The notes below the pieces were generated by a model. The model did not search any database and was not told where the DNA came from. It saw nothing but the letters and a program-made list of their open reading frames with translations. This document shows, one piece after another, positions 1-64,000 of a stretch of 64,000 bases of DNA; positions within the stretch are counted from its first letter, which is position 1; the number at the start of each line of letters is the position of its first letter. The stretch is from Methanosarcina barkeri MS (GTDB lineage Archaea > Halobacteriota > Methanosarcinia > Methanosarcinales > Methanosarcinaceae): the NCBI RefSeq assembly GCF_000970025.1, contig NZ_CP009528.1, forward strand, positions 248,001 through 312,000. The letters are read 5' to 3'. Both the position numbers and the translations under genes were made by a program.

Positions 1-3000
1 TTTTTATTGGATCTTGCTCGCGAATAGTATATACACAACTTACTTAAAAAGCATTGCTCACGAATCGAGTTTTCTGAGAATGTATGCCCAAAAGCTGTAT
101 GTTTCAATCCTTGTTTTAATGGATCTTGCTCACGAATACGTGACCTATCATGAGCTTTCCAAGAGGACGCCCTGTGTTTCAATCCTTGTTTTAGTGGATC
201 TTGCTCACGAATATATCTAGACGGTGACAATGTAGTCCATATAGTTCCGTTTCAATCCTTGTTTTAGTGGATCTTGCTCACGAATCCCTCAAGTCATGGG
301 AGTTCTTTCTTGACGAGAAGTTTCAATCCTTGTTTTAGTGGATCTTGCTCACGAATATTTTTGAATGTCTCCAACCGTCCCCGGTTCTCTGTGTTTCAAT
401 CCTTGTTTTAGTGGATCTTGCTCACGAATAAGAGGTAAAAGAGTCAAACTTCTTGAACGTATTGAGTTTCAATCCTTGTTTTAGTGGATCTTGCTCACGA
501 ATACCTCTTTAAATTCATTCAAATTGTATCCACAATTTTGTTTCAATCCTTGTTTTAGTGGATCTTGCTCACGAATTCGGAGAAGCTGCTGGTCCAGCAT
601 TATCAATTATTTCGTTTCAATCCTTGTTTTAGTGGATCTTGCTCACGAATATATCTGTGTATTACAATAGGCTGCAAATACTACACTGTTTCAATCCTTG
701 TTTTAGTGGATCTTGCTCACGAATATTGGAAAGTGTGTTGAATGTGAAAAGGTGGGAAGTTTCAATCCTTGTTTTAGTGGATCTTGCTCACGAATGAAAT
801 TCCTATCCCCCAGAACGCTTACTACAGCAATGTTTCAATCCTTGTTTTAGTGGATCTTGCTCACGAATATTTTTGGACAAGGTGAATATATGAAGGCAAC
901 CTTGTTTCAATCCTTGTTTTAGTGGATCTTGCTCACGAATCTCTTTTTTCTCTCCGACCCATTTCTCGGTTGTTAAAAAGTTTCAATCCTTGTTTTAGTG
1001 GATCTTGCTCACGAATCAGATAGAAAGCATGGAATCAGAGACAAGGAAGTTGTTTCAATCCTTGTTTTAGTGGATCTTGCTCACGAATTCAAGCTTTTTT
1101 GTTTCATCTGTCAGGAGTTTGTTAGTTTCAATCCTTGTTTTAGTGGATCTTGCTCACGAATAAATGAACTGACATATTGGGGATGTATAGACCTAAACCA
1201 GTTTCAATCCTTGTTTTAGTGGATCTTGCTCACGAATAATAAGATGAAATAGGAGATATGAGAAAATGAGGTTTCAATCCTTGTTTTAGTGGATCTTGCT
1301 CACGAATTCATTGTTTTAATCTCCTTTCAATCATCCAATTATGTTTCAATCCTTGTTTTAGTGGATCTTGCTCACGAATATGAACCAGAACAACGGATGG
1401 AATATACATTATCTTGTTTCAATCCTTGTTTTAGTGGATCTTGCTCACGAATAATTGATAATGAAGTCGAAAACATGGTTGACCTTCCGTTTCAATCCTT
1501 GTTTTAGTGGATCTTGCTCACGAATGTATGGAAAATGTCACAAATATGTAAAAAAACACCAATGTTTCAATCCTTGTTTTAGTGGATCTTGCTCACGAAT
1601 ATATGTTAATAAGCGACTTAACAACAGAGGAGATGATGTTTCAATCCTTGTTTTAGTGGATCTTGCTCACGAATTTCTATAAGCGTTCACTTCTTGGAGA
1701 AGACGGGTATAGTTTCAATCCTTGTTTTAGTGGATCTTGCTCACGAATATGTCATTTGAAAGTTCCTTTCTTATTTTATTTTATAGTTTCAATCCTTGTT
1801 TTAGTGGATCTTGCTCACGAATTTTTGGATCATTTTGGGATGCAGATCAGTGGTTTTCGTTTCAATCCTTGTTTTAGTGGATCTTGCTCACGAATCCCTG
1901 AGATAGTCACACCTTTGATATCTAGACTAGGTTTCAATCCTTGTTTTAGTGGATCTTGCTCACGAATTTCGTCGGGGTCAAATCTTATACATCCCTGTAG
2001 TCGTTTCAATCCTTGTTTTAGTGGATCTTGCTCACGAATAGGTCATACATGATATTGCATAATCTCTCTTTTGTTTCAATCCTTGTTTTAGTGGATCTTG
2101 CTCACGAATTTTTTGTTTCTGTTCTGGTTCTAATAGCATTTTTAGTTTCAATCCTTGTTTTAGTGGATCTTGCTCACGAATATGTCCTCTTTGCGTTGCT
2201 TACTCCAGGGCAGCATGGTTTCAATCCTTGTTTTAGTGGATCTTGCTCACGAATGTAATAGTAAGAAATCATATATTTATTGTTTATGGTTTCAATCCTT
2301 GTTTTAGTGGATCTTGCTCACGAATATCAATAGAAGCCGAAACCGAAAAAGCTTACCTAATGTTTCAATCCTTGTTTTAGTGGATCTTGCTCACGAATTT
2401 GTTTCTTGAGGACGGTGAGAGCATGAGTATTCGTTTCAATCCTTGTTTTAGTGGATCTTGCTCACGAATTTCGTCGGGGTCAAATCTTATACATCCCTGT
2501 AGTCGTTTCAATCCTTGTTTTAGTGGATCTTGCTCACGAATAAGGCAAAAAATACGTAATCACACTCACAAAAGAGTTTCAATCCTTGTTTTAGTGGATC
2601 TTGCTCACGAATGCTCCTGCAGCTCTCCGGGAATTCTCCAGGGTCCGTTTCAATCCTTGTTTTAGTGGATCTTGCTCACGAATATCACCATTTCAACCTA
2701 AGTTTTCCTGTTGAATGTTTCAATCCTTGTTTTAGTGGATCTTGCTCACGAATATTACTCCCTCTTCCGTTCATCTCGAATAATGAGTTTCAATCCTTGT
2801 TTTAGTGGATCTTGCTCACGAATATTTGTTCATCATTTTTAGAACCGTCATCTATTAGTTTCAATCCTTGTTTTAGTGGATCTTGCTCACGAATAATCAC
2901 TGCTCGAACACAGATTGCCATGAAATGGTGTAAGTTTCAATCCTTGTTTTAGTGGATCTTGCTCACGAATCGAATAATGAAACTAATCCCTGGGAAGAAT

Positions 3001-6000
3001 CAGACTGTTTCAATCCTTGTTTTAGTGGATCTTGCTCACGAATACTCTGAAATTTCATTGTCATCACCAGACACTTCCCCGAAGGTTTCAATCCTTGTTT
3101 TAGTGGATCTTGCTCACGAATATGAAAACAAGGTCTCTAGAACGAGCCATGATTCTTTGAGTTTCAATCCTTGTTTTAGTGGATCTTGCTCACGAATCAT
3201 AACATCACCAGATTGTTTCTATCCCATTCACAAGTTTCAATCCTTGTTTTAGTGGATCTTGCTCACGAATAATACAGAGGATTTTTTTGAGCAACTTAAA
3301 CAATATGAGTTTCAATCCTTGTTTTAGTGGATCTTGCTCACGAATGAAAGTACAGGACTTCAGAAATTAGGATTGTAATATTGTTTCAATCCTTGTTTTA
3401 GTGGATCTTGCTCACGAATTTGGGCGAACCAAAGTGATTTATTATCCCGCAAAGAACGTTTCAATCCTTGTTTTAGTGGATCTTGCTCACGAATCTCTGG
3501 AAAGCAAATAAAAGTTGAATCCGAGTCTGGTTTCAATCCTTGTTTTAGTGGATCTTGCTCACGAATATAGGTAGTTGATATGTCAAATAACAAATAGTCA
3601 TGTTTCAATCCTTGTTTTAGTGGATCTTGCTCACGAATCTAAATAATACTGCTACCGTAGAGCTCAGAAGCTCCGTTTCAATCCTTGTTTTAGTGGATCT
3701 TGCTCACGAATACTCAGGCATTTTATTGATGTCTGCTTGCTGTTCTGATGTGTTTCAATCCTTGTTTTAGTGGATCTTGCTCACGAATTCCGGTTAGGTT
3801 GATGAGGACGAATGCGAGCTGAAGTTTCAATCCTTGTTTTAGTGGATCTTGCTCACGAATAGAGAGTATTGATTATTCAAAATCGCAAGTCCGGCGTATG
3901 GTGGGTTTCAATCCTTGTTTTAGTGGATCTTGCTCACGAATTTTTGTCAGGATAGAAAAGTGCCTTTCATATCTAAGTTTCAATCCTTGTTTTAGTGGAT
4001 CTTGCTCACGAATACGAATCTGATCAGATAGAGGCTACAGATCTGTTTAAGTTTCAATCCTTGTTTTAGTGGATCTTGCTCACGAATTCCAAGAATTACC
4101 CGGCTCTTCAGTCGTTGGACTGTGTTTCAATCCTTGTTTTAGTGGATCTTGCTCACGAATACCGCTCTTTATAATTTAGCTAAGGACGAAGCAATGTTTC
4201 AATCCTTGTTTTAGTGGATCTTGCTCACGAATGCGCGTGATAGTTCATTTATTCTTCCTCACAAATTGCGTTTCAATCCTTGTTTTAGTGGATCTTGCTC
4301 ACGAATTTATTTGCAGTAGGTCAAAAGTGACCTTAGTTGATGTTTCAATCCTTGTTTTAGTGGATCTTGCTCACGAATTTAAAACAGTGTACCAATTTAG
4401 ACAGGAACTGGAGTTTCAATCCTTGTTTTAGTGGATCTTGCTCACGAATAAGCTCTTATAGGTCCGGTGGGGTGTGTTGCAGAAGTTTCAATCCTTGTTT
4501 TAGTGGATCTTGCTCACGAATCTTTCAGGAAAACCGGCTTCTGGATAGCAGAAGATTAGTTTCAATCCTTGTTTTAGTGGATCTTGCTCACGAATAACGC
4601 AAAAAAACTATGAGAAACATATAGGCAGATAGTTTCAATCCTTGTTTTAGTGGATCTTGCTCACGAATTGTCATTAGATCATTTACCCTCGGTGCCGGTA
4701 GTGTTGTTTCAATCCTTGTTTTAGTGGATCTTGCTCACGAATCTTTCAGGAAAACCGGCTTCTGGATAGCAGAAGATTAGTTTCAATCCTTGTTTTAGTG
4801 GATCTTGCTCACGAATAACGCAAAAAAACTATGAGAAACATATAGGCAGATAGTTTCAATCCTTGTTTTAGTGGATCTTGCTCACGAATTGTCATTAGAT
4901 CATTTACCCTCGGTGCCGGTAGTGTTGTTTCAATCCTTGTTTTAGTGGATCTTGCTCACGAATGATAAGAAGGAAGGCCTTTTCAGGAATCGCATATATG
5001 TTTCAATCCTTGTTTTAGTGGATCTTGCTCACGAATAATAAAGGAGGGCGTTTTGAATGAATGATGATGTTGAGGGTTTCAATCCTTGTTTTAGTGGATC
5101 TTGCTCACGAATCCGAAAGCGTTACCGGGTTCCTCACCAATATGTATTAGTTTCAATCCTTGTTTTAGTGGATCTTGCTCACGAATCCAAAAAATTAAGA
5201 AAGATCAAACATCCTGAGCTCGTTTCAATCCTTGTTTTAGTGGATCTTGCTCACGAATGCTCGAGACAGTAGAGCTGTTCAAGCTGCAAGAAGTCTGTTT
5301 CAATCCTTGTTTTAGTGGATCTTGCTCACGAATACAGTCAATTGGATTGTATATCCTTTCTCCGTTCTTGGTTTCAATCCTTGTTTTAGTGGATCTTGCT
5401 CACGAATGCAAAGGGTTTGAGCGGGATATCAAAGTGGAAGGGTTTCAATCCTTGTTTTAGTGGATCTTGCTCACGAATTGTGTTTATAATGTGTTTTGTA
5501 TCAAAGAGGGGAATGTTTCAATCCTTGTTTTAGTGGATCTTGCTCACGAATGAAACTAAAAAATTGAAAGGCAGACCGTCAAAAACGTTTCAATCCTTGT
5601 TTTAGTGGATCTTGCTCACGAATGACGCGAACGACCGTATGGAAACAGCGTGTATTCATTGTTTCAATCCTTGTTTTAGTGGATCTTGCTCACGAATTCT
5701 GAATTAGTCCAGGTATGATCAAAAGTTTCGAGTGGTTTCAATCCTTGTTTTAGTGGATCTTGCTCACGAATTCTGAATTAGTCCAGGTATGATCAAAAGT
5801 TTCGAGTGGTTTCAATCCTTGTTTTAGTGGATCTTGCTCACGAATTTCCCCATTGGGTGTATAATAGCCCCTGAATCCAAGAGTTTCAATCCTTGTTTTA
5901 GTGGATCTTGCTCACGAATCCGCTGGCATTAGCTGAGCTATCAGAGTCAATGATGTTTCAATCCTTGTTTTAGTGGATCTTGCTCACGAATATAAAAGAG

Positions 6001-7527
6001 CACAATATCTCATTAGTAGTTGTTTGTTTCAATCCTTGTTTTAGTGGATCTTGCTCACGAATATGAGTGCATATTCACAACATTATCCAACTTTAAAAAG
6101 TTTCAATCCTTGTTTTAGTGGATCTTGCTCACGAATAGATGGAAAGTATGAATTCTTTGTCCACTGCTATTCTAAGTTTCAATCCTTGTTTTAGTGGATC
6201 TTGCTCACGAATTGGGAGCCACTAACAATTCCCGAAGAGTGGTTATCTGGTTTCAATCCTTGTTTTAGTGGATCTTGCTCACGAATGTTGATATGTCAAA
6301 TGACGAATACGAAACGATCACAAGTTTCAATCCTTGTTTTAGTGGATCTTGCTCACGAATTTCTTGCAGTTCCTTCATTCAAAGGGGTTGTTTCATCGTT
6401 GGTTTCAATCCTTGTTTTAGTGGATCTTGCTCACGAATTGTTCAGAGGTTATTTTCCCTCCGAACCCTGTAGGTTTCAATCCTTGTTTTAGTGGATCTTG
6501 CTCACGAATGATACTGGATTTTGTAAAGGTGGAAAAGAGTGGAGTTTCAATCCTTGTTTTAGTGGATCTTGCTCACGAATATTTTTGAATGTCTCCAACC
6601 GTCCCCGGTTCTCTGTGTTTCAATCCTTGTTTTAGTGGATCTTGCTCACGAATAAGAGGTAAAAGAGTCAAACTTCTTGAACGTATTGAGTTTCAATCCT
6701 TGTTTTAGTGGATCTTGCTCACGAATACCTCTTTAAATTCATTCAAATTGTATCCACAATTTTGTTTCAATCCTTGTTTTAGTGGATCTTGCTCACGAAT
6801 TCGGAGAAGCTGCTGGTCCAGCATTATCAATTATTTCGTTTCAATCCTTGTTTTAGTGGATCTTGCTCACGAATATATCTGTGTATTACAATAGGCTGCA
6901 AATACTACACTGTTTCAATCCTTGTTTTAGTGGATCTTGCTCACGAATACCCTATCTTCAAAAGTATCAATTTTAAAAGCAGAAAGTTTCAATCCTTGTT
7001 TTAGTGGATCTTGCTCACGAATATATCGTCAGAGTCTCCTAGAATCATATCAGAAAGTTTCAATCCTTGTTTTAGTGGATCTTGCTCACGAATTTTTGGA
7101 TTTTGTAGCACCCGATACTATTTTTTGTTTCAATCCTTGTTTTAGTGGATCTTGCTCACGAATGTTAAATTGGGGTTGAATATTGCACCATCGATTTTGT
7201 TTCAATCCTTGTTTTAGTGGATCTTGCTCACGAATCTGTAACAGTTGGCACAAATCCTCGCGGGGTTGCTGGTTTCAATCCTTGTTTTAGTGGATCTTGC
7301 TCACGAATCGGCTTATTAGACCTAGAAATCATATTTGAATAGGTGTGTTTCAATCCTTGTTTTAGTGGATCTTGCTCACGAATTCGTTTTCCAGTGGAAA
7401 CTAAGCTATTTATATACGTTTCAATCCTTGTTTTAGTGGATCTTGCTCACGAATTTGAGTATGTTCCTGAAGAAGAACAGTATCCACTATGTTTCAATCC
7501 TTGTTTTAGTGGATCTTGCTCACGAAT
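1..7527 (-). CRISPR. Large CRISPR array, 102 intact 37-bp repeats
   Basis: A 37-bp direct repeat that begins GTTTCAATCC and ends GCTCACGAAT on the + strand occurs 102 times in full from 101 to 7527, with a period of 70-81 bp. This gives 101 spacers of 33-44 bp, mostly 34-38; about 91 are different. Left of this lie two decayed copies (about 1-25 and 49-65), and the copy at 101-137 has TAATGG where the others have TAGTGG. Read on the - strand the repeat ends ATTGAAAC, the usual 8-nt crRNA 5' handle of type I-B/III systems. Decay at the left end and the AT-rich leader at the right end both indicate leftward transcription. Nearly identical 37-nt repeats serve I-B and III systems in M. mazei. No cas gene is in the window, so the partner type is inferred. 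Confidence 0.98.
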
Positions 7528-7640
7528 AGGGCAAAAATTTCCGTTATTTGGCTAGAAAAGGCCTGAAATGAGTCCTTTTTTGGGGTTGAAATTCTTGCTG
7601 GAAAATTATCAAACCCTTTATAAATACAAGAAAAACAGGG
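7528..7640 (-). promoter_or_regulatory. CRISPR leader and promoter
   Basis: This AT-rich non-coding DNA abuts the leader-proximal repeat (7491-7527). On the - strand a TATA-like TATTTATAAA lies at about 7616-7625, some 90 nt upstream of the first repeat, which is a suitable place for an archaeal promoter driving leftward pre-crRNA synthesis. The assignment rests on repeat polarity, trailer decay at the opposite end and this TATA box. The exact leader length is not visible. Confidence 0.7.
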
Positions 7641-7871
7641 TTTCTAGCAGTTTGGAAACATTCTGGTATATGCCTTTCTTTCTATTTAACTTTTGTATTT
7701 TAAGTCGTCTTAAATAAATTCAAAAGCCGGCCTAATTCAATAATGTTTTTGTTATTTTTTAAAAACACCAAGTTTAAACTATTTTTCTTCATCCAGATAC
7801 TGAATTCAATCCAAAACTAACAAACGAATAAAAATAATATTTTGTATTATTTAATTTTATAAAATTAACAT
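7641..7871. other. Non-coding AT-rich spacer between CRISPR leader and ABC importer
   Basis: No plausible gene is seen here. The sequence is very AT-rich and separates the divergently read CRISPR leader from the promoter of the first binding-protein gene. Part of it may belong to the leader, but nothing in it is recognisable as a feature. Confidence 0.5.
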
Positions 7872-7905
7872 ATTTGTATCACATATATTTAGGAATGTAT
7901 TTATA
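7872..7905 (+). promoter_or_regulatory. Duplicated promoter element, copy 1
   Basis: A 34-bp segment (ATTTGTATCACATATATTT through GGAATGTATTTATA) recurs at 10120-10153 upstream of the paralogous gene with only two mismatches, while the surrounding DNA is much less similar. Its right end, GTATTTATA, resembles an archaeal TATA box. A start site about 25 nt downstream would give a 5' UTR of roughly 145 nt before the codon at 8076. The part left of the TATA box may be an operator for a shared regulator; that is inference. Confidence 0.6.
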
Positions 7906-8075
7906 ACAAAACGAGTGTAGTCTAATTCATCTTAATTTTTATCAAAAAAATATTACTATATTGTTATATTTTCTCTATATCGTGTTATTTAATTGATCTG
8001 AGATTACTGAAAACACTACTGGTAGGTAATACTATTGCAATAATTTTATGTAATTCTGAAAAAGGAGGAGTTTAA

Positions 8076-9803
8076 ATCAAGAAAAATCAGCAATATATCT
8101 TAATAGGGTCAATAGCCATAATTATTGCTGCTGCTATTGTTTTCATACCGGGTGACGAGCCAGCTAGTCCGTCTTCCGGAGTATCGAATGAATCGGTTTC
8201 CAGAGGCTCGAATGAGTTAGCTTCCGGAGATTCTAATGAATCAACTTTCCAGGGCTCGGATGAGTTAACTTCTGGAGATTCAAAAAAATCAACTTCCCAG
8301 GGCTCGGATGAGCTGGTAGCAGCCGTAGGGACCCATGGTGGAGAACCGGAAGCCGGTTTTAACCCGATTACCGGATGGGGTTACAGCAGTGAACCGCTGG
8401 TCCAAAGTACTCTTTTTAAAAAGGACAGTAATGGGTCTCTGATCAATGATTTAGCGACAAATTATTCTGTTAGTGACGATGGGTTTACCTGGACTGTTAA
8501 TATAAGAAATGATGTTAAATTCCATGATGGGGTACCTTTAACTGCCAGAGATGTAGCATTCACGTTTAATACAGCAGCAAATTCGAGTGGAGTCGATCTT
8601 TCAGTGCTGAAAAATGCGGTAGCCCTCGACAACTACACAGTTGAATTCAAATTAAACGACCCGCAAACGACTTTTATTCACAAGCTTTCAGTTATCGGGA
8701 TTGTGCCTGAACATGCTTACAATGAGACTTACGGAGAACATCCAATCGGGTCAGGCCCATATCGATTCGTAGAATGGGATAAAGGCCAGCAGGCAATCTT
8801 TGAAGCAAATCCGGATTACTACGGCCAGAAGCCGTACTTTAAGAAATTAACTTTACTCTTCATGCAGTCCGACACGGCTTTTGCAGCAGCTAAATCAGGA
8901 CAGGTTGACATAGCTGAAATTCCTTCTTCCTACGCTAATCAGAAAGTCGATGGAATGAAAATAGAGTCCCTTAGTTCCATTGATGCTCGCGGAATAACAT
9001 TCCCAATGCAGCCCGACACGGGAAAGAAAACGGAAAATGGCTATTCAATCGGAAATAATGTAACCTCCGATCCTGCGATAAGAAAAGCCCTGAACATCGG
9101 AATAGACAGGCAGGCCTTAATCGATGGAGCATTAAACGGGCAGGGTGAAGAGGAATTTACTGGAGTGGACAAACTACCCTGGGGCAATAAGGACGCTATA
9201 TTCGAAGACGGAAAAGTAGACGAAGCAAAGAAGCTTTTAGCGGACGCTGGCTGGAAAGATACCGACGGTGACGGTATTCTTGAAAAGAACGGGACGAAAG
9301 CAGAATTTACCTTATTGTATTCCTCAAACGCCCAGGAAAGGCAAGCTTTAGCCGTTGCACTGAGCGAAGAAGCTAAAGAACTGGGAATAAACATTAAAGT
9401 CGAAGGTAAGAGCTGGGACGAGATTGATACCATGGCGCATTCAACTCCTGTAGTTTTCGGTTATGGTTCGCTTGATCCGACGGACTTATACCTTAGATAT
9501 TACAGCAAAAGCTACGACCCTGCAAACTACAACAATATAATACTGTACAACAATTCGGTCGTGGATAACTATCTCAGGACAGCCATAACCAGCACTGATC
9601 AGAACACTGCCAATAAAAACTGGCAACTGGCTGCATGGGATGGAACAACTGGATTTTCTGAAAAAGGAGACGCTACCTGGCTCTGGATTGCAACTATCAA
9701 TTACATGTACATTATGGACAAGGATATAGACATCGGAACCCCAAAAATTCAGCCTCACGGTGCCAATATCTTCGGTAATATCCTGGAGTGGAAACGTACA
9801 TAA
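8076..9803 (+). CDS. ABC importer substrate-binding protein (SBP_bac_5), paralog 1
   Basis: Predicted 575-aa solute-binding protein of the peptide/nickel family 5, acting on the outer face of the membrane. An uncleaved-looking hydrophobic segment (residues about 8-26) has no lipobox Cys. It is followed by a Ser/Glu/Asp-rich stalk of repeated GSDEL/NES-like units (about 30-80) and the binding domain (IRNDVKF..G...TARDVAFTFN; GSGPYRFVEWDKGQQAIFE; RKALNIGIDRQALIDG). No AUG is usable at the 5' end. The frame stays open back to an ATC at 8076, placed 5-6 nt after a strong ribosome site AAAGGAGGAG, and the paralog at 10394 aligns from the equivalent codon (ATT). The first in-frame AUG (8604) would delete the anchor and a third of the domain. 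Peptide, nickel or another ligand cannot be told apart. Confidence 0.88.
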   Translation: MKKNQQYILIGSIAIIIAAAIVFIPGDEPASPSSGVSNESVSRGSNELASGDSNESTFQGSDELTSGDSKKSTSQGSDELVAAVGTHGGEPEAGFNPITGWGYSSEPLVQSTLFKKDSNGSLINDLATNYSVSDDGFTWTVNIRNDVKFHDGVPLTARDVAFTFNTAANSSGVDLSVLKNAVALDNYTVEFKLNDPQTTFIHKLSVIGIVPEHAYNETYGEHPIGSGPYRFVEWDKGQQAIFEANPDYYGQKPYFKKLTLLFMQSDTAFAAAKSGQVDIAEIPSSYANQKVDGMKIESLSSIDARGITFPMQPDTGKKTENGYSIGNNVTSDPAIRKALNIGIDRQALIDGALNGQGEEEFTGVDKLPWGNKDAIFEDGKVDEAKKLLADAGWKDTDGDGILEKNGTKAEFTLLYSSNAQERQALAVALSEEAKELGINIKVEGKSWDEIDTMAHSTPVVFGYGSLDPTDLYLRYYSKSYDPANYNNIILYNNSVVDNYLRTAITSTDQNTANKNWQLAAWDGTTGFSEKGDATWLWIATINYMYIMDKDIDIGTPKIQPHGANIFGNILEWKRT

Positions 9804-9827
9804 AATTAAACCGGAACTGGATTTTAG

Positions 9828-9874
9828 AAGGAACGGTCACGAAAGTCTCTTCGTAAGGCTGAGGACCGTTCCTT
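9828..9874 (+). terminator. Perfect 11-bp stem hairpin after binding protein 1
   Basis: AAGGAACGGTC (9828-9838) pairs exactly with GACCGTTCCTT (9864-9874). The loop itself contains a smaller stem (ACGAA/TTCGT). It lies 24 nt after the stop codon and is followed by a short T-rich stretch, so it is probably a 3' processing or termination structure. Such a stable stem could also let the binding-protein mRNA accumulate separately from downstream genes. Confidence 0.6.
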
Positions 9875-10119
9875 AAAGTTTTTAGTAAAACTGAGGATGA
9901 AAAACTCCGCAGTGTGACTCTTTTTTGGTAAATTTGATTGAAATTTATATTTTGCCTTTGCTCTCTTTCAGGATCGCCAGAATCTATACTTCTTTCAGTA
10001 TTCAACACATCGACTATTTTAAAATTCAGGAAAACGTGTGAGGTTTTTTATTTAGTATTACTAAACTACTTGAAACTACTGTTTTTTATTTAGTATTACT
10101 AAACTACTTAAAACTACTA
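9875..10119. repeat. Intergenic region with tandem 38-bp duplication
   Basis: No gene is seen. Two 38-bp units at 10043-10080 and 10081-10118 (GTTTTTTATTTAGTATTACT...) differ at a single position. They lie directly before the second copy of the 34-bp promoter element. Confidence 0.75.
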
Positions 10120-10153
10120 ATTTGTAACACATATATTTCGGAATGTATTTATA
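10120..10153 (+). promoter_or_regulatory. Duplicated promoter element, copy 2
   Basis: This is the second copy of the 34-bp segment at 7872-7905 (two mismatches), ending in the TATA-like GTATTTATA. It precedes binding protein 2 by about 240 nt. Conservation of this block, and not of the neighbouring DNA, suggests that both binding-protein genes share a promoter and operator. Confidence 0.6.
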
Positions 10154-10236
10154 GTAAATTGTTTTAATTGATTTATCTTAACTTTACTAATAAAAGTAAT
10201 ATTTTATTATCAAGTTTTATCACGAAAATCTTATTT

Positions 10237-10284
10237 CAGTCGAATACCCCGCTAGCTTGCTGCGGGGTGCGCCAGTGCAACTTT
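10237..10284. repeat. GC-rich hairpin repeat (possible IS200/IS605 end)
   Basis: CAGTCGAATACCCCGCTAGC continues into GCTTGCTGCGGGGTGCGCCA. The stem ACCCCGC/GCGGGGT stands out from AT-rich surroundings. The same motif recurs in rearranged form at 54288-54411, upstream of a decayed tnpB. Subterminal hairpins like this are typical of IS200/IS605 ends, so this may be a relic of an excised element. It falls between the promoter element and the start codon of binding protein 2, so it would be transcribed in that 5' UTR. Confidence 0.5.
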
Positions 10285-10393
10285 GATTTAATATAAAATT
10301 TCGGATCATCTGGTCAAGTTTAAAAATCCTTACTTGACAGTTAAATTCTTGTTTAAATGTTCGGGATTCTGGTAAAATAGAGGAGGTATTTAT

Positions 10394-12130
10394 ATTCAGA
10401 AAAATCAACAGTATCTACTGATAGGGACAGTAGTCATAATTATAGCGATTATTTTTATTTTAACATCAATGGGCGATCCGATTATCTCGTCATCCCAGGT
10501 TTCTGATGAATTAGTTTCCGGGGGCTCGGATGAATTGGTTCCCGAGGACTCGGATGAATCAGTTTCTAGGAACTCAGATGAACTAGTTTCTAAAAGCTCT
10601 GATGAACTTGTGGTGAATGTAAATTCACATACAGGTGAACCCGAAACCGGATTTGACCCACTTCTTGGATGGGGGTGCGGGCATGTGAATTTTGAACCAC
10701 TTATACAGAGCACTCTTTTTAAATCAGCTGATGATGGAAGCATAATAAACGATCTTGCTACAAATTATTCTATCAGTTCGGATGGGAAAAACTGGACTGT
10801 GTATATAAGAGATGATGTCAAGTTCACGGACGGTGAAAACTTAACCGCAGAAGATGTGGCATTTACGTTTAATACCGCAATTGGAAGTAACTCCGAACTG
10901 GATATGAGTAATCTCGAAAAAGCCACTGCAATAAATAATACTGTAGTTGAATTCAAACTGAAAGAACCTCAGTCCAGTTTCATATGGAGACTCAGATACG
11001 TTGGGATTGTACCAGAACATGCATATAAAAAAGAAACCTACGGATCCAATCCGATAGGATCTGGGCCATATAAATTCGTAGAATGGGATAAGGGCCAGCA
11101 AGCAATCTTAGAATTAAACGAAAATTACTATGGAAAAAAGCCGTACTTCAAAAAAATAACCCTGCTGTTTTTGGATAAAGATACTGCGCTTGCAGCAGTA
11201 AAATCCGGTGATGTGGACATAGCTGAGATTGAGATTAGCCATGCAAACCAGACCGTAGATGGGTACAAGTTAGTAGCTCTTCCGGCAGCAAGAGCTCAGG
11301 GCCTATCCTTCCCTATACAGAATAACACAGGCAAAAAAAGCCTTCAGGGAGATCCAATAGGCAATAATGTCACAGCAGACATAGCAATTCGAAAAGCCTT
11401 AAACATCGGTATAGACAGAAAAGCCCTGCTTGAAGGAGTTATATACGGAAAAGGAGCCGTAGAATATACCGGAGTAGACCAGCGGAACTTTGGGAATCCT
11501 GAAGCGAAAGTTAATGATTCAAATCCCGAAGAAGCCATAAAAATACTGGAAAACGCAGGCTGGAAAGACACCGATGGCGATGGAATTCGGGAGAATAACG
11601 GAACAAAGGCTGAATTTAAGTTATACTACTCTGCTGCGGATCAGACAAGGCAAGCTCTATCGGTAGCTGTAAGTGAACAGGCCAAAGAATTAGGTATAAA
11701 AACAGACCTTGTAGGAGCAAGCTGGGACGAAATATATGCTAACCAGTACAGTTCTGCTGTGTTATACGCATACAGCAGCATAGATACCTTTAATCTCTAC
11801 CAGCAGTACCACAGCAAAGAAGCCGACAATACATACAAAAATCCCGGCCTTTACAATAACTCTGTTGTAGACGGATATCTGGAAACAGCTTTAAGATCTA
11901 CAGATCAGGACCAGGCTACAAAATATTGGAAGTTAGCTGCATATGACGGAAATACCGGTTTTGGGCCAGCAGGAGATGCTACATGGTTATGGTTGGTGAC
12001 TATTGACTACCTCTACATGGCAGACGAAACCCTGGATATTGGTACTCCACAAAAAAACTCAGGAGCAGATGTTTTAGGAAATATCTACGAATGGAAAAGA
12101 GTAGACACAGCCAGCTCGACTTTCAAATGA
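10394..12130 (+). CDS. ABC importer substrate-binding protein (SBP_bac_5), paralog 2
   Basis: A 578-aa paralog of the protein encoded at 8076 with the same layout: N-terminal hydrophobic anchor (LLIGTVVIIIAIIFIL), a stalk of repeated S-D-E-L/S units (residues about 30-75), then the family-5 binding domain (TVYIRDDVKFTDGENLTAED, GSGPYKFVEWDKGQQAILE, RKALNIGIDRKALLEG). The reading frame opens with ATT at 10394, about 6 nt after GAGGAGG, and residues 2-9 align with paralog 1 (QKNQQYLL against KKNQQYIL). This supports a non-AUG start, since the next AUG (10469) lies inside the anchor-proximal region. It is the gene closest to the permeases, with 377 nt between. The ligand is unknown. Confidence 0.88.
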   Translation: MQKNQQYLLIGTVVIIIAIIFILTSMGDPIISSSQVSDELVSGGSDELVPEDSDESVSRNSDELVSKSSDELVVNVNSHTGEPETGFDPLLGWGCGHVNFEPLIQSTLFKSADDGSIINDLATNYSISSDGKNWTVYIRDDVKFTDGENLTAEDVAFTFNTAIGSNSELDMSNLEKATAINNTVVEFKLKEPQSSFIWRLRYVGIVPEHAYKKETYGSNPIGSGPYKFVEWDKGQQAILELNENYYGKKPYFKKITLLFLDKDTALAAVKSGDVDIAEIEISHANQTVDGYKLVALPAARAQGLSFPIQNNTGKKSLQGDPIGNNVTADIAIRKALNIGIDRKALLEGVIYGKGAVEYTGVDQRNFGNPEAKVNDSNPEEAIKILENAGWKDTDGDGIRENNGTKAEFKLYYSAADQTRQALSVAVSEQAKELGIKTDLVGASWDEIYANQYSSAVLYAYSSIDTFNLYQQYHSKEADNTYKNPGLYNNSVVDGYLETALRSTDQDQATKYWKLAAYDGNTGFGPAGDATWLWLVTIDYLYMADETLDIGTPQKNSGADVLGNIYEWKRVDTASSTFK

Positions 12131-12507
12131 GGAGTTAATCCTGCAAGTATGGGTAATTAATCCTGTAACTATGGTTGATTAATCCTGCAGTTCGCGAATA
12201 GTCAATCTCGTAATTAGCAAGTAATTAATTCCATAGTTAACGAGCAATAAATTCGGCATAGTGAATAACTGAGCTTTTAATTCTGATCTTGCAGGTTCAG
12301 TTACTTACTTTTTCCTTTCTTTTTATCCAAGGCTGGGTTAATGTGACTGATTGGAAAAGGTAATAAAATGACTATTTTACCAGATTTAACTCCATTCTAA
12401 CTTAAAAAAGTGCAAGAACTCCTAACAATTCCTGGAAATCGTTTACAGACTGGTATTCACGTTAAAATGGATATTATTATTGGAATAATTATGCACGAGG
12501 GAGTAGC
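12131..12507. other. Intergenic region with short degenerate repeats
   Basis: No intact gene is seen. Right after the binding-protein stop, TTAATCCTG plus a variable 9-10 nt is repeated three times (about 12134-12192). From 12368 a short frame with an internal stop (MTILPDLTPF, stop, LKKVQELLTIPGN) may be a gene relic but was not identified. A ribosome site GAGGGAG at about 12497 precedes the next gene. Confidence 0.5.
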
Positions 12508-13500
12508 GTGTCAAACAATGAAAAAATAGTGGGCTTCGTCGGAAAAAAGGCCCTCAGGTTGGCAAGCCTTTTGATTATAGTTTGTCTTGCAAGTTTCATG
12601 CTTATCCAGTATTCGCCTATAGATCCCGTTAGAGCCTATATTGGGGAAATGCCAGTAACCGCAGAACACAAAGCTAAACTTGAAGCTTACTGGGGGGTTA
12701 ATATCCCTCCGCAGGAAAAGTTCCTGAACTGGGCTGGAGATATTCTTAAAGGAGACTTTGGGACTTCACTGATTTATAGGGTTCCAGTTATTGATGTCAT
12801 TAAAGAACGATTTACAGCTTCCCTTGTTCTAATGGGAATTTCTTGGCTGTTTTCAGGAATTTTAGGTTTTGCTTTAGGAATAATAGCTGGTGCAAAGCAA
12901 GGTACGTGGGTCGATAAGGCAATAAAGATTTATTGTTACGCTCTGGCTGCTGCACCGACATTCTGGTTAGCACTGATTCTTCTGATAGTGTTTTCAGTAT
13001 ATTTGGGCTGGTTCCCAATAGGATTACGTGTACCTATAGGGGTTACAGCCGAAAATGTGACGTTTTTTGATTGGTTTAAGCGTTTAATTCTCCCTGCACT
13101 AACTTTGAGTCTATTAGACATTGCCAAAATTACAATGTTCACTCGAGAAAAATTAATCGAAGTCCTCTCCAGTGATTATGTCTTATTTGCAAAGGCAAGA
13201 GGTGAAAAAGGGCTGGATCTGGTATTGAGGCATGGAATTCGAAACGTTGCACTTCCGGCCATTACCCTGCAGTTTTTAGGATTCAGTGAACTGTTCGGGG
13301 GCACAGTTCTGGTTGAACAGGTATTCTCATATCCCGGAATCGGACAGACTGCAGTAGCAGCAGGACTGAAATCCGATGTACCGCTGCTTTTGGGAATAGT
13401 CATCTTCAGTACTTTATTTGTATTCTTCGGAAACCTGATTGCTGATATTATCTATGAATTTGTTGACCCCAGGATAAAGCAACAGGAGGCATTAATGTGA
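12508..13500 (+). CDS. ABC importer permease, NikB/DppB/OppB type
   Basis: A 330-aa inner-membrane permease. An N-terminal membrane helix (residues about 15-35, LASLLIIVCLASFMLIQYSP) is followed by the family's typical periplasmic segment with DPVRAYIGEMPVTAEHKAKL and then five more helices. The cytoplasmic loop AKARGEKGLDLVLRHGIRN carries the EAA-like motif that contacts the ATPase. Length matches the family (about 310-340). The start is GTG, ten nt after GAGGGAG. The stop overlaps the next start (GTGA), so the permeases are translationally coupled. Confidence 0.93.
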   Translation: MSNNEKIVGFVGKKALRLASLLIIVCLASFMLIQYSPIDPVRAYIGEMPVTAEHKAKLEAYWGVNIPPQEKFLNWAGDILKGDFGTSLIYRVPVIDVIKERFTASLVLMGISWLFSGILGFALGIIAGAKQGTWVDKAIKIYCYALAAAPTFWLALILLIVFSVYLGWFPIGLRVPIGVTAENVTFFDWFKRLILPALTLSLLDIAKITMFTREKLIEVLSSDYVLFAKARGEKGLDLVLRHGIRNVALPAITLQFLGFSELFGGTVLVEQVFSYPGIGQTAVAAGLKSDVPLLLGIVIFSTLFVFFGNLIADIIYEFVDPRIKQQEALM

Positions 13501-14354
13501 GCACTACTGTTGTGACAGTTAACAGGGGACTATTTAGAGGATTAAATCTCAGGCAGAAAACGCTTCTGATAATAGGTTTCACTTCACTTTTATTACTTTC
13601 AATTGTGGTTTCCAGCGTGTTTTTAGGTGAGGAACCGCTACATACCAATTTCGGCTCTAAAAACCTTGCTCCTTCCCTGGAACATCCATTCGGAACAGAT
13701 TGGATGGGAAGAGACATGTTTATAAGGACTCTGGAAGGACTGGGTTTAAGTATACTGGTTGGAGGGCTTGCTTCTACAATCAGCACTGTATTGACCGTAA
13801 TTTTAGGATTACTTTCAAGTGCAGGAAAAACTGCAGACTCCTTTGTGTCGTGGCTGGTAGACCTCTTTCTTTCAATTCCTCATCTGCTTTTAATAATTCT
13901 TATTTCCATCGGAATGGGAGGAGGAGCAACAGGAGTTATTACAGGAGTTGCATTAACGCACTGGCCGAGCTTAACAAGGGTTGTAAGAGCAGAAATCAAG
14001 CAACTGAAAACCCAGGAGTACATTCATATCTCCAGGAATCTTGGCAGGTCAAAATGGTGGATAGCTATAAGACACATTCTACCTCATCTGGTTCCCCAGA
14101 TACTGTTAGGCACGATTTTAATGTTTCCACATGCTATTTTGCACGAAGCTTCAGTCACATTCCTGGGGTTCGGACTTTCACCACACGAACCTGCAATCGG
14201 TATAATTCTTTCCGAATCTATGAGGTATCTTTCAGCAGGATACTGGTGGCTTGCATTTTTCCCGGGATTATCGCTGTTAATTGTAGTTCTGGCATTTGAT
14301 ATGATTGGAGAAAGTTTAGGAAAGCTGATGAATCCGAAAAATGCTCATGAATAA
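13497..14354 (+). CDS. ABC importer permease, NikC/DppC/OppC type
   Basis: A 285-aa second permease. It has an N-terminal helix (LLIIGFTSLLLLSIVVSSVF), the hallmark HPFGTDWMGRDMFIRTLEGL of the OppC family, a core of further helices and an EAA-type loop (HISRNLGRSKWWIAIRHILP). It begins with GTG overlapping the upstream stop by 4 nt. It forms the heteromeric channel with the preceding permease. Confidence 0.93.
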   Translation: MSTTVVTVNRGLFRGLNLRQKTLLIIGFTSLLLLSIVVSSVFLGEEPLHTNFGSKNLAPSLEHPFGTDWMGRDMFIRTLEGLGLSILVGGLASTISTVLTVILGLLSSAGKTADSFVSWLVDLFLSIPHLLLIILISIGMGGGATGVITGVALTHWPSLTRVVRAEIKQLKTQEYIHISRNLGRSKWWIAIRHILPHLVPQILLGTILMFPHAILHEASVTFLGFGLSPHEPAIGIILSESMRYLSAGYWWLAFFPGLSLLIVVLAFDMIGESLGKLMNPKNAHE

Positions 14355-14374
14355 ATTTCTTTTGTTACTTAATT

Positions 14375-14550
14375 CAAAATTTATTGGAGTTGAGATTTAC
14401 TGGAGTTGAAATCTACTGGATTCAAAATGTGCTGGATTCAAAATGTGACGGATTAGAAATGCTGGATCTAAAATGTGCCGGATTCAAAATTTACTAGATT
14501 CAAAATGTGCTGGATTAGAAATGCTGGATCTAAAATGTACTGAATAAAAA
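14375..14550. repeat. Degenerate tandem repeats between permease and ATPase genes
   Basis: Units such as CTGGATTCAAAATGTGC and TTAGAAATGCTGGATCTAAA are repeated imperfectly about eight times. No gene is present. The ATPase gene starts 34 nt after the block, with GGAGAG as its ribosome site. Confidence 0.7.
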
Positions 14551-14583
14551 ATATTTTAGATTTACATCTGGAGAGCGTGAAAT

Positions 14584-15642
14584 ATGGAAAATAAAGCTGA
14601 AATAAACCCTGAAAAAGAGTTAGCTACTAGACTTGAAACAGTTGCTGGAAAGGATAAAACAGTTACTGGAAAAAGGGATAAATCAATTGCTGGAGAACGG
14701 AAAAAAACTGAAGCTCTGTTGAACGTAGAAGATCTTTCGTTGTCGTTTACTCAATATTCGTTGGGCCTTAGACAGACTGAACTGAAAGTAATTTCTAATT
14801 TGAGTATCCAGGCTTATAAAGGTGAAATTCTGGCTATCGTAGGGTCAAGTGGATCAGGTAAAAGTCTTCTGGCTCATGCGATTTTAGGAATTTTGCCTTC
14901 AAACGCAAAACTAGAAGGTAAGATAGAATACGATGGTAAAGAACTTACCCAGAAAAGAAAAGAAGAAATGAGAGGCAAAGAAATTGCCCTGATCCCACAA
15001 GCTATAACCTATCTTGACCCTTTAATGAAAATCTCAAATCAAGTAATAGGATGCGTTGAAAAGAAAAAAGAAGGCTTAATGAAGAAACTTCAAAGAGAAA
15101 TTTTTCAGAGATACGATTTAAAGCCCGATGTCGAAAGAATGCTCCCTCATGAGCTCTCAGGAGGAATGGCTCGAAGAGTTCTGGTTTCGACTGCTGTAAT
15201 AAGCTCTTCCAAACTCGTAATTGCGGATGAACCAACTCCGGGGTTAGACGAAAATACTTTGAATGAGACTCTGAGTTACTTCAAAGACATGGCAGATAAG
15301 GGATGTGCAGTGATACTCATAACTCATGACATTGAAGCTGCATTAAAAATCTCCCATAAAATTGCAGTATTTTATGCAGGTACGGTTCTGGAAGTAGCTA
15401 ACGTTGAAGACTTTAAAAATAATGGTGGGAACCTAAGACATCCGTATACCCGTGCACTCTGGAATGCCCTTCCCCAGAACAAATTCCAGGCAATCAAAGG
15501 TCATCAACCGATGCAGGATGAAGTCACTGACGGATGCATTTTCTATGAAAGATGTTCCAAAAAGAAAGCTAGCTGTTCTCATGGAACTCCTCAATTGAAA
15601 CAGCTCAATGGAGGGATGGTGAGGTGCAATAATGCGTCTTAA
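14584..15642 (+). CDS. ABC importer ATPase, OppD/DppD/NikD type, with C-terminal Cys cluster
   Basis: A 352-aa ATPase. After a charged, poorly conserved N-terminus (residues 1-40) come Walker A GSSGSGKSLL, Q-loop ALIPQAITYLDPL, signature LSGGMARRVLVSTA, Walker B KLVIADEPTPGLD and H-loop ILITHD. The C-terminal oligopeptide-transporter extension holds four cysteines (C-X5-C-X6-C and a final C near VRCNN), the pattern linked to a 4Fe-4S site in dipeptide transporter ATPases. It overlaps the second ATPase gene by 11 nt. Signature and Walker motifs are intact. Confidence 0.92.
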   Translation: MENKAEINPEKELATRLETVAGKDKTVTGKRDKSIAGERKKTEALLNVEDLSLSFTQYSLGLRQTELKVISNLSIQAYKGEILAIVGSSGSGKSLLAHAILGILPSNAKLEGKIEYDGKELTQKRKEEMRGKEIALIPQAITYLDPLMKISNQVIGCVEKKKEGLMKKLQREIFQRYDLKPDVERMLPHELSGGMARRVLVSTAVISSSKLVIADEPTPGLDENTLNETLSYFKDMADKGCAVILITHDIEAALKISHKIAVFYAGTVLEVANVEDFKNNGGNLRHPYTRALWNALPQNKFQAIKGHQPMQDEVTDGCIFYERCSKKKASCSHGTPQLKQLNGGMVRCNNAS

Positions 15643-16243
15643 AGGTGAGAATATAAGTTTCGGGTATAAAAAAAATAGTTTGATTTTAAAGGATGTTAAT
15701 ATTTCTTTGGGCAGCGGAGAAGTACTGGGCCTGATCGGGGATAGTGGAAGCGGAAAATCAACTCTCTGTAAGATCTTAACAGGCTACGAAAATAAGTATC
15801 AGGGAAAAGTAAGGCTAGATGCAAAAGAAATTCCGTCAAAAGGCTATAACCCGGTCCAGCTCGTCTTCCAACATCCGGAAAAAGCTGTAAATCCTAAATG
15901 GAGAATGAAAGATATTCTAAACGAAGGACACCTTGTTTCACAGGATATTATAGAGGCATTTGGAATAAAAAATAACTGGCTTAACCGATGGCCCAATGAG
16001 CTTTCAGGAGGAGAACTCCAGAGATTTGCCCTTGCAAGAGCTTTAAGCCCTAAAACCAGGTTTTTAATTGCTGATGAAATTACTACAATGGTAGACGCTA
16101 TTACTCAAGCTCAAATCTGGAGTATCGTTTTAAATATCGTCGAAGAACTTAATATTGGAGTACTGGTCGTAAGCCATGACCAAAATTTAATTAATATGTT
16201 ATGTCAAGATACCATTTATCTAAAAGACATAAATAATGTTTGA
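15632..16243 (+). CDS. ABC importer ATPase, short NikE/OppF-like
   Basis: A 203-aa ATPase with Walker A GDSGSGKSTL, Q-loop VFQHPEKAVNP, signature LSGGELQRFALARAL, Walker B FLIADEITTMVD (Ile-Thr in place of the usual Pro-Thr) and H-loop VVSHD. It ends just past the H-loop, so it lacks the C-terminal extension present in its partner and in most OppF proteins (usually about 260-330 aa). It is the last gene of the importer operon. Confidence 0.9.
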   Translation: MRLKGENISFGYKKNSLILKDVNISLGSGEVLGLIGDSGSGKSTLCKILTGYENKYQGKVRLDAKEIPSKGYNPVQLVFQHPEKAVNPKWRMKDILNEGHLVSQDIIEAFGIKNNWLNRWPNELSGGELQRFALARALSPKTRFLIADEITTMVDAITQAQIWSIVLNIVEELNIGVLVVSHDQNLINMLCQDTIYLKDINNV

Positions 16244-16780
16244 CAAAAACACTGAATCGGTTTTTAAAAGAATGGGCAGTGTGCCAATTTTTCTGTAAAA
16301 TCACAAATCTCAAAAGGTTAATGGGTAGAAAATTTCATATCTAGAGATCAATTTTCTCCATAGTACGAAAAAACTTGACTTCAAATTTACAGCAAATTTG
16401 AAATGTTGCCATATTATCGAAAGTAATACTATTAACAAATACTACTACTAATAATAATAACAATTTATATTTTTATCTATAAATATATTAATTAATATAA
16501 AAATTTGAGTATTTTTCTTAATTTTATTGACTTAATAAATAAAACCGCAATTGGTAATACATGTCTATGTTTTTCTGTTGATAGTCATTCCAAAGAATAT
16601 GTAATAATCTTTCAAAAATTGTTAGCTAGAGTCTTGATTTTTATAATCTGGTATTTTTACCTTCGATACGTGTATCTGACTTTCCGCAGGTGCGACAAGA
16701 AGCTATACTATGAATTGCGTCATACGCTACCTTTTCCATTTGAGGTAATCCTACTGTGACATGCATAAATGGTAACGTTT
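16244..16780. other. Gene-poor region between importer operon and group II intron
   Basis: No credible gene is seen. It holds the dispersed repeat described at 16275-16405 and an AT-rich stretch with ACT/AAT-type runs (about 16436-16500). The last bases, ending GGTAACGTTT, are the presumed 5' exon of the intron. Confidence 0.55.
16275..16405. repeat. Dispersed non-coding repeat (possible MITE), copy 1
   Basis: This segment starts GGCAGTGTGCCA and contains TTTTTCTGTAAAAT near the left and AATTTACAG near the right, which form short inverted ends. A second copy lies at 34554-34682 with the same start and a similar right side (AACTTGACTTCAAATTTACA against ATTTGACTTTGAATTTACA). The middles differ. 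No coding capacity is seen. Confidence 0.6.
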
Positions 16781-17238
16781 GTGTGTGAAGCTCACACGAC
16801 AATATCAAGAACTCAAGGAACCTGGCTTTGATAATTGGTTAGGATAAGAGAATACTATGAAGAACGTAAAGTGAACCATCGTAAGAATCGTGAAGTCAAA
16901 TAAGCGAAAGAAGGTTGACACGCTTAAACCAAAAGGTACGGAATCAGGTTGTAATGGGTCTGCGGACATTATGGCAAATGGACAAAGGATTCTCGGTTTA
17001 TAGATGGCTTCTAAGGTATTCACATTATTTGTAGTATGGAACTTGGTAAACCCTATATGCTCCTTCTTCTTTTTTTTTGAAAAAAAAGAAAGGTAGAGAC
17101 CCTGTGAAGGGAATTAATGGCATAGAGGGCAGAGGATTTAGGCAAAAAGCGAAAGCCATTTTGTAATGAAATGGATAGGGGTTCAAACTTTGCCCTAGCC
17201 CTAAAGGGTGCAGACTTGCTTATTTTGTATTCTATTGT

Positions 17239-18717
17239 ATGAAAGGAGGCAAACTTCTGAATGTAAGTTATTCAACGATATCCTTACGGGATAAGAAGCT
17301 TACAAACGCTCAACTCTACCAGAAATGGAAAACAATCAACTGGCATGAAGTCAAAACGAGAGTTAATAAGTTGCAAACCCGGATTACAAAAGCAGTCCTA
17401 CAAAACAAATGGAATCTTGTCAAGAGATTGCAGTATTTACTAACTCATTCCTATTCCGCCAAACTTCTGGCCGTAAGAAGAGTTACTCAAAATAAAGGAA
17501 AAAGGACACCTGGAATTGATGGCGAAAAATGGTTAAGTTCTGCCTCCAAAATGAAAGCTGTCCTTAGTCTCACTGGTAAAAGATACAAAGCCAAACCGCT
17601 TAAACGAGTCTTCATCAATAAACCTGGTAAGAAGAAGAAACGTCCATTAGGTATCCCTACAATGTATGACAGGGCTATCCAGTCTTTATATTCACTGGCT
17701 CTGGAACCAGTAGCTGAAACTAAGTCTGACCTACGGTCTTTTGGTTTCAGAAATAATCGAAGTGCCAGGGATGCCTGTCAGCAAATCTTTCTATGTCTGA
17801 GCAAGAAAAATTCAGCCCAATGGATCTTGGAAGGTGATATCAAAGGATGTTTCGATAATATAAATCATAAGTGGTTGCTAACTAATGTTCCTATAGAAAA
17901 GTCAATACTGACTCAATTTCTTAAAGCAGGTTTTATATATAAGCATCATCTGAATCCAACGAAAGCAGGCACGCCGCAAGGTGGGATTATCTCTCCTATT
18001 CTGGCTAATATGACATTGGATGGTATCGAGAAGTTGCTCCTTGCTAAGTACCCTAAAAGAGGGAAAAATTCCAAGAAGGTCAACTTCATAAGATACGCTG
18101 ACGATTTCATAGTCACTGCTAATTCTGAAGAAACTGCGAAAGAAATACGGGATGTAATTGTTATTTTTCTTAAAGAACGAGGTCTTGAGCTCTCCGATGA
18201 TAAAACCCTTATCACAAACATTAATGAAGGCTTTGACCTCCTCGGCTGGAATTTCCGCAAGTATAAAGGTAAGCTTCTGATCAAACCTTCCAAAAAGTCC
18301 ACTAAAATATTTACTGAAACAATCAGTCAAACCATAACGGAAGGAAGAGCATGGTCTCAGGAAGTCTTAATTTCCAAACTAAATCCCATAATAAGAGGCT
18401 GGTCCAACTACCATAATTCCGTGGTTTCTTCGGATACTTTCCAGACACTCGATCATAGAATCTGGGAGCTGTTATGGAAATGGGCTAAAAGAAGACATCC
18501 GAATAAATCCAAAGATTGGATTGTTAACAAATACTGGAAAAGAAGCACTTCCAGAAGGTGGAATTTCAGAACAGGAAGAAACGAGTTATTGCTTTTATCC
18601 CAAACTAGAATACACAGACATATTCCTTTGAAACTACAAATGAATCCGTTTCTTGACACGAATTATTTCCGTGAACGTCAATACAAATTAAGTTTCCGGA
18701 AAGGACATTCCATTTGA
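17239..18717 (+). CDS. ltrA: Group II intron reverse transcriptase/maturase without HNH domain
   Basis: A 492-aa intron-encoded protein. The N-terminal RT region (NKGKRTPGIDGEKWL), RT core with catalytic IRYADDFIVTA, GTPQGGIISPILANM and the maturase X domain (SQEVLISKLNPIIRGWSNYH) are all present. It helps the intron RNA fold and copies it at the target site. The C-terminal Cys/His HNH endonuclease found in many relatives is absent: the protein stops after FRERQYKLSFRKGHSI, followed by an A-run and domain V. Mobility would then rely on DNA openings such as replication forks. The start is uncertain: the ribosome-site-like AAAGGAGG lies inside the first codons after ATG 17239, so initiation may be a few codons downstream. 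Confidence 0.93.
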   Translation: MKGGKLLNVSYSTISLRDKKLTNAQLYQKWKTINWHEVKTRVNKLQTRITKAVLQNKWNLVKRLQYLLTHSYSAKLLAVRRVTQNKGKRTPGIDGEKWLSSASKMKAVLSLTGKRYKAKPLKRVFINKPGKKKKRPLGIPTMYDRAIQSLYSLALEPVAETKSDLRSFGFRNNRSARDACQQIFLCLSKKNSAQWILEGDIKGCFDNINHKWLLTNVPIEKSILTQFLKAGFIYKHHLNPTKAGTPQGGIISPILANMTLDGIEKLLLAKYPKRGKNSKKVNFIRYADDFIVTANSEETAKEIRDVIVIFLKERGLELSDDKTLITNINEGFDLLGWNFRKYKGKLLIKPSKKSTKIFTETISQTITEGRAWSQEVLISKLNPIIRGWSNYHNSVVSSDTFQTLDHRIWELLWKWAKRRHPNKSKDWIVNKYWKRSTSRRWNFRTGRNELLLLSQTRIHRHIPLKLQMNPFLDTNYFRERQYKLSFRKGHSI

Positions 18718-18767
18718 AAAAAAAAAAAAAGACTGCTGCCTGATACAGAAAAGGTTATAGAATGCTT

Positions 18768-18801
18768 GAGCCGTATGAAGGGAAACTTTCACGTACGGTT
18801 C
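18768..18801 (+). ncRNA. Group II intron domain V
   Basis: A 34-nt hairpin running GAGCCGTATG, a short stem-loop with GAAA, then CACGTACGGTTC. It carries the AGC catalytic triad and the two-base bulge pattern of domain V. Domain VI follows (about 18806-18842). Confidence 0.92.
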
Positions 18802-18842
18802 TTAGAAGAGGGAGAGCGAGTAATCGCTCTTTCTTATTCAAC

Positions 18843-19336
18843 ATGTCTATTCAATTTTCACAATTTTTCTTGCTATCACTTTTTCTGAAAATTACCCTGA
18901 TTATTCAAGCTTCATTGAAAGCTTCTAACCTCTATTTCCGGAAGTTTCAGTTGATAATAATTGCAAATTATTGAGCAAATGCACAAAAACGATAGCCGGA
19001 AAAATGTTCTTCTTTTCAAGACATCTGCGGAAGGTCGGGTGTATTTAGTGGAAAAAGTTTAAGAATAACATGTAGGCACTTTTTTATGTCTTCAGTTACC
19101 GCTTTTGATACATTTTAAAAAGAAGAAAATAGACCATGGAGGGATAAATTTCTTTTTTCTAGGAAGGGCTGTTAATAATTCAATAATTTAAAAAACTTTT
19201 ACAAAATATACACTTTTTATGTTTCTGTTGCAAAAAAAGGTAACTTATACCAAACTGAAAAATACATAGTTTTTCACACAAAAGCTATGCATTAAAAATT
19301 CAAATTTGCCGTTTTTTGTCTCTATATTAATAATAT
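18843..19336. other. Gene-poor AT-rich region right of the intron
   Basis: No supportable gene. The first bases (ATGTCTATTC) are the presumed 3' exon of the intron. Short open frames here lack ribosome sites and recognisable features. Confidence 0.5.
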
Positions 19337-19525
19337 TCAAACTTTGAATTTACCAGTTATCCTGTAAATGTGAGAAAGAACTACAAAAATTCCCATTAGA
19401 AAACCTAGCCATAATGCACAAGAGGCACAATTGTTTTGAGGATTTGAATAATAATAGTTAAACACAATCATTAAAAGTAAGCACAAAGAAAATATGATCT
19501 TCCCTTTCAACTCATGATTAACCAT
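19337..19525 (-). CDS. Small membrane protein, hypothetical
   Basis: A 62-aa protein with two predicted membrane helices (residues about 9-26, IIFSLCLLLMIVFNYYY, and about 36-53, ALWLGFLMGIFVVLSHIY), linked by a segment with two Cys (NNCASCA). It ends in basic residues. The start codon is preceded by only a weak GAGG-like site. No family was recognised. The composition fits a real small membrane protein better than chance, but expression is unproven. Confidence 0.45.
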   Translation of the reverse strand: MVNHELKGKIIFSLCLLLMIVFNYYYSNPQNNCASCALWLGFLMGIFVVLSHIYRITGKFKV

Positions 19526-20272
19526 TTTGAATGCCTCATTACTATATTTTTGGTTGTTAACTATTAAACATATTTTTTGTTTTTACTAATCAATATCTGT
19601 TTTAATATCTGCTTTTGCGGATACACTTGATACTATAGTAAGGCGTATAGTCAGCATTACAAAGAATCAAGTAAATATACAGGTTTTTTTCAAATTATTT
19701 CATTCATTTTTATTATCTATTTTTTTTAGTTTTTCTATATATAAAAAAACTATAGTTTATATCATAAAATCATTATTTTCAATATTCGGTTCTATTTATT
19801 AATCTTGTGACCTTGTTATTAATTATGGAATTATTAATAAAAATATAATTAATCATAATAATTAATCACTAGTAAAAAATCGTCTTCTAATTCTATATTA
19901 TGTCACATATTATTTATAATCGTAACGACTAATAAAAATGAAACGTAATAAAGTCTAAAAATAAAGATAGTAATTTAAGCTAAATTGAAAAAATACATCT
20001 TTTTTGGCACAAAACCAACAGAATGTCTAACGTTTAATTCTGGCGTCTTTTTATAATGAAGCGTAAAACCACTTGGCTCTGACCTGGAGGTTGTAACGCA
20101 AACCTAATTTTTTCCATATAGTATTAACAACGACCTGTTTCAGTACAGAGCTCTCTAGTCTGCTCTTAATTTGTTCCAAAGTCTATGCACAGGTTTTACT
20201 ACAAAAACAATTTATAAATAATAAACTCCCCACTCTTTTTAGACTTAAACTTCAATTTTTCAATTTAAGGTT
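19526..20272. other. Long AT-rich non-coding region
   Basis: No gene is seen over almost 750 nt. The only notable segment is about 20140-20220 (CTTAATTTGTTCCAAAGTCT onward), which resembles 22665-22730, suggesting a dispersed non-coding repeat. Confidence 0.5.
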
Positions 20273-21802
20273 TTATTTGTTTTCAGAATATATACTTGGT
20301 CTTGTATTTGTTGTCACTTTTATGTAGTTTGTCTTCTTTATCGTATTGCAGCCTGCCACATTGCTCACTGTAAGTGTAACCTTATATTTTCCTTCCTGTA
20401 AATACTGATGTTCTGGATTCTGTTCCCTTGAAATTGTCCCGTCTCCAAAACTCCATTTCCATTTGGTCGGTATTCCTGTACTTCCATCAGTAAATTCGAC
20501 GGTTAATGGTGTTTTTCCTGAGGTCGGAGATGCAGAGAATGCAGCAACTGGTTTTGTTACCACTTTTATATAATCTGTTTTTGTTACTGTGTTACTGCCT
20601 TTAGCATTCTTTACTGTTAAGCTAACCGTGTATACCCCTGCTTTTGAATACTTGTGAGTTGGATTCTGGAGGAATGATTTTGATCCGTCTCCAAAGGTCC
20701 ATTTCCATTTAGTCGGAAGTTCTGTGCTCTCGTCAGTAAAGGTAACCTTTAATGGTGCTTTTCCTTCGGTCGGGTTCGCGGAAAAATTTGCTACAAGAGG
20801 TACTGGTTGTGCTTGTTGAGGACCTATAAACTGCCCCAAAGAAACTGGACCAGTTCCTACATTTATTGTGGTTGTAACAGTGTTTGTGTTTGTGTCAATT
20901 ACAGAGACATTGTCGTGTCCTCCGTTAACCACATATACCTTTGTTCCGTCTGCAGTGACTGCAACTCCATGGGGCGACCAACCAACAGGAACCGTAGCTA
21001 TGACTGTTTTTGTATCTGTGTCAATTACAGAGACGTCATCGTCGAAAACGTTTGTCACATATACCTTTGTTCCCGCTGGATTGACTGCAACTCCATAAGA
21101 AGGATTGCTTCCTACAGGAACCGTAGCTGTAACAGTATTTGTGGCTGTGTCAATTACAGTACAGTTGCCGCCGCTCGCTACATATACCTTTTTTCCATCC
21201 GAGCTAACTGCAACTCCCACAGGAAACCCATCTACAGGAATCGTAGCTATGATCGTATTTGTGCCTGTGTTAATTACTGAAACTGTGTCGTCAGTGTTTA
21301 CCACATATACCTTTGTTCCGTCTGGAGCGACTGCAACCCCCTCAGGCTCCCTTCCTACAGGAACCGTAGCTATTACTGCATTTGTAGCTGTGTCAATTAC
21401 TGAGACTGTGTTGTCATCGTTGTTTGCCACATATACATCTGTTCCCGCTGGATTGACTGCAACTCCCTCAGGCCACCTTCCTACAGGAACCGTGGCTATT
21501 ACTGCATTTGTAGCTGTGTCAATTACTGAGACTGTGTTGTCATAGTGGTTTGTCACATATACTTTTGTTCCATCAGAGTTGACTGCAACTCCAACAGGAT
21601 AGGTTCCTACATTCACAGTAGCTGTAACAGTATTTGTATCTGTATCAATTACTGAGACATTGTTGCTTTCCATGTTTGCAATGTATGCAAATGGCGCCGC
21701 ACTTGCGACACCCACCAGTATTAAAAAAACCAGTGTAGTTATTCCTAAAACTGCGATGAGGGTATGCTCCCCGTGTGTTTCATCACTTTTCATTTCTTCC
21801 AT
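20273..21802 (-). CDS. Secreted/surface protein: seven YVTN propeller repeats plus two PKD domains
   Basis: A 509-aa exported protein. A hydrophobic segment at residues about 16-36 (LIAVLGITTLVFLILVGVAS) is a signal peptide or anchor. Residues 38-335 form seven roughly 42-aa YVTN blades, each with a GVAV..DGTKVYV..N.DNTVSVIDT-type core and VIATVPVG linker. Two PKD domains follow (about 345-420 and 430-500), each with KWKWTFGDG or KWKWSFGDG. Such proteins are common cell-envelope components in Methanosarcina and are thought to mediate surface structure or adhesion. No C-terminal membrane helix or sorting tail is visible. MEEMKSDE offers two possible start Mets three codons apart. Confidence 0.88.
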   Translation of the reverse strand: MEEMKSDETHGEHTLIAVLGITTLVFLILVGVASAAPFAYIANMESNNVSVIDTDTNTVTATVNVGTYPVGVAVNSDGTKVYVTNHYDNTVSVIDTATNAVIATVPVGRWPEGVAVNPAGTDVYVANNDDNTVSVIDTATNAVIATVPVGREPEGVAVAPDGTKVYVVNTDDTVSVINTGTNTIIATIPVDGFPVGVAVSSDGKKVYVASGGNCTVIDTATNTVTATVPVGSNPSYGVAVNPAGTKVYVTNVFDDDVSVIDTDTKTVIATVPVGWSPHGVAVTADGTKVYVVNGGHDNVSVIDTNTNTVTTTINVGTGPVSLGQFIGPQQAQPVPLVANFSANPTEGKAPLKVTFTDESTELPTKWKWTFGDGSKSFLQNPTHKYSKAGVYTVSLTVKNAKGSNTVTKTDYIKVVTKPVAAFSASPTSGKTPLTVEFTDGSTGIPTKWKWSFGDGTISREQNPEHQYLQEGKYKVTLTVSNVAGCNTIKKTNYIKVTTNTRPSIYSENK

Positions 21803-22282
21803 CTCAAGACCAGTAAATTAATTTTAACTTTGTAATAAAACATAATAGCGACGTAACATAATATCAAACTTTTCTCTGTGTAGAAAACGACTACGTTGCA
21901 AAAAATAACTATACTCATGTAAATCGGTCGTCCATTTGTATCCAGTTTTTATTATTCCAACGTAATCGAAATAACGTCTACTATCATTCTTTTCCCCTTA
22001 CTTTGGCGTGTTTATATCCACCGTGTCGCAAAAGTATCAAAACGCAATCAAAAGTCGCGTTAGATATTTTATCAGGTCCCTTTGCAAAAAATTAAGTTCC
22101 GTTGCAAAAAATCTGAACATTTTACAAAATCATGGAAAACTTTTACAGTAAGGAGATTTGAGCGATCAAATTTGGGTTAAAATAGTATTTAAAGGAAAGA
22201 AAAATAGCCTTAAAATACAGAAAAATTATTTTTGCAATAGAACCAATACTTCTACAACTTTTAATATGTCAGATGTCACAGT
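21803..22282. other. Non-coding region upstream of the YVTN/PKD gene
   Basis: No gene is seen. It is AT-rich with short runs such as TTGCAAAAAA (repeated at about 22081-22110). It presumably holds the promoter of the leftward surface-protein gene. Confidence 0.45.
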
Positions 22283-22319
22283 GTTTCAATTCTTGTTTTA
22301 ATGGCTCTTGCTCGCGTTA
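22283..22319. repeat. Solitary degenerate CRISPR repeat
   Basis: The sequence starts GTTTCAATTCTTGTTTTAAT and continues GGCTCTTGCTCGCGTTAT. It matches the array repeat along its whole length with a handful of differences. It shares TAATGG and CTCGCG with the decayed repeats at the array's left edge. No second repeat lies within spacer distance. It sits 15 kb from the array and beside the inverted-repeat element at 22354-22650. Confidence 0.8.
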
Positions 22320-22353
22320 TGACATTGCCTTTAGAATAAGTTTCCAGAACTGT

Positions 22354-22650
22354 TTTCGTGATCCTACTTTCAGCAGGTCGACATTTCATTTCCTATCATT
22401 TTTGCTGATTGTGATTTAAAGATGATGTTACTTTATTGTTTGTAGTTATTAGGTTTACATATGATTTGAACATAATCTCTCATACTAAACTTTAACAGGA
22501 AAATAATCCAGTGTTGATATATGTCGTGGGAATCGAGCCAGAAGTTAACCAGCTTTAACTCTAACGTGTATTTATCAAATGTTCAAAAACGGCATCAGTA
22601 ATAAAATTTAAAGTCCTTATGTCGACCTGCCGAAAGTAGGGTGATCGAAA
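22354..22650. mobile_element. MITE-like element with about 30-bp terminal inverted repeats
   Basis: CCTACTTTCAGCAGGTCGAC (22363-22382, followed by AT) is the inverse of GTCGACCTGCCGAAAGTAGG (22621-22640) with one mismatch. Looser pairing extends outward through TTTTCG on both sides. The roughly 230 bp between the ends is AT-rich and non-coding. The structure suggests a non-autonomous transposable element. The mobilising transposase is not in the window, and no target-site duplication was established. Confidence 0.65.
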
Positions 22651-23182
22651 ATTTGATTGATTATTCAAAGCAGATCTTTAATTGGTCCAAAATTTATGTG
22701 CAGGATTTACTACAAAATTATATATTAGCAAAAAAGATAACAGAAGTTTTGTCAGTATATTAATAATTCTAAATAATCTTAATATGATTTTGTGTTTGAT
22801 AATATCACAAATCATTCAAAAACAGTTTATAAATCCCACAGTAACTTTTATCCAGTGCTTCTGTACATGTGTACGAATCCTCTCGATATGCAGTGCATTT
22901 CGATGTGTATTCACATTTCGTATCAAACAAATTTCTTGTCCCGAAAACCATGCTAAAAAATTTCATATGATGATATATGCTATCGACATATTTAACTTTA
23001 TTTTACAGTGTATGTTATGGAACTCCCCACACAGAAACTTTTGTTTTTTTATTTCTAAGTTTTGCGAGGCCATCTCAAAACCTGTTTTATTCTAAGTCAC
23101 TCAAGAAAATTCTTCTTTTTACTCTCAGGGAATCATGTCTCTGATATCTATATAATACGGACTGAAATCCGGCAAGTTCCCA
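22651..23182. other. Non-coding region with possible dispersed repeat
   Basis: No convincing gene. An open frame at 22682-23095 has no ribosome site, and its first part overlaps a segment (22665-22730, CCAAAATTTATGTGCAGG) resembling 20150-20220, so it is more likely repeat DNA than coding sequence. Confidence 0.4.
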
Positions 23183-23602
23183 TCAAACGATTTTGCAAAT
23201 ATGCTCCAGGTTTCGATCTGTGGTTTCAGTTTTTTCATTATTGCAAGACAAATGCTCTTTAAAAATTTGAGCTGTAAACGGCAGAAAATGTATAAATCCT
23301 GAATTATACTCGTTAATAAGGCTGACTACATCACCAATTTCTTTCCTATCAACAGGCTTTATTGAATATTCAGGCAATATGTCCAACTTTTTATAAGTTG
23401 GAATTGCTGGTGTTTTAATTTCTCTCACGCTGGAATATCCCATCTTGCTGAATATGGATTTGGAAGCGTTATTCGACTAGTATACATAGGCATAGGTGTA
23501 ACTTGATCCTATTTCCAGGACTTTTTCTTCTGCCTTCTTATATCCTCTTATCTACACCCAGAGCACAGTTTTCATTGCCCTGTAGGCACAGTCTTTCTAT
23601 TT
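23183..23602 (-). pseudogene. GNAT-family acetyltransferase remnant
   Basis: The last 86 codons (from 23443 down, MGYSSVREIKTPAIP) are open. The same frame upstream reads RGYKKAEEKVLEIGSSYTYA then YVY, stop, SNNASKSIFSK, which is the acetyl-CoA-binding region and beta-alpha end of a GNAT acetyltransferase. In-frame TAG codons occur at 23477, 23552 and 23597 and a TGA at 23603. The 3' part also ends early (HICKIV). UAG can encode pyrrolysine in Methanosarcina, but three ambers plus an opal and loss of both ends point to a dead gene. Confidence 0.75.
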
Positions 23603-23605
23603 TCA

Positions 23606-23806
23606 GTAAACTTTGATTATTATCATCACTGAAAGGTCTAATGGAGATCACAGATATACTCCTGATTACTGTTTTTTCCCTTTCAACTAAATCTTTCTAT
23701 TTATTTATCACATACTAAATATATATTTTTTGTATCCTCTGACTTACATATGATATTTAAATGCAGATATTTTTAAAAATATATTAACGGCTAATGAAAA
23801 AGTAGT
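23606..23806. other. AT-rich non-coding spacer
   Basis: No gene is seen between the GNAT remnant and the 14-bp repeat block. Confidence 0.4.
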
Positions 23807-23876
23807 AATGAACAAGGAATAATGAACAAGGAATAATGAACAAGGAATAATGAACAAGGAATAATGAACAAGGAAT
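23807..23876. repeat. 14-bp tandem repeat, five copies
   Basis: The unit AATGAACAAGGAAT is repeated five times without change. It lies 34 nt past the stop codon of the leftward dehydrogenase gene, in its 3' flank. Confidence 0.92.
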
Positions 23877-23910
23877 GATGAAAAAAAAGTATGGGAAAGG
23901 GAGAGTTGAA

Positions 23911-25038
23911 TTATTCTCCCCTTACTATCCTTGTAATGTCGTCTCCGACATCTGAGGTTGTGCTCTTGCCGCCTAAATCGTAGGTTTTGACTTTGCCGTC
24001 CAGGATGTTTTTCTGGATTGCATTGACTATGGTATCTGCTGCTTCCTTTTCTCCGAGATGTTCTATGAGCATTGCACCTGCCCAGATTGTGGCAATCGGG
24101 TTGACCTTGTTCTGTCCCTTGTACTTCGGGGCTGAACCGTGAATAGGCTCGAACATGCTTGTGCCTTTCGGGTTGATGTTTCCGCCGGGAGCAAGGCCAA
24201 GGCCGCCCTGGATCATGGCTCCGAGATCAGTGATAATGTCTCCGAACATGTTCGGGGTTACAACCACATCGAACCATTCTGGGTTTTTCACAAACCACAT
24301 TGTGACGGCATCAACGAAATTAAAGTCTGTAGTAACGCCGGGATGTTTTGCAGAAATTGCATTGAACTCTTCTCTCCAGAAGCCGTAGATATCGGAAAGC
24401 ACGTTTGCCTTGTCAACGGAAGAAACGTGTTTTTTCCGGTTCTCAGCAAGGTCAAAGGCGTACTCGATAACCCTATCTGTGCCTTCTTTGGAGATCAGGC
24501 CTATCTGGTATCCTATTTCTTCGCTGTCAGTCTCGATATCAAGACCGAATTTTGCGGAGTAGAGCGTTCTTTTTACTTCAAGAAGATCTTTGCTTGCTCC
24601 TGTTTTTGCTCGGCCGCCGACCCCTACGTAGAAGTCTTCAGTGTTTTCTCTGACAACCACAAAATCGATATCTTTCGAGGTTTTGTCTTTGAGCGGGGTC
24701 CATACTCCGTCAAGAAGTTTTATCGGGCGAAGGTTAACATACTCGTCAAAATAAAAGCGTGCAGTTAATAAGATTCCCTTCTCAAGGACACCAGGGGCAA
24801 TCCTTGGGTCTCCGATGGAACCAAGGTAAATGGCAGGGTATCCGGATAGCTCCTTTAAAGTATCTTCCGAAATCAGTTCTCCTGTTTCAAGATAATGATC
24901 TGCTCCCTGCGGGTATTCAATCCACTCTACATCAAAACCGAATCTTTCGCCAGCGGCATCTATTACCTTTCTGCCTTCGGCGATAATTTCTGGGCCTATC
25001 CCGTCGCCCGGGAGGACCGGAATCTTATACTGCGTCAT
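23911..25038 (-). CDS. Isopropylmalate/homoisocitrate dehydrogenase
   Basis: A 375-aa NAD(P)-dependent beta-decarboxylating dehydrogenase. It begins [18 protein letters not shown] and contains [32 protein letters not shown] and [18 protein letters not shown], the substrate and cofactor signatures of the LeuB/AksF/isocitrate family. The start at 25038 is chosen because AAAGGAG lies 8 nt upstream; a longer frame to 25095 has no ribosome site. Its upstream partner (25135-25623) is a small aconitase-like subunit with a homoaconitase-like loop, which hints that this gene is aksF (2-oxosuberate for coenzyme B). A leuB role in leucine synthesis remains possible. Confidence 0.9.
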
Positions 25039-25134
25039 ATTTGTACTCCTTTGAAATTTACAGGCAAAACTGCCTTTTTTATTGTGAGATCTCAAACGCG
25101 GACAGGGCTGTCTCAGGACAGATTTCCTGTTTTT

Positions 25135-25623
25135 TTAGCGTTCAGAGACCAGTTTCCTGGCATATTCTATAAGTCCTCCCTCATCCACGATTTCACGCAC
25201 GAAATCAGGGAGAGGGGTTGCCTGGTAGGTCTCACCTTTTGTCTTGTTTTCAATAGTTCCTGTGGACAGATCTACTTCAAGCTCGTCTCCATCCTCAATC
25301 CTGTCAGTGTCAGGACATTCCAGGACAGGAACTCCGATATTTATTGAGTTCCTGAAAAAGATCCTTGCAAAAGATTTTGCAATTACGCAGGCTACCTTTG
25401 CTCCTTTCAGGGCAAGGGGCGCATGCTCACGCGAGGAGCCGCAACCAAAATTGTTTCCCGCGACCACTATATCATTTTCATGAACTTTTTTTGCAAATTC
25501 GGGGCGTACACCTTCAAACGTGTACTTTGCAAGCTCTTCAGGGGTATTGTAAATCAGGTACCTTCCGGGAATCACTGCATCCGTATCCACGTCGTCTCCG
25601 AACTTCCAGGCTCTTCCTTTCAT
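25135..25623 (-). CDS. Isopropylmalate isomerase/homoaconitase small subunit
   Basis: A 162-aa swivelling subunit of the aconitase superfamily: [20 protein letters not shown], then [18 protein letters not shown] and [15 protein letters not shown]. It acts with a separately encoded Fe-S large subunit, not in the window. The specificity loop reads GRYLIYNTP. In characterised methanogen pairs YLRT marks isopropylmalate isomerase and YLVY-like loops mark homoaconitase, so aksE is favoured over leuD. It is the first gene of a likely two-gene operon with the dehydrogenase (96 nt apart). Confidence 0.88.
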
Positions 25624-25971
25624 AACATCACCGGTCTTTGTTGCAATTAAATGCAGCTACATTAGAATTTTGGCTCTTCGTTGTTTTGTGTGGATATCCT
25701 CGTAATGTCTTCATAAAAACCAATGCGGTCTCGAATTGAAATCATCTTATCCATAGAGAATGACGAAGAGCCCGAATTTTTACAGCCCGAATTTAGCTGC
25801 ATTCACAGGGTTGAAGTATCACAGGTAATATTTATATTATTTTCTAACATGACTCTAACATGTCTAATATTACTCTAATATTACTCTAATATTACTCTAA
25901 TATTACTCAAAAATTAGTTAACAATTACAATTCTCTTACTCATCAGTTTCCAAAAAAATCTATAAAATGAG
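25624..25971. repeat. Intergenic region with 11-bp tandem repeat and inverted repeat
   Basis: CTAATATTACT is repeated four times at 25864-25907. GGCTCTTCGT (25672-25681) pairs with ACGAAGAGCC (25763-25772). No gene is seen. The region must hold the promoter for the leftward aconitase-type operon, and the inverted repeat could be an operator or transcript hairpin. Confidence 0.7.
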
Positions 25972-27309
25972 TTACTTTTGTAGTTGAACGTCATTTTTAT
26001 TGCTTTTTTCTTTGGTATGAGGCTCAAAAGCACTTGGTTCTCCTCCTCCGTGCCAGCTTATTCTTGGACGGATGCGCACAAGATGAACTGACTCGGAATG
26101 GTCATCCACTATCAGGGCAGCCCCTCTTTCACTTCCCATCTTCTTAATATATGCCTGGATATTTTCCTGCATATAAAGAGGCCTCGAAGTTTCCAGAGCA
26201 AGAATATCATCACTTGCCGTAAGGCGGTGGCAGATAAGAAGGTCACTCTGGGAAACCACATCAGGGTGCAGGCTTGCAGGCCGCTGGGTGGCCAGGACAA
26301 GGGAGAGGCCAGGCTGCCGACCCTGTCTGAGGCAGCGGTTAATCAGTACTTTCGAGGCAAGGCCTTCGGTCTTTGCGGGTATGAAAATGTGAGCCTCATC
26401 TATAAAGAGCCAGACCATGGGAAATTCTTCTTCATCGGTCTTTTCTCCCATCAGCTTTTTTTCGTAAGCTCTTCTTGCCTCAAGTCTTGCTTCATAAAGC
26501 CTGCCTGCAATAATTGATACTGCTGCAGCGCAGACGTTTTCGTTTTCAAGCGTACTCACATCAAGGATAGTTGTTCTTCCCCCTGATACGAGATCTGACA
26601 GTTTTGTTCCTTCTTTTGAGAAAAGGCCCCAGGAATTTACTGCTCTAAAGTAATTCTCTGCAGCCCCTTTCGAAGTCTCATCCGAGCGAGGGTCTCGTGC
26701 AATCTCACTGAGAATTTCTTCAAAAGAATATGCTTCTCCTTTTTCCCTGAGGGATTCGATTGCCCTTACCAGCAGAATTCCAGGAGGAGAAACCTCTTCG
26801 ATACTAAAGATCCTGCACCACTGGCTTCCTGAAAGTTTGCTTATTGGGATGGAAAATGGCTTTACATTGATATTCCGCTTTCTGTAAGCCTCAACCTTGC
26901 CCACGGGCACGAAAATCTCAATATCGAGCCCGGCTGGAGTGAGTTCCCAATTTTTAAGCTTCCGTGCTTCAAAAGCGTTTGGATATTTCATTGTCCAGAA
27001 AATCCCCATAGTATCAATGACAACAGATGCAAGTCTTTTCTTAATAGCTGGCTCAAGAAAGGCAAGTTCTTCAAGCAAACAGCCCATAGTATAGGATTTT
27101 CCGTATCCTCTTTTCCCACAGATCAAAATAGCATGAGGCTTCAGGGCATCAAGATAAACGGCTGCTCCCCGCGAGTGGTCAAGTGCCATGTAATTTCCAA
27201 TTGACAGGAGACCCTTTCCAGGGTTCTCTTCACTTCCAAGTACACGCAGCGTCCCAGTATTTTTTCCCCAAAAAACAGGTCTTAGTTCTTTATTTTCGAC
27301 TTTAGGCAT
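25972..27309 (-). CDS. HerA/DUF87-family ATPase
   Basis: A 445-aa P-loop ATPase of the HerA/FtsK superfamily. Walker A is ICGKRGYGKSYTMG (residues about 63-76) and Walker B is MVWLFIDEAHIF; the sensor-like segment LSLVLATQRPASLHPDVVSQ is typical of DUF87 proteins. Archaeal HerA usually works with the NurA nuclease in DNA end resection, but no nurA, mre11 or rad50 is nearby, and the protein lacks an evident N-terminal HAS barrel of full length. It may be a specialised relative. The start at 27309 is the only one that keeps the N-terminal motif. Confidence 0.82.
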   Translation of the reverse strand: MPKVENKELRPVFWGKNTGTLRVLGSEENPGKGLLSIGNYMALDHSRGAAVYLDALKPHAILICGKRGYGKSYTMGCLLEELAFLEPAIKKRLASVVIDTMGIFWTMKYPNAFEARKLKNWELTPAGLDIEIFVPVGKVEAYRKRNINVKPFSIPISKLSGSQWCRIFSIEEVSPPGILLVRAIESLREKGEAYSFEEILSEIARDPRSDETSKGAAENYFRAVNSWGLFSKEGTKLSDLVSGGRTTILDVSTLENENVCAAAVSIIAGRLYEARLEARRAYEKKLMGEKTDEEEFPMVWLFIDEAHIFIPAKTEGLASKVLINRCLRQGRQPGLSLVLATQRPASLHPDVVSQSDLLICHRLTASDDILALETSRPLYMQENIQAYIKKMGSERGAALIVDDHSESVHLVRIRPRISWHGGGEPSAFEPHTKEKSNKNDVQLQK

Positions 27310-27493
27310 CTTGATAATATCAGACTGAAAACTATTTAAAATAATTTACGTATCCATAATTAAATAAAAATTCTTTTTTTGAGTTTTTCTTTTTCCTTTC
27401 GTATAAGGATGATATCTGAAAAGTCTCAGGCCATGTAGATATGTGATGTCGTCAGTATAACAATATATTCACAGGATAGAGAGGTAGAGTTCG

Positions 27494-28129
27494 TTGAATG
27501 TACTGGTAATTCTTGGACATCCAAGTAAAGGTAGTTTTAATCATGCGATTGCAAATACCGTTATAGAAACTCTTTCAAATAACGGACATGAAGTCTTTTT
27601 TCACGATCTTTATGAAGAAAAATTTAATCCGATTCTCTCAGATCAGGAAATTCCTAAAGGTGTCCTTTTAGAAGGTGTAATAGAAGAACACTGCAATGAA
27701 ATTAGTAAAGCTGAAGGAATCGTTATTATTCATCCAAACTGGTGGGGGCAACCTCCTGCGATTTTAAAAGGATGGGTGGATAGAGTAGTACGTGCTGGAG
27801 TAGCATATGAATTTAAAGAAGGAGATAGCGGCGAAGGAATACCAATAGGATTGCTAAAAGCAAAAACTGCTTTAGTATTTAACACATCAAACACACCGAG
27901 AGAACGGGAATTGCAAGTGTTTGGGGATCCGCTTGAGATATTATGGAAAAACTGCGTTTTCGATTTCTGCGGAGTAAAAAATTTTCATAGAAGAATGTTT
28001 GGGGTTATAGTTACGAGCAAGCTTGAGGAACGATTAGAGTGGTTAAAAGAAGTAAGAAAAACAGTAGATGTGTATTTCCCAATAAGTCCTGAAAAAACTT
28101 GTTTGGAAAACCAAAAAATTAAAGGTTAA
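27494..28129 (+). CDS. NAD(P)H:quinone oxidoreductase-like flavoprotein
   Basis: A 211-aa flavodoxin-2 fold protein: NVLVILGHPSKGSFNHAIA (phosphate-binding turn), then IVIIHPNWWGQPPAILKGWV and AKTALVFNTSNTPRE. It probably reduces quinone-like or xenobiotic substrates with FMN/FAD. The start is TTG at 27494, after GAGGTAGAG; the ATG four bases on is out of frame. A related gene lies at 45501. Confidence 0.87.
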   Translation: MNVLVILGHPSKGSFNHAIANTVIETLSNNGHEVFFHDLYEEKFNPILSDQEIPKGVLLEGVIEEHCNEISKAEGIVIIHPNWWGQPPAILKGWVDRVVRAGVAYEFKEGDSGEGIPIGLLKAKTALVFNTSNTPRERELQVFGDPLEILWKNCVFDFCGVKNFHRRMFGVIVTSKLEERLEWLKEVRKTVDVYFPISPEKTCLENQKIKG

Positions 28130-28224
28130 AAAGGCAGTCAACCTTGAAAAATCTAATTTTTAGAGCTTGAAAACTTAATTATCAATATACTCTAAAAGTT
28201 CATTTTCTTGAAGTTATTACCTGC

Positions 28225-29295
28225 TCAGGATATTATCTTATCGAGCTGGCCTGTTTGAGCTGCTATTTTGATTTCCCTAGCTATTCTTCTTCCAGTTGAG
28301 AGGTTTTCTTCCATCAGGTCTGCATAAGGAGAACCTGAAACGTAAAGGTTTGTTCCTGCAACAATTCTGGCCGAGATCTCGAACACTTTAATCTCAAGCG
28401 TATCCGTAAAAACAGTCTCAAGGCAGAAAGACCCAATCATCCCGCCAAAGAGGCCAAGAGATTCTTCAACTACCCTTTCTCCAAGAGAGAAGATAAGTGG
28501 TAAGAGGGATTCTCTTGCTACAAGGGGCATATTTCCTGTGACTACATATGTCGGACGGATTCCTGCTTCTACGAGTTCTCTGGGTGAACCGAGCCTGAAG
28601 ATTTCATCCGCGTTGGATTCTACCCTGCGGTCCATGCTCAGAAGTTCAAGGCTGCCCTTGCTTAAAGTGTATCCTTCGTTTCGGATTGGGGAATAAAAGT
28701 AATGAAGGTAATAACGGGTCCCGGTAATAAATTCCTGAATCGTGTACTTCTGGGTCCGGTCTATGAGTTCATCGAATTCTTTGTAGGTTTTTGCAACAAA
28801 GAAACCTTTTCCTCCTTTTGCCCCGTCGTACTTGACCATTACAGGCCCATTGATGTCGTGAGGATCATCGATTTTCCCGGGCATATGAATGCCTGCTCCG
28901 AGCAACCACTCACGTTCTTTATCCCTGTCCGACTCCCATTCAAGCACAGCCCGGTTTCCGAAAGTGGGTACGGCCATCTCTGCAAAATTTTCCGTGCCAA
29001 GGTAAGCAACTACTGAGCCGTGCGGAATAATAATGGCATTTTTCTTTCTAAGCTCCTCAACCTTGTTCATTATATCGGCATAGCTATCGACGACAAGATA
29101 CTCATCGGGTTTTGCTTTGGGAAAAGCCTCATAAAATTTTGGAGGCTTGCCGACGCAGATTCCCAGAGTTCTGAAGCCTTCTTTCCGAGCTCCGTCAAAA
29201 ATTTGAAGGCTAGAGTGGGAGCAAATTGTTGCAATTGTAATGTTTTCTAAATCGTAATTTTTCAGAAATTCAAGAACCTGCTGTTTTGTGATCAT
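28225..29295 (-). CDS. purP: FAICAR synthetase PurP
   Basis: A 356-aa ATP-grasp enzyme of archaeal purine synthesis that formylates AICAR with formate and ATP. Signatures include IATICSHSSLQIFDGARKEG, GPVMVKYDGAKGGKGFF and MIGSFCLETVFTDTLEIKVF. Length matches the family (about 335-360). The - strand carries a TATA-like TTGTATATAC about 50 nt upstream. It is divergent from the HTH regulator at 29485. Confidence 0.93.
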   Translation of the reverse strand: MITKQQVLEFLKNYDLENITIATICSHSSLQIFDGARKEGFRTLGICVGKPPKFYEAFPKAKPDEYLVVDSYADIMNKVEELRKKNAIIIPHGSVVAYLGTENFAEMAVPTFGNRAVLEWESDRDKEREWLLGAGIHMPGKIDDPHDINGPVMVKYDGAKGGKGFFVAKTYKEFDELIDRTQKYTIQEFITGTRYYLHYFYSPIRNEGYTLSKGSLELLSMDRRVESNADEIFRLGSPRELVEAGIRPTYVVTGNMPLVARESLLPLIFSLGERVVEESLGLFGGMIGSFCLETVFTDTLEIKVFEISARIVAGTNLYVSGSPYADLMEENLSTGRRIAREIKIAAQTGQLDKIIS

Positions 29296-29484
29296 GATTG
29301 TTACCAGCGGAAAATTTAGATTAGTATATACAATGTTCTATTTAAGGTTAAGGTCTGGATTCTATATCTAGATATAGTAATGAATGGATATTCTGCCGTA
29401 AAAATAAAACTTTATATTTATTCGCGCAAACTAAGGTTATACTCTGAGTTAAAAATAGACAGGTTTTTAATCCAGGAAGTAATT

Positions 29485-30402
29485 ATGGACGGACTTGAAG
29501 ATCAAGATAGTTTATCGACAGCCGGCAACTCCTTGCCGGGATCTGAGCAACTGGAGCAGAGCGGCAAGGTGCTTGTTCTCCCGGTAAATGGGGAATCCAG
29601 AAAGATCACTCAGATCCTTTCCAATGAAACATCAATAAAGATTCTTGAGTTGCTCGGGAAAAAAAGCATGTCTGCAACCAGTATTGCAGAGGAGTTGAAA
29701 CTTCCCCTTACTACTGTTAAGTATAATCTTGACTCCCTTATAGAGTCCGATCTTATAAAGATCAAACAAATAAAGTGGAGCAAGAAAGGAAGGCAGGTAA
29801 AAATCTACGAGTCAGCCGAAAAACTGATCGTCCTCGTTCCTTCGAAAAGCTCTATAGACAGACTTTCTCTCGTAAACCTGCTGCAAAAGTACCTTGGAGT
29901 AATAGTAGCTGCCTTTTTTGCAGCCGCGGGTATAGAATATTTTTCAGCTTATATGAAAGCAAAAAGGGTCATTGATGCAACTGCTCCTTTGAGAATGAGG
30001 ACAATGGAAACATTTGACAATTCTTCTCCAGAGCAAATGGTCCTGGGAATAAACGAGAGCAATAACGTAAGCCCGAAAATAACTCTCGATCAGCAGGTGC
30101 CCGAAGAAGCTGCGAATGCAAGCTCTGAGGTTTTGGAATCCGGAGCAGGAAATCTATCCTCTGGACTGGAGTCTGGCCCGACTAAGGGAGTTGCTGAAGT
30201 TCCAATGTCCGCTCCGGACGGTTTAAACTCTGTCCCAGGGTGCTCTTCTATCCCTCCTGAAGGGTTAACTCATGCAAGCGGGCTTCATGGGCTTTATGAC
30301 ATGCTTTCTCTTCACCCCGGGTTCTGGTTCCTGTTAGGGTGTCTTTTTATAGTAGTCGTACTGATTGTAAGAGAAGTCTATTATAAGAATAAAGCCAAGT
30401 AG
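29485..30402 (+). CDS. Membrane-anchored HTH transcriptional regulator
   Basis: A 305-aa protein. A winged-helix domain (residues about 45-110; ILSNETSIKILELLGKKSMS, then TSIAEELKLPLTTVKYNLDS) is followed by a membrane helix (about 137-155, LGVIVAAFFAAAGIEYF), a long Ser/Glu/Gly-rich external region and a C-terminal helix (about 277-296, FWFLLGCLFIVVVLIV). A one-component membrane sensor is likely. ATG 29485 is preferred over 29380 because CCAGGAAG precedes it. truA follows after 8 nt, so the two are probably cotranscribed. The signal is unknown. Confidence 0.8.
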   Translation: MDGLEDQDSLSTAGNSLPGSEQLEQSGKVLVLPVNGESRKITQILSNETSIKILELLGKKSMSATSIAEELKLPLTTVKYNLDSLIESDLIKIKQIKWSKKGRQVKIYESAEKLIVLVPSKSSIDRLSLVNLLQKYLGVIVAAFFAAAGIEYFSAYMKAKRVIDATAPLRMRTMETFDNSSPEQMVLGINESNNVSPKITLDQQVPEEAANASSEVLESGAGNLSSGLESGPTKGVAEVPMSAPDGLNSVPGCSSIPPEGLTHASGLHGLYDMLSLHPGFWFLLGCLFIVVVLIVREVYYKNKAK

Positions 30403-30410
30403 AGATTCTT

Positions 30411-31220
30411 ATGAGAGTCGCTTTAAAACTTGCATACATAGGCACCGAGTTTCACGGCTCCCAGATCCAGCCCAATGTTGAGACTGTGGAGGGAGAACTC
30501 TTCAAGGCTCTTCGAAACCTCGGGATTATAGAAAGCCCCAAGTCTGCGAATTATACCTGCGCCGGTAGAACCGATGCCGGGGTTCACGCTCTTGAACAGG
30601 TTGTCTCCTTTGACACGGATAAATTGAACCTGGCAATTCCAAGGGTAATAAATTCCGAACTGCCCTCCGGAATCTGGGTCTGGGCTCACGCGGAAGTGCC
30701 TCTAAGCTTTGATGCCAGAAGAGATGCGGTTTCCAGGCACTACCGCTATGTAATGAGCGGAAAAGAGTATGATATCTCCAAAATCCGGGAAGCTTCAAAA
30801 TTTCTGCTCGGAACGCACGATTTTGAAAACTTTTCGCGAACTAATGGAGAAAAAAGTACGGTTCGAACCATAGAAAGGATCGATGCCCGCATAGATGGAG
30901 AACTTATAAAAATCGATGTTGTTGGAAATAGTTTCCTCTGGAATATGGTCCGGAAACTCGTAACCGCTCTTTCCATGATAGGCAAAGGGGTTCGTGATAC
31001 TGATTGGCTGCTCCAGATGCTGAATCCGGATATTTATGAAGAAGGAATCGAAGCTGCTCCTGCTTATGGATTGACCCTTCTGAAAGTGAATTATGACGAG
31101 AAAATAGAATGGGTTGAAGACGATTACTCTATCCGGAGAGCAGGTGAACAGAACCAGAAACGTATTCTCAGGCATAGGGTTATGGCAGAAGTGCTGGAAG
31201 AACTCATTTCCCATGAGTAA
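30411..31220 (+). CDS. truA: tRNA pseudouridine synthase A
   Basis: A 269-aa enzyme that makes pseudouridine at positions 38-40 of the tRNA anticodon arm. The catalytic Asp lies in CAGRTDAGVHALEQVVSF; other family signatures are FDARRDAVSRHYRYVMSG and VVGNSFLWNMVRKLVTAL. Start ATG is 8 nt after the regulator stop. Confidence 0.95.
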   Translation: MRVALKLAYIGTEFHGSQIQPNVETVEGELFKALRNLGIIESPKSANYTCAGRTDAGVHALEQVVSFDTDKLNLAIPRVINSELPSGIWVWAHAEVPLSFDARRDAVSRHYRYVMSGKEYDISKIREASKFLLGTHDFENFSRTNGEKSTVRTIERIDARIDGELIKIDVVGNSFLWNMVRKLVTALSMIGKGVRDTDWLLQMLNPDIYEEGIEAAPAYGLTLLKVNYDEKIEWVEDDYSIRRAGEQNQKRILRHRVMAEVLEELISHE

Positions 31221-31260
31221 AAAGCGCCTTTACAGTATTCTTAACTTTTAACATTTCATT

Positions 31261-31572
31261 TTGATTTTACTTTTGGACCTTACTTTTGATTTTACTTTTG
31301 ATTTTACTTTTGATTTTACTTTTGATTTTACTTTTGATTTTACTTTTGATTTTACTTTTGATTTTACTTTTGATTTTACTTTTGATTTTACTTTTGATTT
31401 TACTTTTGATTTTACTTTTGATTTTACTTTTGATTTTACTTTTGATTTTACTTTTGATTTTACTTTTGATTTTACTTTTGATTTTACTTTTGATTTTACT
31501 TTTGATTTTACTTTTGATTTTACTTTTGATTTTACTTTTGATTTTACTTTTGGACTTTACTTTTGATTTTAC
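31261..31572. repeat. 12-bp minisatellite, about 25 copies
   Basis: The unit GATTTTACTTTT is repeated almost perfectly from about 31285 to 31551, with slightly diverged units at both edges (GGACCTTACTTTT, GGACTTTAC). It fills the gap between the convergent truA and trmG10 genes and would be read as 3' UTR from either side. The unit length is a multiple of three, so all frames stay open; the resulting TFDF or LILL repeats are not taken as genes. Confidence 0.95.
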
Positions 31573-31613
31573 CTTTGCTTTGATTCTTCATTCCCGCTTC
31601 TCATTTTCATTCT

Positions 31614-32681
31614 TCATTCCCGTTTGCCATTCTCATTTTTCACTTCTTTCTGAAAAACAGTTATTGTCCGGGTAAGGCTTCGATGTACTCTCTGGGAGTA
31701 AATCTTAAGAACCTTAAGCCCTGCCTTTTCTCCGTATTCCGCTGCAGCTTTATCCGAAACTACAACTGCAATGCCTTCAGGCTTAAGGACACGCTCAATC
31801 TCACTAAGAGCACAGGAATAAAGTTCTTCCAGGGACTCGGCAACAATTGCTGCCGATCTGCCGTAGGGTGGGTCAGTTACGACTGCATTTATCGTTTCTT
31901 CCTTTAATGGAACCCTGCAGGCATCTCCTTCCATCAGGGCATAATCCAGTTTAAAGGCTTCAAGGTTCATGCGGGCTCCCTCAACAAGTTTTTCCTGGGC
32001 ATCGACTCCTATAACCCTTGCTCCCATAAGCCCGGCTTCAATAAGAATTCCTGCAGTGCCGCAAAAGGGGTCCAGAAAGAGTTCTCCTGGCTTTATTCCA
32101 GAGAGGTTTGCGAGGGCGCGTGCAACTCTTGGCATAAGGACCCCAGGATGGAAAAAAGGTTTATTCTGGGGATTTCTGGCTTCATATGCACTTCTGTCGA
32201 TAGAGGACAGGAGAGTTCCGAACACAGCTTTTTCACTCAGGATCACCCTGAATTCCACTTCCGGATTTTTCAGATTTGCCCGAAAGCCTTTCCTGTAAAT
32301 GCATCCTCCTACTTTCTGTTCCAGAAACTCGCCCGAAAAATCTACATGGTGTTTGATTCGCTTTGCTCTGACTACAAAACTTTGTCCTTCCTTTATGTAG
32401 CCTGAGGAATCAGAGGCTTCTGCAAGTTTAAGGATTGCATCCGGAGTATTTTCGGTAATCCCAACAACTTTCAGGATATGGTGGGTCATTGCCAGCCTGT
32501 CAGTTATCGGGCCTCGAAGGATTTTTTCCACATCCTCTTCTTTACCAGTTATTTCCACCACAAGGCACTGGTCAAGAATAGTATGGGGTCGGAAATCAAG
32601 TCCCTCTATTTTGAGACAGGCAAATACTTCGGCGGCGGGCAGTTCTTCATGTTCTCCAGAAAGTTCAAAAGCGTATAACAT
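31614..32681 (-). CDS. trmG10: tRNA (guanine10-N2)-methyltransferase
   Basis: A 355-aa enzyme that methylates G10 of tRNA. It has an N-terminal THUMP-type RNA-binding region (residues about 50-150), then a Rossmann methyltransferase with FLDPFCGTAGILIEAGLMGA (SAM site) and VVTDPPYGRSA (catalytic DPPY). Fits the archaeal Trm11-like/TIGR01177 family in order and length. It is convergent with truA, another tRNA-modification gene. Confidence 0.93.
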   Translation of the reverse strand: MLYAFELSGEHEELPAAEVFACLKIEGLDFRPHTILDQCLVVEITGKEEDVEKILRGPITDRLAMTHHILKVVGITENTPDAILKLAEASDSSGYIKEGQSFVVRAKRIKHHVDFSGEFLEQKVGGCIYRKGFRANLKNPEVEFRVILSEKAVFGTLLSSIDRSAYEARNPQNKPFFHPGVLMPRVARALANLSGIKPGELFLDPFCGTAGILIEAGLMGARVIGVDAQEKLVEGARMNLEAFKLDYALMEGDACRVPLKEETINAVVTDPPYGRSAAIVAESLEELYSCALSEIERVLKPEGIAVVVSDKAAAEYGEKAGLKVLKIYSQRVHRSLTRTITVFQKEVKNENGKRE

Positions 32682-33293
32682 TGGTGATCCGGAATAGGTT
32701 GATAATTATAAACTCGAAATGATATTCGTACCATGACGGTGCGGAATAGATATAAAACTCCGTGCGTGAAACGTGAAAGTAGTTGTTAAAAGTAACTGAT
32801 GGGTTTGGTTGTAATTATTATTCTGTGAAATCTCAAGGCATATTCGAGAATGCAAGAGAGTTTTAAAAGTCTGGTCAGTTTATATATAAAAAATTAACAA
32901 TCACACTATTATTACTACTATACAATATTATTACTATCTAATCTACTCCAGTCGTGCTCTTGGTTTGATGCGTTAATACACCTTACCCTATTCTGATCGC
33001 TTTTATCTGTGACTACGCTTTGGATAATTGGAGCAAGATTACAGTATGCATATCGTTTTTCCTGTGATATGCGTGAAGATCAGCCGTTGAAGATTCAGGG
33101 TAGAGTCATATCTAATGTGGCAAAATCCGAAAAGTGACTTCTTTTTAGAACTTTTAAAATAGAAATATGAAAAACTGAACGGATAAACTCATACTATAAA
33201 CTTTTTGTAACTTTTCAACATTTGTTGCTGACTTTTCGAATAGGCTCTTACATGCTTATTCTGATATTTTTGCAATGAATCTTTAAGATCATC
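32682..33293. other. Non-coding region
   Basis: About 610 nt without a supportable gene. The left end must contain the trmG10 promoter. TAAGATCATCTTAAGACG near 33280 is a small imperfect palindrome at the 3' side of the next leftward gene. Confidence 0.45.
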
Positions 33294-33719
33294 TTAAGAC
33301 GATTTACGATAACACTTTATTATAAGTATACTCAGAGTTATGAATAAATATGGGATGATAGATTCCATTAACGATAGAGTGCTTGTAGTTATAATAATAG
33401 AAATAGGGTCAGTAAACCAGAAATTATTATCCCATGATTTGTTATAAATATTGTAATGCCAAAAACTGTTATACATATTATACATATTATAAAAGAACAA
33501 CGGGACAAAGAAAGCAATAAACAATTTCAGGTAACTCGATTTTTTCATAAAATGTTGGCAATCCTTTCTTTTCACCCTACAAGATAAATATAAAATAACT
33601 AATATTACTAAGGCGCCAATTACAATGTATATAACAGGTAGCCCATATAATGTTACAGTATGACTATAAGACATTTTTCCGGCAGCACTAGAGCCATACA
33701 TTGCAGTTTCATTGTTCAT
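33294..33719 (-). CDS. Hypothetical membrane protein, three helices
   Basis: A 141-aa protein with hydrophobic helices at residues about 27-46 (PVIYIVIGALVILVILYLSC), 64-82 (LKLFIAFFVPLFFYNMY) and 117-135 (ESIIPYLFITLSILIIK), joined by a Tyr/Asn/Trp-rich loop. The ribosome site is weak. No family was recognised. Confidence 0.5.
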   Translation of the reverse strand: MNNETAMYGSSAAGKMSYSHTVTLYGLPVIYIVIGALVILVILYLSCRVKRKDCQHFMKKSSYLKLFIAFFVPLFFYNMYNMYNSFWHYNIYNKSWDNNFWFTDPISIIITTSTLSLMESIIPYLFITLSILIIKCYRKSS

Positions 33720-33846
33720 GCTGCTTTATACGTTACTAAATATTAAATATTTTTTTAAGTGCCACCTGCTTATACGGTGCTGATCTGCATTCTGATTACT
33801 ATGTTTTGAGATTACTGTAAAAAGGTTAAAACATGTAATCTAAGTA

Positions 33847-34053
33847 ATGATATGGGTGATTTTTATTGAAGTCAATATACGGTTAATTTTTCTTTGTGGG
33901 GTTTTATGTCTTATCTTCGGAACATTAGATTTTACATCTCTACATGATGGTCGATTATTGGCATCATCTTGGATTTTGGGCGTTTTCTTGATAGGATATG
34001 AACACAGCAGAAGAAAGAAAACAAAGGCTCTTAAGCACAAACTGATGCGTTGA
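33847..34053 (+). CDS. Small hypothetical membrane protein
   Basis: A 68-aa product with two hydrophobic segments (IRLIFLCGVLCLIFGTLDF and ASSWILGVFLIGY) and a basic tail (SRRKKTKALKHKL). It could be a genuine small membrane protein oriented with its tail inside. No strong ribosome site and no recognised family. Confidence 0.4.
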   Translation: MIWVIFIEVNIRLIFLCGVLCLIFGTLDFTSLHDGRLLASSWILGVFLIGYEHSRRKKTKALKHKLMR

Positions 34054-34357
34054 AAGTCATAATACCTAATTGCTTCTCATGTGTCTTTGGCTAAGTGAAA
34101 AATCGTGACGAATCGTCTCCATTTCCACAACATTTGTCAAATATTTTAATAAATTATGAGATGGAACAGAGAATCAATTTCATGTAAACAGGCCAAAATT
34201 TAAAGCCGACTTCTTACGCAAAATCGATAGCTTTCAGGTATGAGAATTTCTTAACCGATGACCAATAATATGGAATTATGATAACAGAATATGTATAATT
34301 TTAGGGAAGTTGTCTAGTCATTACCTAACTTAACACTTACTTTGCTAGAGGTTGCCG
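34054..34357. other. Non-coding spacer
   Basis: No gene is seen. The right end forms the 3' flank of the tiny leftward gene at 34358. Confidence 0.4.
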
Positions 34358-34513
34358 TCATCTGAAGAAGAATATGAGGATTGCAAGTATCAAAAAGATT
34401 ATAATAATCCACTTTGCAATCTCCATACAGAAACCGGCGATTTCCCGTGCGCCCAGTGCATATTCAATCAGTGCTAGTATTAGGAAAAGTACAGCAAGTT
34501 CTATCAAATCCAC
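34358..34513 (-). CDS. DUF1328-like small membrane protein
   Basis: A 51-aa protein. It starts with GTG (34513) after AAGGAT and reads MDLIELAVLFLILALIEYAL, then GAREIAGFCMEIAK and a second helix WIIIIFLILAILIFFF. Two helices flanking a Gly-Ala-Ile-Ala-type hinge are the hallmark of the DUF1328/YtjA family of tiny membrane proteins, whose function is unknown. Coding is supported by the helix-hinge-helix pattern and the ribosome site. Confidence 0.72.
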   Translation of the reverse strand: MDLIELAVLFLILALIEYALGAREIAGFCMEIAKWIIIIFLILAILIFFFR

Positions 34514-34553
34514 TATATATCCTTCCCGATAGTAATTTGACTAATATTTAAAT

Positions 34554-34682
34554 GGCAGTGTGCCACTTTTTCTGTAAAATTATAAATATTATCAAGTTTG
34601 TGGTTTGAAAATCCCCTCGCAAGAGAACTAAATTTTGTTCAGTATACAAAAATTTGACTTTGAATTTACAGAATTAATTTAA
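34554..34682. repeat. Dispersed non-coding repeat (possible MITE), copy 2
   Basis: It begins GGCAGTGTGCCACTTTTTCT like the copy at 16275 and ends with a similar TTTGAATTTACAGAATT. TTCTGTAAAATT and AATTTACAGAA form inverted ends. It lies immediately upstream of the 51-aa gene's promoter region. Confidence 0.6.
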
Positions 34683-35143
34683 ACTTTTTTTAATATTGTA
34701 TTTTGAGTGGTAAAAATAAGGATCGTTCTCTATTATCTGGTTGATATTATTCCCAAATACTCATAAAGTAGTTTTCAGGCCCTTTTTGTTCCTAGGCCTT
34801 TTTTGTTCCGAACCTCGTGCAATTGGAGCTGACTTGCGCTCCTTGCACAAAAATACAAGTATTTGTTATACTGAATATTTAATCATGGCAATATCAACCA
34901 TATAACACTGCATGACCAAAACTTTAAAGGAAATTGAAATTATGTATATGATAAAAAAAGGATCGGCTGTTGCTTTAAATCGATGTGTTCTTGTTGAAAT
35001 CAATTTTATAAATAAGTTATTTAGAATAGCTGTCTAATCTGAATGTTATTTTAGGAATTCTGTCTTTTTATGTTGTTTGCTTTCAACTAGATTTTTACTT
35101 CTATATGATGTTTTTTGCAACAGAACTTTAAAGATCTCTTTCC
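34683..35143. other. Intergenic region with a stable hairpin at 34817-34848
   Basis: No gene is seen. GTGCAATTGGAGC pairs with GCTCCTTGCAC across TGACTTGC, giving an 11-bp stem with a 2-nt bulge. CCTTTTTGTTCC is repeated just left of it (about 34782-34808). It could be a terminator or a small structured RNA; neither is demonstrated. Confidence 0.55.
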
Positions 35144-35431
35144 TCATAACATCCTTTCCAGAGCTTCCCTGCCAGTCATTCCGGGTTCGACCCCGATTTC
35201 CCTGGCGAACTGGGTTACTTCAACGACCTGGGCTTTGAGCATGTCTTCAAAACTCTGTACGCCTTTAATCTTCGCTGCCGTGTCTCCAAGTGCCTCTGCA
35301 GCATTTACATTCAGGTATCCGCACATCAGGAAGCCTTTCTCTGCCCTTATAACCAGAAGAGGGTATTTTTGCATCTCAAAGCGGAGGCCAAGAGCACACC
35401 CTTTTTCAAGCTGAATCTGTTCAATAAGCAT
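35144..35431 (-). CDS. DUF1805 domain protein
   Basis: A 95-aa protein matching the small DUF1805 (YunC-like) family: IRAEKGFLMCGYLNVNAAEA and a C-terminal EIGVEPGMTGREALERML. The conserved Cys in LMCGYL is present. Function is unknown. It lies 16 nt after the stop of the preceding leftward gene and is probably cotranscribed with it. Confidence 0.82.
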   Translation of the reverse strand: MLIEQIQLEKGCALGLRFEMQKYPLLVIRAEKGFLMCGYLNVNAAEALGDTAAKIKGVQSFEDMLKAQVVEVTQFAREIGVEPGMTGREALERML

Positions 35432-35447
35432 ATTTTTCAGAACCGCT

Positions 35448-36272
35448 TTAAACCAGATTAACTTTTTGGATTACCTGATAAAACCATATAAAGATGTCTT
35501 TGAAAAATCCAGAGGATTTACTGGCTTTTACGGCTTTTCCGGCAGCTCTGGTTTTATTTACGGTTGCATTGGTTTTGTTTTCTGCGTTCTGCTCAATGAT
35601 TCTTTTTCTTTCCTGCATCTCGGCTTTATAGGTTTCATTTTCAGAAATCCAGAGAGTTATATTTTTTTCCTGGCTGAAATTGCCTTTAAGAACTGTATAG
35701 TTGTTTTCGGATTCCTTACTTTCATTATCCAGTCCATCTGTCTTTTCGACATCAAAGCCTGCAGGCAGATTGATTGTGACATTTGAGGTCGGAGTGCCCA
35801 TAAGCCAGATATTCGCTTCCTGGCCGATCGGTTTGTCGAAAGTATAGTTTACAGTCGCAGAATTAGTAATTGATGAGGTTTTTTCAATCTCGCCCAGAGC
35901 TTCTTTTGAGAGTAAAAAGTCAACATCTGTTAATTTGACTGGCTCCGAAGTACCATTGAGTTTCACATCAGGTTTGGTTTTTACAGATTCTTCCATTTTG
36001 TCTCTGAGAATGGATTCTGCTTTCAGGATTTCCCATGCATTAACAAATCTATCACTGTCTCCTGCTTCCAGGTCTATGAAGCTCCTGAAGACAATAGATT
36101 CATTGCCTGTAATTTGTTCTTGATATTCCCAGGTCATTCCGCCCCTTTCCAGCGTGATGTTATTGCTGGGTACAAAGGCAGCGTTACAGGGCTCTGCCAG
36201 AAAGGCAGGTATAAAAAGGGTTATTATCAGAAAACCGGTTAAAAAAAGATTGTATGCTTTCAAGGCGCTCAA
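35448..36272 (-). CDS. Hypothetical exported protein, Asn-glycosylation-rich
   Basis: A 274-aa protein with an N-terminal signal sequence (AYNLFLTGFLIITLFIPAFL, residues about 5-24), an extracellular domain carrying many N-X-S/T sequons (NIT, NES, NGT, NYT, NFS, NKT) and a C-terminal amphipathic/hydrophobic segment (GFFKDIFIWFYQVIQKVNLV) after a charged coil. No domain was recognised. It is likely a cell-envelope protein. Confidence 0.68.
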   Translation of the reverse strand: MSALKAYNLFLTGFLIITLFIPAFLAEPCNAAFVPSNNITLERGGMTWEYQEQITGNESIVFRSFIDLEAGDSDRFVNAWEILKAESILRDKMEESVKTKPDVKLNGTSEPVKLTDVDFLLSKEALGEIEKTSSITNSATVNYTFDKPIGQEANIWLMGTPTSNVTINLPAGFDVEKTDGLDNESKESENNYTVLKGNFSQEKNITLWISENETYKAEMQERKRIIEQNAENKTNATVNKTRAAGKAVKASKSSGFFKDIFIWFYQVIQKVNLV

Positions 36273-36433
36273 CTCATTTTTTAGTTTTTTAGTTTTCTGA
36301 CTTTTTGCTAACCTTTACATTCTTCATCTTTTAGTCCCGGCTCATTTTCTCTTTATTTTCAACTTATCTTCATTTATTCTCTATTTAGTTTTCTCTTTAT
36401 TTTCAACTTCATTTTCTCTTTATCTTTCGGTTT

Positions 36434-37324
36434 TTACTTTGTTGTAATTTCGCAGCCATCCTGGGTTACTATTATGGTGTGTTCTGCCTGGGCTACAAGC
36501 CCTCCTGAACTTTCGAGAAGTACAGGATAAGGGCGAATAATTCCTGTTTTTTCGAGCTGGAGTAATACGAAATCCAGTTTGTCGGATTTGAGCCAGCGTT
36601 TTGCAAAAGGCAATTCCCTATATTCTTCAACCTGTTTCAGGACATTCCGGACTGCAGGCAAACGGACCGGTTTTTTCCTTATAAGGCTGTATATCTCGGC
36701 CCAGTTCCCATCATGGACAGTACCGACTCCATCCGTTGCAAAGGGCTCGATTGCAAGCACATCTCCTTCTTTTAAAATTGCTCCTCCTTCCACATGTCGG
36801 TTAGGAACAGAAGGATCATCGTGGGCTTCGTACTGAGAAAGCCCGTGGCCTGTCAGGTTTATTATCGGGTTTAGTCCGTTACTGCGAATGCTGTCCTCAA
36901 TTGAAGCTCCTAATTCTCCTGTAGAAACTCCTGGCTTTGCAAGTTCAATGGCTGCGGCGAGAGCTTCTTCGGCGGCTTTCTTGATGTCGGAGTTTCCGGA
37001 TAAGTCAACAGTTACAGCCGAGTCTGCAACATATCCGTCCACATGGACCCCGAGGTCCAGCTTAACCATATCCTTTCCAAAAACGTCAGTATCTCCGATC
37101 TTTGGGGTTGCATGTGCAGCCTCTTGATTCCTTGAAATATTGCAGGGAAAAGCAGGCCTGCCTCCCAGCTCTATAGTCCGGTTTTCAATAAAATCTGCAA
37201 CTTGAAGCAGACTATTCCCTACCTTGACCATTTCTACGGCTTCGGTTCTGACAGTTTTCAGGATCTTGCCTGCTTCCCTGTATTTCTCAAGGATATCTTG
37301 CTTATTGTGCACATTATCGGTCAT
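36434..37324 (-). CDS. map: Methionine aminopeptidase, type II
   Basis: A 296-aa metalloprotease that removes N-terminal Met. Metal ligands are visible in VKLDLGVHVDGYVADSAVTV (two Asp), LTGHGLSQYEAHDDPS (His), LAIEPFATDG (Glu) and AQAEHTIIV (Glu). The roughly 65-residue helical insertion (about 200-260) that defines type II is present. Confidence 0.95.
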   Translation of the reverse strand: MTDNVHNKQDILEKYREAGKILKTVRTEAVEMVKVGNSLLQVADFIENRTIELGGRPAFPCNISRNQEAAHATPKIGDTDVFGKDMVKLDLGVHVDGYVADSAVTVDLSGNSDIKKAAEEALAAAIELAKPGVSTGELGASIEDSIRSNGLNPIINLTGHGLSQYEAHDDPSVPNRHVEGGAILKEGDVLAIEPFATDGVGTVHDGNWAEIYSLIRKKPVRLPAVRNVLKQVEEYRELPFAKRWLKSDKLDFVLLQLEKTGIIRPYPVLLESSGGLVAQAEHTIIVTQDGCEITTK

Positions 37325-37683
37325 ATTACCCCTTTTAAATGGTTTATTGAAATCTTATCGAAATCTTATTGGACTCTTATTAGAACTCATGGTAATTTAT
37401 TAAAATTTTACTGGAAAGTACTGAAACTTTGACAGTTTTCCTGAGTGTGTTTCTTATGTAAATCTTTAATTCTCGATTTGAATCGATGCTTTTCAATTCA
37501 AATGGATCATTTTTGATTTTAACAGATATTTTTTAGATTTTAACAGATATTTTTAGATTTTAATAGATATTTTTTGATTCAAACGGATAATCTTTCATTT
37601 TAACAGACTATCTTCGATTTGAGCAAGTTATATATTGTTATTAAAATATAAAAATATAACAAATCCTTTCAATTGTAAATCTT
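37325..37683. repeat. Intergenic region with degenerate 20-bp T-rich repeats
   Basis: No gene is seen. Between about 37505 and 37625, ATTTTAACAGATATTTTT-like units occur roughly six times with drift. A second family (CTTATTGGAAATC-like) lies at 37345-37420 next to the map promoter. Confidence 0.65.
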
Positions 37684-38853
37684 TTATACTACAAATCTCT
37701 TTTCCAGCCCTGTAAAGTTCTGATATCCATTTTCAGTGACCAGGACCATATCTTCTATTCGTATTCCTCCAATTTCAGGATAATACAGGCCAGGCTCAAG
37801 AGTGATTACATTGCCTGCCTCAAGTAAGGTCCCGTTTTCTCCGACTCCTGGGAGTTCATGTATGTCAAGCCCTACTCCATGTCCTGTTGAGTGAATAAAC
37901 CCTACCTTTGCACCACTTCGGTAGGTATCATAACCGTGTGCCTCAAAGAAATCGCAGACAGCGTTATGCACATCGGATGCCTTTACTCCGGGCTTAACCA
38001 TTTCAAAGCCTTTTTTCTGGGCTGCAAGTACAGTTTCGTACATCTTTTTAAGCTCTTCCGAAGCTTTTCCGTGCAAGACTGTGCGCGTCATATCCGCAAA
38101 ATAGCGTTTCGTTTTGCTCCGCGGAAAAATATCCAAGATAACTGGGGCATTTGCTCTCAGAGGTCCGTCCGTAGTTCCATGAGGGTTTGCCGTATCCTTG
38201 CCGCATGAAACTATTGTCTCCTCGGCTTCGCACCCATAATCAAGAAGGGTATGATCTATAACCGAAAGTACTTTAGCTCCTGTTAGTACCTCTCCTGCGT
38301 GATAGAGGAAGCCATCCCTTTCTTCTGCTCCTGATATCAAGGCTATTGCAGCTTCCATAGCTTTTTCTCCGGCCATCTGGGCGTACTTTATGGATTCAAT
38401 TTCTTCCGGACTTTTCAAGCTCCTGATTTTTCGGAACGGGCTTTTTATTGGGACTACGGAAAAGCCCGCTTCTGTGAGGAAGTTTGATTCGAATATCGGG
38501 AAATCGTAAGGCACTGCGACTTTCTTAATCCCTTCTCCTGCAAGCAGCTCGGATATGCAGGCTGCATAGGCAATAGATGAATCTTTTTTCTCCTTCATCT
38601 TCTCTCTGTAGCCCAGGTCCTGCAATGTCTTTATTGTCGAAACCCTTGACTCGATCTCGGCTCTCCCTTTTTCCATATCCGAAATAAAAAGTATCTCTTT
38701 TCCTTCGTCGGTTTGCAGGTATGCAAAATCGTCGGAAGCCAGGAAGCGGGTTACGTAATAAATATCTGAATTGTGAAGGTCCCCTGTCATAAGATAGGCA
38801 TCGGTTCCTGCCTCTTCAAGGGCCTTCTTTATACTGAACTCTGGTTCGGTCAT
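37684..38853 (-). CDS. Xaa-Pro aminopeptidase/M24 family peptidase
   Basis: A 389-aa protein: N-terminal creatinase-like domain (residues 1-150), then a pita-bread M24 domain with PVILDIFPRSKTKRYFADMT (two Asp), FIHSTGHGVGLDIHELPG (His), TLEPGLYYPEIGGIRIED (two Glu). It cleaves X-Pro dipeptides or peptides. All five metal ligands are present. It is a paralog of the map gene just downstream. Confidence 0.92.
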   Translation of the reverse strand: MTEPEFSIKKALEEAGTDAYLMTGDLHNSDIYYVTRFLASDDFAYLQTDEGKEILFISDMEKGRAEIESRVSTIKTLQDLGYREKMKEKKDSSIAYAACISELLAGEGIKKVAVPYDFPIFESNFLTEAGFSVVPIKSPFRKIRSLKSPEEIESIKYAQMAGEKAMEAAIALISGAEERDGFLYHAGEVLTGAKVLSVIDHTLLDYGCEAEETIVSCGKDTANPHGTTDGPLRANAPVILDIFPRSKTKRYFADMTRTVLHGKASEELKKMYETVLAAQKKGFEMVKPGVKASDVHNAVCDFFEAHGYDTYRSGAKVGFIHSTGHGVGLDIHELPGVGENGTLLEAGNVITLEPGLYYPEIGGIRIEDMVLVTENGYQNFTGLEKRFVV

Positions 38854-38891
38854 GCAGGGTAATTCTAGCTTTGTGCATAAAGGTCTTATTG

Positions 38892-39524
38892 TCAGGTCTT
38901 CTTTCCTTCCATCCGTAAGATTTCTTCTTTTATTTCATAGTTTAAAATGAAAAGCTCTTCAAGCATCTCAAAATAACGGTTAAGAGAGGCTGTCATTTCA
39001 TCCGAAAACCTGAGAAAGCACGCATATCTTCTTCTTCCCAGCTCGTTTACCCAGGCTTTATTCTCAGGTTCTCCTTCCTCGATTTCCCAGAAAATCTCGG
39101 TAACGCAGCCAAGGATTCTTCGAACGCTTGAGGTCAGTTCCTTTCGAATTTTTTCTTTTTTAAATTCCATGTAGTCCCTTGAAATATCCGGCTGAAACAG
39201 TGCGTTTCTATGAATCCAGTAATCGCCGTGGTTAAGATGAGTTTCTACAATATCTGAAATTTTGAGGGACAGCTCCTTAAGGTCTAATTTTGATTTCCCG
39301 GCCTTGTTGTTATGAAATTTTAAGTTCTCAGGAAAAACTGCGTTTTCCGGAGATTGCACTGCTATTTCAATTTCTCTTTGAATCCATTCGGAGGTGAATT
39401 TTTTGGTAGCTTCAATAAAAGAGAGGGTTTCAAACTCCATTTTTTCTCTGGTATCTTCTAACTTTTCCTGTATGCTGTCCAGTTCTTCCTGGGAATCGTC
39501 AGATACAACAGATTCAACTTCCAT
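38892..39524 (-). CDS. Hypothetical coiled-coil protein
   Basis: A 210-aa, charged, mostly helical protein. The N-terminus (EELDSIQEKLEDTREKMEFE) and C-terminus (MLEELFILNYEIKEEILRM) look like coiled coils. It has no signal or membrane segment. It sits 38 nt upstream of the M24 peptidase gene on the same strand, so it is probably its operon partner. No family was recognised. Confidence 0.65.
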   Translation of the reverse strand: MEVESVVSDDSQEELDSIQEKLEDTREKMEFETLSFIEATKKFTSEWIQREIEIAVQSPENAVFPENLKFHNNKAGKSKLDLKELSLKISDIVETHLNHGDYWIHRNALFQPDISRDYMEFKKEKIRKELTSSVRRILGCVTEIFWEIEEGEPENKAWVNELGRRRYACFLRFSDEMTASLNRYFEMLEELFILNYEIKEEILRMEGKKT

Positions 39525-39828
39525 CTTTCATTCTTCCAACTCTATCTTTCCAACTCTACCTTTTTTCGCAGTAATTAATAATTCAATTTTTTTAGCTGTT
39601 ACGTTTACTTTAAATACTGTTCGTATAATTTGAGAATTTATATAAATTCAGATAAGTTTATAATATATCTGTTAAATAATATATCTGTTAAGGAAAAAGA
39701 GAGCTAGCAAGAATCAAGGTGAACCTAATAAAGTCTGCTATTAGATGTGGAATACCTATATCTTTTTTATTTATCCAGTTTGCTGGTAAGAGTACAGACT
39801 ATGTGAAAAAAGAGGAAGCATTAAGAAA
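39525..39828. other. Non-coding divergent spacer
   Basis: No gene is seen. It has direct repeats of ATATATCTGTTAA (about 39664-39691) and must hold promoters for the flanking divergent genes. Confidence 0.45.
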
Positions 39829-40026
39829 ATGATAGAAGATATACTTTACTTTGGAAACTTAATTTTCTTTCTTTTTTTATGTGAGGTAGCACTTCAGGTT
39901 GTGTTTAGTGTTATCCGAATGTGCTTGAGGAAAGACGGAAGTCCTACAGGCGACGAATACCACAGATTATATGAAGAAAGTATGGAATGGATGAGGCAAG
40001 GAAGTCGGAAACCTCACAGACGATGA
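39829..40026 (+). CDS. Small hypothetical protein with one membrane helix
   Basis: A 65-aa product: one hydrophobic helix (LYFGNLIFFLFLCEVALQVV, residues about 6-25) and a basic C-terminal tail (MRQGSRKPHRR). AGAGGAAG precedes the ATG by about 10 nt. No family was recognised. Confidence 0.5.
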   Translation: MIEDILYFGNLIFFLFLCEVALQVVFSVIRMCLRKDGSPTGDEYHRLYEESMEWMRQGSRKPHRR

Positions 40027-40085
40027 ATACTACATATTATTTTATAAAGTATGAGCTTAGATTCAGAAGTGATGAATTCAAAAAC

Positions 40086-40238
40086 ACTTAATGAAAGTTT
40101 TTACTTTTTCTCTTTACTCAAAAGCGATGAGTTAAAAAGCATCTAATAAATTTTTTACTTTTACTCTTTACTCAAAAGTGATAAGTTAAAAAGTATCTGA
40201 AAAAAGTTTTTGAAAAAAGTTTTTGAAAAAAGTTTTTG
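40086..40238. repeat. Tandem duplications before tRNA-Asp
   Basis: Two roughly 60-bp units share CTCTTTACTCAAAAG and GAGTTAAAAAGCATCT-like parts. They are followed by GAAAAAAGTTTTT repeated three times (about 40200-40238), itself palindromic. On the - strand this T-rich run follows tRNA-Asp and may act as its terminator. Confidence 0.7.
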
Positions 40239-40272
40239 CTCGATTGGTATCAACCGAGCTTTAATTTGGAAA

Positions 40273-40345
40273 CGCCCGGACCGGGATTCGAACCCGAGTC
40301 GGAGCCTCGACAGGGCTCCATGATAGGCCTCTACACTATCCGGAC
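40273..40345 (-). tRNA. tRNA-Asp (GTC)
   Basis: A complete 73-nt cloverleaf on the - strand. Acceptor GTCCGGA pairs with TCCGGGC, with discriminator G. The anticodon stem GAGCC/GGCTC encloses loop CTGTCGA, giving anticodon GTC. The T loop is TTCGAAT. CCA is not encoded. A TATA-like sequence lies about 70 nt upstream (40410-40422), with a CTCGC/GCGAG hairpin between. Confidence 0.95.
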
Positions 40346-40458
40346 ACTCCAGTGTCTTTTGCTATTGGTTTTCGCTCGCGTTGCGAGCAAAACATAAACG
40401 CTTTTTTAATATATAAATGTTCCCGTTGAAGCTTTTCGATTCTGGAAATTGTTTTAGG

Positions 40459-40574
40459 TCCCGCCTCCCAGACTCGAACCGGGGACATCGCGGTGCCTGC
40501 GCGGAAATGTACGGGTAATTTTACCCGCACGAGCCGAACTACAGCCGCGCACTCTACCACTGAGTTAAGGCGGG
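40459..40574 (-). tRNA. tRNA-Tyr (GTA) with 44-nt intron
   Basis: Acceptor CCCGCCT pairs with AGGCGGG and the discriminator is A; C1-G72 is the archaeal tRNA-Tyr identity pair. The D arm is ACTC/GAGT. Anticodon stem CGCGG/CCGCG encloses CTGTAG plus A once the intron (40495-40538) is removed, giving anticodon GTA. The intron lies at the canonical 37/38 site and contains a CGGGTAA/TTACCCG stem. The T arm is CCCGG/CTGGG with loop TTCGAGT. The mature length is 72 nt. Confidence 0.95.
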
Positions 40575-41001
40575 ACAATGTATATTATTCCACTTTATTT
40601 CACTGTTGCACTGCTTGAGTGCACCATCTCATATATGGTGATGGTATATATGTTTTACGCTATATATTGGCTATAGAGACATTTTTATGAAAATTTTAAG
40701 CCTGTAAACTCGTTCTATAGCCTACTTTACTCCTTACTCTAAAGAGTTCTCAGGAGTGTTTTCGTAATTCGATATTATTCTCCGGTTTTAAAAAATAACT
40801 GGGTTTTCCTCTAAAATACCCCAATTCAACCTAAATATATGCAGATTTAATATAAAAGCGATTAGCTTCACTATTAAAAACAATAAACTCTCTACTTAAT
40901 ATTAACAGTTTCTCATTAAAAATTCATTAAAGTCAAAAATAGTTACAATATAAGTATTATGAAAAGAACCCAAAGGTTCTTCTCGATAATGTTTTCCTTG
41001 T
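40575..41001. other. Non-coding spacer
   Basis: No gene is seen. The part nearest tRNA-Tyr (about 40620-40670) has TATATATG- and CTATATATTGG-like sequence suitable as its promoter. Confidence 0.45.
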
Positions 41002-42198
41002 TTAAAAAGTGTTCAATTCTCCTTTAATTACCATTTCGGTAATCTTTGTCACATTGGAAAGCCAGTCATCCATGACAACTTCGGCTTCGGCTTTGGCCCT
41101 TGCAAAAGAAGTGCCTTCTTTGGGAATAATCTGCGCACTTGCTACAAGTGGCTGGTCAATTGGTTTTCCAATCTGGGAAAGCAGCCTTATGTAAACGTCC
41201 TGGACTTCCGGAACCTGCTTTACAATATCACGTGCCATCTGGGTCGAGAGGAGGTTGTAGATTTTGCCGATGTGGTTAATCGGGTTCTTCCCACTGGTTG
41301 CCTCCATGCTCATAGGCCTGTTTGGCGTGATCAGCCCATTGCAGCGGTTTCCGCGCCCTACCGAGCCGTCGTCCCCCATTTCAGCTGAAGTGCCTGTAAC
41401 TGTGAGGAAAACAGAGCCGGTTTTCAGGTTATCTCCTGTGTTGATGCAGACCTTTACATTGCGCTCAGTATACCTGGTTGCCATCTCCTCAACATAAGTC
41501 TGCATTTCCTGGGTCATATTTATATAACTGTCCAGGTCGTCGATATATCTTCCAATCATGCCACTGCATATTGTAAGAGTTATGTCCTCCCCATCCCTGA
41601 GTCCCATGACCTTCATATCTTCTCCGATTCCAGGCATGCGCGACTTAAGGTCTGTGAGCAGTTGTCTTTCGGTGTTATATACGAGGTTTTCAAGCTCGGA
41701 AAATGGAGCATGCCCAACCCCAAATGAGGTATCATTTGCAACCGGAATCCTATCTCTTTTGAAGACATCTCTCAGGTCTGAAGACCCTGTCCCGAGTTTG
41801 CAGTCCATTATGACATCTCTTTCGAGATCCATGTTTACAAGGGTATTCTTAAGATAGCTTCTGGCAGCTTGTAGGGCTACAGACTCGGTAGCAAGATCTA
41901 CCCCTTCAAACTCCTTTGTTGCCCTGCCTACCAGTAGAATATATATGGGCTGCAGTATTTCTCCGCCCCCGAACTTTGGGCTGGATCTCCCGGCTACAAT
42001 CTGGGTTTCGTCAGTATTATGGTGGAGTACGGCTCCACATTTGCTTATGTATTCCCTGCATAGTGCGCGACTTACGGCTTCGGCAAGTCCGTCTGATATA
42101 CTATCAGGATGCCCTATCCCTTTGCGTTCTACAAGCTCTATCCTCTGTTTCTCAATAGGAGTTTGGAAGAGCTCCTCCACTTTGATATTTCGGGCCAT
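41002..42198 (-). CDS. mat: Archaeal S-adenosylmethionine synthetase
   Basis: A 398-aa archaeal-type MAT that makes S-adenosylmethionine from Met and ATP. Signatures are [20 protein letters not shown] at the N-terminus, [18 protein letters not shown] and [13 protein letters not shown]. It differs from bacterial MetK in sequence, and its length matches archaeal orthologs (about 400). It is monocistronic. Confidence 0.95.
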
Positions 42199-42668
42199 TT
42201 GGATCCTCTTTTTTCAAAATCGATAATAGTTTTTATTATTAAATGTAAATGTTATTGATTTACTATTTTTCGGTCAGTTGTACCATCAGTCTGCTATACT
42301 TAGCACTCTGTTGTGATTAATTCTTATGTTACTCTGACATTAATAATTTCTAATATATACTTCAAAAATCATTTCCTATTTAATTACTATGACTATATAA
42401 TTTTTCCCCTACCTTAATTACTGAAAGTAATAATTTCTTTAAAAACGATTTTTACCTTCAATCCTGGAAGTTTACTGATTGGTTGTCAAAATTAATTCAT
42501 AATGATTAGGCTTTTTATCTATGGACCTGCCTTTCTTAAAGGAAAACTTCTATGAAATCTTACCGTGAAGTCTATATCATACTAGAGTATTCTGGATAAA
42601 CGTTTTTACTTTGATGAGCTTACCCGGGAAAATACCTCCCGGCAGATTATTTATAGAGGACATAACAG
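42199..42668. other. Divergent intergenic region, mat and hisG promoters
   Basis: No gene is seen. A small CCCGGGAAAATACCTCCCGG hairpin (42623-42642) lies just upstream of hisG, followed by TATTTATAG (42648-42656). That is so close to the start codon (42669) that hisG mRNA may be leaderless. Confidence 0.45.
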
Positions 42669-43538
42669 ATGATTCGCATTGCAATACCCAATAAAGGGCG
42701 CCTTTACGAACCCACAATCTCTATTTTCAAAGATGCAGGGCTCCCGATAAGTGGAGGGGCCGAAAGCCGAAAACTTTTTGCAAAAACTACCGATCAGGAT
42801 ATCCATATCCTCTTTGCCAGGGCTGCTGATATTCCTGAGTACGTACAGGATGGAGCTGCAGACGTAGGTGTTACAGGCATAGATCTGATTACGGAAAGAG
42901 GAGCAAAGGTTGAAACTCTTCTGGACCTTAAATTCGGAAAGGCTAGCCTTGTTCTGGCTGTTCCCGAAGACTCGGAGTTTCAGAAAGCTGAGGATCTTGA
43001 AGGCCGAAAGATTGCAACCGAGTTTCCGGAAATTACACGCCAGTACTTCAACAATCTTGGAGTTAATGTTGAGGTTATAAAGGTCAGTGGAGCCTGTGAA
43101 ATGACTCCGCATGTGGGAATAGCGGATGCAATCGTGGACATCTCAAGCTCTGGAACCACTCTGATGATAAATCATTTAAAGCCTATTGATACCGTTTTTT
43201 CTTCCACAGTCTACCTGATTGCAAATAAAGAAAGCCTCAGGACAAAGGAAAAAATTCTGGACATAAAAACTGCACTGGAAAGCGTACTAAATGCAAAGCA
43301 CCGGCGTTATCTTATGATGAATGTTCCTGAGTCTTCTCTCCAGGCAGTAAAAGAAGTCCTTCCAGGAATGTCAGGCCCAACGGTTATGAAGGTCGAGTCC
43401 AGCAAATTGCCCGGAGAATCCATTCTTGCAGTTCACGCTGTTGTGGATGCAGACTTGATTTTTACCATTGTAAATAAGCTGAAGAAGGTTGGTGCGCGTG
43501 ACATTCTTGTCGTACCCATCGAAAGAATAATGCCATGA
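42669..43538 (+). CDS. hisG: ATP phosphoribosyltransferase, long form
   Basis: A 289-aa first enzyme of histidine synthesis. It begins IRIAIPNKGRLYEPTISIFK, and the PRPP-binding region VDISSSGTTLMINHLKPI is clear. The C-terminal regulatory domain (residues about 210-289, ending DILVVPIERIMP) makes it the long, His-feedback-sensitive form. hisA and hisB follow on the same strand. Confidence 0.95.
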   Translation: MIRIAIPNKGRLYEPTISIFKDAGLPISGGAESRKLFAKTTDQDIHILFARAADIPEYVQDGAADVGVTGIDLITERGAKVETLLDLKFGKASLVLAVPEDSEFQKAEDLEGRKIATEFPEITRQYFNNLGVNVEVIKVSGACEMTPHVGIADAIVDISSSGTTLMINHLKPIDTVFSSTVYLIANKESLRTKEKILDIKTALESVLNAKHRRYLMMNVPESSLQAVKEVLPGMSGPTVMKVESSKLPGESILAVHAVVDADLIFTIVNKLKKVGARDILVVPIERIMP

Positions 43539-43574
43539 AAGGAAAAACCGGAAAAATAGGTTTTTTCAGGCAAG

Positions 43575-43648
43575 ACAAACAGAAGGAGATTTAACAGAAG
43601 GAGATTTCTCAAAGATAAAAGGAGATTTCTCAAAGACGTGTCGGAGAT
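43575..43648 (+). promoter_or_regulatory. Repeated ribosome-site-like motifs before hisA
   Basis: AAGGAGATTT-like motifs occur three times (about 43582, 43596, 43618; the last two are within GGAGATTTCTCAAAGA direct repeats), with CGGAGAT directly before the GTG start. They look like amplified ribosome-binding sequences and may modulate hisA translation. Confidence 0.5.
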
Positions 43649-44392
43649 GTGACTTTGGTTTTTGAAGTAATTCCTGCAGTGGATATGAGGGGCGGAAAGT
43701 GCGTTCAGCTTGTGCAGGGAGTGCCTGGCAGTGAGATTGTGTCCCTTGACAATCCTGTTGAAGTTGCCCTTGATTGGGTTAGAAAAGGGGCAAAGACACT
43801 GCACTTGGTAGATCTGGACGGAGCAATTGAAGGAGAGCGTAAAAACGCTCCTATAATCGAAAAAATAGTGAGTGCATGCCAGAAAAAAGGGGTGCGGATT
43901 CAGGTTGGAGGAGGCATTCGGAGTTTTGAGGATGCAGCTTCTCTGCTTGAACTGGGAGTCTCGAGGGCGATTCTTGGAACTGCTGCGCTTCAGAACCCAG
44001 CCCTTGTAAAACAGCTCTCAAATGCCTTTGGAGGCGAAAGTGTGACCGTTGCCCTTGATGCAAAAAATGGGAAAATCTCGATCAAAGGTTGGACTGAAGA
44101 ATGCTCACAAACTCCTGTAGAAATGGGAAGAACATTTGAAGAACTGGGTGCAGGCAGCTTGCTTTTTACAAATATAGACACTGAAGGCCTTATGAAGGGC
44201 GTAAATCCTGTTCCTACAAAAGAACTTGTGGAATCTGTCAGCATTCCTGTAATCGCGTCTGGAGGAGTAAGTTCTCTTCAAGATCTTCAGGCCCTGAAGA
44301 AAACCGGAGCATCAGGGGTTGTGGTAGGCAGCGCTCTATACACAGGCAGGTTCACGCTTGAAGCAGCGATTGAAACAATTCAGCATGAGTGA
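43649..44392 (+). CDS. hisA: ProFAR isomerase
   Basis: A 247-aa TIM-barrel isomerase of histidine synthesis. Its two catalytic Asp lie in VIPAVDMRGGKCVQLVQG and VTVALDAKNGKISIKGW; phosphate-binding loops are VQVGGGIRS-like (QVGGGIRSFEDA) and ASGGVSSLQDLQ. It starts with GTG directly after CGGAGAT. Confidence 0.95.
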   Translation: MTLVFEVIPAVDMRGGKCVQLVQGVPGSEIVSLDNPVEVALDWVRKGAKTLHLVDLDGAIEGERKNAPIIEKIVSACQKKGVRIQVGGGIRSFEDAASLLELGVSRAILGTAALQNPALVKQLSNAFGGESVTVALDAKNGKISIKGWTEECSQTPVEMGRTFEELGAGSLLFTNIDTEGLMKGVNPVPTKELVESVSIPVIASGGVSSLQDLQALKKTGASGVVVGSALYTGRFTLEAAIETIQHE

Positions 44393-44498
44393 TCTGAACC
44401 TTATTTTTACTTCCTGGCAGAGACCTTAGGCATAATTCCATTTTTTCAATCTTCCGGAAAAACATAGAAAGGAATTCACAGGAAGCCGGATAAAAAGT

Positions 44499-44508
44499 AT
44501 TTATAAAT
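44499..44508 (+). promoter_or_regulatory. TATA box of hisB
   Basis: ATTTATAAAT in the context AAAAAGTATTTATAAATTTA lies 22-31 nt before the hisB ATG, so transcription should begin close to the start codon. hisB may therefore have its own promoter and a very short leader, although it is the third his gene in a row. Confidence 0.55.
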
Positions 44509-44529
44509 TTAAAGAGAATGTGATGCTGT

Positions 44530-45105
44530 ATGAGAACAGGCAGAATGTCCCGCAAAACAAAAGAGACCGATATCCAACTTGAACTGAACCTTGACGGCAC
44601 TGGGATTGCCGATATTAACACAGGGATCGGGTTTTTTGACCATATGCTTACTTCTTTTGCAAGGCATGCAGAGTTTGACCTTAAAGTACGTGCGGACGGT
44701 GACCTGTACGTGGATGAGCATCACCTTGTTGAAGACACAGGAATAGTTCTCGGAAAAGTGCTTGCAGAGGCGCTTGGAGATATGGCAGGAATTGCCCGTT
44801 TTGGGGAGGCCAGAATTCCAATGGATGAAGCTCTTGCCGAGGTTGCCCTGGATATAGGCGGGCGTAGCTATCTTGTCCTGAATGCCGAATTTACATCTCC
44901 CCAGGTAGGGCAATTCAGTACCCAGCTTGTAAAGCACTTTTTTGAAACGCTGGCCTCAAATGCAAAAATTACCATTCATGCGAGTGTCTATGGCGATAAT
45001 GACCATCACAAAATCGAAGCTCTTTTCAAGGCTTTTGCCTATGCAATGAAACGTGCTGTAAAAATCGAGGGTAAAGAGGTAAAAAGCACTAAAGGTACCC
45101 TGTGA
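44530..45105 (+). CDS. hisB: Imidazoleglycerol-phosphate dehydratase
   Basis: A 191-aa enzyme. Mn-binding motifs [11 protein letters not shown] and [20 protein letters not shown] are both intact, as is [15 protein letters not shown]. The start at 44530 ([13 protein letters not shown]) aligns with archaeal orthologs that carry a short N-terminal MRT-like extension. Confidence 0.95.
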
Positions 45106-45500
45106 ATCCAGCTTTTTCAAAAAACTACTTGCCCGCAACCCTTTTCAAAAAATTGCTTGCCCGCAACCCTTTTCAAAAAAGGCTTGACCGAAAACCCAGG
45201 CACTCAAGCAACAAGGTGGTCGGCATGATAAACCGGCGTAACGATTGAGGGTTAACAGTTGCGCTCAAGAGGGATGAATTAAGTGCAATAGATACTGATT
45301 TTTTCTTCTCTCAAGATGGATTGATTTACTCAAGCTCCGTTTTTTCCGAGTACTTCCTCAGGATAATGGAATTTGTTTGAGTCTTATCTGATTCTGCAGG
45401 CTCAGGTGCGTATTTTTTCGTTTCCTGTCGCCTCAAAAGTTAAGCAACCTTACTTTTTTATTCCGGAAAATGAATTTAATATATAATTTGGGGGAATGAA
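45106..45500. repeat. Intergenic region with 33-bp tandem repeat after hisB
   Basis: Directly after the hisB stop, CTTGCCCGCAACCCTTTTC plus CAAAAAA-type sequence is repeated twice with a partial third (about 45111-45192). AAAAGG and CCTTTT parts can pair, suggesting a 3' end or terminator role. The rest holds no gene. TATATAATTTG (45479-45489) is a TATA box for the next gene. Confidence 0.65.
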
Positions 45501-46142
45501 ATGAAAGTTCTTTATGTTTATGCACACCCGGAACCGAAGTCTTTTAACGGCGCTTTAAAGGAAACAGCACTTGCTGCCCTGCAGGAGAAAGGGCATGAAG
45601 TAAAGCTCTCGGACCTTTATGCAATGAAGTTTCATCCTGTCCTGAAAGCTTCGGATTTTCCTGAACGAAAAAAGCAAGATGTTTTCAAGCCTTTCTTTGA
45701 AGCGATCCAGGCTTCTAAAACAGGGGCTTTTGCGCCTGATATTAAAGAGGAAATGGAAAAAGTAAAATGGGCAGACCTTCTGATTTTCCAGTTTCCTATT
45801 TATTTCACTTTCATGCCAGCTATAATGAAAGGATGGATCGACCGTGTTCTGGCACCTGGGTTTGGGTTCAACCCGGTTATGAATAGTGACTACGATACCG
45901 GGTTCTTTAAAGGAAAATCAGCAATGATTGTTGCAACTACCGGAGCTCCGAAAGCAATGTATTCTGAGGGAGGAGCCCACGGAGACCTGAACAAGCATCT
46001 GGAATCAATAACCCATTGTATTTTTGAATATATGGGGATGAAAGTGCTTCCATCTTATATCATTTATGAAGTGAGCAGCATGTCCAGGGAAAGGGGAGCT
46101 GAAGAATTAGAAAAATACAGGCGTCGAATACTTGACCTTTAA
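45501..46142 (+). CDS. NAD(P)H dehydrogenase (quinone)-like flavoprotein
   Basis: A 213-aa flavodoxin-2/NQO1-fold protein. MKVLYVYAHPEPKSFNGALK gives the FMN-phosphate loop; LLIFQFPIYFTFMPAIMKGW is the family core; MIVATTGAPKAMYSEGG follows. TGGGGGAATGAA precedes the start. It is related to the protein at 27494, but with a longer active-site loop. Confidence 0.88.
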   Translation: MKVLYVYAHPEPKSFNGALKETALAALQEKGHEVKLSDLYAMKFHPVLKASDFPERKKQDVFKPFFEAIQASKTGAFAPDIKEEMEKVKWADLLIFQFPIYFTFMPAIMKGWIDRVLAPGFGFNPVMNSDYDTGFFKGKSAMIVATTGAPKAMYSEGGAHGDLNKHLESITHCIFEYMGMKVLPSYIIYEVSSMSRERGAEELEKYRRRILDL

Positions 46143-46302
46143 ATGAAAAGAAAACACTTTTTTACTTTTTAAAATATCGGGCTGGAGAGCCATCGGATTT
46201 TTTACTACTTCCCAATTATATTCATATAGGATGTTTTTATAATTAATTATATTCGTTATGCATATTCAGACATATCATCTGAATTCTATTTGAGGGTTTT
46301 GA

Positions 46303-47121
46303 ATGAAAAAGGCATGCGCGTTCATAATTATCATGGTGTTGGCAGTGTTCCTGGCTGGCTCCGGGTGTACTGAAAAAATGTCTCCAACTCCTGCTTCTAA
46401 TAATTCGGGAAATGAATTTGAGGGACAGAAGCTTACTGTTTGTTCCGGAGCAGGACTTATAAAGCCCATGAATGAATTGATTGGAAATTTTGAAAACGAA
46501 ACCGGAGCAGATATTGAGGTTCGTTATGGAGGAAGTGCCGAAATCTTCGGATTTCTGACCTCTAAGGAGTGCGACGTCTTCATTCCCGGAGACTATCACT
46601 ACACTGAACAGGCTATGGAAAGAAATTATGTTTTAAATGACAGCGTGGAAAACCTGACCCGACATATCCCGGTTATTGCAGTACCTGCGGGAAATCCTGC
46701 AAACATAAGCAAACTCGAAGACCTGGCAAAACCCGGAGTAAAGCTGGCTCTTGGAGACCCGAATGGGCCTGCAATAGGCAGGGTAGCGGAAAAGATCTGT
46801 ACAAAGGCAGGAATCCTTCCTGAAGTACAGAATAACACAATTGTCAAGACGGCAACAGTAAACCAGCTCCTTATTTACCTCACGTCTGGAGATGCGGATG
46901 CGGCAATTATCTGGGAAGATATGGCAAACTGGAGTGAAGCCAGTGGAAAAATCAAAGTAATCCCTATCCCTGAAAAACAGAATAAAATACAGACCATACC
47001 CACAGCAGTTTCCACATATGCAGAAGACCCTAAACTGGCAGAAGCATTTAACACTTACATTGCAGGAGATGAAGCGAAGGCCATCTGGGAAAAATGGGGC
47101 TTTGAGCCATGCAGTTCTTAA
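46303..47121 (+). CDS. Molybdate/tungstate-type ABC binding lipoprotein
   Basis: A 272-aa ModA-like periplasmic-type binding protein. Residues 1-22 are a lipoprotein signal with lipobox LAGSGC. The binding domain starts LTVCSGAGLIKPMNELIGNF and includes VRYGGSAEIFGFL, KLALGDPNGPAIGRVAEKIC and DADAAIIWEDMANWS, in line with oxyanion binders. Permease, ATPase, ModD and DUF364 follow in one cluster. Molybdate is favoured by the ModD neighbour; tungstate is equally plausible in a methanogen. Confidence 0.88.
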   Translation: MKKACAFIIIMVLAVFLAGSGCTEKMSPTPASNNSGNEFEGQKLTVCSGAGLIKPMNELIGNFENETGADIEVRYGGSAEIFGFLTSKECDVFIPGDYHYTEQAMERNYVLNDSVENLTRHIPVIAVPAGNPANISKLEDLAKPGVKLALGDPNGPAIGRVAEKICTKAGILPEVQNNTIVKTATVNQLLIYLTSGDADAAIIWEDMANWSEASGKIKVIPIPEKQNKIQTIPTAVSTYAEDPKLAEAFNTYIAGDEAKAIWEKWGFEPCSS

Positions 47122-47915
47122 AATATCCGGGTATGAAATATTCCTGGTTCAAGAAATTCACAGTGGGCATTGCCCTTTTCTTCACTTTTTTGCTTTTCTT
47201 ATCTATAGGAACCTTGCTCTTCGTCCTTAGTCCATCAGAAATCTTTTCAGCCCTGCTTTCGGAAGAAATGCTTTATTCAATGAAGCTTTCCGTGCTGACC
47301 TCTTCAATCTCAACATTTTCTGTAATGTGCTGTTCAATTCCGACAGCTTATGCACTTTCGCGTTTCTCCTTTCCAGGAAAAAGCATTATAAAAACCATAC
47401 TCGGGCTCCCGATGGCATTTCCAGAACTGGTAATGGGCCTTGCTCTCCTGCTTCTTTTCGGGCAGAGTTTTCTCGGGCCTGTGCTTGAAGCTGTGGGGAT
47501 AAAGGTAACCTTCAGCAAGCTCGGGATAATAATTGCCCAGTTTTTTGTAGCTTTTCCCTATGCTGTAAGGATAATCTACTCCACCTTTGAAGACATCAAC
47601 CCAAGATACGAACTGGTTTCAAGGAGCTTTGGGTACGGGGAATTCGAAACCTTCAGGCACGTGACTCTTCCAATGGCAAAGAGTGGGCTTTTTGCTTCAG
47701 GAGTGATAACCTTTGCCCGCTGTATAGGGGCTTTTGGAGCAGTGCTGGTGCTGGCAGGGGGATCATATATGTATACCGAAGTTCTGCCTGTGACCCTCTA
47801 CCTGAACATTTCCTATGGAAATCTGGAAATGGCAATCACAAGTGGAATTTTGCTCATGGGAATTGCTTTTCTTGCAATCCTCAGCTTTGAAAGGTTTGAG
47901 GGAGGGAGGCTGTGA
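47109..47915 (+). CDS. Molybdate/tungstate ABC permease
   Basis: A 268-aa ModB/WtpB-type permease with about six helices and the EAA loop (YELVSRSFGYGEFETFRHVT). GLPMAFPELVMGLALLLLFG is typical of oxyanion permeases. It overlaps the binding-protein gene by 13 nt; a start at the internal Met (47133) is also possible. Confidence 0.9.
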   Translation: MQFLKYPGMKYSWFKKFTVGIALFFTFLLFLSIGTLLFVLSPSEIFSALLSEEMLYSMKLSVLTSSISTFSVMCCSIPTAYALSRFSFPGKSIIKTILGLPMAFPELVMGLALLLLFGQSFLGPVLEAVGIKVTFSKLGIIIAQFFVAFPYAVRIIYSTFEDINPRYELVSRSFGYGEFETFRHVTLPMAKSGLFASGVITFARCIGAFGAVLVLAGGSYMYTEVLPVTLYLNISYGNLEMAITSGILLMGIAFLAILSFERFEGGRL

Positions 47916-48973
47916 GTTTTCTTGAAGTCAGGGACCTCTGCCTTGATGTTGGGGGTTTTGAACTCGACAGGATAGAGCTCAAAGCCGAAAAAGGAGATTA
48001 CCTTACTCTGATAGGCCCTACTGGCAGTGGGAAGTCCCTTCTCCTTGAGACCATAATAGGGTTTTATGGACCTGAAAAGGGCAGGATTATTCTTGAAGGA
48101 AAAGATATTACCGATCTTCCTCCGAATATGAGGCAGATAAGTCTAGTGTATCAGGATCACATGCTTTTTCCCCACATGAACGTTTTCGAAAATATAGCAT
48201 ACGCAATTCGAAAAAAACTCAGAGACAAAAAGCAGATCGAAGCCGAAGTAAAGCAGATTGCCGGAGTCCTGGGGATCGGTGAGCTGCTATACAGAAAACC
48301 GGCTACCCTGAGTGGAGGAGAGAAGCAAAGGGCAGCCATTGCAAGGAGCCTTATAGTCAGACCAAAACTGCTCCTTTTGGACGAACCCTTCAGCGCCCTT
48401 GACGTAAGAACAAAAGAAAAGCTCAGGAAGATGCTGAAAAAAGCGATCAGTGAGTACAGTACTACTGTTTTGCATGTGACCCACGATTTTGAAGATGTCT
48501 GGGCTCTGGCGAACCGCGTGGTCGTATTAAGGAAAGGGAAAGTTATGCAGTCCGGAGACCCTGAGTCGGTTTTCAGGCAACCTTCTCCTGATTTCGTGGC
48601 CGAGTTTCTGGGCACCAACGTGCTTAAGGGAAAGGTAAAGGCTCTCGAAGGAAAACTCACAGTGATTGAAGCCGAAGGACTGGAAATCTATTCATCAGAC
48701 CCTGCCGAACCCGGAGAAAAGGTCGCTGTCTCTATTCGTCCGGAAGAGATTATTCTTGCCAGAGGGGTTATGGAAAGTTCGGCCCGAAACACTTTGAAAG
48801 GAAAAGTTTCAGGAGTTTTCAAAAAAGAACATCTTGTCGTGGTCGAGATGGAGATGGGACATGCAGAAATTAAAGCCGTGGTTACGCCTACTTCATGTGA
48901 AATGCTCGGGCTCGAACCAGGCAGGGAAATGCATGCGGTGTTCAAAGCTTCAAATGCCAGGATAATAAGGTGA
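47912..48973 (+). CDS. Molybdate/tungstate ABC ATPase
   Basis: A 353-aa ATPase: Walker A GPTGSGKSLL, Q-loop LVYQDHMLFPHMNVFENI, signature LSGGEKQRAAIARSL, Walker B KLLLLDEPFSALD, H-loop VLHVTHD. The C-terminal TOBE-like domain (residues about 285-350) is the oxyanion-sensing part that can inhibit transport. GTG start overlapping the permease stop (GTGA). Confidence 0.93.
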   Translation: MSFLEVRDLCLDVGGFELDRIELKAEKGDYLTLIGPTGSGKSLLLETIIGFYGPEKGRIILEGKDITDLPPNMRQISLVYQDHMLFPHMNVFENIAYAIRKKLRDKKQIEAEVKQIAGVLGIGELLYRKPATLSGGEKQRAAIARSLIVRPKLLLLDEPFSALDVRTKEKLRKMLKKAISEYSTTVLHVTHDFEDVWALANRVVVLRKGKVMQSGDPESVFRQPSPDFVAEFLGTNVLKGKVKALEGKLTVIEAEGLEIYSSDPAEPGEKVAVSIRPEEIILARGVMESSARNTLKGKVSGVFKKEHLVVVEMEMGHAEIKAVVTPTSCEMLGLEPGREMHAVFKASNARIIR

Positions 48974-49214
48974 ATTCACAGGAAATTTACCAGATAATTC
49001 ACAGGAGAATTCTCAAGGAAAATTTAATTCTTAAGGAAAATTTGAAGTCGAAATGAACTAACGCATATTGGGATCAAGATTAACAGAACCAGAAATAAAG
49101 TGAAAATACGCTGGTAGCAAAGAAATTGATACTAGATCGATGCGAAAAACCGTCAGCAAAGAAAATTGAAACATAAAAGCAAGGAATTTATAAAGAAAAT
49201 CTTTGAGGTAAAAT
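48974..49214. other. Spacer with short direct repeats
   Basis: AATTCACAGGA and AAGGAAAATTT motifs are each repeated two to three times right after the ATPase stop (about 48973-49044). No gene is seen. The spacer is short enough for readthrough into modD. Confidence 0.5.
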
Positions 49215-50006
49215 ATGATAGACCTTTTTGAGCTGTATTTTTATGAAGACTGTCCTTATCAGGATGAAAGCGCAGAACTGCTCAGGCTTGAGGGCAGGGG
49301 AAAAATGAGGATTGTTTCAAGAGAAAACGGTGTATGTGCCTGCGCCGGCGACTTGGCAGAGTATTATGAAAGAAAAAACATGAAGACCCTGAATTACCTT
49401 CGAGACGGAGATACTTTCAATCCCGGGGATGCAATTTTTGAAGCCGAAGGAGATCTTAAACTCCTGTTCAGGTACTGGAGGGTTTCCCAGACTTTCCTCA
49501 CCATCATGTGTGCAATTGCCACGAAAACATCTTCTCTTGTTAATGCGGGCCGAAAGGCAAACCCTGACATTATTATCGCAACAAGCCGTAAGACCCACCC
49601 AGGATCGCGGATATTTGAGATTAAAGCTGTCCGGGCAGGTGGAGGAGATATCCATAGAAACTCCCTCAGTGATTCCATTCAGATCAGCCAGAATCACCTG
49701 GAAGTTGCAGGCGAACTGGGAAAACTCAGGGCCATTAAAAAGATAGAAATCGAGCCCAGAACGAGAGAAGAAGCGTTCAAATATGCAGGGATGTCGGATA
49801 TTATGCTCCTTGACCACATTTCTCCGGAAGAACTGCGGAAACTCGGACCCGAACTTAAGAAACTAAATCCAAAGCTTGAACTTGCAGTGGGAGGAATCAA
49901 AGGGCCCATGATTCCTGAATACGCTCCTTTTGTAGATATTATCGTTATAAGCGCTCCCTATTACGCAAATCCACTTGACTTCACCACTAAAATCGAAAGA
50001 ATTTAA
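49215..50006 (+). CDS. modD: ModD-like phosphoribosyltransferase
   Basis: A 263-aa protein of the nicotinate-nucleotide pyrophosphorylase (NadC) fold, ModD branch. Signatures: FRYWRVSQTFLTIMCAIATK, IATSRKTHPGSRIFEIKAVR, GGGDIHRNSLSDSIQI and LAVGGIKGPMIPEYAPFVDI. ModD proteins are encoded with molybdate transporters; their substrate is unproven. The neighbouring Mo/W transporter supports ModD over NadC. AGGTAAAAT precedes the ATG. Confidence 0.85.
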   Translation: MIDLFELYFYEDCPYQDESAELLRLEGRGKMRIVSRENGVCACAGDLAEYYERKNMKTLNYLRDGDTFNPGDAIFEAEGDLKLLFRYWRVSQTFLTIMCAIATKTSSLVNAGRKANPDIIIATSRKTHPGSRIFEIKAVRAGGGDIHRNSLSDSIQISQNHLEVAGELGKLRAIKKIEIEPRTREEAFKYAGMSDIMLLDHISPEELRKLGPELKKLNPKLELAVGGIKGPMIPEYAPFVDIIVISAPYYANPLDFTTKIERI

Positions 50007-50046
50007 AAAGAGATTATAAGAGATAAAAAGGTAAAAAGGTGGCAGC

Positions 50047-50955
50047 ATGTCAGAAACAGAATCCTCAGAAAAAAGAAAATTCCCGGAATATGAAGAAAAA
50101 ATATACAAAAATGGACTGAAAGGTAAAGAAAAACCAGTGGAAATAAATAAAGGGGAAGGAAAAAAAGAAGAAACTGAAATTCTGCCCACCCTGGTGAATG
50201 CTCTCAAAAATGATCTGGGCTCTGCTCTTAAGGACATAGAAGTAAAGGATGTAAGGATAGGGCTCGCCTATATAGGAGTCCTGCTTTCCGAAAATTATGG
50301 AGGCGTTGCCTGCACCCCGCTTTACGAGTTTTCAGGCTGCCCTGCTCTCGGGTTTGCGGGCTCTCTGAAAGGTAAAACTGCGGATAAAGTGCTTGAACTT
50401 GCCCTATCCAAAAATCCTCTTGAAGCTGCGGTCGGAGTTGCAACTGCAAATGCTCTTTCTCACATGTTGTGGGATACCAAATCTGAAAACTTCCCGACAT
50501 CAAACGTGGATATCCTTGACCTCATAAAACCCGAAGACAGGGTTGCAATGGTAGGATATTTTGGTCCCCTTGTACCTAAAATCCTAAAAATAACCGAGAA
50601 CCTCACGATCCTTGAAAAGCGTGAAATCGAATCTCCGAAAACCCTGATTCTGCCCTCTGAAAAAGCCAGAGAAGTTCTCCCTGCATCGGATGTAGTTATT
50701 CTCAGTGCAAGTACTCTCGCTAACAGGACTTTTGACGAACTACTGTCCCTGGGTGGCGCAGCAAGGGAAGTTGTCCTGCTAGGCCCAAGCTCTCCTCTTT
50801 ACCCTGCTCCGTTTTTTGAGAGAGGAATTACTGCAGTAATGGGAACCCGAATCTTTGACCCTATGACTATGCTTACCATTGTCAGCGAAGCAGGGGGTAC
50901 GAAAAAACTTCATAAGTGCTGCGGGGAAAAGGTAGCGTTTAGAAAAAACCAATAA
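50047..50955 (+). CDS. DUF364 family putative metal-chelation protein
   Basis: A 302-aa protein. After a charged N-terminal tail (residues 1-45, KRKFPEYEEKIYKNGLKGKE) come the small DUF4213-like and Rossmann-like DUF364 parts, with GVACTPLYEFSGCPALGF, DRVAMVGYFGPLVPKI and VVLLGPSSPLYPAPFFERGI. DUF364 is annotated as heavy-metal chelation in relatives, and its place behind modD suggests a Mo/W-related role. Its last codons lie inside a 100-bp duplication. Confidence 0.82.
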   Translation: MSETESSEKRKFPEYEEKIYKNGLKGKEKPVEINKGEGKKEETEILPTLVNALKNDLGSALKDIEVKDVRIGLAYIGVLLSENYGGVACTPLYEFSGCPALGFAGSLKGKTADKVLELALSKNPLEAAVGVATANALSHMLWDTKSENFPTSNVDILDLIKPEDRVAMVGYFGPLVPKILKITENLTILEKREIESPKTLILPSEKAREVLPASDVVILSASTLANRTFDELLSLGGAAREVVLLGPSSPLYPAPFFERGITAVMGTRIFDPMTMLTIVSEAGGTKKLHKCCGEKVAFRKNQ

Positions 50956-51128
50956 ATCAAAAATAATTCTGCTTGAGCGAAGCAAAGCGTAGCGAAACAG
51001 ACACCGTGCTCCCGAAGCGGAACTCGGGCAGCGAAGCAGGGGGTACGAAAAAACTTCATAAGTGCTGCGGGGAAAAGGTAGCGTTTAGAAAAAACCAATA
51101 AATCAAAAATAATTCTGCTTGAGCGAAG
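50883..51128 (+). repeat. Perfect 100-bp direct duplication of a gene 3' end
   Basis: 50883-50982 and 51029-51128 are identical over 100 bp (CAGCGAAGCAGGGGGTACGA through CTTGAGCGAAG). The unit covers the last 23 codons, stop and 3' flank of the DUF364 gene. The 46 bp between copies are GC-rich compared with the flanks and include an inverted part (CCCGAAG/ACTCGGG-like). Confidence 0.95.
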
Positions 51129-51486
51129 TAACAAAAGGATTTTGTGCTGTTGTATTTGCAGTACAACTCCGGGAAACTTCCTATTTTCTGTGGTCTCCAG
51201 GCGAAACTCGGGTGTTGAACTTATCCTGAAACTCAAAATTATTTTTTTGAACTATACATTTCGAATAATCAGTCAAGTTTTTGACTATAGTTTCCAAAAT
51301 AAAGCTTTAAAACAAATATATTAAGGTTTATATGTAAAAATTAAGCTTTATTTCTATGAAAATTATATAATTAGCCTTTAAATTTAAAATAAATCTATTT
51401 TTTCCTTTTTATTATACAAGTATTTTTATCTCTTTTTCTGGCAATTTAACGGGCACATAACTATAGGCTTGAATAAAGGAGATAAA
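51129..51486. other. Non-coding region with dispersed repeat
   Basis: No gene is seen. 51229-51304 (AAACTCAAAATTATTTTTTT onward) resembles 54817-54885, an apparent dispersed non-coding repeat. AAAGGAGATAAA at 51475-51486 is the ribosome site of the next gene. Confidence 0.5.
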
Positions 51487-52854
51487 ATGAATATACACTT
51501 TAAATTTCGAGGCATAGCCACACTGGTACTGGTGGCCAGTCTGGTTACCCTGGCAGTTTGTGGGTGCGTGTCCGGATCGGAAACTTCGAGCAAAGCTACG
51601 ACGGATACAACCACCGATACTACTAATACTACTAATACTACTAATACTACTTCTACGGCAAGTGAAGCGTACACACAGAGCGGAGGAACTGAAACCAGCT
51701 CAAACCAGGCTTTTACTGCCTCTAATACCGATGAAAACGGAATCAAAGTTACTAATGGCGGTACTTTCATTCTCTCTAATTCAACTGTGACAAAAACAGG
51801 AGACACATCTTCGAATGATAATAGCGACTTTTATGGCCTCAATGCTGGTGTACTTGCAGAGTCAGGAAGTGCAATAGAGCTCACCAACTGTACGGTAACT
51901 ACAAATGCCAATGGCGCCAATGGTGTCTTTTCTACGGGATCGGGTTCTTCGGTAACTCTGTCCAATGTTACGATCAATACTTCTGCCGCCGGCTCCCGTG
52001 GTGTGGATGCAACCCAGACAGGTAACATAACCTGTACGGATGTGAATATCACCACAGCCGGACAACACTGTGCAGCCATTGCAACGGACCGTGGAAATGG
52101 AAATATTACTGTTACAGGCGGGGTTATGAACACAGCCGGAGACGGTTCTCCAGGAATTTATTCTACAGGCAATATTACAGTTTCTGGCTCCATAATTACA
52201 GCTACAGGATCGGAAGCTGCCGTAATAGAAGGAAAGAATTCCATATCTTTAACGAATGTAACCATTTCAGGCGAGAAAAAATGCGGAGCCATGCTCTACC
52301 AGAGTTTCTCAGGTGATGCCGAGGTAGGTACCAGCAGTTTTACGATGAACGGCGGCTCACTCAATGCATCAGTAGGTCCTCTGTTCTATATTACAAATAC
52401 AGAATCTATAATAGAGCTAAAAGATGCTAATTTGAGTGCAGCATCGGGTACTCTCCTGACAGCCAGCGCCGACAGGTGGGGCAATACAGGATCAAACGGA
52501 GGCGTTGTGACCTTTAAGGCAGAAAATGAAACTCTTACGGGTAATATTACCTGTGATAATATCAGCTCAGTCACAACCATATTGCAGAACAACACTACCT
52601 TAACCGGAGCAATCAATGAAAACAATACTGCAAGCTCGATGAATCTGACCCTGGATTCAACCAGTACCTGGAATGTAACAGGAACTTCATACCTGACAAG
52701 TTTCGCAGATGAAGATTCCACACTGGATAATCTCAAAGACAATGGAAATACCATATATTATGACTCAAATTCCAGCACAAACAGCTGGCTTGAAGGCAAA
52801 ACTTACACCCTGACTGATGGAGGTCAACTAACTCCTGTGACAGGTTCGCAGTAA
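51487..52854 (+). CDS. Surface lipoprotein, Ser/Thr/Asn-rich beta-helix-like
   Basis: A 455-aa exported protein. A lipoprotein signal (LVLVASLVTLAVCGC) is followed by a Thr/Asn-rich low-complexity linker encoded by an ACTACTAAT-type repeat (TTDTTNTTNTTNTT). The rest is a long run of short beta repeats, such as GGTFILSNSTVTKTGD and GNITVTGGVMNTAGDGSPGI, like right-handed beta-helix or adhesin stalks, with many N-glycosylation sequons. ATG 51487 is preferred to 51469 because AAAGGAG precedes it. Ligand and role are unknown. Confidence 0.82.
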   Translation: MNIHFKFRGIATLVLVASLVTLAVCGCVSGSETSSKATTDTTTDTTNTTNTTNTTSTASEAYTQSGGTETSSNQAFTASNTDENGIKVTNGGTFILSNSTVTKTGDTSSNDNSDFYGLNAGVLAESGSAIELTNCTVTTNANGANGVFSTGSGSSVTLSNVTINTSAAGSRGVDATQTGNITCTDVNITTAGQHCAAIATDRGNGNITVTGGVMNTAGDGSPGIYSTGNITVSGSIITATGSEAAVIEGKNSISLTNVTISGEKKCGAMLYQSFSGDAEVGTSSFTMNGGSLNASVGPLFYITNTESIIELKDANLSAASGTLLTASADRWGNTGSNGGVVTFKAENETLTGNITCDNISSVTTILQNNTTLTGAINENNTASSMNLTLDSTSTWNVTGTSYLTSFADEDSTLDNLKDNGNTIYYDSNSSTNSWLEGKTYTLTDGGQLTPVTGSQ

Positions 52855-52875
52855 TGCTTGAATAAAAAACTATTC

Positions 52876-52902
52876 TTGTAGCCTTATAAGGCTACACTTT
52901 TT
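52876..52902 (+). terminator. Hairpin plus T-run after the surface lipoprotein
   Basis: TGTAGCCTTATAAGGCTACA (52876-52895) is a perfect palindrome followed by CTTTTTTC. It lies 21 nt past the stop codon. It is a good candidate for a 3'-end signal. Confidence 0.75.
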
Positions 52903-52989
52903 TCTGAGCTTATCCAACTCCCACAGTTCTTCGGTTACTGTTCTTATATTTTGAAGGAATCTTTGTATGGTAGGAAATGATTGTCTCGC

Positions 52990-54025
52990 TTATTTATATG
53001 AACGCTTGAAAACCAGTAGTGATAAAAGCCCTAAAACAGCCATCATTGAAGTAAAACCAGGCATTTGATTGGTTGTTTTATTACCAGTTGTTTTATTACC
53101 AGCAATCTTTTTTTCATTGCTTGAAAAGTTGACGCCATCACTTTCATTTACATATGGTATCTCCTCTGCTGGTAAAAGTTCTTCATCTAGTGTTGGCACT
53201 TCTCCCCATTCAAAAATTACTGGCACTTCACTTACGCCTTCTTGTTTACAGTTGTTGTCAATTATTTGATAAATTTCATCAATTATTGATTCATTAATGT
53301 TTTCAGGAGATTTTTTATCAAACTCCACAAATATGTATCCCCTATAGTCATAACCATAACCAACCACTGGTCCACCATTTTCTGGCATATAATGGTCAAG
53401 TTCATCTCTAAAACTATGAATACAATTTCCCGCTGTTTCTTCCCATTCCACTTTTTTATTAGCGTCTGTAATAACAGGCATTGTTCCCCGAGTAGTTATG
53501 AATCCGGACTCGTTTTTAACTTCGTTGAAAATCTGAGGGCCATAATCCGGTAATGGAAGATTCTCCTCATCATGTGCCCACATAAAAACCACAGGGATTT
53601 CATCTATGCCTTCCTGCTGTTCGCAGTAATCCTCAATTTTCTGATAGATCTTGTCAATTCTGGAGTCATTTACTTCTTCTTTATAGGCAGAGCCCAATTC
53701 AATTATCAGCATTTCGTTATTGGAGGCAACGCTTTTTATAGAGTTGTCAAATTCGGAATATGACGGCCCTATTTGTGTAAGATTAAACCAGCAATCTACA
53801 ATTGAGTTTTCCCACTTCTGATCAATTGTTTCTGGTAAGGTTCCTCTGTATGCTATGAACGAGGGATCATTTTCAAATTCCTTATTCCTTTATAGAAGGT
53901 TCAGGGATCTCATTAAATTTGGAATCGTTAAATCCGCTATCATCTGCACTTGCAGAACTATATACAAAAAGAGAAACAAAAGTGATAAGCATTAGCCATT
54001 TACAAATATTCCTTCTTTTGGGCAT
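52990..54025 (-). pseudogene. PGF-CTERM surface protein, broken by a 7-bp tandem duplication
   Basis: The 240-codon open frame ending at 52990 carries a C-terminal PGF-CTERM sorting tail (PGFTSMMAVLGLLSLLVFKR). Upstream the same frame continues without stop to about 53890 (FENDPSFIAYRGTLPETIDQ). A signal peptide (MPKRRNICKWLMLITFVSLF) starts at 54025 in another frame and ends at IPEPSIKE. The frames meet at AAGGAATAAGGAAT, a tandem copy of AAGGAAT; removing one copy restores a continuous 345-aa protein. Two similar domains of about 110 aa follow each other (ending EIPVVFMW and EVPVIFEW). Expected role: cell-envelope protein processed by archaeosortase A. Confidence 0.82.
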
Positions 54026-54467
54026 TTCTATCAGACCTTATCAGTTACTTAATAATTGTAACTTCTATTATTGTCTTAAATTAGTCTTAAAATCAAGCAG
54101 CTTCGAGTTTGTGCAAAGTGAAACATAAATCAGTAGACAGAGCTTTTATGCGACTAGTCTCATAGCTCAACTGCACTATTTCTTTAACTAAGATAGTGTC
54201 AGAGCATAAAATACTTTTCAAATTCTCAAATTTTTTAAATTTTATATTTGTTCGCTTAAAACGAGAATTTTAAAAATATTTTTTTCAGTCGAATACCCTG
54301 CTAAGTCAAATGCCCCGCTAGCTTGCTGTGGAAATGGACATTTGGAGTGGCGTCGCGAACATACTACTTTGCTTGCAGCGGGGTACGCCAGCGCAACTTT
54401 AATTTTCCATGCTGACTGTATAACCTATAAAATTACACTTAATTATCTAAGCACACCAGGTGATTTC
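54026..54467. other. Non-coding region containing an IS-end-like repeat
   Basis: No gene is seen apart from the repeat at 54288-54411. The 5' part should contain the promoter of the broken surface-protein gene. Confidence 0.45.
54288..54411. repeat. Rearranged copy of the GC-rich hairpin repeat
   Basis: Contains CAGTCGAATACCCTGCTAAG, CCCCGCTAGCTTGCTG and GCAGCGGGGTACGCCAGCGC, the parts of the repeat at 10237-10284, but split by about 55 bp of extra sequence. It probably marks an old IS200/IS605-type insertion site; a decayed tnpB lies at 55900-56325. Confidence 0.5.
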
Positions 54468-54773
54468 ATGCCTTCCGCACTTCTTCGCATATATCTAAGG
54501 CAAAATGCAACTTTTCATGACGAATCCATTTATGAGAAGGTGATCGAATTTTTACTTGATTCAGGTATTAATGGTGCCACTCTTCTCAGAGGAATTGAAG
54601 GTTATGGAGCAGATAAAAAGATCCATACCATAAAGGTCTTACAACTAAGCCATGACATCCCAGTCGTTATGGAAGTAATTGACGATGAAGAAAAACTAAG
54701 ATCCTTAATTCCTCAACTGCGAGAGATTGTTGGAAATGAGCTTATGACGATTCAGAAAGTAGAAATTGTTTGA
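54468..54773 (+). CDS. DUF190 family PII-like protein
   Basis: A 101-aa protein: MPSALLRIYLRQNATFHDES, then LLDSGINGATLLRGIEGYGA, LSHDIPVVMEVIDDEEKL. This is the ferredoxin-like DUF190 fold, related to PII signalling proteins and often found with fluoride channels (none here). The frame opens earlier, but ATG 54468 is preceded by AGGTG and is the start conserved in the family; the upstream part runs through the hairpin repeat. Confidence 0.85.
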   Translation: MPSALLRIYLRQNATFHDESIYEKVIEFLLDSGINGATLLRGIEGYGADKKIHTIKVLQLSHDIPVVMEVIDDEEKLRSLIPQLREIVGNELMTIQKVEIV

Positions 54774-55361
54774 TTGGATTCATAAAATAAAATATGAATT
54801 GAGCTGACCAAAACTCAAAATTATTTTTCTGAATCCCATATTTTAAATAGTTAATCAAGCATCCGATTATGGAAAATAATTTGGAAAATAATTTGGAAAA
54901 TAATTTGGAAAATAATTCTGAAACTTTATTAATTTTTGAGGATATAATTGGTTTTGGGATGAGCTCATCACTTATATTTACTTTCTCGAGTTGACGAGGG
55001 CTAGAAATTTCGTAGATTCAACTGTAGCTGCAATCATTTTTTAGTCCTTGTAAACTTAATAATATATATTTTTTAAAAAGTTGCATCGATTCTACATACT
55101 GAAGGTAATTTGTAATTTACTGAACTTTTTATATACTGCCCTGAAAGTTTGAATCTCCTAAAAAATTCAGTATTTTTACGGGAAAAACTACTGTGTTTTC
55201 TGCCTGTTCTCTAGCATTTTCTGGCTTGCTCTCTAGTATTTTCTGCCCTGTTGCTTTCCACATGACTAACCCAATGGAGAGTATGTACTCACGGTTATGA
55301 ATAAAAAAGACCATATAATAATTAAAGGCAATATTAACGCTTATTCAGGGGAGTGATTAGC
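54774..55361. repeat. Non-coding region with 12-bp tandem repeat and dispersed repeat
   Basis: GGAAAATAATTT is repeated about four times (54868-54916). 54817-54968 as a whole resembles parts of 51229-51304 and 60327-60450 (for example ATTCTGAAACTTTATTAATT against AGTTCTGAAACTTTTATC). No gene is seen. AGGGGAG at 55347-55353 serves the next gene. Confidence 0.65.
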
Positions 55362-55877
55362 ATGGTAGAGAATGAGCAATTGTATAATGAAATCAGGGAA
55401 GCTGTTAATGCTATTCCGATGAAGATTGGCTTTGAGGGCATAGGTGGAATTTCTGAGTACGTTACGAAGAGCGTTTTGGTTGGATATGCAGTTGTCCAGT
55501 ATACAGTCACAGAAAAGGGGTTAGACAACAGGGAAATCACGAAAACGTTTGTTAAATCAAATCCAGTTTATCAGGATGGCTCAGGTAGTGATATCTATGG
55601 TGTGGAGACCCGCATCAGAAATGAGGAAACTGTAATTGGTGTTGTGCCAGCTACACGTCCAACATATGGAATTTTTGGGTTAATGCCTCTTGATGACCTA
55701 TCACTTGAACAGGTCGCTTCACTTTCGTTTAGCCATTTTGGGAAAGACAAGTTTTTAGGATTCGAATATGAAGGTGTTGAACATCCCAACTGGATCAGTA
55801 TGCTTCGTGAAAAGTGGATAGAGATAGTGTATGAACATGAAAAGGATCGTGAGATGTGGGGTGAAATACAAGAATAA
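55362..55877 (+). CDS. Hypothetical protein
   Basis: A 171-aa soluble protein (VENEQLYNEIREAVNAIPMK ... LMPLDDLSLEQVASLSFSHF ... REKWIEIVYEHEKDREMWGE). It has no signal or membrane segment. ATG 55362, 8 nt after AGGGGAG, is preferred over the GTG at 55353, which overlaps that site. No family was recognised. A decayed tnpB follows directly, so it could be part of an accessory insertion. Confidence 0.62.
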   Translation: MVENEQLYNEIREAVNAIPMKIGFEGIGGISEYVTKSVLVGYAVVQYTVTEKGLDNREITKTFVKSNPVYQDGSGSDIYGVETRIRNEETVIGVVPATRPTYGIFGLMPLDDLSLEQVASLSFSHFGKDKFLGFEYEGVEHPNWISMLREKWIEIVYEHEKDREMWGEIQE

Positions 55878-55899
55878 GGGACAAAAAAATCGAAGAAAT

Positions 55900-56325
55900 T
55901 TAACTCTATCTTCACAGGCGGTTTGAAGTTACTCTGAAAACAGCAATTATATCAAAGATCTGTACTGGAAAATACTATGTTAATATTCTTGTATGATATG
56001 GGAAAGAACAACCTACAAAACATGATTTTTTAGAATCTACTACAGTGGGGATAGATGTTGGTATCAAAGATTTTGCAGTTCTTCTACAGGAAAAAAAATT
56101 GAGAACCCTCAATACTTAAAAAACTCTTTTACCTGATTGAAAGTCCTGCAAAAAAGAGTAAGTAGAAAAGTTAAAGGATCTAAAAATCGAGAGAAGGCAA
56201 GGCGGCACCTCTCCAAGCTCCATGAATAAATTAGCAATCAGATAAACGATTTCCAGCGCAAACTCTCTTCTAAACTTATCAGCGAGAAGGAGTTCACCGA
56301 GAAATTCATTAATCAATAGACAAAT
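55900..56325 (+). pseudogene. tnpB: Decayed TnpB (IS200/IS605 OrfB)
   Basis: Translated pieces read RRFEVTLKTAIISKICTGKY, TVGIDVGIKDFAVLLQEKKI, then VLQKRVSRKVKGSKNREKAR and RHLSKLHE, stop, ISNQINDFQRKLSSKLISEK. This is the start of the TnpB RuvC-like domain (GIDVGIKDFAVL holds the first catalytic Asp) and its following arginine-rich helix. There is at least one frameshift (around 55995) and several stops; the zinc finger and C-terminal half are missing. No tnpA is seen. Confidence 0.85.
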
Positions 56326-56531
56326 CAAAAATAAGATTTATGAACATATTTTTGGATCGCAGCACTAGGGTCTCGGTAGGAAATCCTTAGTGGTAAGAAG
56401 GATCTTTGGTAATCTGTTTTTAATACGTGATCCTCTTACCGTAAACTTAATATTCTAATTTACTTTCAATTTGGCACGTTCATTATAATATTTTTTTCAT
56501 ATTTTTGTTAGTAACTGCATTTTCAAAGATA

Positions 56532-57494
56532 TTATTTCTTAGCAGAAAGTTTCAAAGAAAGGTTCGATGAAAGGTTCGATGAAAGGTTCGATGAAAGATC
56601 CGATGAAAAGTTATAAGAAGGGTCTGAAAAATTGACAATCGAGACTTTCGACGGTACAAGAGGTAAATAATCAACATAATCAGAACCTTCCAATTTATAA
56701 GGTTCGTCTGCAAAGCCATCTCCGTTGTTATCGGAGTGTGTCTGTGAGAAGCCATCGCCTGAGGGAGTTGCCCAGTAGTTACCACCCATATAATGGCCGC
56801 CTACTATGTTTTCTCCAGTTGTTTTCTCAGTGTTGAAAATGCTTACGACTCCATCATCGGCATTTACATTTACTATATTGTTAAAAACATTATTAGTAAT
56901 AGTACATGGAGCATCAACAAGATATAGTCCATTATCACAGCTTGTAATTTTATTTCCACTGACTTTCAGGGTTTTAAACATAAGATCAAAGGCATATACT
57001 CCTGTTTCGCAGTTGTAAATCTCATTATTAAGAATAGACTCGCTTCCACTGTACATATAAAAACCAATATCGGCAGCCATACTAAAGTTAGATATCTTAT
57101 TATTTTGAACCGTGCAGTAAAAAGCGCCGTTTGTATCCTCGTTGCGGTTAAACGAAAAACAAGTACCTGAAGATCTCCCTGGGCCTATTATGTCAAAATC
57201 TTTTATTATAACGTTACTTTCATAAATATTGAAGGCATTGTCTTTAGCTTTAATTATTGCTTTATAAGGACTGCTTGACATTATAGTTATATTCGCAGTT
57301 GAGATCTCAACGCCTCCACTGTATGTTCCCGGTTTTACAATTATTGTATCTCCAGAATGAGAACTATCTACTGCTTTTTGAATTGAGTTTCCAGGCTCTA
57401 CATAAATAGATTTAGCAGAAGCACTGCAAGTGATAGCTTGAAGTGAAAGCAATACTGCTAATATCACCAACATAATTTTTTTTGTTTCCCTCAA
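56532..57494 (-). CDS. Secreted NosD-like parallel beta-helix protein
   Basis: A 320-aa exported protein. Signal peptide IMLVILAVLLSLQAITCSAS (residues about 7-26), then SIYVEPGNSIQKAVDSSHSG and GDTIIVKPGTYSGGVEI, the classic opening of pectate-lyase/NosD-like beta helices, with PbH1 repeats to about residue 235. DNNGDGFADEPYKLEG is a Ca-binding-like segment. The C-terminus has SSNLSSNLSSNLS repeats encoded by a 12-bp minisatellite (56553-56606). No sorting tail is visible. Confidence 0.85.
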   Translation of the reverse strand: MRETKKIMLVILAVLLSLQAITCSASAKSIYVEPGNSIQKAVDSSHSGDTIIVKPGTYSGGVEISTANITIMSSSPYKAIIKAKDNAFNIYESNVIIKDFDIIGPGRSSGTCFSFNRNEDTNGAFYCTVQNNKISNFSMAADIGFYMYSGSESILNNEIYNCETGVYAFDLMFKTLKVSGNKITSCDNGLYLVDAPCTITNNVFNNIVNVNADDGVVSIFNTEKTTGENIVGGHYMGGNYWATPSGDGFSQTHSDNNGDGFADEPYKLEGSDYVDYLPLVPSKVSIVNFSDPSYNFSSDLSSNLSSNLSSNLSLKLSAKK

Positions 57495-58212
57495 AACAAA
57501 ACCCCGACAAAGTTTTCTAGTATTGATGAAGTTTCTTAGTTTATTTGCTTGTTTAGTTGATTATCAAATAACTAGTTATCCGGAATTTAATTAATCGTTA
57601 AGTAATTAATACTCAAACAATTCTATTTTTAAACCCACTTAATTCATTTTTGTTTTTAAACCCACTTAATTCATTTTTGTTTTTAAACTAACTTAATTCA
57701 TTTTTGTTTTTAAACTAACTTAATTCATTTTCGTTTTTAAACTAACTTAATTCATTTTTGTTTTTAAACTAACTTAACTAGTTTCTGTTTCCAAACTGAC
57801 TTGACTATTATCTGAGCTACGTGCTTTATTTGCAAAGACAGATATATTGAGTGGTTCACTATATATAATAACTTCAGTCTGTAAGATCTAAATAATATAT
57901 AATTTTTCCTATGTATTTATGTATATTTACTAATATTTTCTTAAATATTCTGAAGTACATATTATTTCATTATCTTTCTGCTAACTAACATCAGTTTTAA
58001 TCTAACAATTATCTTAGCTGGCTAATTCCTTCCTTTAAATCACAACAATTCTTTCAGTTGGTTCATTCATTCGTTTAATTGCGGGAAATTACGGAAGCAG
58101 GAGAAACAGAAGACTATGTAAAAAATAGTTAGACTATCAGATAAACATTTATAGTCAGTGAAAGTAACTTCTATCAATAAAAAACATAACAATTTCATAG
58201 TGGGGGAAAAAC
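57495..58212. repeat. Intergenic region with 27-bp tandem repeat
   Basis: From about 57627 to 57790 a 27-bp unit containing ACTTAATTCATTTTTG and TTTTTAAAC is repeated six times, starting at 57637, 57664, 57691, 57718, 57745 and 57772 (last copy diverged). No gene is seen in the rest. GTGGGGG at 58200-58206 serves DUF1699. Confidence 0.85.
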
Positions 58213-58620
58213 ATGAAAATAAGAGTTGTTAGCTCAAGAGAAGAAATCTTTACATTGAATCCTAATGAACGCATTGTTCACCTGGCATTCAGGCCTTCGA
58301 ACAAGGATGTATTTGGACTGGTTGAAACCTGCCCTAAGATTGAAGTAGTTCAGTTACCGAAATCTTACATGGGCACAATCTCAAAGTCCATAGAAATGTT
58401 CCTTGAACTGCAAAAAATCCAGATTATCGAAGGTGATGTCTGGGGGCACAGGAAGGACATTAACGAATATTACACCGTTCCGTCCTCGGTTATTGAAAGA
58501 ATAAAAGAAATGAAAATCGAAGGTAAATCCAATGAAGATATCGAAGCAAAAGTTTCAAGGGAAAGCAAAATAAATCCTGAAATGGTTGCTTATATCATGA
58601 ACAAGGAAGCTCCTGCCTGA
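58213..58620 (+). CDS. DUF1699 family protein
   Basis: A 135-aa soluble protein: MKIRVVSSREEIFTLNPNER, CPKIEVVQLPKSYMGTISKS, GDVWGHRKDINEYYTVPSSV. It matches the methanogen-restricted DUF1699 family as I recall it; function is unknown. The C-terminal part (IEGKSNEDIEAKVSRES) looks like a small helical, possibly DNA-binding, segment. GTGGGGG gives a strong ribosome site. Confidence 0.75.
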   Translation: MKIRVVSSREEIFTLNPNERIVHLAFRPSNKDVFGLVETCPKIEVVQLPKSYMGTISKSIEMFLELQKIQIIEGDVWGHRKDINEYYTVPSSVIERIKEMKIEGKSNEDIEAKVSRESKINPEMVAYIMNKEAPA

Positions 58621-58938
58621 GTTCATACAGAGCAAAATATTTTAAAATTCTTCACTGGAGATATAAGTATATTCAAAGATAGTCAGAAAGGTCTCAGGCT
58701 TTTCAGGAATCCACGTTATTTTTGATCTCCAGCTTAAGTTTTTCATTTATATAAGCTCTATTGAGTTCTTGGGCTTAAAATTTAGCCTGTATTTTCCACA
58801 GAAGGAATTTTACAGGATTATTTTTTTATCACTATAGCGTTTACCTTTATTGTTGAAAATTTTGAATTGGATTTTTGAATTGGATTTTTGAATTGGATTT
58901 TTGAATTGGATTTTTAAATCTTTGAATATTTTCTCTGT
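58621..58938. repeat. Intergenic region with 15-bp tandem repeat
   Basis: GAATTGGATTTTT with linking TT is repeated four times between about 58862 and 58917. No gene is seen. The right end is the 3' flank of the kinase gene, whose frame may extend to 58939. Confidence 0.75.
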
Positions 58939-59022
58939 TCAAAAAGTAAGTTTTTGGATCTTGACCTGCTTGCTGTGAAACCCGTCTCTTTTAAGCGTAA
59001 CAATTCTCAGGAAACCTTCTAT

Positions 59023-60138
59023 CTAAGGACACAAGTTGAAAGTTCTTCCGTTTTCGATAGGAAGATTTTCAGGATTTCTATGACCATGAACTTGATAAGT
59101 ATTCTCATTCGTATTTTTATTGAAACTTGTAGCGACCATATATGCATCTTCTGGCTCGCCCACTCCATTAATCATCTGATCGGCTCCGACAAAAACCAGA
59201 TTTTCAGGAAGGCTGCTAAGGCCTCCGTGAGTTACGAGCACGCATTTATTATAAAATTTATAATAAACGCATGTCCTTAATTTCTTATGTAAATCAAGGA
59301 CATTATTTTTTGTAACGCCTAACTGCTCCATTTCTTTCAAATCGTACCAGGTATTTGCAAACTCGGAGACCTGAGTTTGTTCTTCGCCTTCGGCCAGCCA
59401 GCAAAAACTTTTTTCGTTATCTCCTTCAAGCAGGATTACATTATCCCTGCACATAATGGAGATCAGAAACTTAATAATCTCGGCATTTTCAGTATTTTCA
59501 GCCCCTCGGCCTGTGTAATCTCCCAGAAAGATATACAGGTCACTGTCGTTAAGCCCGCATGCAAGATATTGCATAAGAGCTGTGTAATTCCCAACTATAT
59601 CCCCAATATGATGGATTTTTTTGTAGTTGGAAAAGTTAGTTGGCTTGTATCTAATTCTTTCATAAAATTCACATGGGTTTATTACCGTAACAAATGATGG
59701 CACTGTTTGCCTGTTTATCACAGAATACAGTTCATCAATTACAGCTTCAGGTACAACTTCATATTCAGGTCTTTTCCTGTTTCTCTCCTTTGCAATTTCA
59801 AGGGGAATCTCGGAAAAATCAACACAGATAGCTGAATATCTGTAAGTTCTTACAAGCTTTCTGTACTTCGCAATATCTGCGTTTCCGGCATTTGTCGCGT
59901 CTAAAACTATGAAATCCCCATCTTCCATACGGCATTTAATGAGAGAGTAAATAAGTCCCCAGACCCGACGATTGATTTTTTGAGAGATTACAGGCCTTCC
60001 GGTAACAGAGAGTACAGGTGGCTTAATAAGTAGACGGACATTGTCTGAAGAGATGGTGTAAGGCTCAAGGTTATTTTCCCTGACAAAAGTTGATTTGCCG
60101 GAGCCAGGTATTCCTCTCAAAAATACCAGATACCTCAT
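59023..60138 (-). CDS. Polynucleotide kinase-like protein fused to a degenerate metallophosphatase; amber codon near its end
   Basis: A 371-aa protein to the UAG at 59023. An N-terminal P-loop kinase (FLRGIPGSGKSTF, FIVLDATNAGN; residues 1-165) resembles the kinase of Pnkp/T4-type RNA repair enzymes. A calcineurin-like domain follows (about 175-365) but its metal ligands are altered: HHIGDIVGNY for GDxHG, FLGDYTGRG for GDxxDRG, LLEGDNE for GNHE; THGGL and VHGHRN remain. Past the UAG the frame continues IEGFLRIVTLKRDGF to a UGA at 58939, matching the conserved end of such phosphatases. UAG may be read as pyrrolysine, giving 397 aa. The 5' flank is a 15-bp repeat array. Confidence 0.85.
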   Translation of the reverse strand: MRYLVFLRGIPGSGKSTFVRENNLEPYTISSDNVRLLIKPPVLSVTGRPVISQKINRRVWGLIYSLIKCRMEDGDFIVLDATNAGNADIAKYRKLVRTYRYSAICVDFSEIPLEIAKERNRKRPEYEVVPEAVIDELYSVINRQTVPSFVTVINPCEFYERIRYKPTNFSNYKKIHHIGDIVGNYTALMQYLACGLNDSDLYIFLGDYTGRGAENTENAEIIKFLISIMCRDNVILLEGDNEKSFCWLAEGEEQTQVSEFANTWYDLKEMEQLGVTKNNVLDLHKKLRTCVYYKFYNKCVLVTHGGLSSLPENLVFVGADQMINGVGEPEDAYMVATSFNKNTNENTYQVHGHRNPENLPIENGRTFNLCP

Positions 60139-60310
60139 ATCATACCCAGTATCTTATATTCTACTCCAGTCTCTTATATCTATATCATATCTCAATACTC
60201 TATGCAATACCTCATATCATATCTCAATATGTCATACCTCAATATGTCATACTTCAATATGTCATACCTCAATATGTCATACTTCAATATGTCATACCTC
60301 AAAGTATATG
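60139..60310. repeat. 15-bp tandem repeat upstream of the kinase gene
   Basis: AATATGTCATACCTC and its variant with TTC alternate about six times from 60215 to 60305, with diverged copies back to about 60165. It occupies the likely promoter/5' UTR of the leftward kinase gene, so copy-number change could affect expression. Confidence 0.85.
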
Positions 60311-60671
60311 ACGAATCTATCCCATAACTCAAAACTGCTTATCCAAATTTCGAATTAGAAATAGTCAATGGGTTTCAGATCACGGGAAATAGTTCTGAAA
60401 CTTTTATCTATTTGAGGATAAAGCTGGGTTTGGAATAAGCTCATCGAATAATTTTAAAAATTAAAACTTAAAAATTAAAAATTAAAAATTTTAAGAACGA
60501 TCACACATATTCTATTTTATAATTTTAATTTTGCTTAAAAACTAATAATCCAGGAATGGATACACATTTATTTTAAGTATCAGGTTCCTGTTAACAACTG
60601 GGGCGTTCAGGAGAAGTACAGTTGAAAAATGAGGAAGATATTTATTAAATATCTGTATATATAACAAAACC
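60311..60671. other. Non-coding region with dispersed repeat
   Basis: 60327-60450 resembles 54817-54968 (shared TTCTGAAACTTT, TTTGAGGATA and AAGCTCATC-like parts). ATTTAAAAATTAAAA-type runs follow. TTTATTAAATATC or TATATATAAC just before 60672 can serve as the TATA box of the next gene. No gene is seen. Confidence 0.5.
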
Positions 60672-61463
60672 ATGAACAGCCCGCTTCTCGAATTGATTTT
60701 CCTTTCCGAAAAAAGGAAAGATCTTCTTTTATTTTTGAAGGATGGGCCCAAAACAATTTCAGAGATCAAAGAAAACCTGAATGTAGGTCTGGTGGCAATT
60801 CTCCCTCAATTAAAAAAGCTGAGGGAAAACTCCTTGATTTCAAAGACAGGTGATATCTACAGCCTGGCTCCTCTTGGGATAGCAATAGTTGGTAGAATGA
60901 AGCCAATGATAGATGTCTTAAATGTCTTCGGAAGCAAATATGAATATTGGGCAAACCATGCCGTTGAGTCCATACCCGACCCTTTGCGGGAAAGAATAGG
61001 AGAGCTGACTAACTGCACGTTTTCCAAACCTCCTGACAGGACATGCCTCTTTGAGCCTCACAGGGAATTTGTGGAAAACCTTATGAAATCAAAAAAAATA
61101 AGTGGTATTGCATCGGTTTTTCACCCACTTTATCCATCCCTTTTTCTGACTTTTGCAAAAAATGGAGCTAATGTTTCTCTTCTTGTAACTAGCCCGATTT
61201 ATGAGAGAATAAAAGAAGAATATGGAACCGAATTATGTGAATTTATTAAATTCGAAAATGCAAATTTCTACGTTTGCAGCAAAAAAATAGAACTTGCTTA
61301 TGCAGTTACCGAAAGGTTCCTTTCCCTTACCCTACCTTTTTCGGACGGCACCTACGACCATATAGAAGATGTACTGTGCTTTGAACCTCAGGCTATACAG
61401 TGGGGAGAAGATCTTTTTGCCTACTACAGGAAAATCTCGGATAAACTCACTGAAATTCGCTGA
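60672..61463 (+). CDS. Methanogen HTH regulator (ArsR-like, DUF1724 C-terminal domain)
   Basis: A 263-aa protein. A winged helix at residues about 8-70 (ERKDLLLFLKDG-like: EKRKDLLLFLKDGPKTISEI) is followed by a DUF1724-type sensor domain (FVENLMKSKKISGIASVFHP, LYPSLFLTFAKNGANVSLLV). Relatives in Methanosarcina regulate methyltransferase genes (Msr family). The target is not evident from context. Confidence 0.83.
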   Translation: MNSPLLELIFLSEKRKDLLLFLKDGPKTISEIKENLNVGLVAILPQLKKLRENSLISKTGDIYSLAPLGIAIVGRMKPMIDVLNVFGSKYEYWANHAVESIPDPLRERIGELTNCTFSKPPDRTCLFEPHREFVENLMKSKKISGIASVFHPLYPSLFLTFAKNGANVSLLVTSPIYERIKEEYGTELCEFIKFENANFYVCSKKIELAYAVTERFLSLTLPFSDGTYDHIEDVLCFEPQAIQWGEDLFAYYRKISDKLTEIR

Positions 61464-61507
61464 AATCTGAATTCCTTCCAGGTCAGTTCCCGGAACAGCC
61501 GGAAGAT

Positions 61508-61519
61508 AGTTATAAATTG
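61508..61519 (+). promoter_or_regulatory. TATA box, probable leaderless mRNA
   Basis: AGTTATAAATTG lies 23-34 nt before the ATG at 61542. No ribosome site is present in CATCCCTTATACC before that ATG, so the transcript probably starts at or next to the start codon. Confidence 0.55.
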
Positions 61520-61541
61520 AACTCTCGCCATCCCTTATACC

Positions 61542-62465
61542 ATGCAAAAAGTTCAGGAAATCGCAGAAAAAATCCGGACGATGGAGATCCGGGGTGCAGG
61601 TAGAATTGCAAAAGCCGCTGCTGAAGCTATAAGGGATTATGCCGCAGAGCTGGACGTAGCTTCAATGGAAGAATTCAGTGCCAGAATAAAGGAAGTCTCG
61701 AATCTTCTTATCAGTACCCGTCCAACAGCCGTTTCCCTCCCTAATGCCGTAAAACTCTCATCAAAGTATTCTTCAGCAAACGTGGAGGAAGCAAGGCAGG
61801 AAATTATTAAAAATGCAAACCTCTTTATTGAGAGGGCTGACAAAGCCCTTGAAAAAATTGGAAAAATCGGGTCAAGGAGAATTCGGGACGGGGACGTTAT
61901 AATGACCCACTGCAATTCCCATGCTGCTCTTTCTATTATCACCACAGCCTTTGAAGACGGAAAAGATATCTCGGTAATTGCCACCGAAAGCCGTCCCAGG
62001 CGCCAGGGCTTATTGACAATTCGCCACCTTAACAATTTTGGGATTCCCACGACCCTAATTGTGGATTCTGCGGTGCGCTACTACATGAAAGAGGTGGATA
62101 AGGTCGTTGTCGGGGCTGATGCTATTGCAGCTAACGGTGCCCTGGTAAACAAGATTGGAACCTCTCAGCTTGCACTTGCCGCCCATGAGGCCAGAAAGAG
62201 TTTCATGGTCGCTGCCGAAACTTTCAAGTTTAGCCCTAGCACGATTATCGGAAACCCCATAGAAATCGAAGAAAGGGCTGCAGATGAAGTCGTGGACCCT
62301 GCGGTTATTTCAGAGCTCTCTCATGTGAAGGTTAGAAATCCTGCTTTTGACTTCACACCTGCCGAATACATAGATATGATCGTAACCGATATTGGAATCA
62401 TTCCGCCTGCAATGGCTTATACCGTTATAAAAGAACATCTTGGCTGGGAGCTTGGTGAAGTTTAA
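61542..62465 (+). CDS. Ribose-1,5-bisphosphate isomerase
   Basis: A 307-aa eIF2B-alpha-like enzyme of the archaeal AMP/RuBisCO nucleotide-salvage pathway, converting ribose-1,5-bisphosphate to ribulose-1,5-bisphosphate. Signatures: LISTRPTAVSLPNAVKL, VIMTHCNSHAALSII, ESRPRRQGLLTIRHL, VVVGADAIAANGALVNKIGT. It could alternatively be annotated as a translation factor eIF2B subunit, but the Cys-Asn and Asp residues of the isomerase are present. Confidence 0.92.
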   Translation: MQKVQEIAEKIRTMEIRGAGRIAKAAAEAIRDYAAELDVASMEEFSARIKEVSNLLISTRPTAVSLPNAVKLSSKYSSANVEEARQEIIKNANLFIERADKALEKIGKIGSRRIRDGDVIMTHCNSHAALSIITTAFEDGKDISVIATESRPRRQGLLTIRHLNNFGIPTTLIVDSAVRYYMKEVDKVVVGADAIAANGALVNKIGTSQLALAAHEARKSFMVAAETFKFSPSTIIGNPIEIEERAADEVVDPAVISELSHVKVRNPAFDFTPAEYIDMIVTDIGIIPPAMAYTVIKEHLGWELGEV

Positions 62466-62536
62466 AAACAGACAATTTTTAATTTTTATACTTTTTTATT
62501 TATGCTCTCAGGTCTTTGAGCTTTTTTCAGTTACCT

Positions 62537-63313
62537 CTACTCGTCTTTAATAACCCCATCCGTAATCCTGAGAACCCTTGAACACTCCTTTGCAACCTCA
62601 GGGTCGTGCGTTACAACAAGAATTGTCTGCCCTTTTTCGCTCAACTCTTTGAAGACTCGCACAATCGAGTCTCTGGTTTTGCTGTCCACCTCACCCGTCG
62701 GTTCGTCAGCCAGAATAACCGCCGGCTTATTCGCAAGTGCTCTGGCAATAGAGACTCTCTGCTGTTCTCCTCCTGATAATTCCGAAGGCTTATGGGAAAG
62801 ACGGTCTCCAAGGCCAAGTTCTTCTAGCAGCTTTCTGGCCCTTTCTCCTCTTTCTTTTTTGGGCACTCTGGAAAAGCGCATGGAAAGTTCCACATTTTCA
62901 AGTGCAGAAAGTGTAGGGATAAGATTATAGTGCTGGAAAATAAAGCCTATTTTTTCTCTTCTCACGCGGGGAAGCAGTTTTTCAGGTACAGATGTAAGGT
63001 CTGTCCCATCAAGAATTATTTTTCCATCCGTGGCTTTTTCAAGCGTGCCTATAAGGGCAAGAAGAGTGGATTTTCCGGAACCTGAGGGCCCCATTATCGC
63101 GAGAAGTTCACCTTTTCTTACGGTTATGCAGGCACAGCGAAGGGCATGGACAGGAATTTTGCCTTGAAAATAAGTTTTGGAAAGGTTTTCAACCTGCATT
63201 ATGATTTTCTGGTCTTTGTTTCCAAAATTGCGCTCATTTTCTTCTGTTTTCGACATTTTTTCCGGCTTATCCGGAATTTCAACTCCTCTTCTCTCAATTA
63301 CCGTCTCAAGCAT
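62537..63313 (-). CDS. MacB/LolD-type ABC ATPase
   Basis: A 258-aa ATPase: Walker A GPSGSGKSTL, Q-loop FIFQHYNLIPTLSALENV, signature LSGGEQQRVSIARAL, Walker B AVILADEPTGEVD, H-loop LVVTHD. The N-terminal ~38 residues precede the conserved domain; internal starts at the Met of MSKTEEN or MQVENLSK are possible. It overlaps the permease gene by 8 nt. Confidence 0.92.
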   Translation of the reverse strand: MLETVIERRGVEIPDKPEKMSKTEENERNFGNKDQKIIMQVENLSKTYFQGKIPVHALRCACITVRKGELLAIMGPSGSGKSTLLALIGTLEKATDGKIILDGTDLTSVPEKLLPRVRREKIGFIFQHYNLIPTLSALENVELSMRFSRVPKKERGERARKLLEELGLGDRLSHKPSELSGGEQQRVSIARALANKPAVILADEPTGEVDSKTRDSIVRVFKELSEKGQTILVVTHDPEVAKECSRVLRITDGVIKDE

Positions 63314-64000
63314 GCTTCAAAGCCTCCATAGGACTCATCTTCGAAGCTCTGTACGCAGGATAAAGCCCTGAAAGAGCCCCTATCAATAAGGCAAAGAGCA
63401 TTGCAATTACAAGAAGTCTGGGCGTTATCAGGAAAAGCACTATCCTTGTATTTGCGAGCCAGGCATTCATAATATAAACAGCCCCGGAACCTACAAGAAT
63501 TCCAAGGACCCCACCGAAGAGACCCATAACAGAGGCTTCCCCAAGCGTGAGGAGCAAGATATCCCTTGTCTCGGCTCCAATGGCTTTCAAAATTCCGAAT
63601 TCTCTCGTCCTCTCGGCAACAGACATGAGCATCGTATTCATTACGCAAAGCCCGCCTATGATTGCTGCAAGGAGGCCTGAGCTGATAGTAATTACGCTGA
63701 AAATCATAAAGGACTGCCTTGCCTGTACCTCAAGCTCTCCAGGAGAAAGAGTGCTTGTACCTTTAACGCTCAATTCTATGCGTTTGGAGAGCATTTCTGC
63801 ATCTACCCGCTCATCAGGCACTGCAAAGATATAGGAAATCGAATTACCAACATCGTAGAGATCCTGAGCAGTTTCAAGAGGTATGATTACCGCATTGTCA
63901 AAAATCGAGCCAGTATAATCCAGAATTCCTACAACGGTAAAATATTTTTCATGGATCTCAAACTTGCTCCCAATCTGGAGTTTATATTCCCTCTGTATGT
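63306..64000 (-). CDS. MacB/FtsX-type ABC permease (N-terminus beyond window)
   Basis: The C-terminal 230 or so residues of an exporter permease. The frame is open to the window edge (QREYKLQIGSKFEIHEKYF, then VGILDYTGSIFDNAVIIPLE), so the gene is cut at 64000. Three helices of the FtsX domain follow, with AERTREFGILKAIGAETRDI and the ending YPAYRASKMSPMEALKHA typical of the family. With the ATPase it forms a lipoprotein/peptide exporter or mechanotransmission complex. Confidence 0.93.
   Translation of the reverse strand, partial: IQREYKLQIGSKFEIHEKYFTVVGILDYTGSIFDNAVIIPLETAQDLYDVGNSISYIFAVPDERVDAEMLSKRIELSVKGTSTLSPGELEVQARQSFMIFSVITISSGLLAAIIGGLCVMNTMLMSVAERTREFGILKAIGAETRDILLLTLGEASVMGLFGGVLGILVGSGAVYIMNAWLANTRIVLFLITPRLLVIAMLFALLIGALSGLYPAYRASKMSPMEALKHA

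What the first reader, a model, noticed from the sequence alone, without database searches (positions are those of the whole stretch)
10381..10420. Binding protein 2 appears to start at AUU at the homologous position
GAGGAGG (10382-10388) is followed 5 nt later by ATT, then CAGAAAAATCAACAG, aligned with paralog 1 from the first codon. Two paralogs with different non-AUG Ile codons at the same site make a sequencing error unlikely. AUU is a rare start that limits translation, for example in bacterial infC. It could keep these abundant binding proteins low or under regulation.
Basis: partly seen in the sequence, partly recalled or inferred. Interest (0 to 1): 0.57.

Follow-up and report, generated by a model that had tools for sequence, protein, structure and literature searches.

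The report
Conserved AUU start codons in methanogens
Several genes of methane-producing archaea, including this pair of nutrient-uptake binding proteins, begin with isoleucine codons (AUU, AUC or AUA) instead of AUG, and relatives keep it that way, so gene finders have probably been placing their starts wrongly.

Summary
ATT at 10394-10396 sits 7 nt after GGAGG (10382-10386), and the paralog starts with ATC at 8076. All 47 start regions of this binding-protein family that I could read (26 genomes, Methanosarcina and one sister genus) have AUH at exactly this spot (37 ATT, 9 ATC, 1 ATA). None has ATG, GTG or TTG.

A survey of about 36% of the genome found two more families with fixed AUH starts. 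One is mtbC, the dimethylamine corrinoid protein (ATT in 29 of 29 orthologs in three genera). The other is a group II-like reverse transcriptase beside a CRISPR-like array (5 of 5). In Methanolobus, copies of mtbC carry ATG or ATT at the same codon. Published Ribo-seq and a reporter fusion place the M. mazei mtbC start 138 nt upstream of its annotated start. In 22 of 23 genus orthologs the first ATG lies exactly 138 nt downstream of the ATT, so the measured start is very probably this AUU. The text I read does not say so.

mtbC lies in an operon the paper calls highly active, which argues against it. I found no earlier report in the papers held here.

The parts
10394..10396 (+). AUU start codon of binding protein 2
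   Evidence: GGAGG-N7-AUH in 47 of 47 homologous start regions; no canonical in-frame start between TAA 10373 and ATT
10382..10386 (+). Shine-Dalgarno GGAGG, 7 nt before the AUU
   Evidence: spacer is 7 nt in 45 of 45 and in both further copies; 7 is also the commonest spacer before ATG in the genome sample, 26 of 79
10373..10375 (+). in-frame TAA that closes the frame upstream
   Evidence: sequence
10394..12130 (+). binding protein 2, 578 aa, SBP_bac_5 family, N-terminal hydrophobic signal segment IQKNQQYLLIGTVVIIIAIIF
   Evidence: Pfam PF00496, 4.9e-71; orthologs
8064..8068 (+). Shine-Dalgarno GGAGG of paralog 1
8073..8075 (+). in-frame TAA directly before the AUC of paralog 1
   Evidence: a stop directly precedes AUH in 18 of 45 copies
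8076..8078 (+). AUC start codon of paralog 1
   Evidence: next in-frame canonical start only at 8604
8076..9803 (+). binding protein 1, 575 aa, SBP_bac_5 family
   Evidence: Pfam PF00496, 2.8e-79
7880..7905 (+). 26-nt promoter-like element upstream of paralog 1 (ends in TTTATA)
   Evidence: two exact matches in the window, 0 in 100 shuffles
10128..10153 (+). the same 26-nt element upstream of paralog 2
   Evidence: core GGAATGTATTTATA also at other copies of the locus
12508..13500 (+). ABC transporter permease 1 (Opp/Nik type)
   Evidence: NCBIfam Opp4B/Opp2B below cut-offs
13497..14354 (+). ABC transporter permease 2 (Opp/Nik type)
14584..15642 (+). ABC transporter ATPase 1 (OppD/NikD type)
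15632..16243 (+). ABC transporter ATPase 2 (NikE type)

Best explanation
AUU 10394 and AUC 8076 are the real translation start codons of the two binding proteins, and they belong to a small class of genes in Methanosarcina and its relatives whose start is kept as an isoleucine codon AUH (H = U, C, A). Mechanism, mostly inferred: the mRNA has a leader, its GGAGG pairs with the 3' end of 16S rRNA, and this sets AUH in the P site 7 nt further on. Initiator Met-tRNA (anticodon CAU) then starts there despite the third-position mismatch, so the protein begins with Met. The strong Shine-Dalgarno makes up for the weak codon. Shown here: conservation, spacing, coding from codon 4 on, and homology of AUU with AUG in mtbC. 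Supported by published data: the mtbC start position in M. mazei. Inferred: use of Met-tRNAi, and that the codon tunes or regulates output, perhaps through initiation fidelity (aIF1).
For: SBP family: 47 of 47 start regions are GGAGG-N7-AUH. A stop codon directly precedes AUH in 18 of 45, in 13 of these TAA or TGA, so pyrrolysine read-through of TAG cannot explain them; 37 of 45 have no canonical in-frame start upstream. Codons 4-11 vary synonymously with the residue kept, and pN/pS of codons 2-20 is 0.48 (copy 1) and 0.56 (copy 2), so the segment is translated. mtbC (NCBIfam NF041607, 393.6 bits over cut-off 350): ATT in 29 of 29 in three genera, while 0 of 73 fourfold columns are invariant T, 3 of 73 are invariant at all, and 0 of 8 Ile columns are invariant. 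In Methanolobus-like g11 the codon is ATG in some copies and ATT in two others, one of each in the same genomes G072 and G091. PMC11549558 section 16: Ribo-seq puts the M. [quoted passage not shown] in 22 of 23 genus orthologs the first ATG is codon 47, exactly 138 nt after ATT. Reverse transcriptase: ATT, ATC, ATC, ATA, ATT in 5 of 5.
Against: No N-terminal peptide or ribosome footprint was seen for the binding proteins themselves. Absence of G at the third base of the SBP start is not unusual by itself: 7 of 51 fourfold columns lack G in 42 sequences. In 8 of 45 copies a canonical in-frame start lies upstream of AUH. The Ribo-seq statement was read in a later paper; the main text of the Ribo-seq paper itself does not name mtbC, and the paper's figures were not available.
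Confidence: 0.92

Rival explanations
1. Translation starts downstream at ATG 10469 and the conserved upstream segment is untranslated leader.
For: ATG 10469 is the first canonical in-frame start, and automatic annotation would choose it.
Against: It would remove the conserved hydrophobic signal segment; paralog 1 would then have no canonical start for 176 codons. Codons 2-20 evolve as protein (pN/pS about 0.5). The ATG is absent in other copies, e.g. the G029 copy 2 has its next canonical start 47 codons on.
Confidence: 0.03
2. The AUH is an ordinary near-cognate start that is tolerated and has no regulatory role; a strong Shine-Dalgarno makes the codon unimportant.
For: In three other genes ATA exchanges with GTG, TTG or ATG between species: NifH-like fusion 3 ATA, 4 GTG, 1 ATG, 2 TTG in 10 genomes; universal stress protein 8 ATA, 3 GTG, 13 ATG, 1 CTG of 25 loci; LTD protein ATA, ACG and ATG. 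Third-base control in the SBP family is not extreme. mtbC shows AUU is compatible with an active operon.
Against: In SBP, mtbC of three genera and the reverse transcriptase AUG, GUG and UUG never appear: 0 of 47, 0 of 29 and 0 of 5. mtbC is invariant ATT although its synonymous sites are not.
Confidence: 0.4
3. Translation starts upstream in another frame, and a frameshift or a stop-start coupling near GGAGG brings the ribosome into the frame.
For: Stop codons sit directly before AUH in 18 of 45 SBP copies; mtbC keeps an out-of-frame ATG directly after GGAGG in its leader (GGAGGATG).
Against: The codon before AUH is not conserved (TAA, TAG, TGA, CAG, TAT, CCG, TTG and others). In mtbC the spacer is 7 in 20 and 8 in 3 of 23 genus orthologs, so the ATG changes frame relative to the gene while ATT stays. 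The measured offset of 138 nt fits ATT, not that ATG.
Confidence: 0.02
4. Sequencing or assembly error, or a decayed gene.
For: One copy (G002 copy 1) does have a broken frame after an intact ATT start region.
Against: 47 of 47 copies from 26 genomes of isolates and MAGs agree; the proteins are otherwise intact and conserved.
Confidence: 0.005

Closest known systems
infC (IF3) AUU start of Escherichia coli
   Same: AUU as the conserved start of a normal gene, with a Shine-Dalgarno (infC facts as stated in PMC5472188, passages read)
   Different: Bacterial; IF3 represses its own AUU. Here the host is an archaeon without IF3 (recalled), the genes are a transporter binding protein, mtbC and a reverse transcriptase, and aIF1 itself starts with ATG in the 20 loci parsed
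sigR GTC start of Streptomyces
   Same: A non-canonical start kept across a genus with a strong, conserved RBS, mis-annotated to a nearby canonical codon: GTC in 32 and GTT in 2 of 34 (PMC5472188, passages)
   Different: Bacterial and IF3-controlled by experiment; no such experiment exists here
M. mazei mtbC (MM_1687) with corrected start
   Same: Same codon type and leader; the corrected start 138 nt upstream coincides with the AUU found here (PMC11549558 section 16)
   Different: The text read does not name the codon and treats it as a single annotation error

Membership tests
non-AUG near-cognate start genes (infC/sigR kind) | start codon other than AUG, GUG, UUG at a Shine-Dalgarno with normal spacing | tested here: met
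   GGAGG-N7-AUH in 47 of 47; spacer 7 is the mode for ATG, 26 of 79
non-AUG near-cognate start genes (infC/sigR kind) | no usable canonical start near by in frame | tested here: met
   37 of 45 have none upstream in the open frame; paralog 1 of the window has none for 176 codons downstream
non-AUG near-cognate start genes (infC/sigR kind) | the codon is conserved among relatives | tested here: met
   0 of 47 canonical; mtbC 29 of 29 ATT
non-AUG near-cognate start genes (infC/sigR kind) | protein N-terminus or footprints at the codon | tested here: inconclusive
   none seen for the binding proteins; for mtbC published Ribo-seq and reporter size agree in position
fidelity-factor control (IF3 in bacteria) | output changes with the level or mutation of the fidelity factor | not testable with these tools
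   aIF1 is said to discriminate against non-canonical starts in S. solfataricus (PMC8211752 and PMC6237735, passages); no test in Methanosarcina seen
fidelity-factor control (IF3 in bacteria) | the factor's own gene has the non-canonical start (infC) | tested here: not met
   aIF1 has ATG in the 20 of 29 loci my script parsed; 9 were not parsed
SBP_bac_5 binding proteins | Pfam PF00496 over the gathering score | tested here: met
   240 and 267 bits against 32.4

The most novel reading that the evidence does not exclude
Methanosarcina and relatives keep a dedicated class of AUH-start genes (binding proteins of an Opp/Nik-type transporter, mtbC, a CRISPR-side reverse transcriptase, and more not yet found) whose translation is set together by initiation fidelity, for example by aIF1 or aIF2 state, so that the start codon itself is a shared regulatory signal in an archaeon.
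Probability: 0.25. Interest if true: 0.85.

Novelty: new variant of a known kind. Interest (0 to 1): 0.68.

Why it matters
Archaeal start codons are described as AUG, GUG and UUG (PMC7531240, passages). Here at least three gene families in genetically tractable methanogens keep AUU, AUC or AUA as their start. One of them, mtbC, is central to methane formation from methylamines. It would mean that annotated N-termini, signal peptides and reporter fusions of such genes are wrong, that the archaeal initiation complex accepts AUH in vivo, and that start-codon fidelity could be a control point in archaea. The claim is directly testable by one base change.

Tried and rejected
Start at ATG 10469, frameshift from an upstream frame, TAG read-through and assembly error were considered and rejected for the reasons given under the rivals. 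Of 17 hits in the strict genome survey (GGAGG-N5-9-ATH before the first canonical start), 4 were confirmed by conservation (window pair, mtbC, reverse transcriptase) and 2 were tested and vary (NifH-like fusion L277, LTD protein L182). The remaining 11 had a canonical start at once after it or looked non-coding, and I did not test their orthologs. A search with weaker Shine-Dalgarno motifs and codon scores gave 38 hits and little beyond these; it pointed to the universal stress protein L269, which varies. The survey needs GGAGG, so AUH starts with weaker motifs are missed. The idea that absence of G at the third base proves selection in the SBP family was tested and is weak. An infC-like loop on aIF1 was tested and not seen. 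Rfam gave no match at 7500-12600. Papers: searches gave no report of AUU, AUC or AUA starts in Methanosarcina; most subscription papers are not held, and an older M. barkeri mtbC paper that I tried by PubMed id was not held, so the mtbC start may be noted there.

Full report
What is there. The window lies in a 4.57 Mb genome whose genus contains Methanosarcina spelaei and other Methanosarcina records (L091-L103 match genus handles). Two tandem genes encode SBP_bac_5 solute-binding proteins of 575 and 578 aa, 60% alike, followed by two permeases and two ATPases of the Opp/Nik type (all below the equivalog cut-offs, so the substrate is open). Gene 2 has TAA 10373, GGAGG 10382-10386 and ATT 10394; gene 1 has GGAGG 8064-8068, TAA 8073 and ATC 8076.

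Census of the family. I searched 30 genus genomes and 111 family genomes, fetched the loci and read every start region that the contigs hold. 45 copies pass the script and 2 more were read (L052, and G002 copy 1, whose frame breaks further on). All 47 have GGAGG, exactly 7 nt, then AUH: ATT 37, ATC 9, ATA 1. They come from 23 genus genomes, two genomes of the sister genus g4 and one further Methanosarcina MAG (L094). No ATG, GTG or TTG occurs. 37 of 45 have no canonical start upstream in the open frame, and in 18 of 45 a stop codon touches the AUH. More distant homologs in Methanolobus, Methanomethylovorans and Methanobrevibacter carry an ATG start and other signal peptides (its output was cut, so no total is given).

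Is the segment translated? Codons 4 to 11 vary synonymously while the residue stays. pN/pS for codons 2-20 is 0.48 in copy 1 (231 pairs) and 0.56 in copy 2 (171 pairs), against 0.16 and 0.14 for the rest. So it is a protein segment, faster than the body as signal peptides are, and it begins at or just after AUH.

Controls that went against a strong claim. Among 42 full-length sequences, 7 of 51 invariant fourfold columns also lack G, so lack of ATG at one column is not rare by itself. In three other genes ATA start codons exchange with GTG, TTG or ATG between species. Thus AUA is tolerated as a start in this genus without being fixed.

A wider class. I took 80 stretches of 20 kb from the same genome, with the window 1.664 Mb, about 36% of it, and looked for GGAGG-N5-9-ATH before the first canonical start of an open frame. 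In 2,580 open frames 17 hits came up. Two new families stood the test of conservation. (a) mtbC, the dimethylamine corrinoid protein (NCBIfam NF041607 over cut-off): in the genus 23 of 23 orthologs with residue 1 aligned have ATT (7 of the 30 loci did not align there: paralogs with ATG or fragments). The genera g4 and g5 have ATT in 6 of 6, so 29 of 29 in all. In g11, where one genome matches the Methanolobus psychrotolerans record by sequence (L088 and L107), ten of the twelve copies read have ATG at this very codon and two (L385, L386) have ATT after GGAGG; G072 and G091 hold one of each. This shows that the ATT replaces an ATG start. The codon is invariant although 70 of 73 fourfold columns and 8 of 8 Ile columns are not, which speaks for selection on AUU itself. 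A pattern search for the mtbC leader hit 25 of 111 family genomes, once each, with one hit of the reversed control. (b) A group II-type reverse transcriptase (286.4 bits against a cut-off of 300) beside a CRISPR-like repeat array (sequence): ATT, ATC, ATC, ATA, ATT in the 5 loci whose N-terminus aligns; the other 10 of 15 loci are fragments or diverged.

Published corroboration. PMC11549558 (section 16 read) reports, citing the M. mazei Ribo-seq study PMC11456600 (passages read), that MM_1687 (mtbC) starts 138 nt upstream of its annotated start. A GlnK1 fusion ran larger than the standard, congruent with 46 extra residues. In 22 of 23 genus orthologs the first ATG is codon 47, that is 138 nt after the ATT; one has an earlier ATG at codon 33. 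So the measured start coincides with the AUU. The text does not name the codon. This is my inference from two independent sets of data and is the nearest thing to an experiment.

How it most likely works. GGAGG pairs with the 16S rRNA 3' end (archaeal consensus AUCACCUCCU, PMC7531240 passage), places AUH in the P site at the usual distance, and Met-tRNAi starts there. Whether the weak codon lowers or regulates output is open. In bacteria IF3 acts on such codons (PMC5472188). In archaea aIF1 is reported to discriminate against non-canonical starts (PMC8211752 and PMC6237735, passages). aIF1 itself has ATG in the 20 of 29 loci parsed. mtbC belongs to an operon described as highly active and controlled at transcript level, so 'AUU keeps the protein scarce' is not a safe reading.

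Novelty. Non-canonical starts kept by selection are known (infC, sigR). A set of conserved AUH starts in an archaeal genus, including a core methanogenesis gene, was not found in eight paper searches, which cover open-licence papers only. I file it as a new variant of a known kind.

Noticed in passing
window 7880-7905 and 10128-10153: An identical 26-nt promoter-like element (one free base) stands upstream of both paralogs, 0 expected by shuffling; its core GGAATGTATTTATA recurs at other copies of the locus.
   Followed up: partly
window about 4559-7600: A CRISPR-like array of at least 41 repeats of 37 nt lies just upstream of the transporter genes, with a 221-nt exact duplication of three repeat units at 4500-4941.
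   Followed up: partly
window 10247-10267: Perfect palindrome CCCCGC..GCGGGG before gene 2; the same 21 nt occurs elsewhere in the genome at L179:13369-13389.
   Followed up: no
L169:17683-18873: A group II-type reverse transcriptase directly beside a second CRISPR-like array, with AUH start in 5 of 5 aligned homologs.
   Followed up: partly
L190:5210-5851 and 23 genus orthologs: The mtbC leader keeps an out-of-frame ATG directly after its Shine-Dalgarno (GGAGGATG), often followed by a stop two codons later that overlaps the ATT start; kept in nearly all species.
   Followed up: partly
L277:364-2682: A 772-residue frame that begins NifH-like and runs on (a fusion), start codon ATA in three genomes, GTG, ATG or TTG in others.
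   Followed up: partly
L269:2888-3358 and L182:10386-10808: A universal stress protein and an LTD-like secreted protein whose start codon is ATA here and ATG or GTG elsewhere; one LTD homolog (L335) seems to start with ACG.
   Followed up: partly
L045:819-1000: Copy 1 of the binding protein in genome G002 keeps its ATT start but its frame breaks about 45 codons on.
   Followed up: no

Follow-up and report, generated by a model that had tools for sequence, protein, structure and literature searches.

UAG codons in Methanosarcina genes

The pyrrolysine (Pyl) residues of MtmB, MtbB, and MttB are thought to act in catalysis, and the in-frame UAG encoding them is conserved across species. In archaea with pyl genes, UAG is used both as a sense codon and as a stop, and dedicated Pyl RNA elements have been found to be non-essential (PMC2933860). 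An amber codon introduced into uidA in M. acetivorans is read through at about 20 to 30%, and the thg1 gene of the same organism, encoding tRNA-His guanylyltransferase, carries a species-specific amber, with Pyl not being required for activity (PMC2933860).

Here, we describe an in-frame UAG in a kinase-pseudophosphatase gene of Methanosarcina barkeri (assembly G000), located within a window of 64,000 nucleotides, the whole stretch of DNA analyzed. The gene starts with an ATG at 60138 on the minus strand and, as delimited by its open reading frame and Pfam domains, runs for 371 codons (59026..60138, minus strand) up to the UAG at codon 372 (59023..59025, minus strand). Past the UAG, 27 sense codons continue in frame (IEGFLRIVTLKRDGFHSKQVKIQKLTF; codons 373 to 399; 58942..59022, minus strand) until a UGA (58939..58941, minus strand). 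A sequence-only reading of this stretch had the gene (59023-60138, minus strand) end at the UAG and the frame stay open to the UGA at 58939, and these coordinates are confirmed here; its count of 25 codons past the UAG is corrected to 27. In addition, we observe three tandem repeats around the gene, comprising a 15-bp unit repeated 5.7 times upstream of the gene start (window 60217-60302), a 13-bp unit repeated 4.6 times immediately beyond the UGA (window 58860-58919), and a 27-bp unit repeated 6.6 times farther past it (window 57626-57802).

The closest parallel is thg1 of M. acetivorans, where, likewise, a single species carries an in-frame UAG while its relatives have sense codons and the host is a Pyl-decoding Methanosarcina, and the kinase UAG appears to resemble it in origin. 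However, Pyl has been seen in the Thg1 protein, whereas the M. barkeri kinase is a candidate at the sequence level, and its UAG lies near the C terminus of a gene missing from relatives. With mtmB the gene shares an in-frame UAG in a coding sequence of the same genome, but in contrast to the conserved UAG of MtmB, MtbB, and MttB, that of the kinase gene is private and falls at a variable position. At the keyword level, the gene does not appear in the main text of earlier Pyl-gene surveys (PMC1914089, PMC3639795, PMC1242214).

A kinase joined to a degenerate phosphatase domain

The kinase domain (codons 1 to 160; 59659..60138, minus strand) matches Pfam AAA_33 over residues 4 to 138 (E 4.9e-19) and has retained its P-loop (GIPGSGKST) and DATN motif. 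The P-loop is kept across orthologues, with GKSA in one of them. It is followed by a domain matching Pfam Metallophos, the calcineurin-like phosphoesterases, over residues 174 to 308 (E 1.2e-8), which occupies codons 165 to 371 (59026..59646, minus strand) and displays a degenerate active site (GDIVG, GDYTGRG, and GDNE). The best relatives with solved structures are the polynucleotide kinase domain of Clostridium thermocellum Pnkp and PPP phosphatases.

In all 14 aligned Methanosarcina proteins, DxH has lost its His and GNHE its Asn, and in 13 of the 14 the second Asp of GDxxD is gone. Because the residues lost from these metallophosphatase motifs bind metal or take part in catalysis, the phosphatase domain is probably catalytically dead genus-wide. 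The earlier description of the protein as a kinase-phosphatase thus stands for the kinase motifs and fails for the phosphatase half, which lacks catalytic residues throughout the genus. We further observe that this conserved pseudophosphatase, joined in one protein to a kinase of the polynucleotide type, is under purifying selection genus-wide (L001-L014; window 59026-59646), with a tree-wide omega of 0.25 for the pseudophosphatase domain and 0.14 for the kinase.

The order of kinase and then metallophosphatase is also that of bacterial Pnkp (C. thermocellum type), whose structurally solved kinase domains match that of the M. barkeri protein. In contrast to Pnkp, the M. barkeri protein carries no ligase domain and its phosphatase active site shows neither DxH nor GNHE; it scores 52 bits against the TIGR04075 (Pnkp) cut-off of 750. 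Bacterial homologues of 729 to 736 amino acids were found in Lachnospiraceae, Breznakia, and Leptotrichia (L030, 4001-6199; L032, 4001-6211; L033, 3977-6166). Those of Lachnospiraceae, Breznakia, and Lacrimispora (L030-L032) are 38 to 43% identical to the M. barkeri protein over the shared part, tail included. They differ in that bacterial homologues retain the GDIHG, GDxxD, and GNHE motifs and in that L030 combines the kinase and these intact phosphatase motifs with an RNA ligase domain, while also scoring far under the TIGR04075 cut-off. Proteins of the L030, L032, and L033 type apparently form a separate kinase-phosphatase-ligase family, which may be the source of the Methanosarcina gene.

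Codon 372 and the tail beyond it

Codon 372 is a sense codon (GAA, GAG, GGG, or GGA) in all 15 other Methanosarcina orthologues reaching the site, coding for either Glu or Gly at a variable residue, and among these sequences TAG occurs only in M. barkeri G000. The UAG therefore arose on the G000 branch. The closest sense codon is the GAG of M. spelaei MC-15 (G017), one G-to-T transversion away from TAG. The tail aligns with the C terminus of every Methanosarcina orthologue that spans the region, as well as with the bacterial homologues, and the orthologue in G023 terminates in KIQKLTF-UGA, matching the position of the final UGA in M. barkeri, which we take as the ancestral gene end. These alignments bear out the proposal of the sequence-only reading that the UAG interrupts an ancestral frame, and the check it suggested, for sense codons at this position in orthologues, finds them. 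TAG is also an ordinary terminator in the gene family, since the full-tail orthologues in G009, G003, and G006 end with it.

An open frame past the UAG proves nothing on its own, because extensions of such length are common in the genome. In a survey of open reading frames of at least 120 amino acids over 1.24 Mb of the M. barkeri genome, an open extension of at least 27 codons after the terminator was observed for 10 of 36 TAG-ended frames (28%), 91 of 476 TAA-ended frames (19%), and 57 of 335 TGA-ended frames (17%). It is the homology to orthologue C termini that places this tail above chance expectation.

The structure of the protein was predicted with AlphaFold2 on an 18-sequence alignment (mean pLDDT, 78.6; pTM, 0.80). 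In the model, the tail forms the last two beta strands (376-383 and 386-393; block confidence of 92 at residues 381 to 390), and codon 372 falls in a loop between strands 366-368 and 376-383. Pyl at residue 372 would thus occupy the loop, and stopping at the UAG would strip both terminal strands, which are present in every intact orthologue. That the 371-residue form is instead a new functional end, with the tail dispensable to a non-catalytic phosphatase half, would fit the loss of catalytic residues from that domain and the variable C termini of orthologues (392 to 407 codons); however, no intact orthologue stops short of the two terminal strands, and we consider this reading very unlikely. 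A single-base sequencing or assembly error is the least probable account of all. TAG and GAG do lie one base apart and one genome of the species was compared, but the assembly is near-complete, consisting of two contigs (4,533,209 and 41,698 bp), and the gene is otherwise free of lesions. Over the first 20 kb of the smaller contig, 86% of the length matches the M. barkeri 227 plasmid at 100% identity, which places the assembly in M. barkeri.

Readthrough, selection, and loss of the gene

The M. barkeri genome encodes a tRNA-Pyl with anticodon CUA (G000:C2:164804-164875) just before PylS (G000:C2 165664-166380), as well as two mtmB genes with one in-frame TAG each. This machinery agrees with the earlier statement that Methanosarcina decode UAG as Pyl and makes some Pyl readthrough of the kinase gene plausible. 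The gene shares with Pyl proteins an in-frame UAG with homologous coding sequence beyond it, in a genome encoding tRNA-Pyl and PylS; since none of the 15 other orthologues carries the UAG, membership among the conserved Pyl proteins is not established. A dedicated Pyl signal downstream of the UAG was rejected, as the 103 nt folded past the codon show no stable RNA structure and fold more weakly than shuffled sequences (z, +1.6).

A genome-wide excess of in-frame TAG, as a sign of tolerated readthrough, was likewise rejected in a comparison that paired about 300 genes from 1.24 Mb of the M. barkeri genome with their counterparts in 1.2 Mb of M. barkeri Wiesmoor (G029), where no excess over TAA and TGA was seen, at small counts. 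Single internal stops comprised two TAA and one TAG; over all in-frame stop classes, TAG made up 5 of 31, against about 38% of opportunity under the mutational model, and two of the five TAGs sit in an apparently spurious open reading frame. A second in-frame TAG, within G000:C2:363310-363669 (locus L090, about 3310-3669), replaces a Glu of a 120-codon hypothetical gene of Wiesmoor. It is followed by 55 conserved codons, and the first codon is no longer Met; the gene may be a pseudogene.

One possibility is that the full-length Pyl form matters and that readthrough sustains the gene, perhaps tied to a methylamine-dependent Pyl supply. The complete Pyl machinery encoded in the genome would allow this, codon 372 maps to a predicted loop that could accommodate a different residue, the tail is intact, no intact orthologue lacks either terminal strand, and the body of the gene is under purifying selection on the G000 branch. 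Nevertheless, the absence of the UAG from all other sampled species at an unconserved E or G residue, the loss or breakage of the gene in several relatives, and the lack of both RNA structure past the UAG and an in-frame TAG excess make such a selected use unlikely. Of the proposal that the gene yields a Pyl protein, plausible readthrough is what stands, and selected use is what the private UAG, the variable site, the gene losses, and the missing TAG excess speak against.

Among 31 Methanosarcina genomes, counting G000, the gene is found whole or partial in 17, with a weak partial match in one more; outside the genus, the one match seen was weak and came from a genome of the same family. In G023 the orthologue is frameshifted (G023:C31:43984-45190; L015, L020), with much of the protein sequence still recognizable, and in G015 it carries several lesions, stops among them (G015:C1:547604-548792; L016, L021), with the protein sequence again largely recognizable. 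The kinase gene is absent beside a conserved DUF1699 neighbor in two genomes, namely G029, whose plasmid sequence is that of M. barkeri Wiesmoor, and G014 (M. vacuolata Z-761). As G002, G017, and G024 carry the gene at this DUF1699-adjacent site, loss in the two genomes is the simpler reading. Judging from these absences and lesions, the kinase-pseudophosphatase gene is dispensable within the genus.

Such repeated loss and breakage, in G023, G015, G029, and G014, would also suit a gene at the onset of decay, in which the UAG ended a working protein and readthrough is irrelevant, as would the already degenerate phosphatase half and the removal of two predicted strands by truncation. We fitted a codon model with separate omega for the G000 branch and the rest of the tree. 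The first 371 codons show an omega of 0.15 on the G000 branch, which is far under 1 (2 x delta lnL, about 38) and no different from the remaining tree, indicating that the gene was alive for most of this branch; a pseudogene over the whole branch was rejected on this value. Given this body omega and the absence of any further lesion across the 371 codons, decay, if any, began recently, and we regard an early pseudogene as an improbable reading. That the kinase half is still working is what we infer here.

The tail has an omega of 0.52 on the G000 branch (interval, 0.19 to 1.08), indistinguishable from its background value of 0.39. It fits continued constraint as well as neutrality and is in this sense uninformative about tail selection, as 27 codons are too few to reveal selection since the UAG appeared. 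In addition, 66% of neutral simulations across the whole branch keep a tail of such length open, and its being open does not therefore speak for readthrough. An intact tail and an omega indistinguishable from background are compatible with continued selection for the full-length protein.

Taken together, we favor, with a probability of about two-thirds, a young, species-specific UAG that is neutral or mildly damaging and acts mostly as a stop and partly as a Pyl codon, rather than a selected, programmed use. A point mutation in the M. barkeri lineage, most simply from GAG to TAG, would have hit a poorly conserved loop codon. Most ribosomes would then stop, and their product of 371 residues would lack the two final predicted strands, whereas the few that insert pyrrolysine would complete all 399 residues. 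Partial suppression by Pyl-tRNA, as would occur at any UAG in M. barkeri, would soften the mutation, and the allele would therefore be neutral or mildly damaging. The readthrough fraction would, by analogy, be like that of the M. acetivorans reporter, and neutrality of the allele is likewise our inference; plain termination would yield an abnormal protein, which counts against full neutrality because intact orthologues keep both strands. A recent truncation, which the sequence-only reading had offered as its alternative, is compatible with all of these observations.

A more far-reaching version, in which the full-length form would depend on charged Pyl-tRNA and methylamine growth would thereby switch the form of a nucleic-acid end-healing or signaling kinase, appears quite unlikely; if true, the kinase would be a genuine Pyl protein with no part in methylamine metabolism. 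For the recognition of Pyl proteins, an open frame past a UAG is weak evidence, as about a quarter of the sampled TAG-ended open reading frames show such a length. As favored here, the kinase gene would offer a clean, thg1-like comparative example of how a UAG of dual meaning lets ambers enter Methanosarcina genes through single mutations.
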